25,483 bases of DNA, taken from assembly GCA_003697105.1 (NCBI GenBank), contig RFFQ01000120.1, positions 1 through 25,483 of the forward strand, read 5' to 3'. Under the pieces are notes generated by a model, which was not told the origin of the DNA, made no database searches, and worked only from the letters and a program-made list of their open reading frames with translations. This stretch comes from Gemmatimonadota bacterium. GTDB lineage: Bacteria > 4572-55 > J002. Shown here one piece after another: positions 1-25,483 of the stretch (positions are counted from its first letter, which is position 1; every line of letters starts with the position of its first letter). The position numbers were made by a program, and so were the translations under genes.

Positions 1-523
1 GATCACCAAGATTTTTTTTGATTCCTAAGGAACGTTGGTAATAAGTCAGAGCAAGATCATAGTCACCTTGTGCCCGATAAATTGCCCCCATATTATCGTA
101 ACAGCCTGAGATGCGATTATAGTCACCCAAATGCTCAAAGTAGGAAAGGGAACGTTTATAGCATTCCAACGCTTGATCATATTCACTTTGATAGTGGTAA
201 AAGGTACCCATTCGTAAAATGGCATTCGCTAAACCGCGGGTATCTTTTAATTGTTCATAGAGGTTTAGTGCCTGATTACACGCCTGAATTGCATCGGCAT
301 ACTCACCTTTAACTCCCTTTAGCAAGCCTACCATATTGTATGCATCTGCAACGCCCTTGGTGTAATCAAGTGAACTTGCTAAACTTAGCGCTTGGTGGCC
401 ATAGTCTTCTGCCTGTGATGGATCGGAACGAAAAAGTGCATAACTTAGTTGGTTTAAGACATCGACTCGTTCTTCTTTAGTGGCAGTCTGGAGTTTGGCT
501 TCCAACTCTTGGATTTGGCTCAT
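1..523 (-). CDS. TPR-repeat signalling protein, N-terminal part (runs off left edge)
   Basis: This reading frame starts at an ATG at 523-521 and stays open to base 1, giving 174 visible residues; the C-terminus is outside the window. The start has a strong Shine-Dalgarno site (GGAGGTGAG directly before ATG). The start lies 10 bases after the stop of the upstream TPR kinase, so the two are almost certainly co-transcribed and probably translationally coupled. The visible part is made of tetratricopeptide repeats of about 40 residues, with motifs such as YADAIQACNQALNLYEQL, YDQALECYKRSLSYFEHLGD and YDLALTYYQRSLGIKKNLGD. No signal peptide is seen, so it should be cytoplasmic. The first 90 residues resemble the start of the neighbouring TPR kinase (RVDVLNQLSYALFRSDPSQA against KVDLLNELALKFNRVDPNQA), which suggests tandem duplication. 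TPRs mediate protein contacts. A kinase or cyclase output beyond base 1 is plausible but not visible. Confidence 0.9.
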   Translation of the reverse strand, partial: MSQIQELEAKLQTATKEERVDVLNQLSYALFRSDPSQAEDYGHQALSLASSLDYTKGVADAYNMVGLLKGVKGEYADAIQACNQALNLYEQLKDTRGLANAILRMGTFYHYQSEYDQALECYKRSLSYFEHLGDYNRISGCYDNMGAIYRAQGDYDLALTYYQRSLGIKKNLGD

Positions 524-533
524 CTCACCTCCA

Positions 534-2510
534 TCAGGTGGTAAAAAGTGGAATGGATTGATCCCCCTGGGGGAACCACACCGTCACGGTAGTTCCATGA
601 CCGGGTTGGCTTTCGACCGTAATAGTTCCTTGATACGCCATAACGATCCGCTGAATCGTATATAATCCTAATCCCGAGCCGGTTTCGGTTTTGGTGGTGA
701 AAAAAGGTTCAAACAGATGCGCTTTTACGGAGTCTGGCATCCCGCACCCATTATCCACAACTTGGATTTCAACCCCATCATTCAGCGGCCGCATAAACAC
801 GTCTATGGTTGGCTCAGAACAGTTTTGAACCGCATCTACCGCATTCATCAATAAGCCGATAAAAATTTGCCCAACTTCTCCACGTTTTGCCGTCACTTCA
901 AGGGTGTCGGTGTCAAAATGTTCAACAATGTGAGCATGATCCAGTTCATCCTGATGAATTCGGTAGACCTCCCGAAACACCTCTACGAGATTCAATCGAC
1001 CCAATTTACCACTCTGCTCACCGACCAAACCTTGCAAATCGTGGACAAGTAATTTTGCCCGGGTAGCGGCTTCTTGCACAATTTCTGCCGCGCGCCGCTG
1101 TAAATTATATTCAGCGCGGTAATGCTTGAGATATGCGTCCAGATAATGCCCCTCATCGTCGGATTCCCACGCTTCCCAGATCAAAGCCTCATTCAGCGGT
1201 TCAAACCTCATAATATGTTCGATGGGTGCCGTCAATCCGCTGAGAATATTGTTCAGTTTGTGCGAAATCATAGCGGAGAGTTTGCCTAATGTGGCTAATT
1301 TTTCTTTTTCGATCCGGTCTGCCTGTGCCTGAATGAGTTGGGTCTGAGCTTCGACCAATTTCACATTTTGATCCTCTAGTTCCCGGTTCAGTTCCTCCAA
1401 TTCCGCATTTTTCACGCGCAGCAATTCCGCTTCTTTACGGGACTGCTCAACCTGATAGACCACTTGCAAATTTTGGAATTTCCGTTCAGAATTATCGTTA
1501 ACGACTTCGCGATCCAATTCATAAAACCGTTTATAATGTTCCAAGGCGTGACCCAGATCGCCCATAGCCTCGTAAACTTCAGATAGCGCCCGGTGGGCGG
1601 TTGCCCAGCGCGGTTTCTCGGCGGTCTCCTCATAAATCTGGAGTGCCTGTTGCAAATAAGTCAGGGCGTCCTCGTAGCGCTCTTGCTGGTTATACAGAGC
1701 GCCGATATTTTCCAAAACATGGGCTTCTCCGGAACGATCACCCAATTTTCGTACGGCTTTTAAGCACCGCTGATAATGTTCTACGGATCGCTCATAGTTG
1801 CCCAAATTACCAAACGCGACACCTAAGTTGAGCTGAACATCGTTCCGTGCCCGCAGATTACCCACTTCAATAAAGATGCGATCACTGGCTTCGTAATATT
1901 CAATGGATTTTTCGTACTCGCCTAAGCCATCACAATACAACACCCCCATATTCATCAGGGCGATCCCCTCGGTCTCTTTGAGCTGGTACTTCTGGCTTAA
2001 ATCGATCACGTCTTGATAATATTTCCGGGCATTTTCCTGATCGCCCAAATGCCAATTCATCACGCCGATTCCGTTTAAGGCGCGGATTTCACCTTGCACA
2101 TTTCCAGCACGTTGGTAAATGTGAAGGCAGGTCATCAGGTGTTCCAATGCACCCGCATAATCTCCGAGTGCCCGACATACCCAAGCGATGTTCATCAAGA
2201 GTTGCCCGTGTCCTTCGGCATCATCCAATGTCTCGAACAATTGCAAGGCTTGGTCTCCCAATGCTAATGCTTTTTCATATTGGGCAAGCCGTCCATACGC
2301 TCCGGTCAGATGCGCCAAACTTCGGGCATATCCCACTGGATACGCAATAGATTTCGCCAAATGCAACGCTGTCTCAGCCGTCGCCAGCGCTTGGTTGGGA
2401 TCAACCCGGTTGAATTTCAACGCCAGCTCATTCAACAGGTCCACCTTTTGCCGGTCATCATTGGCATATTCTACCGCAAGTTGTAATTTTTTAATATCAC
2501 CGTCAACCAT
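534..2510 (-). CDS. Cytoplasmic TPR-histidine kinase
   Basis: This is a 658-residue soluble sensor kinase. Residues 1-340 are about eight TPR repeats (for example YEDALTYLQQALQIYEE). Residues 350-405 form a charged coiled coil rich in E, K and Q. The kinase core follows. The H-box LGKLSAMISHKLNN carries the likely phospho-acceptor His near residue 417. The N-box LLMNAVDAV is near 553-561, the G1 box VVDNGCGMP near 585-593, and the F/G2 region FEPFFTTKTETGSGLGLYT near 600-618. All ATP-binding boxes look intact. There are no membrane segments, so the signal is probably a protein partner bound by the TPRs. It lies 41 bases after the PAS-STAS gene and 10 bases before the second TPR gene, in one operon. 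A GAGGG element precedes the ATG. No response regulator is adjacent. The family call is firm; the signal and partner are unknown. Confidence 0.95.
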   Translation of the reverse strand: MVDGDIKKLQLAVEYANDDRQKVDLLNELALKFNRVDPNQALATAETALHLAKSIAYPVGYARSLAHLTGAYGRLAQYEKALALGDQALQLFETLDDAEGHGQLLMNIAWVCRALGDYAGALEHLMTCLHIYQRAGNVQGEIRALNGIGVMNWHLGDQENARKYYQDVIDLSQKYQLKETEGIALMNMGVLYCDGLGEYEKSIEYYEASDRIFIEVGNLRARNDVQLNLGVAFGNLGNYERSVEHYQRCLKAVRKLGDRSGEAHVLENIGALYNQQERYEDALTYLQQALQIYEETAEKPRWATAHRALSEVYEAMGDLGHALEHYKRFYELDREVVNDNSERKFQNLQVVYQVEQSRKEAELLRVKNAELEELNRELEDQNVKLVEAQTQLIQAQADRIEKEKLATLGKLSAMISHKLNNILSGLTAPIEHIMRFEPLNEALIWEAWESDDEGHYLDAYLKHYRAEYNLQRRAAEIVQEAATRAKLLVHDLQGLVGEQSGKLGRLNLVEVFREVYRIHQDELDHAHIVEHFDTDTLEVTAKRGEVGQIFIGLLMNAVDAVQNCSEPTIDVFMRPLNDGVEIQVVDNGCGMPDSVKAHLFEPFFTTKTETGSGLGLYTIQRIVMAYQGTITVESQPGHGTTVTVWFPQGDQSIPLFTT

Positions 2511-2551
2511 AATAAATATCCCTCATAATATCTCGCCAGTCTGGATTCATA

Positions 2552-3355
2552 CTATACGGTATCTTTCAGTGCTAAAATTGACTGTAACCCTTTCTGCAAA
2601 GAGGCATACGTTTTTACGTTACTCAAATCCACCCCAATTTGGACAAGGGTCTGCGCCACCACCGGCGATAATCCCACCAACATACAATCTGTACCGAGCA
2701 GACGTGTGGCTTCTACCGTTTTGATCAAATAATTTGCCACTTCGGTATCAACGACCACAACTCCGGTAATATCGATAATCAGATGTTCACTAGCGGTTTC
2801 TACGATTTTTGTAAGAACATTTTCCATGATTTGAGCGGCACGCCGGCTGTCAATCGTACCAACAACAGGCAGCACCAACACACCATCCCAAATTTGGATA
2901 ACCGGTGTCGAGAGTTCCATCAGCGCCGACTGCTGCCGCTGGATAACGTTCATGTTTTCTCGCAATTCAGCTTCATATCGTTTTTGCGCAGAAATATCGA
3001 CGACCGTGCCAATCGTCGCTGGGATGCCGTCGAGTTCGATCAACTCTGCCCGTAGATAAACAGGGATGCTTCGCCCATCTTGATGCAGCATCTCAATCTC
3101 ATATTCATCGGGAACATCTTCACCGGCGAGGCGGCGCCGATTCCGTTCGAGAATCAGGTCAATATATGCAGGAGCAATGGAATCCGTCATACCACGCCCA
3201 ATGTAATCTTCGGGAGAACCTCCCAAAAGTGTTGCAAAAGAAGGATTGACATAAATAACCCGCCCCTCTTGCACGACAAACACACCTTCATGGATAGTGT
3301 TAATTAGCCGTTCATAGAATTGTGGTGAACCGTGAACTACTGCTGTGGAACTCAC
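2552..3355 (-). CDS. PAS-STAS domain protein, RsbR-like partner-switching regulator
   Basis: The protein has 267 residues from the GTG start chosen here. Residues 10-128 form a PAS sensor domain (GVFVVQEGRVIYVNPSF, GTVVDISAQKRYEAE) with the usual C-terminal helix, so it could bind a ligand. Residues 148-262 form a STAS domain of RsbR type, with IIDITGVVVVDTEVA and LVGLSPVVAQTL. Thr204 (VVDT) and Thr236 (AQT) fall where RsbR-family proteins are phosphorylated by RsbT-type kinases; that placement is from memory of the family. An ATG 36 bases upstream (3391) is in frame but has no ribosome-binding site. The GTG at 3355-3353 sits 6 bases after AAAGGAG, so I prefer it. The gene heads an operon with the TPR kinase and TPR protein. 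RsbR proteins normally act in stressosomes with RsbS and RsbT, neither of which is seen here. Confidence 0.9.
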   Translation of the reverse strand: MSSTAVVHGSPQFYERLINTIHEGVFVVQEGRVIYVNPSFATLLGGSPEDYIGRGMTDSIAPAYIDLILERNRRRLAGEDVPDEYEIEMLHQDGRSIPVYLRAELIELDGIPATIGTVVDISAQKRYEAELRENMNVIQRQQSALMELSTPVIQIWDGVLVLPVVGTIDSRRAAQIMENVLTKIVETASEHLIIDITGVVVVDTEVANYLIKTVEATRLLGTDCMLVGLSPVVAQTLVQIGVDLSNVKTYASLQKGLQSILALKDTV

Positions 3356-3468
3356 CTTGAACTCCTTTCCGCTATCCCACCGGAATACCATTGATCGGTT
3401 TCAAATCAGGGAAAATAGCCGACGTGCCGTAAATGTCCAAAAAATAAAGAAGAATAATTTACTCAAAA

Positions 3469-3474
3469 ATTATA
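3469..3474 (-). promoter_or_regulatory. Possible -10 element of the PAS-STAS operon
   Basis: On the minus strand this reads TATAAT, a perfect sigma-70 type -10 hexamer, about 115 bases before the GTG start of the PAS-STAS gene. The bases 17 upstream (GAAGGG) are a poor -35 and lie next to the terminator of the preceding gene. The region is A/T-rich, so chance is a real possibility. Confidence 0.3.
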
Positions 3475-3487
3475 CCATAAAACCGCA

Positions 3488-3527
3488 AAAACCCTTCTGT
3501 TCCATTTCGGAAAAAAGAGGGGTTTAG
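3488..3527 (-). terminator. Intrinsic terminator after the DUF3109-type gene
   Basis: On the minus strand the sequence forms a hairpin with arms AAACCCCTCT and AGAAGGGTTT (one unpaired base) around an A/T-rich loop, followed by a short run of T. It lies about 50 bases past the stop at 3577 and separates that gene from the PAS-STAS operon. Its first arm starts with the same TAAACCCCTCTT string as the terminator after purL. Confidence 0.6.
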
Positions 3528-3576
3528 AGTACAAAAAAAAAGCCTCGCACCTTGCATGAAATTCGTCACTGAAAAA

Positions 3577-4146
3577 TTATTGAGCAGGGTTTTGAATTTG
3601 ATTCACCAGATCATCATACCATGCTTGCCCATACTGCCGGATTAAAGCCGGTTTAACAAATTCATATAGCGGCTTACCTAAAATCTTACCAAAAGTACAG
3701 CCTGAGGCACAAATATACCAGCGATGATAATGCAACGTCTCATACGAGTCGAACCGGTGAATTTGTAACGGGTAGAGATGGCAATAGATAGGCTTTTGAA
3801 AGCGGGTCTTTCCTGCAATAAACGCAAGTTCAAAGGCACATTGCAAAACTCCAGTGTCATCTCGAACCGCATAGGCACACTCTTTTTGATTCACCGTTGG
3901 GAGGACCCATTGTCCGGTGTTATCCTGAAGAACCAACCCTTCACGTTCGATTTGTTGGTATCCGGTCTTGGTTAGATAGGGTTTTACCGACTCAAAGGCG
4001 TGTTCAATCTGCTCAACCTCGCCCATCTCAAGGGGTGTTCCGCTATCTCCAGAGGCACAGCAAGCGCCTTTACACCGCGCCAGATCGCACGTGAACAACA
4101 CCGTCGTAATTTCATTGCCAACCAACACGTTATCAACCACATACAC
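3577..4146 (-). CDS. DUF3109-family (YkgJ-related) cysteine-rich protein
   Basis: A protein of about 190 residues with the cysteine pattern of the DUF3109 family. An N-terminal CDLARCKGACC is followed by GDSGTPLE, then single cysteines in KECAY and QCAFE, YCHLYPL, and a final ICASGC. Nine cysteines in conserved spacing suggest a bound metal (zinc or iron-sulfur), but the biochemical role of the family is not established. There is no signal peptide. The start is uncertain. The frame extends to a TTG at 4167 without a ribosome-binding site. I prefer the GTG at 4146-4144, 12 bases after GGGGAGG, giving MYVVDNVLVGNE before the first cysteine cluster; a second GTG lies two codons on. It follows the VOC remnant downstream of purL and is closed by a hairpin. 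The family call is firm; the function is open. Confidence 0.85.
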   Translation of the reverse strand: MYVVDNVLVGNEITTVLFTCDLARCKGACCASGDSGTPLEMGEVEQIEHAFESVKPYLTKTGYQQIEREGLVLQDNTGQWVLPTVNQKECAYAVRDDTGVLQCAFELAFIAGKTRFQKPIYCHLYPLQIHRFDSYETLHYHRWYICASGCTFGKILGKPLYEFVKPALIRQYGQAWYDDLVNQIQNPAQ

Positions 4147-4178
4147 TGGAAGACACAACCTCCCCAAAGTTCGTTATG

Positions 4179-4408
4179 TCATTCACCGCCCCAAATCTCC
4201 AACACATTGCCTGCGGGATCACAAAACCGAAACCAGAAGTCTCCCCACCCCTGGTTTAAGGCACACCCGGCACTAATTTTACTCCGCTAGAGTGCATTTG
4301 TTCCGCCATGAACCCTTCTAAAAACCCCTCTTCGTGCGGAAGTGATACACCCGCTTTTCCCCGATACGGAGAAGGCCCCGAAGAGGGGTTTAACGCCCGA
4401 TACGTCAT
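4179..4408 (-). pseudogene. Decayed VOC/glyoxalase-fold gene remnant
   Basis: No intact gene lies between purL and the DUF3109-type gene, but two overlapping frames on the minus strand read like the C-terminal half of a vicinal oxygen chelate (glyoxalase/bleomycin-resistance) protein. One frame starts at an ATG overlapping the purL stop (TAATG). It encodes SPYRGKAGVSL and later FMAEQMHSSGVKLVPGVP, then stops near 4255. The next frame continues with QGWGDFWFRFCDPAGNVLEIW and ends at 4181-4179. The DPxGNxxEIW ending is the classic VOC C-terminus. About half of a normal 120-residue VOC protein is missing at the 5' side, and a frameshift breaks the rest. A 13-base inverted repeat that probably terminates purL transcription lies within the remnant. 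The match is by eye; the C-terminal part is convincing, the upstream part less so. Confidence 0.6.
4317..4391 (-). terminator. Strong hairpin terminator after purL
   Basis: A perfect 13-base inverted repeat (AAACCCCTCTTCG at 4391-4379 and its complement at 4334-4322 on the minus strand) encloses 44 bases and runs straight into TTTTT. It starts 17 bases past the purL stop. The long loop is unusual and coincides with sequence that still reads as VOC-like protein, so the hairpin may have arisen inside a dying gene. Confidence 0.65.
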
Positions 4409-6597
4409 TAAAAGAAATCGCCTAAGCTGTGACGATACGTTTCGATAAGCCCTTCCACAAACAGATGGATCCGGGTTTCCTCATTCAGACGAATCACCAG
4501 GGAATCACCCCCCACAACCCCAATCTCCTGCAATGGTACCCCATACTGACCGGCTAGATCACGAACGTTTGGCTGATTCGCGGCGGTGCAAGTCACGAGA
4601 AATCGGGATTGGCTTTCACCAAACAACATCGCATCCACGCGAATACCGGTAGCGAACTGGATGTCTGCACCCACGCCACCGTGAATCGCACACTCGGCGA
4701 GCGCCACGGCGAAGCCACCATCCCCCACATCATGCACCGATTGAACCCAACCGGAACGAATCATTGCCAACACCGCTTGTTGGGTACGTTGCTCCAGAGC
4801 CAAATCCAGTTGGGGAACATCACCGCGAACCATGCCGTGAATCTGCTCTAAATATTCCGAGGCACCCAGTTCTGCTTTTGTTTCCCCCACCAACAGAATC
4901 CGGTCTCCCTGATTTTTGAAGGCGGGCGTCATGACATGCGTCAAATCTGGGATCAAACCGACCATGCCAATCATCGGTGTGGGGTAGATAGCGCCATGCG
5001 GAGTTTCGTTATACAAACTGGCATTACCGCTAATGATCGGAGTATTCAGGGCACGGCAAGCATTCGCCATCCCCTGCAAGGCGTGTTGCAATTGATAGTA
5101 AATATCCGGTTTTTCAGGGTTGCCAAAATTAAGCCCATCGGTGACGGCAATCGGTTCCGCACCACAGGCGACCAGATTTCGGGCGGCTTCAGCGACCACA
5201 ATTTCCGTTCCGCGTTCTGGATTCAGATAGACATACCGCCCATTGCTATCCAAGGTGATAGCTATCGCCTTATTTTTACCCTTAAGGCGGACAACAGCGG
5301 CATCCGCACCCGGTTTGACTACCGTGTTCGTCTGCACCATGTGGTCATATTGCCGGTAAACCCACTCTTTGGAGCAAATATTGGGGGACGCCAAGAGTTG
5401 TAACAACACGGCATCCAAATCATCGGGAATACCAACATCTTCCATCTTAAAAGATCGGGTTTCGCGCAAATATGCCGGTTCGATACTTTGACGGGTGTAA
5501 GTTGGGGCTTCCGAAAGAGACTTCGCCGGGACTTCTCCGACAACCTCCCCGCCGGAAATAACTCGAATCATCCCGTCACCGGTCACGCGCCCAAAGGTGA
5601 CGGCGTGTAAATCCCATTTGTGGAAAATCTCATTTACCTGATCTTCTTTGCCTTTCTCCACAATCAAGAGCATCCGTTCTTGTGATTCTGAGATCATCAC
5701 TTCTGCCGGCGTCATACCAGATTCCCGCTGGGGCACTTTATCAATATCGATTTCAATCCCGGTACCCGCTTTTGCCGCCGTTTCGGACGTGGAGGAAATA
5801 ATACCGGCCGCGCCCATATCCTGTACCCCAATGACAAAATCCTGTTGAAACGCTTCCAGACAGGCATCAATCAGCAATTTTTCCATGAAGGGGTCACCCA
5901 CTTGAATCGCCCCGCGTTCATCGTCTTCTGTATCCAATTCCTTGGAGGCGAAACTTGCCCCGCCGACACCATCTCGTCCGGTCCAATTCCCGACAATCAT
6001 CACGGAATTGCCGACACCCGCCGCGGTGGCACTTTTAATCTCACTCTTTTTCATCAACCCCACACACATGGCATTGACCAGCGGATTCCCCGCATAGGCT
6101 TCCGAAAAATGCACCTCTCCACCAACCGTGGGGATGCCCACACAATTCCCGTAATCACCAATCCCCCGCACCACTTCTGCCATGAGGTAGCGGGTGTGAG
6201 CGCTCTCTTCCAATCGACCAAAGCAGAGCGAATTCAGGCAAGCTATTGGAAATGCCCCCATCGCCAGAATATCGCGAATGATGCCCCCCACACCCGTTGC
6301 CGCCCCCTGATACGGTGCAACTGCAGAAGGGTGATTGTGGCTCTCCACTTTGAAAGTGATAACCTCATCATCCCCAATATCGACAATCCCAGCGTTCTCA
6401 CCCGGACCTTGTAAAACCCGCGTACCGGTGGTTGGTAGTATCTTAAACAACGGACGCGTATTTTTATAACCGCAATGTTCCGACCACATCACCCCGTAAA
6501 GTGCCAGTTCCACGTCATTGGGTTCTCGCCCCATATCCGCAATAATGTGTTGATATTCGTCGTCACTCAACCCAACCTGATGCCAACGTTTTTCCAT
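4408..6597 (-). CDS. purL: Phosphoribosylformylglycinamidine synthase, large subunit (short type)
   Basis: PurL catalyses the ATP- and glutamine-dependent conversion of formylglycinamide ribotide to formylglycinamidine ribotide, step four of purine synthesis, in complex with PurQ and PurS. The 729-residue protein has the length of the short (Bacillus-type) PurL that needs separate PurQ and PurS; neither is in the window. Diagnostic motifs are SEHCGYKNTRP (39-49), ESHNHPSAVAPYQGAATG from 85, and further in DMGAAGIISSTSETA, ISESQERML and SVHDVGDGGFAVALAE. The reading frame extends 22 codons upstream to 6663, but MEKRWHQVGLSDDEY is the normal N-terminus. That ATG (6597-6595) has AGGA 8 bases before it, so I use it. 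The gene is divergent from the rhomboid gene and closed by a long hairpin. It is apparently monocistronic and not part of a pur operon here. Confidence 0.96.
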   Translation of the reverse strand: MEKRWHQVGLSDDEYQHIIADMGREPNDVELALYGVMWSEHCGYKNTRPLFKILPTTGTRVLQGPGENAGIVDIGDDEVITFKVESHNHPSAVAPYQGAATGVGGIIRDILAMGAFPIACLNSLCFGRLEESAHTRYLMAEVVRGIGDYGNCVGIPTVGGEVHFSEAYAGNPLVNAMCVGLMKKSEIKSATAAGVGNSVMIVGNWTGRDGVGGASFASKELDTEDDERGAIQVGDPFMEKLLIDACLEAFQQDFVIGVQDMGAAGIISSTSETAAKAGTGIEIDIDKVPQRESGMTPAEVMISESQERMLLIVEKGKEDQVNEIFHKWDLHAVTFGRVTGDGMIRVISGGEVVGEVPAKSLSEAPTYTRQSIEPAYLRETRSFKMEDVGIPDDLDAVLLQLLASPNICSKEWVYRQYDHMVQTNTVVKPGADAAVVRLKGKNKAIAITLDSNGRYVYLNPERGTEIVVAEAARNLVACGAEPIAVTDGLNFGNPEKPDIYYQLQHALQGMANACRALNTPIISGNASLYNETPHGAIYPTPMIGMVGLIPDLTHVMTPAFKNQGDRILLVGETKAELGASEYLEQIHGMVRGDVPQLDLALEQRTQQAVLAMIRSGWVQSVHDVGDGGFAVALAECAIHGGVGADIQFATGIRVDAMLFGESQSRFLVTCTAANQPNVRDLAGQYGVPLQEIGVVGGDSLVIRLNEETRIHLFVEGLIETYRHSLGDFF

Positions 6598-6647
6598 TGT
6601 ATGAATCCTATTACATTTGAGTACATAAAAGAGCATTTTGCTCGCTA

Positions 6648-6676
6648 AAACTAGCATAGTCACCGCAAAACGTCAA
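6648..6676 (-). promoter_or_regulatory. Possible purL promoter
   Basis: On the minus strand TTGACG (6676-6671) is followed after 17 bases by TAGTTT (6653-6648), about 50 bases before the purL ATG. The -35 is good and the -10 is weak (3 of 6). FCB bacteria often use a different consensus, so this is only a candidate. Confidence 0.3.
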
Positions 6677-6797
6677 CGTAAAAATCGGTAACGTCCGGTC
6701 TATTATTGTCGATTTCTCTTGACGAATGGTACGGAATTACCCATTTTTGCCCCCAATTCATTTTGAAAACCATATCACTCCAGTTCAGGACAAATTC

Positions 6798-7673
6798 ATG
6801 CGTAGTGTGGGTGAGTTCGCCGAAAAAGAAAAAGCACTCCAGTTTGGAACATATCTCGCCACACAAGGTATCGAGAACGAAATCCGCAAAGATGGAGCGG
6901 ATTTGTGGGGAGTTTGGGTTTACCAAGAAGCACATGTCGAAACCGCCCGAACCGATTTTAATCTCTACCGGGAAAATCCGCAGCATCCCAAGTTCAAAAT
7001 CGCGCTAAAACACGATACCTTACTCGGCAAAATTCCGGCTAAAAAAGAAAACACATCACCGCCAGCAAACGATAATGTAATCGATATGCGCGAACGATGG
7101 GCTTCTGGGCGTATCGGCGGCGATACATACTTGACCAAAATGGTGATCATAGCTTGTGTCGTGACGTTTATCTATACCGAGTATATCGACCAACATAATG
7201 CGGTTTTTAATCTGTTGCGCACCAGTTACCGCATGATTAGTGCGGGTGAAATCTGGCGTTTTGTCACCCCCATTTTTTGGCACGGTGATGTCTTCCACAT
7301 TCTGTTCAATATGTACTGGTTACATCACTTTGGCGGGATGATTGAGGTCCTTAAAGGAAAGCGTTTTTATCTCATGCTGATGTTAAGTGCCGCTATCATT
7401 TCCAATTTCGGGCAATATTTCTTGGTTGGACCGTATTTTGGGGGGATGTCCGGGGTTGTTTACGGTCTATTTGGCTTTATCTGGATGAAATCCCGCTTTG
7501 AACCTTTCAGCGGGTTCTTCATTGATAAGGTACTGGTCATCTTGATGATGGGCTGGTTTGTCGCGTGTTTTGTGGGGATTATCCCCAATGTAGCAAACTG
7601 GGCGCACGGCTTTGGCTTGCTGGTGGGTGTGGTGTTCGGATATGCCCCGACAGCATGGCGAAAGCGGAAATAA
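6798..7673 (+). CDS. GlpG-like rhomboid intramembrane serine protease
   Basis: Rhomboid proteases cut transmembrane segments of substrate proteins within the lipid bilayer. The 291-residue protein has a soluble N-terminal domain like that of GlpG (residues 1-75, EFAEKEKALQFGTYLATQGI), a polar linker, and about six membrane helices from residue 112 on. The active site is complete. Ser218 lies in GGMSGVVYG, His270 in NWAHGFG, and the oxyanion residues His167 and Asn171 in HILFNMYW. The spacings 167-171-218-270 closely match E. coli GlpG (150-154-201-254). The frame is open to 6726, but the ATG at 6798 is preceded by AGGA at 7 bases and fits the GlpG N-terminus, so I start there. It stands alone between purL (divergent) and its own terminator. 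The substrate is unknown. Confidence 0.93.
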   Translation: MRSVGEFAEKEKALQFGTYLATQGIENEIRKDGADLWGVWVYQEAHVETARTDFNLYRENPQHPKFKIALKHDTLLGKIPAKKENTSPPANDNVIDMRERWASGRIGGDTYLTKMVIIACVVTFIYTEYIDQHNAVFNLLRTSYRMISAGEIWRFVTPIFWHGDVFHILFNMYWLHHFGGMIEVLKGKRFYLMLMLSAAIISNFGQYFLVGPYFGGMSGVVYGLFGFIWMKSRFEPFSGFFIDKVLVILMMGWFVACFVGIIPNVANWAHGFGLLVGVVFGYAPTAWRKRK

Positions 7674-7712
7674 ATCGTCCCCCCCCCTACCCCCAACCGT
7701 ATTTTGGACATC

Positions 7713-7740
7713 AACCTGCTTTGAAGCAGGTTTTTTATTT
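7713..7740 (+). terminator. Intrinsic terminator after the rhomboid gene
   Basis: AACCTGCT and AGCAGGTT form a perfect 8-base stem with a 4-base loop, followed by TTTTTTATTT. It is 40 bases past the rhomboid stop and is a textbook rho-independent terminator. A C-rich tract (7680-7693) lies just before it. Confidence 0.9.
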
Positions 7741-7766
7741 ATGACCTCTCCGGGTGCGTTCCATAA

Positions 7767-7795
7767 TTGACAGATCACCGCCGAAGTGTTACCAT
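7767..7795 (+). promoter_or_regulatory. Sigma-70 type promoter for the REC-PAS kinase run
   Basis: TTGACA (7767-7772), 17 bases, then TACCAT (7790-7795): a perfect -35 with a 4-of-6 -10. It sits between the rhomboid terminator and the ATG at 7847, giving a leader of about 45 bases. It supports the downstream start of the kinase gene over the longer frame from 7754. Confidence 0.5.
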
Positions 7796-7846
7796 AAACA
7801 ACCTGAGTCAAATCCGATTCTTACGTCCGCCAACAAGGATACCACA

Positions 7847-9403
7847 ATGAATGTGCTCGTCATTGATGATGATATTAAAATTCGGGGATTATTAGAAAAA
7901 TTTTTAGTAGCAAAAGGGTACACCGTTACCTTAAAAAAGAACGGTACAGAAGGGTTAGAAGCGTTTTCGCAAGGGAATTATGAGATTGTCATCCTTGACA
8001 TTATGATGCCCCACATGGATGGGTACGAACTTGCCAGACGCTTGCGGGGTATCCCCGGTACAGAAGATACCTTTCTCTTGGCAATGACCGCCTATGATTC
8101 CCCAGATGTATTGCAAAACATTTTAGATGCTGGCGTCGATGATTACGTCGCTAAGCCATTTAAGTTGAGGCTGTTAGATGTCCGTTTGAAAATTGCCGAA
8201 GAACGTATTGAAGGACGCATCCGCCGCCGTGCCGCCGAACAAAAACTGGCACAACAAAATCGATTGCTCCAAAAAGAGATCGCCATCCGCCGCCGGATTG
8301 AACAACAGCTCCGCAAACTGGAAAAAGCCATTGAGACGGTGGAAGTCGGGGTGACCATCACGGACCCCACCGGTAAGATCATCTACATCAACCCAGCAGA
8401 CGCCCATATGCACGGCTATTCGGTGTCCGAGCTGATCGGCAAAAACGCCAGTATCTTTGGCAAAGCCGAGTCCCGGCGGGAAATGAAAGTAAGTGAATTT
8501 GCCCGCGCCGAAAATTGGAAACGCGAATCGGTCAATGTTCGGAAGGATGGCTCTGAATTTCCGGTACAACTGGTGTCCAGCCACGTCAAGGATGAAAACG
8601 GTAATCTGATCGGCATGGTGACGGTCAGTGAAGACATTACCGAGCGTAAAGAAGCGGAACGTAAACTTCTGGAAGCCCTCCGCCATCTGGAAGAACTCAA
8701 TCAGGAAAAAACCGAAATTTTGGGGATTGTCTCACATGACCTTAAAAACCCATTGACCACCATCATTGGTAATGCCCAAATGGTGACCCAACTCGGGCTG
8801 GAACCCTTTACCGCCGAAGACCTCCTTAGCATGTTCCGCGACATCGAAATCACCGGTAAACGCATGTTCAACCTGATTGAAAATCTGCTCGATCTGAACC
8901 GGCTCGAATCCGGCAACCTGAAATTGGAATTGGAAACCACCGACCTCCGCGAATTGGTTCAATATGTGGTGAGCAATCATCAAGTTGCCGCCCAACAAAA
9001 ATCGATTGAACTTCATCTGGAGCTACCCTCTCAACCCCTTGAGATTTACACCGATCCGGACGCCGTTGTCCAAATACTGGATAACTTGATTTCTAATGCC
9101 ATCAAATACTCACCACCCGGAAAGAATGTCTTCATCCGTAGTCTTTATCACTCCGAACGAATCCGTTGTGAAATTCAGGATGAAGGTCAAGGTTTAACCG
9201 AAACCGATATGCGCCAGTTGTTCGGTAAATTTGCGCGGCTCAGTGCCCAACCCACCGGAGGAGAGCACTCCACCGGTTTAGGCTTATCGATTGTGAAAAA
9301 ATTAACCGAATCCTTACACGGCACAGTCTGGGCAGAAAGTGCCGGTAAGGATCAAGGCAGTACATTCATCTTGGAACTTCCCCGAACCATCACCACACCA
9401 TGA
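7847..9403 (+). CDS. REC-PAS hybrid histidine kinase
   Basis: A soluble 518-residue kinase. Residues 1-118 form a receiver domain with acidic residues D7-D9, phospho-acceptor Asp51 (ILDIMMPHMDG), Thr81 and Lys103. Residues 119-160 are a coiled coil. Residues 155-270 form a PAS domain of the redox/ligand type (GKIIYINPADAHMHGYS, RKDGSEFPVQ, MVTVSEDITERKEAE). The HisKA domain has His297 in GIVSHDLKNPL. The catalytic domain shows LDNLISNAIKYSPPG, DEGQGL and STGLGLSIVKKL. Having the receiver at the N-terminus means an upstream kinase could gate this enzyme. I chose ATG 7847 because AAGGA lies 7 bases before it and a promoter and a terminator lie inside the longer frame. The stop overlaps the ATG of the helicase-like gene (ATGA), indicating translational coupling. 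No membrane segment and no neighbouring output regulator are seen. Confidence 0.94.
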   Translation: MNVLVIDDDIKIRGLLEKFLVAKGYTVTLKKNGTEGLEAFSQGNYEIVILDIMMPHMDGYELARRLRGIPGTEDTFLLAMTAYDSPDVLQNILDAGVDDYVAKPFKLRLLDVRLKIAEERIEGRIRRRAAEQKLAQQNRLLQKEIAIRRRIEQQLRKLEKAIETVEVGVTITDPTGKIIYINPADAHMHGYSVSELIGKNASIFGKAESRREMKVSEFARAENWKRESVNVRKDGSEFPVQLVSSHVKDENGNLIGMVTVSEDITERKEAERKLLEALRHLEELNQEKTEILGIVSHDLKNPLTTIIGNAQMVTQLGLEPFTAEDLLSMFRDIEITGKRMFNLIENLLDLNRLESGNLKLELETTDLRELVQYVVSNHQVAAQQKSIELHLELPSQPLEIYTDPDAVVQILDNLISNAIKYSPPGKNVFIRSLYHSERIRCEIQDEGQGLTETDMRQLFGKFARLSAQPTGGEHSTGLGLSIVKKLTESLHGTVWAESAGKDQGSTFILELPRTITTP

Positions 9404-11457
9404 AGCACCTCATCGAGGCTCCCCGAACTGGGCATCACCATATTTTTTTGGAAGGACCCGCCGGCGCGGGCAAAACCTGCCGGATGATCCAACGGCTCGC
9501 CCACCTGATAACTAACGGCATCACGGGCTACTCCATTTTAGTCTTAGTGCCCGACCGGAGCATCGGACAACGGTACGAGGAAGCCCTTATTCAAATGGAA
9601 TTGGGCGCCTACGGGCGGGTTGACATCCAGACCTATTATGGGCTGGCAACTCGATTGGTGCGCACATTTTGGCCGCTGGTCGCGCAGGATGCGGGGTTCA
9701 CCTCACCCGAAAAACCGCCGGTCTTCCTCACGTTTGAAACCGCACAATACGTCATGGATCAATTAATCGCCCCTCGTTTGGCGCAAGGCTATTTTGAAGA
9801 CCTCAATCTCCGCCCACAACGGATCGTCTCCCAGTTAATTGATAACCTCAACAAAGCCGCCATCAACGGGTATTCCATTGAAACCATTGAAGAGCGCCTG
9901 AGCCGGGTCTGGATGGGTAAAACAGACCGGTTGCGGCATTACCAGCAGGCACAAACATGCATCACGGAATTTCGCCGCCATTGCCTAAATAGAGGTTTGC
10001 TAGACCTCTCACTGACCGTTGAAATCTTTCACCGACATTTGGTCAATAATCCCACATTTTGGACTTACTTTACCGGACGTTACCAGCATCTGCTGGTTGA
10101 TAATCTGGAAGAGAGCGTACCGGTCGCCCAAGATTTGATCCGCCGCCTACTACCCATGATGAAATCCGCCGTGGTGGCATACGATACGAACGCCGGATTT
10201 CGGGTCTTTTTGGGGATTGATGCCGAAGGAGCATACCAAATTCGGGAGATGTGCACAGAGACCATCACCCTAACCGAAAGCGAGACCTCCAACCCCCACC
10301 TAAGTGCTTTTGCGGGTAAAGTTGGGGAATATCTCCGCCAATTTCCGTTGGTGACTCGTAAAGGAGACCCTAAAAAAGCCATTCGTTGCCTGATTCAGGA
10401 GACCTACCGTGCCAAGATGATCGAGCGCGTGGGACAGGAAATTACCCGTCTCGTTCGGAAAGGCGTTCAAGCCGGCGATATTGCCGTTGTGGCGCCCTAT
10501 GCGGATGGGGTATTGCGCTTCAGCCTGAGCGAAGAGTTCCGCAAGCAGGACATCCCCTTTCAAGTGGTGCGCCGCTACGAAAGTTTACAAGAAGAACCCA
10601 TTGTCCGTGCCGCCCTGACCATCGCGGCGCTGGTGCATCCTACGTGGGACGTTGATATGAGTCCTTTTCCGCACCCGTATGATGTGGCAGAAGCGATCAC
10701 GGAGGTCATCAAGGAGATTGACCCCGTGCGAGCGGCATTGCTCGTTAAACGGTTGTACGATCCAAAAACAAAGCAGTTGAAACCTGCCAGCAACATAAAA
10801 AACCCCGAACGCATCGGCTTTGCCAATTTAGAGCGATATGACACCTTACAAACGTGGATTTGTAACTGGCAGCAAAAGGCGGAAATACCGTTTGACCACT
10901 TTTTGCGCCATCTATTTGAGTTTATTTCGCAACCCGAATTAGACCCGCGCAAAGCCAGCGTTTACGCCAAATTGGTCGCCTCTGTGGAGTGGTTCAAAGA
11001 AGCCGCTCCGGGGATGGGTATTGAGACCCATCAGGTTGGGCAGCATTACCTTCAGATGGTTTATAAAGGAATCATCAGCGCGCAATATCTTTCCAACCAA
11101 AAGATAGATGAACAGGCAGTAACGCTGGTAGCGCCGGTTTACAGCTACCTGTTGAGCGGGCATCATGCCCGGTTTCAGTTTTGGCTGGATGTGGGGTCAA
11201 CCAGTTGGTGGGAGCCCCCCCACCAACCGTTGACCAACCCCCATGTGCTGGCGCGCCGGTGGGATGCCACCGAAAAATGGACGGATGCCGTCGATTATCG
11301 CTTGCGGCAAGAGGCACTGTTTAAAATGGTCAGTGGCTTAATCCAACGGTGCCGGGATGGCATTTACATTTGCACCAGTGATCTGGAAATAACCGGTGAA
11401 CCCCAAGATAGCCCGCTATTACGAGCCGTGCAGAATATTTTACGAGCTAAAAAATGA
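9400..11457 (+). CDS. UvrD/Rep-like superfamily 1 helicase-related ATPase with degenerate motifs
   Basis: A 685-residue protein built like a UvrD/AddB-class helicase. Walker A is intact (GPAGAGKT, 19-26). The Walker B position reads HLLVDNLEES (about 230-239), where UvrD proteins have LLVDEFQD, so the catalytic Glu is replaced by Asn. The motif III region is AYDTNAGFRVF (about 260-270), lacking the usual Asp-Gln. The second RecA-like half follows (IERVGQEITRLVRKGVQAGDIAVVAPY, about 341-367). The motif V region VTLVAPVYSYLLSGHHARFQ lacks the HxAKGLE signature. The C-terminal motif VI region has DYRLRQEALFKMV instead of an ALTRA-type arginine finger. No nuclease domain is visible. From memory, cyanobacteria carry similar degenerate UvrD-like proteins; this needs a database check. 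It overlaps the upstream kinase by 4 bases, so the two are co-expressed. The fold call is good; helicase activity is doubtful. Confidence 0.8.
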   Translation: MKHLIEAPRTGHHHIFLEGPAGAGKTCRMIQRLAHLITNGITGYSILVLVPDRSIGQRYEEALIQMELGAYGRVDIQTYYGLATRLVRTFWPLVAQDAGFTSPEKPPVFLTFETAQYVMDQLIAPRLAQGYFEDLNLRPQRIVSQLIDNLNKAAINGYSIETIEERLSRVWMGKTDRLRHYQQAQTCITEFRRHCLNRGLLDLSLTVEIFHRHLVNNPTFWTYFTGRYQHLLVDNLEESVPVAQDLIRRLLPMMKSAVVAYDTNAGFRVFLGIDAEGAYQIREMCTETITLTESETSNPHLSAFAGKVGEYLRQFPLVTRKGDPKKAIRCLIQETYRAKMIERVGQEITRLVRKGVQAGDIAVVAPYADGVLRFSLSEEFRKQDIPFQVVRRYESLQEEPIVRAALTIAALVHPTWDVDMSPFPHPYDVAEAITEVIKEIDPVRAALLVKRLYDPKTKQLKPASNIKNPERIGFANLERYDTLQTWICNWQQKAEIPFDHFLRHLFEFISQPELDPRKASVYAKLVASVEWFKEAAPGMGIETHQVGQHYLQMVYKGIISAQYLSNQKIDEQAVTLVAPVYSYLLSGHHARFQFWLDVGSTSWWEPPHQPLTNPHVLARRWDATEKWTDAVDYRLRQEALFKMVSGLIQRCRDGIYICTSDLEITGEPQDSPLLRAVQNILRAKK

Positions 11458-11525
11458 ATACAAACCCTGACTTCAACATCATAAGCACCATAACCGTTGG
11501 GCAGATATAAACCCCACAAGTGATT

Positions 11526-12788
11526 ATGGCAGACACACTTTTTAATTGGCTGATAACCCACCACTACAGCCCGGTGCTCGCCAAGGCACTCACCAGCATG
11601 ATCCTCATCATCGGGTTGATTTTATTCGGCGCGTTGGTCGATGTGGTGATGAAATACGGGGTTCGTCCTATTCTGCTATTTCTGTTTGCGCGTGTAGAGC
11701 CGTACTGGATTACCCTTTTGCGCGAACACCGCTTTTTCCGCCATCTGGCGGGGATTGTTCCACCGGCACTTATCTATGTTATTGCCGAGGAAACGCTGCA
11801 AATCCAAGGTCGATTATTACAGGTCATCCAGCAGATGACGCTGGTTTACATCATTTTTGGCGTAACCATCGCTATTTTTGCCTTTCTGCATGCGCTGGTT
11901 GAGTATTACCAACAGGAAAATCTGTTTACGCACATTCCGCTCAAAAATGTGGCGCAGGCGGTCCAGACCATCATGGTCGTCATTGCACTGGTACTGATGG
12001 TCTCGATCCTATTCGATCAGCGCCCCTTTGAGATTTTAGGTGGTTTGGGGGCATTTACCGCCGTCATCTTGTTGATCTTCCGGGATCAAATATTGGGATT
12101 TATCGCCGGCATCACTATCGCCGAAAATAAGATGGTCATTACCGGGGATTGGATCGAAATGCCCAAATATGACGCTAACGGCGATGTGATTGAAGTCGCG
12201 CTGATGACCGTAAAAGTACGAAATTGGGACAAAACCATTACCACCATCCCGACCTATGCCCTCATTCAGGAATCATTCCGAAATTGGCGCGGCATGTTTG
12301 AATCCGGCGGGCGGCGAATCAAACGCCCCATCTATATCGATGTAACATCCATCCAGTTCTGTACTACCGAAATGTTGGCTCGATTCCGGCAAATTGAATA
12401 TATTTCCGATTATATTGAACAGATGGAATCCGACGTTACCACCTACAACACCACTTACCAGATCGACCTAAGTCACCCGGTCAATGGTAAGCGGTTAACC
12501 AACTTGGGCACCTTCCGAGCTTATGTAATGGCGTACTTACGGCGCCATCCCCACCTCCGGCAGGATATGCCGGTGATGGTACGCCAATTAGAGGTGACCC
12601 CCATGGGTATTCCGCTTGAAATTTATACCTTTTCAGCAGAAACCCAATGGGAAACCTACGAAGCCATTCAGGCGGATATTTTCGATCATTTACTAGCAAT
12701 TGTACCGGAATTTGGCTTACGGGTATTCCAACAGCCGAGCGGTACGGATATTCGAGTACTATTATCAACATCATCAGAAAGTGAGTAA
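11526..12788 (+). CDS. MscS-family mechanosensitive channel (YbdG/MscM-like)
   Basis: MscS-type channels open on membrane tension and release solutes on osmotic downshock. The 420-residue length and the large soluble C-terminal domain match the YbdG miniconductance branch rather than the short MscS. Membrane segments lie near residues 22-42, 74-90, 104-126 and 145-165. The pore helix follows (GGLGAFTAVILLIFRDQI, 172-189), then the beta domain (NKMVITGDWIEMP, TTIPTYALIQESFRNW). Residues 260-420 form the cytoplasmic cage. The frame opens at a GTG two codons upstream (11520); I use the ATG at 11526, though neither start has a clear ribosome-binding site. It lies 68 bases after the helicase-like gene and 6 bases before heme A synthase, so it is part of the same run. 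Functionally it stands apart from its neighbours. Confidence 0.9.
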   Translation: MADTLFNWLITHHYSPVLAKALTSMILIIGLILFGALVDVVMKYGVRPILLFLFARVEPYWITLLREHRFFRHLAGIVPPALIYVIAEETLQIQGRLLQVIQQMTLVYIIFGVTIAIFAFLHALVEYYQQENLFTHIPLKNVAQAVQTIMVVIALVLMVSILFDQRPFEILGGLGAFTAVILLIFRDQILGFIAGITIAENKMVITGDWIEMPKYDANGDVIEVALMTVKVRNWDKTITTIPTYALIQESFRNWRGMFESGGRRIKRPIYIDVTSIQFCTTEMLARFRQIEYISDYIEQMESDVTTYNTTYQIDLSHPVNGKRLTNLGTFRAYVMAYLRRHPHLRQDMPVMVRQLEVTPMGIPLEIYTFSAETQWETYEAIQADIFDHLLAIVPEFGLRVFQQPSGTDIRVLLSTSSESE

Positions 12789-12794
12789 TAACCC

Positions 12795-13826
12795 GTGAAA
12801 AAACATGATCTTCAAGTCGGTGTGTGGCTCCTAACCGGTTGCGCGATGATCTTCACGATGGTGGTCATTGGTGGCATCACCCGGTTGACCGGATCGGGGC
12901 TATCTATTGTCGAATGGAATGTCATCATGGGCACGATTCCGCCCCTCAACGAGCAGCAATGGCAAGAGACATTTGAAAAATATCAGCAATTTCCCGAATA
13001 TCAGGAACATTATAAAAATCGGATGGATTTAGCCGCTTTCAAACAGATTTTCTGGTGGGAGTATTTTCACCGGCTATGGGGCAGATTGATGGGCATCGTT
13101 TTCCTGATCCCGTTTATCGTATTTTTACTGCAAAAAAAGCTGACTCGGCGGCAGATCAAGCAGTATCTGTTGATTTTTCTACTGGGAGGAGCGCAAGGGT
13201 TTTTAGGCTGGTTTATGGTCAAGAGTGGCTTGGTAGATATCCCGCGAGTAAGTCATTATCGGTTAACCGCGCATTTATATTTGGCATTTTTGCTGTACAG
13301 TATTACCTTCTGGTTTGCCTTAGACCGGCTACTACCGCAAACCGTTCATACCCCCCACCCAGAGCGGGATACACCCAGTTTGCGGTATTTTTCTTGGGGG
13401 ATCGTCCTATTAACCGTGATTCAGATCGGATTTGGCGGGTTTACTGCCGGACTCAAAGCGGGCTATTTGTTTGGCACATTCCCCAAAATGGGTGGCGAGT
13501 GGGTCGCCTCCGGCATTTGGATGATGTCTCCGGCATGGCTAAATGTGCTGGAAAACCCAATCATGGTGCAATTTATCCACCGCTGGTTGGGAATCATCGT
13601 TTTTGCCACCATTTTAGCATTGTGGATCGTCACCTTTTCGCGTAAATTACGTTCAATTCAAAAAATGGGAATCCATATTTTATTAGGGGTTAGTATCCTG
13701 CAAGTGCTGATGGGCATTTTCACGATAGTGTGGCGGATGCCGGTGGCATTAGCCGTGGCACACCAAGCCGGTGCCCTATTGTTACTAACAGCAAGTTTGT
13801 TTGTAAGTTATCAATTTAAACGCTGA
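12795..13826 (+). CDS. ctaA: Heme A synthase, COX15/CtaA family
   Basis: This integral membrane enzyme oxidises the C8 methyl group of heme O to the formyl group of heme A, the cofactor of aa3-type cytochrome oxidases. The 343-residue protein has about eight membrane helices and the N-terminal ITRLTGSGLSIVEW motif typical of the family. The conserved heme-ligating histidines are all present: His92 (EYFHRLWGR), His154 and His160 (SHYRLTAH), His262 (QFIHRWLG) and His323 (VAHQAGALLLL). The long first loop (about residues 45-85) resembles the COX15 type of alphaproteobacteria and Bacteroidetes rather than the short Bacillus type. The start is a GTG at 12795, 6 bases after the MscS stop. No heme O synthase (CtaB) or cytochrome oxidase gene is in the window, so the pathway is split in this genome. 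The family call is strong. Confidence 0.95.
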   Translation: MKKHDLQVGVWLLTGCAMIFTMVVIGGITRLTGSGLSIVEWNVIMGTIPPLNEQQWQETFEKYQQFPEYQEHYKNRMDLAAFKQIFWWEYFHRLWGRLMGIVFLIPFIVFLLQKKLTRRQIKQYLLIFLLGGAQGFLGWFMVKSGLVDIPRVSHYRLTAHLYLAFLLYSITFWFALDRLLPQTVHTPHPERDTPSLRYFSWGIVLLTVIQIGFGGFTAGLKAGYLFGTFPKMGGEWVASGIWMMSPAWLNVLENPIMVQFIHRWLGIIVFATILALWIVTFSRKLRSIQKMGIHILLGVSILQVLMGIFTIVWRMPVALAVAHQAGALLLLTASLFVSYQFKR

Positions 13827-13839
13827 TGTGACCCATTTT

Positions 13840-15348
13840 ATGTGTAAGCAACTCTCTTTTATAATCAGTTTTACAATACTGTTCAACAGTGTCATTAGTA
13901 CCGCAAGTACGCAATATGTGCCTTCACGGCAGGTCAAGACACTCCAAAATGCCTTTGACTTCATGAAGATGTCGCAACCGGATACTATCATCTTGAAAGC
14001 CGATCATAACGAGCCATCTACATTTTTGACCGTCGAGCATAAATCGCTCACCTTAATCGGAAAAAATGACAAACGCCCCCAAGAACACGCCCGCATCATG
14101 GCAACAATCCTGTTAGCTGGCTGTGAAAAAGTGGTGATCGAAAACATCATCTTTGAAAACAGCGCGCTAATATTCAGGGGTGCAGGTGACGTGGAACTGG
14201 AACTCCGCAATTGTAAATTTACCAGTAGCAATTATCGTAAATTAGACCTCTCCCGTTGCCGCTCCATTTTGATCGACCGGTGTGAATTCACTAACATGGA
14301 TGTGGTCTATAAATCCCCCAACCCCACCCAACCGCTCCGCTTGGATTATCTGCAAATTACCAATAGCATCCTGAACGGGAGTGCCTTGCGCCTCTCACAT
14401 ACCGGAAACAGGCACAATAATGCCTTTATTCTACTTTCGTGGAATTTTTTTACCAACACCAGTTTATACCTGATGAAAATTGAACCGAAGGTGGAGTTGT
14501 TTTCAAATATCTTCAAATTTACCAGTAACTTCAACTTTATCAACCTATTTAACTGTGACAAAATCCACCTGATTCACAACGTCTTTTACAATTTTCACCA
14601 AACCGGTGTCGTTTGCGCCGAAAACAATTTGGTGCGAATATCCAGTAATATTTTCTATTCGGATCAACTGGAAGGAACGTTCCTCGCGGTGGATGGAGAC
14701 GGCAGTGTTCATCTGAAATACAACAACATCTACCTGAAGCATAACGGCACCGTACTCAACAACGGGTTTTCGCAGCAATGTGTAAACAAAGGTGGCAATG
14801 TCTATTTTGATCCCGAATTTCGGAATCCAGACCGGAATGATTTTCGATTAAAGCCACGTAGCATCAAATTTATCGGTGAATACGGGCAACTGATGGGCAT
14901 TTATTCCGATACAGAGCGCATCTTTATGCTGAGTGATGCCGATATTCAAGCCCTCAAGGAAAATGGATTACCCCTCGCGATAAGTTTTGAGTTAACGTAT
15001 TTGAAAGATCAAAAATTCAAATCTGTAGAAGAATTTAGAACCGCCTTAAGTGACATTTTACCGGTGGAATCGGGCACATACTGGCTACAAATCCGCAACC
15101 GTGCCCGTAAGTTTGTGTATCATTATCCTCAAGCCCCCATTATGGCAATCACCCTCACGCCGGAAACGCGGGTATCGCTCGCGCCCCGCACAATGTGGCC
15201 TCCCGTTAAACCGGTGGAAACATCAATCGTATTTTCGACCCCTGAGGATAAAAGGGTCGTTACCGGCTTGCTGGTGGGGATGATATTGGTTATCGGGATT
15301 GTTGCTGCCGGTGTCATTGCTTTAGGAAGAGCCGCTGCAGGCATATAA
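13840..15348 (+). CDS. Exported parallel beta-helix repeat protein with C-terminal membrane anchor
   Basis: A protein of about 502 residues starting with a signal peptide (CKQLSFIISFTILFNSVIST). Residues 40-330 are short repeats with buried I/V/L and stacked Asn, such as VVIENIIFENSALIF, ILIDRCEFTN, LQITNSILNGSALRLS, IHLIHNVFYNF and VRISSNIFYS. This is the pattern of right-handed parallel beta-helices (PbH1/NosD-like). Such folds bind or cleave carbohydrates, or are structural; I see no catalytic triad I trust. It ends with a hydrophobic helix (VVTGLLVGMILVIGIVAAGV) and a short tail, not a T9SS sorting domain, so it is probably held in the inner membrane facing out. The start is uncertain: GTG 13828, one base after the ctaA stop, is the alternative. 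RecJ follows after 15 bases. Function is not known. Confidence 0.82.
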   Translation: MCKQLSFIISFTILFNSVISTASTQYVPSRQVKTLQNAFDFMKMSQPDTIILKADHNEPSTFLTVEHKSLTLIGKNDKRPQEHARIMATILLAGCEKVVIENIIFENSALIFRGAGDVELELRNCKFTSSNYRKLDLSRCRSILIDRCEFTNMDVVYKSPNPTQPLRLDYLQITNSILNGSALRLSHTGNRHNNAFILLSWNFFTNTSLYLMKIEPKVELFSNIFKFTSNFNFINLFNCDKIHLIHNVFYNFHQTGVVCAENNLVRISSNIFYSDQLEGTFLAVDGDGSVHLKYNNIYLKHNGTVLNNGFSQQCVNKGGNVYFDPEFRNPDRNDFRLKPRSIKFIGEYGQLMGIYSDTERIFMLSDADIQALKENGLPLAISFELTYLKDQKFKSVEEFRTALSDILPVESGTYWLQIRNRARKFVYHYPQAPIMAITLTPETRVSLAPRTMWPPVKPVETSIVFSTPEDKRVVTGLLVGMILVIGIVAAGVIALGRAAAGI

Positions 15349-15363
15349 AAGGAGAATGCGATA

Positions 15364-17694
15364 GTGTCCCACCCCTACTGGATCGAACCTCAACGTGTCA
15401 CCTTACCTTACGAATTTACCACGGTGGTGGGTGGTCATCCGCTGATTGCCCAGATTCTCTATCAGCGGGGAATTACCGAGCCGCGAGCAGCGCAAGAATT
15501 CCTGAACAGCGATTTCTACCAACCGGCGGATCCGTTGGAATTACCGGATTTAGAACAAGCGGTAAACACGCTTCGGCACGCCAAAAAAGCGGGATGGCGC
15601 ATTTGTGTTTGGGGGGATTTTGATGTCGATGGGCAGACCTCCACCACACTGTTGGTTGATGCACTCCGCCAATTGGATTACGATGTGTTTTACTACATCC
15701 CAGAACGTGCCGGAGAAAGTCACGGCTTGAATACCGGTGGCATTCAAACCGTGATTCAAGAACAACACGCAGACCTTATTTTGACCTGTGACTGTGGGGT
15801 CTCCAATCTGGAAGAGGTCGCTTACGCCTATGAACTCGGGGCAAAAGTGATTGTGACCGATCATCACGAATTACTGCCGGAGTTACCCGCCTGCGAAGCC
15901 GTGGTCAACCCGCAACGCCTCCCGGAAACGCACCCGTTGCGCGTGTTGTGTGGGGTCGGTGTGGCGTACATGGTCGTCAAAGTACTGTATGAGATGGAAG
16001 GACGGCACACCAAAAGTGATCAGTGGCTCGATTTAGTCGCGCTCGGCACAATCGCCGATGTGGCAGTCCTGCAACACGATAACCGGTATCTGGTTCAAAA
16101 AGGATTACCGCAGTTGATGTACCAACCGCGTCCGGGTCTCGCGGCGATTTTTGAGGTGGGTGGCATAACCCCTTCCGAACTACTGGAAACCGAAATTGTT
16201 GGTTTTGGGTTGGGTCCCCGGTTGAACGCGGTGGGACGGCTTGACCATGCAAAGGATGCGGTGGAATTGCTCCTCGCGAAAGACGAAATGGTCACCCGTC
16301 GCATGGCAATGGACTTGGAGGTCTATAATGAACAGCGAAAACAATATTGTGACGAAGTCGAAGAAGATGCGGAAAGAATCCTGCGCTACCAACCTCAGTT
16401 GCTAGACGAGCCGGCATTGGTGCTTTCCGGAACCAACTGGCACCCGGGTGTGATCGGTATTGTCGCCAGCCGTCTGGTCGAACGCTATAATAAAGCGACC
16501 ATTCTGATCAGTACCTCCCCAGAAGAAGGGGTAGGACGGGCATCCGCGCGGTCTGTTGAGGGGCTACACTTACAAAACGCTATTTTTAAGCATCAGGATT
16601 TGCTGTTGGGTGGCGGCGGCCATGCTATGGCGGCCGGCTTTGCCATCCAGACCGAACGGATTCCCGAATTTCGACGCGCCTTTCAACAAACCGTGATTGA
16701 GACCCAACAGGATGATGCCCTCAACGGAGCAATCGCTATTGAGGGATGGGTTACCCTCCCGGAAATTACCGCCGATTTTATCCGCGACTTGTATCGTTTG
16801 GCACCATTTGGCGCCGGCAACCCCAAGCCGGTGTTAGGCAGCCAAAATGTAAGACTCACAAACGTTCGGGCAATTGGGGCAAATCGCGATCACACCCGAT
16901 TGGTGATCGTGGACTCGCAGGGGCAAAAAATCACCGGGTTATGGTGGCGTAAATCCAGTACGGATATTCCAGATTATCCGGTCGATGTGGCATTTACGGT
17001 CAATTTGAATGAATTTCGAGGCTCCAGTACCCCGCAGATTATTTTACGAGACGTTCGACCCTATTACGCGACTCCGGTCGTTGCCAACACCCCGCCTTTA
17101 GTGGCTAAAAACGACATTCAGGTGATCGATTATCGCCATGATCCCCATCGATTAGAACGCATACACCAACTCGCCACAGAACATGGTGACCGGTTGCAAA
17201 TTTGGGCGGAGGGTACAAGCGCAAAAGCAATTGACAAGGCGGTCTCGCGGGCATATCTTAAGCCTTCGCCAAAATTAGTGATCGCTTCTGCCCCCGCCGC
17301 TCCAGACATTTTGAATCAGATTTTACATCGGGTTTCACCAGAGCAGATTTTCGTGATCACAACAGAGGAAGTTCAACAGACGCCGACGGATGTGATCAAA
17401 GCGGTCGCCGGCGCCGTCAAAACGGTATTAGCCCAATCCAGTGGCCAAACCACTTGGGCAGAGCTTGCCGGCGCCGTTGGACAGCGGGCGTTTACCGTCA
17501 AACACGCCTTAGATGTTCTTGTGGAAATGGGCAAATTAAGCTACACACAGGAAGGCAACCGGGTACGGATCAAACCCCAACCGGCAAATGTTGCCCCCAA
17601 AGCAGATCAAGAGGCACTAAAAGCATTGTTGCAAGAAACGGCAGCCTATCAGCGGTATTTTAACCGGGTAAATCTAACGGAATTGATTCAATAA
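15364..17694 (+). CDS. recJ: Single-stranded-DNA-specific exonuclease RecJ, with C-terminal extension
   Basis: RecJ degrades single-stranded DNA 5' to 3' in recombination and mismatch or base excision repair. The catalytic DHH phosphoesterase core has motif I GDFDVDG (84-90), TCDCGVSN (141-148) and VTDHHE (164-169), all metal-binding acids and histidines present. It is followed by ALGTIADVAVL and FGLGPRLNAVGRLDHA. The DHHA1 domain carries GGGGHAMAAGF and a conserved SGTNWHPGVIGIVASRLVER. An OB-like domain follows (PFGAGNPKPVL to about residue 570). Residues about 575-776 are an extension beyond the E. coli type (577 residues), with a small Rossmann-like section and a likely winged helix (TWAELAGAVGQRAFTVKHAL). 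The start is a GTG 9 bases after AAGGAG. It is the last gene of the plus-strand run that begins at 7847. The assignment is firm; the role of the extension is unknown. Confidence 0.95.
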   Translation: MSHPYWIEPQRVTLPYEFTTVVGGHPLIAQILYQRGITEPRAAQEFLNSDFYQPADPLELPDLEQAVNTLRHAKKAGWRICVWGDFDVDGQTSTTLLVDALRQLDYDVFYYIPERAGESHGLNTGGIQTVIQEQHADLILTCDCGVSNLEEVAYAYELGAKVIVTDHHELLPELPACEAVVNPQRLPETHPLRVLCGVGVAYMVVKVLYEMEGRHTKSDQWLDLVALGTIADVAVLQHDNRYLVQKGLPQLMYQPRPGLAAIFEVGGITPSELLETEIVGFGLGPRLNAVGRLDHAKDAVELLLAKDEMVTRRMAMDLEVYNEQRKQYCDEVEEDAERILRYQPQLLDEPALVLSGTNWHPGVIGIVASRLVERYNKATILISTSPEEGVGRASARSVEGLHLQNAIFKHQDLLLGGGGHAMAAGFAIQTERIPEFRRAFQQTVIETQQDDALNGAIAIEGWVTLPEITADFIRDLYRLAPFGAGNPKPVLGSQNVRLTNVRAIGANRDHTRLVIVDSQGQKITGLWWRKSSTDIPDYPVDVAFTVNLNEFRGSSTPQIILRDVRPYYATPVVANTPPLVAKNDIQVIDYRHDPHRLERIHQLATEHGDRLQIWAEGTSAKAIDKAVSRAYLKPSPKLVIASAPAAPDILNQILHRVSPEQIFVITTEEVQQTPTDVIKAVAGAVKTVLAQSSGQTTWAELAGAVGQRAFTVKHALDVLVEMGKLSYTQEGNRVRIKPQPANVAPKADQEALKALLQETAAYQRYFNRVNLTELIQ

Positions 17695-17751
17695 ACCCAT
17701 TACAGACACCACACCAAAAGCGTTGTGAGCAGCAATACCAAAATAAACTTA

Positions 17752-17768
17752 GTTAATATAAGATTAAC
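17752..17768 (+). promoter_or_regulatory. Palindrome (operator-like) with embedded -10 before the S9 peptidase
   Basis: GTTAAT and ATTAAC form a perfect 6-base inverted repeat with a 5-base spacer, 14 bases before the ATG of the peptidase gene. It encloses TATAAG (17757-17762), which is 5 of 6 to a -10 box; no good -35 is at 16-18 bases. A repressor site over a promoter is a reasonable reading, but the A/T-rich composition weakens it. Confidence 0.35.
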
Positions 17769-17782
17769 ATAGTGAGGGACTT

Positions 17783-19795
17783 ATGCCGAAAAAACGATAC
17801 ATTAAAGCGGAAGATTTATACGCCTTTGAACTCATATCCAATCCGCAAATCTCACCGGATGGGGCTCACGTGCTTTTTACCGCCCAGCGAATCCATAAAA
17901 AAACGGAAAAAAAATATACCGACCTCTGGATCGTACCCACTCACAAAGGCAAACCACGGCGCTTTACCTATGGAGATTGGTCGGATTACTCACCCAAATG
18001 GTCGCCGGATGGGCAAGAAATTGCGTTTATATCCAACCGAGGGGATGAGAAGCAACCCCAAATTTATGTGTTGCCCTTTTATGGGGGAGAAGCCCGCCCC
18101 ATAACCCATCTGAAAGGTGAATTTGGCAGTTTTGAATGGTCACCGGATGGGAAAACCATTGCCTTTGAATTTCGGAAAAAAGATCAAGAGGCACTTGAAC
18201 GGGAAAAAGATGATCAAAAAAAGAAGTTGGGCATTGTCGCACGGCATTATGACCGGGTCTTTTTTAAGTACGATGGCTACGGTTATTTACCCAAAGAACG
18301 TTGGCACATTTGGACGGTTGATGTTGCCAAAGGTAAAACCACCCAATTAACCGATCATGCGGTTTATGATGAAAATGAACCGGTGTGGTCTCCCGATGGA
18401 ACCGCCATTGCCTATTTTTCCAACCGCTCGGAAAACCCAGACTTTAACCCGGAAATGATCGATCTGTTTGTGATGCCAGCAACCGGTGGAGAAGCCCGTA
18501 AAATTGAGACTTTTGAGGGCTTCAAATTCTTTCCTGCATTTTCGCCGGATGGCAAGTGGATCGCCTTTATGGGTACGGAAGGCAAAGGGCAATGGTGGAA
18601 GTCCAACCGGGTCTGGATTGTACCGGCAGATGGAAGCGACCGCCCCCAAAATGTAACCGCCAATTTTGATGTCAATGCTGGGAAGGCAATTACCGGTGAT
18701 ATGACCGGCAATTTAGGCAATATGCCACTCATCTGGTCAACGGATAGCCGTCACCTTTATTTTCAGGTCTCCCAGCACGGTATCGTGACGGTCAACCGGA
18801 TTGATCGGGACGGAAACCATCTGGAAACCTTCATTGAAGCGGATGGGGTCATCGGTGGCGGCACGTTTGATCGCACCCATCAAAAGGTGGCTTACTTGTA
18901 CGCTACATTATCCGATTTGGGGCATATTTTTGTGCGCGATCTCAAATCCGCTAAAACCAAAAAATTAACCGATTTCAATACCAAACTCCTCAATACGTTG
19001 CAACTGGGCAATGTTGAAGAAATCTGGTACAAAGGTGCGGCAGATAACGATTTACAAGGCTGGATCGTCTATCCCCCGGATTTTGATCCGGCAAAAACGT
19101 ATCCCTCAATTTTGCAAATTCATGGGGGACCTTTTCTACAATACGCCAAGACCTTCCCGCATGAATTTCACCATCAGGCGGCAAATGGTTACATAGTTTA
19201 CTATACCAATCCACGGGGTAGTCAAGGTTACGGGGAAGAACACGCGCGCGCGATCGACAATAATTGGGGCGGTCCGGATTACGACGATTTGATGGCATTT
19301 GCCGCAGTGATGGCGCAAAAACCATTTATCGATCCGGAACGGATGGGTGTCACCGGTGGGAGTTATGGCGGCTACATGACCAATTGGATTGTCGGACATA
19401 CTCATCGCTTCAAAGCGGCAGTGACCCAACGATGTGTTCATAACTTGATCAGCATGTGGGGATCCAGTGACTTTAACTGGGCATTCCAGCAGGAATTTGG
19501 CGATGTCACCCCGTGGGAAGATATGGAAAATTTGTGGCGGCAATCTCCGGCAAAGTATATCGGCAACTGCAAAACGCCCACATTGGTTATCCACAGCGAA
19601 AAAGACCTGCGCTGTGCCCAAGAGCAAGGCGAACAAATGTACGTAGCACTCCAAAAATTAGGTGTGGATACCGAGCTGGTGCTCTTCCCCGATGAACCCC
19701 ACGGACTCTCCCGCGTGGGTCGTACAGACCGGCGAGTTGCGCGCTTGAATCATATCTTACGCTGGTTTGATAAATACCTGAAAGATAATGCGTAA
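17783..19795 (+). CDS. S9 prolyl oligopeptidase family serine peptidase (acylaminoacyl-peptidase-like)
   Basis: A 670-residue two-domain serine peptidase. Residues 15-400 form a beta-propeller of PD40/WD40-like blades, each with an SPDG turn (24-27, 74-77, 120-123, 203-206, 254-257), which normally limits access to small peptides. Residues 415-670 are the alpha/beta hydrolase domain. The oxyanion motif is HGGP (447-450), the nucleophile Ser527 lies in GGSYGG, Asp608 in HSEKDLR, and His640 in PDEPHGLSR. The catalytic triad is complete. No signal peptide is seen, so it probably trims or recycles peptides in the cytoplasm; the DPP-IV, acylaminoacyl-peptidase and related S9C groups cannot be told apart with certainty, but S9C is closest. 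GAGGGA lies just before the ATG. It is transcribed alone: a palindrome lies upstream and a hairpin downstream. Confidence 0.95.
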   Translation: MPKKRYIKAEDLYAFELISNPQISPDGAHVLFTAQRIHKKTEKKYTDLWIVPTHKGKPRRFTYGDWSDYSPKWSPDGQEIAFISNRGDEKQPQIYVLPFYGGEARPITHLKGEFGSFEWSPDGKTIAFEFRKKDQEALEREKDDQKKKLGIVARHYDRVFFKYDGYGYLPKERWHIWTVDVAKGKTTQLTDHAVYDENEPVWSPDGTAIAYFSNRSENPDFNPEMIDLFVMPATGGEARKIETFEGFKFFPAFSPDGKWIAFMGTEGKGQWWKSNRVWIVPADGSDRPQNVTANFDVNAGKAITGDMTGNLGNMPLIWSTDSRHLYFQVSQHGIVTVNRIDRDGNHLETFIEADGVIGGGTFDRTHQKVAYLYATLSDLGHIFVRDLKSAKTKKLTDFNTKLLNTLQLGNVEEIWYKGAADNDLQGWIVYPPDFDPAKTYPSILQIHGGPFLQYAKTFPHEFHHQAANGYIVYYTNPRGSQGYGEEHARAIDNNWGGPDYDDLMAFAAVMAQKPFIDPERMGVTGGSYGGYMTNWIVGHTHRFKAAVTQRCVHNLISMWGSSDFNWAFQQEFGDVTPWEDMENLWRQSPAKYIGNCKTPTLVIHSEKDLRCAQEQGEQMYVALQKLGVDTELVLFPDEPHGLSRVGRTDRRVARLNHILRWFDKYLKDNA

Positions 19796-19819
19796 TTGGA
19801 TCTGAGTTGATTTCGAGTC

Positions 19820-19882
19820 GATGCCCCGTGCGATCCCCCAATGACAAGCAGGGGACGGATTTGAGCCAGCGGGGCATCATTT
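19820..19882 (+). terminator. Branched hairpin terminator after the S9 peptidase
   Basis: GATGCCCCG and CGGGGCATC form a perfect 9-base outer stem, with a second smaller stem inside (TCCCC with GGGGA), followed by ATTTT. It is 25 bases past the stop. The T-run is short, so it may be a weak terminator or an RNA-stabilising structure. Confidence 0.55.
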
Positions 19883-19913
19883 TAAAGTTTACGGACAACT
19901 GAGAAAGGCACAC

Positions 19914-22118
19914 ATGACATTTCCCTTAGATTTGAACAACGCCTTAACCCCACTGTTAATGGGGCTGGCACTGGTGTTAATTGCGTTTTCCATTTTTATC
20001 TATCGTTACACAAACCCGCCCATTTCCCGCCAACTGAAAGCAGGCTTAGCCTTTTTACGGGCGTTGGCGTTTGTTATTTTACTTTTCATGCTGATGGAAC
20101 CCATTCTCTCGTTCACAGAGGAACGGGTGAAAGAACCGGTTATTGCGGTTCTCATGGATAATTCAGCCAGTATGACTTTGCGCGATGCGACGCCAGACAG
20201 CCTTTCGCGGTTAGAATGGGCACAGCAGTTTGCCCAAACGCTATCCTCACTCAATGATAAAGGGGAAGTGCGCTATTTCTCCTTTTCGAGTCAGGTGCGG
20301 GAGGTACCTTCGCCGGAGGTACTTCAGGGTGATGGGGGTGCCACCAATATGGGGCACTCGTTGCGCGAAGTCGCCGATCAACTCAAAGATCAAAATCTGG
20401 CGGCGGCAGTTTTCCTCACAGATGGCGCAAATAACAGCGGTACAGACCCCGTCCGAGCCGCACAAACGGTCGGGATACCGGTATTTACCGTTGGGATCGG
20501 CGATTCCAGCATCCCGAAAGATGTGGCAATTACCCGATTTTTGACAAACGAAGTTGCCTATGTCAACAACCGCATTCCGATAGAAGTCACCATCCAATCC
20601 AGTGGTTTTGCTTCCGGCGAAACCACCCTGATTTTACGAGAAGATAACCAAACCCTTGATACCGCTCCAGTCTCGTTGACCTCAGATTTACAGCACCAAA
20701 ACGCAACACTCCACTTCACCCCCACTACAGAAGGGGTCCACAAATACACCTTAACCATTCCCGTCCAAAACGGTGAAAAGATTCGGGAAAACAATACCCG
20801 TATTTTTCTGGTGAATGTTCTTAAAAACAAGATTCAGGTACTCCTGACCAGCGGCTCACCCAGTTATGACTTCAGCTTTATGAGTAAATCGCTGAAAGCA
20901 GACCCCAATATTGATGTCACGACCATGGCGATGGTCAAACCGGGTGAATTTTACCAGCAATTACCGGATGGCACCCATCGTAAATCCGTCTCCTTTCCGG
21001 CAACAGAAAAAGCGTTGAATACCTACGATTTAATCATTTTGATGGATATGAATCTACGCTATATTCAGACGGGAACACAGCAGTTATTAGTCGATTTAGT
21101 GGAAAATAAAGGCAAAGCGGTTTGGTTTGTGGGGGGTAAACAGACGTTTGATCGCGGGGGCTTTCGCCGTTCGCCATTGGTGGATTTGATGCCGGTTCAA
21201 CTGGGGCGCGGCACGATCAACCAACAGTTTCAAATTAAACGGACACCGGACGGGGAGCAAAGCGCCATCTTACAAGTCGATGACGATCCCCTGGTCAGTG
21301 ATGACATGTGGAACGAGTTCCCCCCGCTCTTGGGTGCAAATTTACTAGGTGCGGTGAACCCCGGGGCAACCGTGCTGGCGGAGCATCCGCTGAAAAAAAC
21401 ACCGATTATCGCGACCGGACGAGCCGGACGGGGCAAAACGATGGTCTTTGGGGCATATTCATTCTGGCGCTGGCGTTTTTTTATGGAAGGAGTCGGTTAC
21501 AGTTCCGACTATTTTGACCGATTTGTGGGAAATGCCGTACGCTGGTTGGTCACTCGTGAAGTCGATCAGCGAGTAAAAATTAACACAGACCAAAACGTCT
21601 ATCGTAGTGGCGAAACCATCACCTTTACCGCCCAAATCTACGATGAAAATTACCAACCGGTGAATGAAGCAAAAGTGGAGGTAACAGTGACATCCAAAAC
21701 CGGTACGGATTTTGTGCCGATTCATCTGACCTTGCTCCCCACACCGGAAGGTAACGGCATCTATACCGGCACGATTAGTGCGTTACCCGCGGATGATTAC
21801 GAATTTTCCGGCTATGCGGAGTATCGCAACCGGCGAATGGGCGAGGATACCGGCGAATTTACCGTGAGTATCTACAGCTTTGAATACGAAAATACCCGCA
21901 TGAATGCCGGACTACTGAAGCGTGTTGCTAGCTCACAAAACGGCAAATTCTATACACCGGATAATGCCGGTCAACTCCAAAACGACATCCATCTGGAAGC
22001 AGAAATTATTAGCCAACATCGCGAAGTAACGTTATGGAATAATGGCTGGTTTTTCGTGCTGTTTGTGGGACTATTGGCTGTAGAATGGGCGGCACGAAAA
22101 CGCAAAGGGTTAGCTTGA
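19914..22118 (+). CDS. Membrane-anchored VWA-domain protein
   Basis: A 734-residue protein with two N-terminal membrane helices (about 11-30 and 45-65), a von Willebrand factor A domain (75-200), a large extracytoplasmic region and a C-terminal helix (WFFVLFVGLLAVEW, about 711-724). The VWA metal site is intact: DNSAS (82-86), Thr144 in ATNMG and Asp170 in LTDGANN, so it can bind Mg2+ and a partner. Residues 330-560 resemble the class I glutamine amidotransferase-like domain found in such proteins (TYDLIILMDMN, VWFVGGKQTF), probably non-catalytic. Residues 570-690 look like a beta-sandwich. Relatives in FCB bacteria often sit beside MoxR ATPases and BatA-like genes, which are missing here. 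AAGG precedes the ATG by 5 bases. The architecture call is firm; the function is unknown. Confidence 0.88.
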   Translation: MTFPLDLNNALTPLLMGLALVLIAFSIFIYRYTNPPISRQLKAGLAFLRALAFVILLFMLMEPILSFTEERVKEPVIAVLMDNSASMTLRDATPDSLSRLEWAQQFAQTLSSLNDKGEVRYFSFSSQVREVPSPEVLQGDGGATNMGHSLREVADQLKDQNLAAAVFLTDGANNSGTDPVRAAQTVGIPVFTVGIGDSSIPKDVAITRFLTNEVAYVNNRIPIEVTIQSSGFASGETTLILREDNQTLDTAPVSLTSDLQHQNATLHFTPTTEGVHKYTLTIPVQNGEKIRENNTRIFLVNVLKNKIQVLLTSGSPSYDFSFMSKSLKADPNIDVTTMAMVKPGEFYQQLPDGTHRKSVSFPATEKALNTYDLIILMDMNLRYIQTGTQQLLVDLVENKGKAVWFVGGKQTFDRGGFRRSPLVDLMPVQLGRGTINQQFQIKRTPDGEQSAILQVDDDPLVSDDMWNEFPPLLGANLLGAVNPGATVLAEHPLKKTPIIATGRAGRGKTMVFGAYSFWRWRFFMEGVGYSSDYFDRFVGNAVRWLVTREVDQRVKINTDQNVYRSGETITFTAQIYDENYQPVNEAKVEVTVTSKTGTDFVPIHLTLLPTPEGNGIYTGTISALPADDYEFSGYAEYRNRRMGEDTGEFTVSIYSFEYENTRMNAGLLKRVASSQNGKFYTPDNAGQLQNDIHLEAEIISQHREVTLWNNGWFFVLFVGLLAVEWAARKRKGLA

Positions 22119-22165
22119 TAACAAAATGGAAGACACGGTAGCGAATAGTCGCCACACCATTCAGG

Positions 22166-22196
22166 GGTTCTCTCAACAGGGAGAGCCTCATTTTTT
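22166..22196 (+). terminator. Intrinsic terminator between the VWA gene and the HAMP kinase
   Basis: GGTTCTCTC and GGGAGAGCC form a 9-base stem (two G-T pairs) with loop AACA, followed by TCATTTTTT. It is 47 bases past the VWA stop and only 10 bases before the kinase ATG. It shows that the longer kinase frame from 22126 is not the real start, unless the hairpin acts as an attenuator. Confidence 0.7.
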
Positions 22197-22206
22197 AGGT
22201 AGTTTC

Positions 22207-23808
22207 ATGTTCAAATCGTTGCGTACAAAATTAGTGGTTGCCTTTGTGCTGACTATCATTTTGCCCTTGATACCCCTTACGTTTGTGGTGAAAAAGCTGA
22301 TCGACCAGAGTATCGAATTGGGAGTCAATGAGCGAATGGAGCAAGCGTTTGAGAGCGCCGTTGATGTCGCGCAGGAAAATCTAACTATCCGGCAGAATAC
22401 GGTCATTGCACAGGCACAAGTCATTTCCAATTTGTTCGATATTCGCCAGCCGTTTCTTGCCCGCAACTACTTGCAACTCCATATTTCGGTGGATATTTGG
22501 TCACGGCGGCTAAATGTCCAAGCGGTACAGATTTTTGATATTAATAATCTGGAAGACTCTCTAACGGAGTTGGTTAGTGGAGAAGTTGCCAGCAATCCGC
22601 ATGTCAGCACGCATCTGAACGAGGTATTTCCGGCACAAGCGCGCGTGCAATTGATGCAATATTTGGAATATCGCAGCCAAAATGAGGATTATCTTCTGGA
22701 ACTGCCCGCCGGATCAAACGTCGTCAAGGCGTGGTCTCCCATTCGGGATGGGCAAGGCAAAATTGCAGGTATCGTTGTGGTGACGCAAGTGAACGATCCG
22801 GTTTACCAAGCCGCTTCCGAAGATGTGATGGAAGCCATGCGCACCTACCAGAAATTGGGTGTGAATGTAACCCCGCTCAGTATGAACTACCTCCTCACCT
22901 TTGTCGTAGTTGCCAGCATAATGATCTTAATTTCGTTGGTGGCGAGTGTGGTCATCACCAACAGCATCATGCGTCCCATTCTGAATTTGGTAGCCGGAAC
23001 CCGCGAACTGGCAGCCGGCAATCTGGATCACCGGGTGGAGACCACCAGTGACGATGAACTGCGACAGTTAGTGGATGCCTTTAATGCCATGGCAGAAAAT
23101 CTGAAAGAAAATCGCAAACGCCTATTACAATCGGAACGGATTACCGCTTGGCAAGATGTGGCACGGAAACTCGCCCACGAGATTAAAAACCCGCTAACCC
23201 CCATCCAACTTTCCATCCAGCACTTACGAGATCAATTTTACAAAAATGATCCCGCCTATCCGCAAATTTTGGAAGAATGTACGGAAACCATCTCAGAAGA
23301 GGTGGATACCCTCCGGAAAATGGTCAATACGTTTTCCGAATTTGCCCAACTCCCCCGCTCCGACCCGCATCCTGAGGATCTAAATAAAGTGATTGAAAGC
23401 GTGGTTTCGCTCTATCGCGAGAACCACACCGATTTGGAAATCATCACCCAGTATGCCGAGTTACCCCCTCTGTTGATTGACGCCGAGCAGTTCAAACGTG
23501 TGACGCACAATCTGATCCGCAATGCCCTTGAGGCAATGAAGCACCGCGGTACTCTCACCATCCAAACGCGAATTCACCCGGAAACCGATCACGTGGAAAT
23601 CCGCTTCATCGATACCGGTAGTGGCATCCCAGAACATGTACGCCCCCATCTATTTAAGCCATATTTTACCACCAAAACCAACGGTACGGGTTTAGGGCTT
23701 GCCATTGTCAGCCGCATCGTACAGGATCATTTTGGCGAGATTTCCATCGAGAATAACCCCAACGGAATTGGTGCCACCACCATCATCCGGCTACCGCTCC
23801 ACATGTAG
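22207..23808 (+). CDS. NtrY-type HAMP sensor histidine kinase
   Basis: A 533-residue inner-membrane kinase. Membrane helices at about 8-28 and 228-250 bracket a periplasmic sensor domain of about 200 residues (GIVVVTQVNDPVY near its end, dCache-like). The HAMP linker (251-303) begins MRPILNLVAGTRELAAGNLD. HisKA contains His324 in AWQDVARKLAHEIKNPLTP, the strongly conserved NtrY/NtrB-like form. The ATPase domain has HNLIRNALEAM, FIDTGSGIP and KPYFTTKTNGTGLGLAIV, all intact. The frame opens at 22126, but a terminator lies within those 27 codons, and MFKSLRTKLVVAF at ATG 22207 is a normal N-terminus; the ribosome-binding site (AGG) is weak. Partners of this kinase class are usually NtrC-type sigma-54 activators; none is nearby. 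The last 18 bases overlap the convergent isomerase-like gene. Confidence 0.93.
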   Translation: MFKSLRTKLVVAFVLTIILPLIPLTFVVKKLIDQSIELGVNERMEQAFESAVDVAQENLTIRQNTVIAQAQVISNLFDIRQPFLARNYLQLHISVDIWSRRLNVQAVQIFDINNLEDSLTELVSGEVASNPHVSTHLNEVFPAQARVQLMQYLEYRSQNEDYLLELPAGSNVVKAWSPIRDGQGKIAGIVVVTQVNDPVYQAASEDVMEAMRTYQKLGVNVTPLSMNYLLTFVVVASIMILISLVASVVITNSIMRPILNLVAGTRELAAGNLDHRVETTSDDELRQLVDAFNAMAENLKENRKRLLQSERITAWQDVARKLAHEIKNPLTPIQLSIQHLRDQFYKNDPAYPQILEECTETISEEVDTLRKMVNTFSEFAQLPRSDPHPEDLNKVIESVVSLYRENHTDLEIITQYAELPPLLIDAEQFKRVTHNLIRNALEAMKHRGTLTIQTRIHPETDHVEIRFIDTGSGIPEHVRPHLFKPYFTTKTNGTGLGLAIVSRIVQDHFGEISIENNPNGIGATTIIRLPLHM

Positions 23809-24588
23809 CCACGCCTTCACTCGCAAAACATCTTCCAAAGCCTGCTCCAACGGCACACGATATAAATAATCCATGATCTCCAGCATAAACACGCCAGCAA
23901 AATCAATCCGCTGAAGTTTGGAAATAACCGCTTGCCAACCAATAGTACCCTGCCCGGGAAACAGATGTTCATCGCGGTGACCGTAATTATCGTGGATATG
24001 AACGGTAAATAAACGGGATTGCATCTGGTCTAAAGCCTGATCCACACCACCATTAAGGTGGGCATGACCGGTATCCAAGCACAGACCCATACGGGGGGAA
24101 TTCAACCGGTCAAGCAGGGAGACCAATGCCGCCACATCTGCCCCCACATAGCCGGTAGGCAAGTTTTCCACAGCGATTTTAACCGTGGAGTGCTGTAACA
24201 GAGCTTCAACGCGCCGTAAATTGCCAACAAGCGCCGGATACGCTAACGGATGGAGCAAAGCCGGCAACGGTCTGCCGGGGTGAACCACCACATACGGTAT
24301 GTGTAACCGTTCCGCAATACCCAAATACTGCTGTAAAAGAGCCAACGTATGCCGGCGGTGAGATTCGCGAAAAGTAGCTAGGTTAAAATCCGGTTTATCA
24401 TAACAGTGGATGCTAACCGCTTGAATCCCAAATTGATGAAGTAAGTCATAGATATGCCGCTCCAAGACATCACTCCACTGGTGAAAATAAATTTCCGTCC
24501 GGAAAATTTCGCAGGCGGCGAGTCGCTCTAATTGGTATTCCACCGGTACCGGCGGGTAACCTACGGCAATCATCACCCCAAGTTCCAT
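23791..24588 (-). CDS. Sugar phosphate isomerase/epimerase-like TIM-barrel protein
   Basis: A 265-residue member of the xylose-isomerase-like/AP endonuclease 2 superfamily. The TIM barrel shows the expected metal-site residues at strand ends: His103 in VVVHPG, Glu141 in IAVENLP, Asp172 and His175 in CLDTGHAHL, His197 and His199 in VHIHDN, and Glu237 in FMLEIM. HRDEHLFPGQGTIGW (204-218) is typical of the sugar isomerase branch and of AP endonuclease IV relatives. The length and the lack of DNA-binding loops favour a small-molecule isomerase, epimerase or dehydratase, but the substrate cannot be told from sequence. The ATG has AAGGGA 5 bases upstream. It converges on the HAMP kinase with an 18-base overlap of coding sequence. 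A strong hairpin separates it from the upstream secreted-protein gene, so it is probably transcribed alone. Confidence 0.9.
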   Translation of the reverse strand: MELGVMIAVGYPPVPVEYQLERLAACEIFRTEIYFHQWSDVLERHIYDLLHQFGIQAVSIHCYDKPDFNLATFRESHRRHTLALLQQYLGIAERLHIPYVVVHPGRPLPALLHPLAYPALVGNLRRVEALLQHSTVKIAVENLPTGYVGADVAALVSLLDRLNSPRMGLCLDTGHAHLNGGVDQALDQMQSRLFTVHIHDNYGHRDEHLFPGQGTIGWQAVISKLQRIDFAGVFMLEIMDYLYRVPLEQALEDVLRVKAWLHVER

Positions 24589-24630
24589 GGTTGTCCCTTG
24601 TTCACCATTTGTTGAGAAACGCTCTACAAA

Positions 24631-24677
24631 AAGAAAACCTTGCGGAGGGCATTCGATGCGCCTCGCAAGGTTTTCTT
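24631..24677 (-). terminator. Long hairpin terminator after the T9SS cargo gene
   Basis: AAGAAAACCTTGCG and CGCAAGGTTTTCTT form a perfect 14-base stem, and the 19 bases between can fold further (GAGG/CCTC and GCAT/ATGC). On the minus strand it ends in TTTTCTTTTTG. It lies about 85 bases past the stop at 24761 and before the isomerase-like gene. The near-symmetric A and T flanks mean it could also act on the plus strand. Confidence 0.85.
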
Positions 24678-24760
24678 CATTGTTATGTGGCGGTCGTGGC
24701 CGTCCGCTCTTAAAAGGCGTACTGCCCGATCCGGGTTCCGATCAACTGATTCGCCACAAT

Positions 24761-25483
24761 TTAGCGTAACAATACCATCCGCTTGGTACGCTGAAAATCA
24801 TTGGCATCAATGCGATACAGATAGACCCCACTACCCAGTTCATTACCATTATCATCTGTACCGTCCCAGAAGACTCGGTAATGACCGGCTTCTTGAGTTT
24901 CACTTACCAGATTTTTGACCAAGCGACCCGACATATCGTAAATCTTCAACGATACCTCGGAGGCAACCGGCAACTGGTAGTTAATAGCGGTCTTCGGATT
25001 AAACGGATTGGGGTAGTTCTGCGAAATCGCGTAATAGCTGGGAGACGCCACTTGGGTATCGACCATTTCGACGCTGACGATGTCGTAGGTTTCTTGTCCG
25101 CGCACAATCACGTTATCCACATAGACACCGGCGTACCGGTTATCAGCGTCTTCATTTTGGGAAGTCGAGCCAAACGCGACACGGAACGTCACATTCATTC
25201 CTTCATAAGCAGAGAGGTCAAAGTAAGCGGGGAACCAATCGCCATAAGTGCCAGTCCAACCGGGCTGATTCGGCAGAGCGGCAATAACGGTTTCATCGTA
25301 TCCGCCTTCGGGCTGGATCGGGGTATAAGAAGGTTCAATAATAGTCCAGTTATCCCCTCCATCGGTTGAAATCTGAACGTTACAACCATCTTCTTGATGA
25401 ACGGTATTAACCCAGACCATCATTTCCAGTTGGTACGGAGCATTGTTTTCCGCTAAGGTGTATTCTTCGGAAATCAGGTACAC
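24761..25483 (-). CDS. Secreted protein with MAM/jelly-roll-like domain and T9SS sorting domain, C-terminal part
   Basis: The gene is cut by the right window edge; 240 C-terminal residues are visible. The first 120 form a beta-sandwich (NVQISTDGGDNWTII, YFDLSAYEGMNVTFRVAFGS, AGVYVDNVIVRG) like the MAM/jelly-roll modules seen after secreted M6-type peptidases and in surface proteins. The last 85 residues are a type A T9SS sorting domain with the FlgD-like fold: YPNPFNPKTAINYQLP, VSLKIYDMSGRLV, GHYRVFWDGTDDNGN, GSGVYLYRI, KRMVLLR. Such domains direct export through the outer membrane by type IX secretion and are then removed or attached to the surface. The N-terminal part, likely holding a signal peptide and the catalytic or binding domain, is outside the window. 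No T9SS machinery gene is in view. Confidence 0.9.
   Translation of the reverse strand: MYLISEEYTLAENNAPYQLEMMVWVNTVHQEDGCNVQISTDGGDNWTIIEPSYTPIQPEGGYDETVIAALPNQPGWTGTYGDWFPAYFDLSAYEGMNVTFRVAFGSTSQNEDADNRYAGVYVDNVIVRGQETYDIVSVEMVDTQVASPSYYAISQNYPNPFNPKTAINYQLPVASEVSLKIYDMSGRLVKNLVSETQEAGHYRVFWDGTDDNGNELGSGVYLYRIDANDFQRTKRMVLLR

Follow-up and report, generated by a model that had tools for sequence, protein, structure and literature searches.

A catalytically altered UvrD-fold protein proposed as the non-motor subunit of a three-polypeptide helicase-nuclease

Results

The psh locus

The window, the whole stretch of 25,483 nucleotides of DNA that was analyzed, carries on its forward strand an intact open reading frame with an ATG start (positions 9400-11457) that encodes a protein of 685 aa. 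We refer to this gene as psh, for pseudo-helicase. A Pfam scan matches its product to PF00580 (E=2.9e-10), and we propose that the protein is a catalytically altered member of the SF1A/UvrD fold which serves as a non-motor subunit. The upstream gene, a receiver-PAS-histidine kinase on the same strand (7754-9403), ends in a stop codon that overlaps the psh start (ATGA), so that the two genes are probably carried on one transcript.

Sequence motifs of the psh family

Motifs were evaluated in an alignment of 35 psh family members that includes the window copy. The Walker A motif (P-loop) GPAGAGKT, at positions 9454-9477 of the forward strand (residues 19-26), is intact as initially annotated and is also intact in the aligned cyanobacterial members; it is lost in the members from Gemmatimonadota and Latescibacterota and changed in a fused form described below, and its lysine is present in 27 of the 35 sequences. 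The Walker B position (motif II) does read LVDNLEE (10093-10113, forward strand, residues 232-238), with asparagine in place of the catalytic glutamate. The initial annotation had asked whether this asparagine is conserved across homologs, and it occurs in only four members; the residue at position 235 is aspartate in 26/35, glycine in two, and alanine, histidine or arginine in one each. The conserved feature is the lack of glutamate, which is found at this position in 0/35. The metal-binding residue just before it is aspartate in 27 members and glutamate in eight.

Motif III is reduced to a remnant, YDTNAGFRVFLGIDAEG (10180-10230, forward strand), which the alignment shows to lack GDxxQ, in agreement with the reported loss of its Asp-Gln pair, and in which Arg 268 is invariant (35/35). 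The HxAKGLE signature of motif V is likewise missing as described: on the alignment this region (11182-11250, forward strand) is replaced by WLDVGSTSWWEPPHQPLTNPHVL, with L596, D597 and W603 invariant in all 35 sequences, and the aligned members carry FWLD[AV]GS in place of HxxKGLE. The WLDVGSTSWWEPPHQPLTNPHVL region may be equivalent in position to the latch insertion of AddB and RecC described previously (PMC4824097). Motif VI, LIQRCRDG (11338-11361, forward strand), retains its arginine. The earlier statement that an ALTRA-type arginine is missing was mistaken, as ALTRA is matched in the alignment by LIQRC (residues 647-651, nucleotides 11338-11352), with arginine at position 650 in 27/35 members and lysine in 4/35. 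Measured against the features of active UvrD/PcrA/Rep helicases, motifs II, III and V are thus absent and the motif VI arginine is present, a pattern from which we infer that psh is inactive. The initial annotation had named a DExx motif elsewhere in the homologs, or a change confined to one genome, as speaking against such a reading; no DExx motif was found in any aligned homolog, and the altered motif II is present in other genomes as well.

Family distribution and predicted structures

Homologs of psh in Gemmatimonadota and Latescibacterota share 43% identity with the window copy over nearly the full length, and the AlphaFold2 model has a pLDDT of 88.7 and a pTM of 0.88; together these values place the psh signal far above chance. 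Within the cyanobacterial phylum, homologs were detected in 67 of 85 sampled genomes, a count that sets aside one family carrying the fused form, and across cyanobacteria the gene is near-universal and mostly single-copy. Among the 35 aligned members the window copy alone matches a Pfam or NCBIfam helicase family. The remaining 34 match no such model, which supports the earlier suggestion of a distinct and poorly described family. This dead-helicase family could be recognized because the window copy is less diverged than the cyanobacterial copies. Weak psh matches within frames of 1017-1243 aa in three distant genomes were rejected because these proteins are helicases of the UvrD family whose Pfam domains are intact; one of them has part of a PF12705 domain.

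The psh model agrees with AdnB at Z 25.5 (rmsd 4.9 over 614) and with residues 2-696 of AddB at Z 21.3 (rmsd 6.5 over 604). Matches to UvrD and Rep reach higher Z scores than AddB and AdnB (up to 29), but at an rmsd of ~10 Å. HelD (6wvk_H) was also matched, at Z 20.0 with 395 residues aligned. The model of the partner nuclease described below is closest to the nuclease domain of AdnA (Z 18.0, rmsd 3.3), and it also matches ACE1, a stand-alone Cas4-family enzyme (Z 15.6).

Partner helicase and nuclease

In Gemmatimonadaceae and Latescibacterota, psh is followed by a helicase and a nuclease gene at two loci and in part at a third, and six genomes from the cyanobacterial phylum have the same order. 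One lineage, represented by two loci, carries a natural psh-helicase fusion as a single ORF of 1287 aa, with the nuclease (226 aa) encoded separately downstream. The trio is non-adjacent in most of the sampled photosynthetic cyanobacteria, and also in the window genome, where both partners are unlinked to psh: a UvrD/RecB-like helicase of 760 aa lies on contig C186 and a PD-(D/E)XK nuclease of 272 aa on contig C68, with 40-45% and 38-41% identity, respectively, to the operon copies. Every helicase motif is intact in the partner helicase. The nuclease has invariant H54, E98, D115, D129-x-K131, Q147 and Y151, as well as four conserved cysteines that form an AddB/Cas4-type set. The operon helicases contain UvrD domains only, and a PF12705 search of the window genome returned no match on contig C186. 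Of the other places returned by this search, a second, considered as a possible AddB, is a Cas4-Cas1 fusion, and a third, below the cutoff, is gyrase A.

The sole further UvrD_C helicase of the window genome is UvrD/PcrA-like, and neither AddAB, RecBCD nor AdnAB was found in this genome. For a cyanobacterial copy of the partner helicase, recB is the top-scoring model, and the psh profile aligns with the partner-helicase profile at 93.7% (hhalign, E=1.9e-7, 473 columns). A PDB search with one cyanobacterial copy of the partner nuclease returned nothing at E 0.01; the cyanobacterial ACE1 structures 9iab and 9iac are therefore not close relatives and were rejected as this nuclease. In PADLOC the partners give GajB- and Cas4-like matches and psh itself weak GajB-type matches.

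Co-occurrence of the three genes

The presence of psh is tightly tied to that of the helicase and the nuclease. With presence thresholds set by hand, 64 of the 67 psh-positive genomes among the 85 sampled also encode the nuclease, and 64 of the 67 encode the helicase (Fisher p=6e-14 each, with shared ancestry ignored), leaving three genomes with no nuclease and three with no helicase detected at these thresholds. A survey of 386 broadly chosen genomes gave true psh matches in four, and the strong nuclease matches fall in the same four; the next nuclease match (4e-16) lies within a frame of 592 aa. RecC (PF04257) and psh come close to excluding one another, as RecC was detected in 10 of the sampled genomes and psh in one of those (Fisher p=1e-6, shared ancestry ignored).

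Discussion

Proposed role of psh

The function of psh is read here from genomic context (operons, fusion and co-occurrence), alongside the computed fold, the family-wide loss of the catalytic residue, the near-exclusion with RecC and the intact motifs of the partners. Psh is likely the dead SF1A subunit of a three-polypeptide helicase-nuclease that acts on double-strand DNA ends in the manner of AddAB, AdnAB and RecBCD. The 760-aa helicase would be the only motor and the separate 272-aa nuclease would do the cutting, and psh, which keeps the helicase fold and P-loop, would be unable to power translocation. It may instead keep hold of one of the separated strands in the wake of the motor and join motor to nuclease, and by analogy with AddB and RecC, whose helicase domains are dead, it could perhaps scan that strand for a Chi-like signal. 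The trio would be expected to form a physical complex with ATP-dependent exonuclease activity on linear DNA, resect DNA ends, scan the strand and load RecA. The natural fusion supports association of psh with the helicase and nothing further, and Chi recognition is putative. Points against the assignment are the scattered location of the trio in the window genome and in most sampled photosynthetic cyanobacteria, the higher Z scores of UvrD and Rep, the psh-positive genomes with a partner undetected, and the resemblance of the nuclease to stand-alone Cas4-family enzymes. The initial proposal of an AddB-type scaffold that does not unwind DNA gains support from the catalytic loss throughout the family, the partner genes for a live helicase and an AddB/AdnA-type nuclease, the fusion, and the AddB and AdnB fold matches; the absence of unwinding is our inference.

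Alternative explanations were weighed against this assignment. UvrD-like and Cas4-like proteins are known from defense systems, UvrD-Cas4 fusions have been linked to defense contexts (PMC5704561), and the partners give GajB- and Cas4-like PADLOC matches, all of which would speak for an anti-phage module in place of housekeeping repair. We regard such a module as improbable, since psh is near-universal and mostly single-copy across cyanobacteria, nearly excludes RecC and yields weak GajB-type matches only, and since the gene neighbors in the window genome are unrelated metabolic or envelope genes. RecBCD degrades phage DNA, and a resection enzyme may do likewise.

A stand-alone slow ATPase or helicase, in which aspartate for glutamate, the P-loop and the motif VI arginine allow weak hydrolysis or translocation without partners, seems quite improbable. 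The P-loop lysine and the motif VI arginine, each kept in 27/35 members, and the top fold matches by Z (UvrD and Rep) are in its favor, but the aligned members have no motif III or V, the Gemmatimonadota and Latescibacterota members do not keep the P-loop, the fused form carries an altered one, and both the operons and the fusion link psh to an intact helicase. HelD, which binds RNA polymerase, is among the fold matches, and psh might likewise bind RNA polymerase or a different machine, with the linkage to helicase and nuclease being secondary. This is very improbable, as HelD scores below both AdnB and AddB, with an alignment limited to 395 residues, and the helicase fusion and nuclease co-occurrence point to DNA-end processing. 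Non-canonical motifs could also mark a helicase decaying in the window lineage; the intact ORF, the 43% identity to other phyla, the invariant residues in 35 sequences, the altered motifs conserved across phyla and the confident predicted fold leave this explanation with almost no credibility.

Significance for cyanobacterial DNA repair

Model cyanobacteria have been reported to lack recB, recC and recD (PMC5101192). Cyanobacterial Chi sites are described as unidentified, and Synechococcus elongatus is said to encode AddAB (PMC10269773). Our search of the open-access literature found no described cyanobacterial equivalent of the trio. Nearly all cyanobacteria without RecBCD carry what looks like a three-part RecBCD/AddAB-type machine. 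For most of the cyanobacterial phylum, the missing end-resection enzyme now has a complete candidate in the trio. Break resection, DNA uptake by transformation and Chi marking in cyanobacteria are now open to knockout tests. More tentatively, it is a reasonable possibility that the trio represents a fourth architecture for DNA-end resection, with a dead-helicase scanner, a nuclease-free motor, a free-standing Fe-S nuclease and its own Chi-like signal, used by most cyanobacteria, their non-photosynthetic relatives, some Gemmatimonadota and Latescibacterota, and the small phylum of the window, and being an ancestral or sister form of AddAB/AdnAB from before nuclease fusion. If true, this would identify the stand-in for RecBCD in model cyanobacteria.

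Comparison with known systems

Psh is ruled out as AddB, RecC or AdnAB proper on their defining features. Like psh, AddB (PDB 3u44, 4cej; TIGR02773, PF21445) has an inactivated SF1A helicase fold, and AddAB, like the trio, combines a dead fold, a working motor and an iron-sulfur PD-(D/E)XK nuclease. AddB, however, has its C-terminal nuclease in the same chain, whereas psh has no PF12705 match and the nuclease is a separate gene; the AddA motor has its own nuclease domain and the trio's motor has none. Against the curated AddB models the sequence match of psh is marginal and well under the cutoffs (15.2 bits versus 903.7 for TIGR02773 and 18.0 versus 26.6 for PF21445). In the mycobacterial AdnAB (PDB 6ppu, 9np6), AdnB gives the best fold agreement with psh by rmsd, and the AdnA nuclease domain is the closest match of the stand-alone nuclease. 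AdnA and AdnB each carry a helicase and a nuclease domain on the same polypeptide, in contrast to the three chains of the trio, or the psh-helicase fusion with its separate nuclease. RecBCD similarly divides its roles among an active motor, a dead helicase (RecC as scanner) and a nuclease, but its nuclease is fused to the motor, and the Pfam scan of psh gave no match to PF04257 (RecC).

UvrD, PcrA and Rep have the SF1A fold in common with psh, but the psh family lacks the catalytic glutamate, the motif III glutamine and motif V. UvrD-Cas4 fusions and UvrD/Cas4-like gene pairs also tie a UvrD-like helicase to a Cas4-like PF12705 nuclease; the consulted portions of their description (PMC5704561) include no dead-helicase third component. 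The trio adds a split architecture to the ways of building RecBCD-type machines, and it probably belongs to the RecBCD/AddAB/AdnAB class in the broad sense, in which an SF1 motor, a helicase-fold partner and a RecB-family nuclease for DNA ends are encoded together.

Results

Sequence features of the pseudo-helicase family

The gene under study, an intact open reading frame of 685 aa (9400-11457, + strand) termed here psh for pseudo-helicase, encodes a protein that passes the Pfam cut-off for the UvrD-helicase N-terminal domain (PF00580, E=2.9e-10) and matches the AddB N-terminal model below cut-off (E=0.0018); its only NCBIfam matches, to UvrD, PcrA and AddB, are weak and far under the equivalog cut-offs. 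Gemmatimonadaceae (L003, L005) and Latescibacterota (L004) have homologs of ~43% identity, and an unclassified bacterium (L006) has a further fragment. A profile built from these sequences and one distant relative detects members in most genomes of that relative's phylum, which we infer to be Cyanobacteria because a CemA-family neighbour and the distribution of RecC (compared with PMC5101192) fit. In one genome of this phylum (G186:C6:1103287-1106917), the psh matches fall in two frames ~1.7 kb from each other, which looks like disruption of the gene by an insertion.

Alignment of 35 members supports the initial annotation in its proposal of an altered Walker B catalytic residue: Glu is found in none, the position being Asp in 26, Asn in four, Gly in two, and Ala, His or Arg in one each, so that the Asn seen in the window is itself a minority replacement. 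The preceding residue is Asp (27/35) or Glu (8/35). Loss of the motif III Asp-Gln and of the motif V helicase signature likewise extends to the family, GDxxQ being gone and FWLD[AV]GS standing in place of the latter. The motif VI arginine, previously described as missing, is present and aligns with the Arg of ALTRA (Arg 27/35, Lys 4/35). Invariant residues of the family (R268, P366, L396, L596, D597, W603) differ from helicase motif residues. The P-loop Lys is kept in 27 members; the P-loop is altered in a fused psh-helicase form and lost altogether at the start of the gene in Gemmatimonadota/Latescibacterota copies (L003, L004), and is thus dispensable in some members. When members were scanned singly, PF00580 and the AddB N-terminal model matched only the window protein, which on this basis is the least diverged and makes the family recognisable; each NCBIfam helicase model also matched one of 35. 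A PHROGs search with one cyanobacterial and one operon-type member returned nothing.

Upstream of psh, a receiver-PAS-histidine kinase gene (7754-9403) shares four bases (ATGA) of its stop with the psh start, an overlap suggesting co-transcription of a signalling kinase gene with a repair-type gene. At 4 kb downstream, in the same orientation and beyond mscS-like, ctaA and beta-helix genes, is a recJ gene (15364-17694; TIGR00644 above cut-off), possibly by coincidence. Another protein (19914-22118) has an unusual mix of VWA, glutamine amidotransferase-like and MG2 matches.

Partner helicase and nuclease

In L003, L004 and L005, psh is followed by a UvrD-like helicase (~750 aa) and a PF12705 nuclease. 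The window genome (4.18 Mb, 97% complete, from a phylum sampled by two genomes) has both partner genes, unlinked: the helicase at C186, L029:6238-8517 (40-45% identity to the operon copies) and the nuclease at C68, L030:5663-6478 (38-41%). All SF1 motifs of the helicase are intact (AVPGSGKT, LEDEAQD, GDxNQSI, TMHxxKGxEWD, LLYVxITRA). The nuclease retains the PD-(D/E)XK residues; its four conserved cysteines are placed as in the AddB/Cas4 iron-sulfur staple, and it is predicted to carry such a cluster. Searches with the UvrD C-terminal domain and PF12705 found no AddAB, RecBCD or AdnAB in this genome: apart from the partner, a single helicase with a UvrD C-terminal domain turned up, and it is UvrD/PcrA-like; PF12705 otherwise matched a Cas4-Cas1 fusion and, below cut-off, gyrase A. 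The Cas4-Cas1 fusion (C156, L032:746-2491) means that a CRISPR adaptation module is present.

The three genes also stand in a row in six more genomes of the cyanobacterial phylum (L102-L107). In one family (f63, genomes ~1.9 Mb), psh and helicase form a single 1287-aa protein, read in two genomes; the psh profile covers residues ~180-610 and the helicase profile, with none of its motifs disrupted, covers 634-1277. The nuclease (226 aa) is encoded by its own gene directly after. In most of ~60 sampled genomes of this family, frames of comparable length show much the same pattern of matches. This natural fusion is strong evidence that psh and the helicase work together.

Co-occurrence and distribution

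Among 85 genomes of the cyanobacterial phylum, the fused family set aside, psh was found in 67, helicase in 65 and nuclease in 65; psh occurred with nuclease in 64 and with helicase in 64 (Fisher p=6e-14 each, with hand-set thresholds and shared ancestry ignored). RecC was present in 10, only one of which, 9% contaminated, had psh (p=1e-6, shared ancestry ignored). Marine picocyanobacteria are reported to have recBCD and model cyanobacteria to lack it (PMC5101192); five RecC-positive small genomes belong to one family (f87) that fits these picocyanobacteria. A single-contig genome (G107) has psh and helicase with no partner nuclease detected, and may use another or a diverged one. Of 386 broadly drawn genomes, four had true psh matches, exactly those with strong nuclease matches (E <1e-33; the next best, 4e-16, lies in a 592-aa frame); in this search the sole other genome of the window's class matched neither.

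Discussion

We found no earlier description of this system in the open-access literature, although one may exist outside it; the AddAB stated for S. elongatus (PMC10269773) may be part of it. The search for Chi in AddB and RecC falls to an inactivated helicase domain, which scans the unwound strand and has a latch in domain 2A (PMC4824097). The best-supported reading is the same division of labour among three proteins, one motor, one dead helicase (psh) and one nuclease, which would assemble into a complex that resects ends and recognises a Chi-like signal. The P-loop retained in cyanobacteria and the window may bind nucleotide for structure, as AddB has AMP-PNP bound (4CEJ; PMC4824097); nucleotide binding is probably needless for the family role in the Gemmatimonadota/Latescibacterota members, because the P-loop is gone in L003 and L004.

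In a profile comparison, psh and the partner helicase could be aligned across 473 columns (93.7%, E=1.9e-7). The confident AlphaFold2 model of psh (pLDDT 88.7, pTM 0.88) gave its top Z scores, up to 29, against UvrD/Rep, yet with rmsd near 10, whereas AdnB (Z 25.5, 4.9 A, 614 residues) and AddB (Z 21.3, 6.5 A, 604 residues) had lower rmsd, which suggests a domain arrangement nearer that of subunits of two-subunit complexes, though domain motion may partly explain the difference. The nuclease model (pLDDT 83) is closest to the AdnA nuclease domain (Z 18.0, 3.3 A), followed by the stand-alone Cas4-family nuclease ACE1 (Z 15.6) and AddB (Z 15.3).
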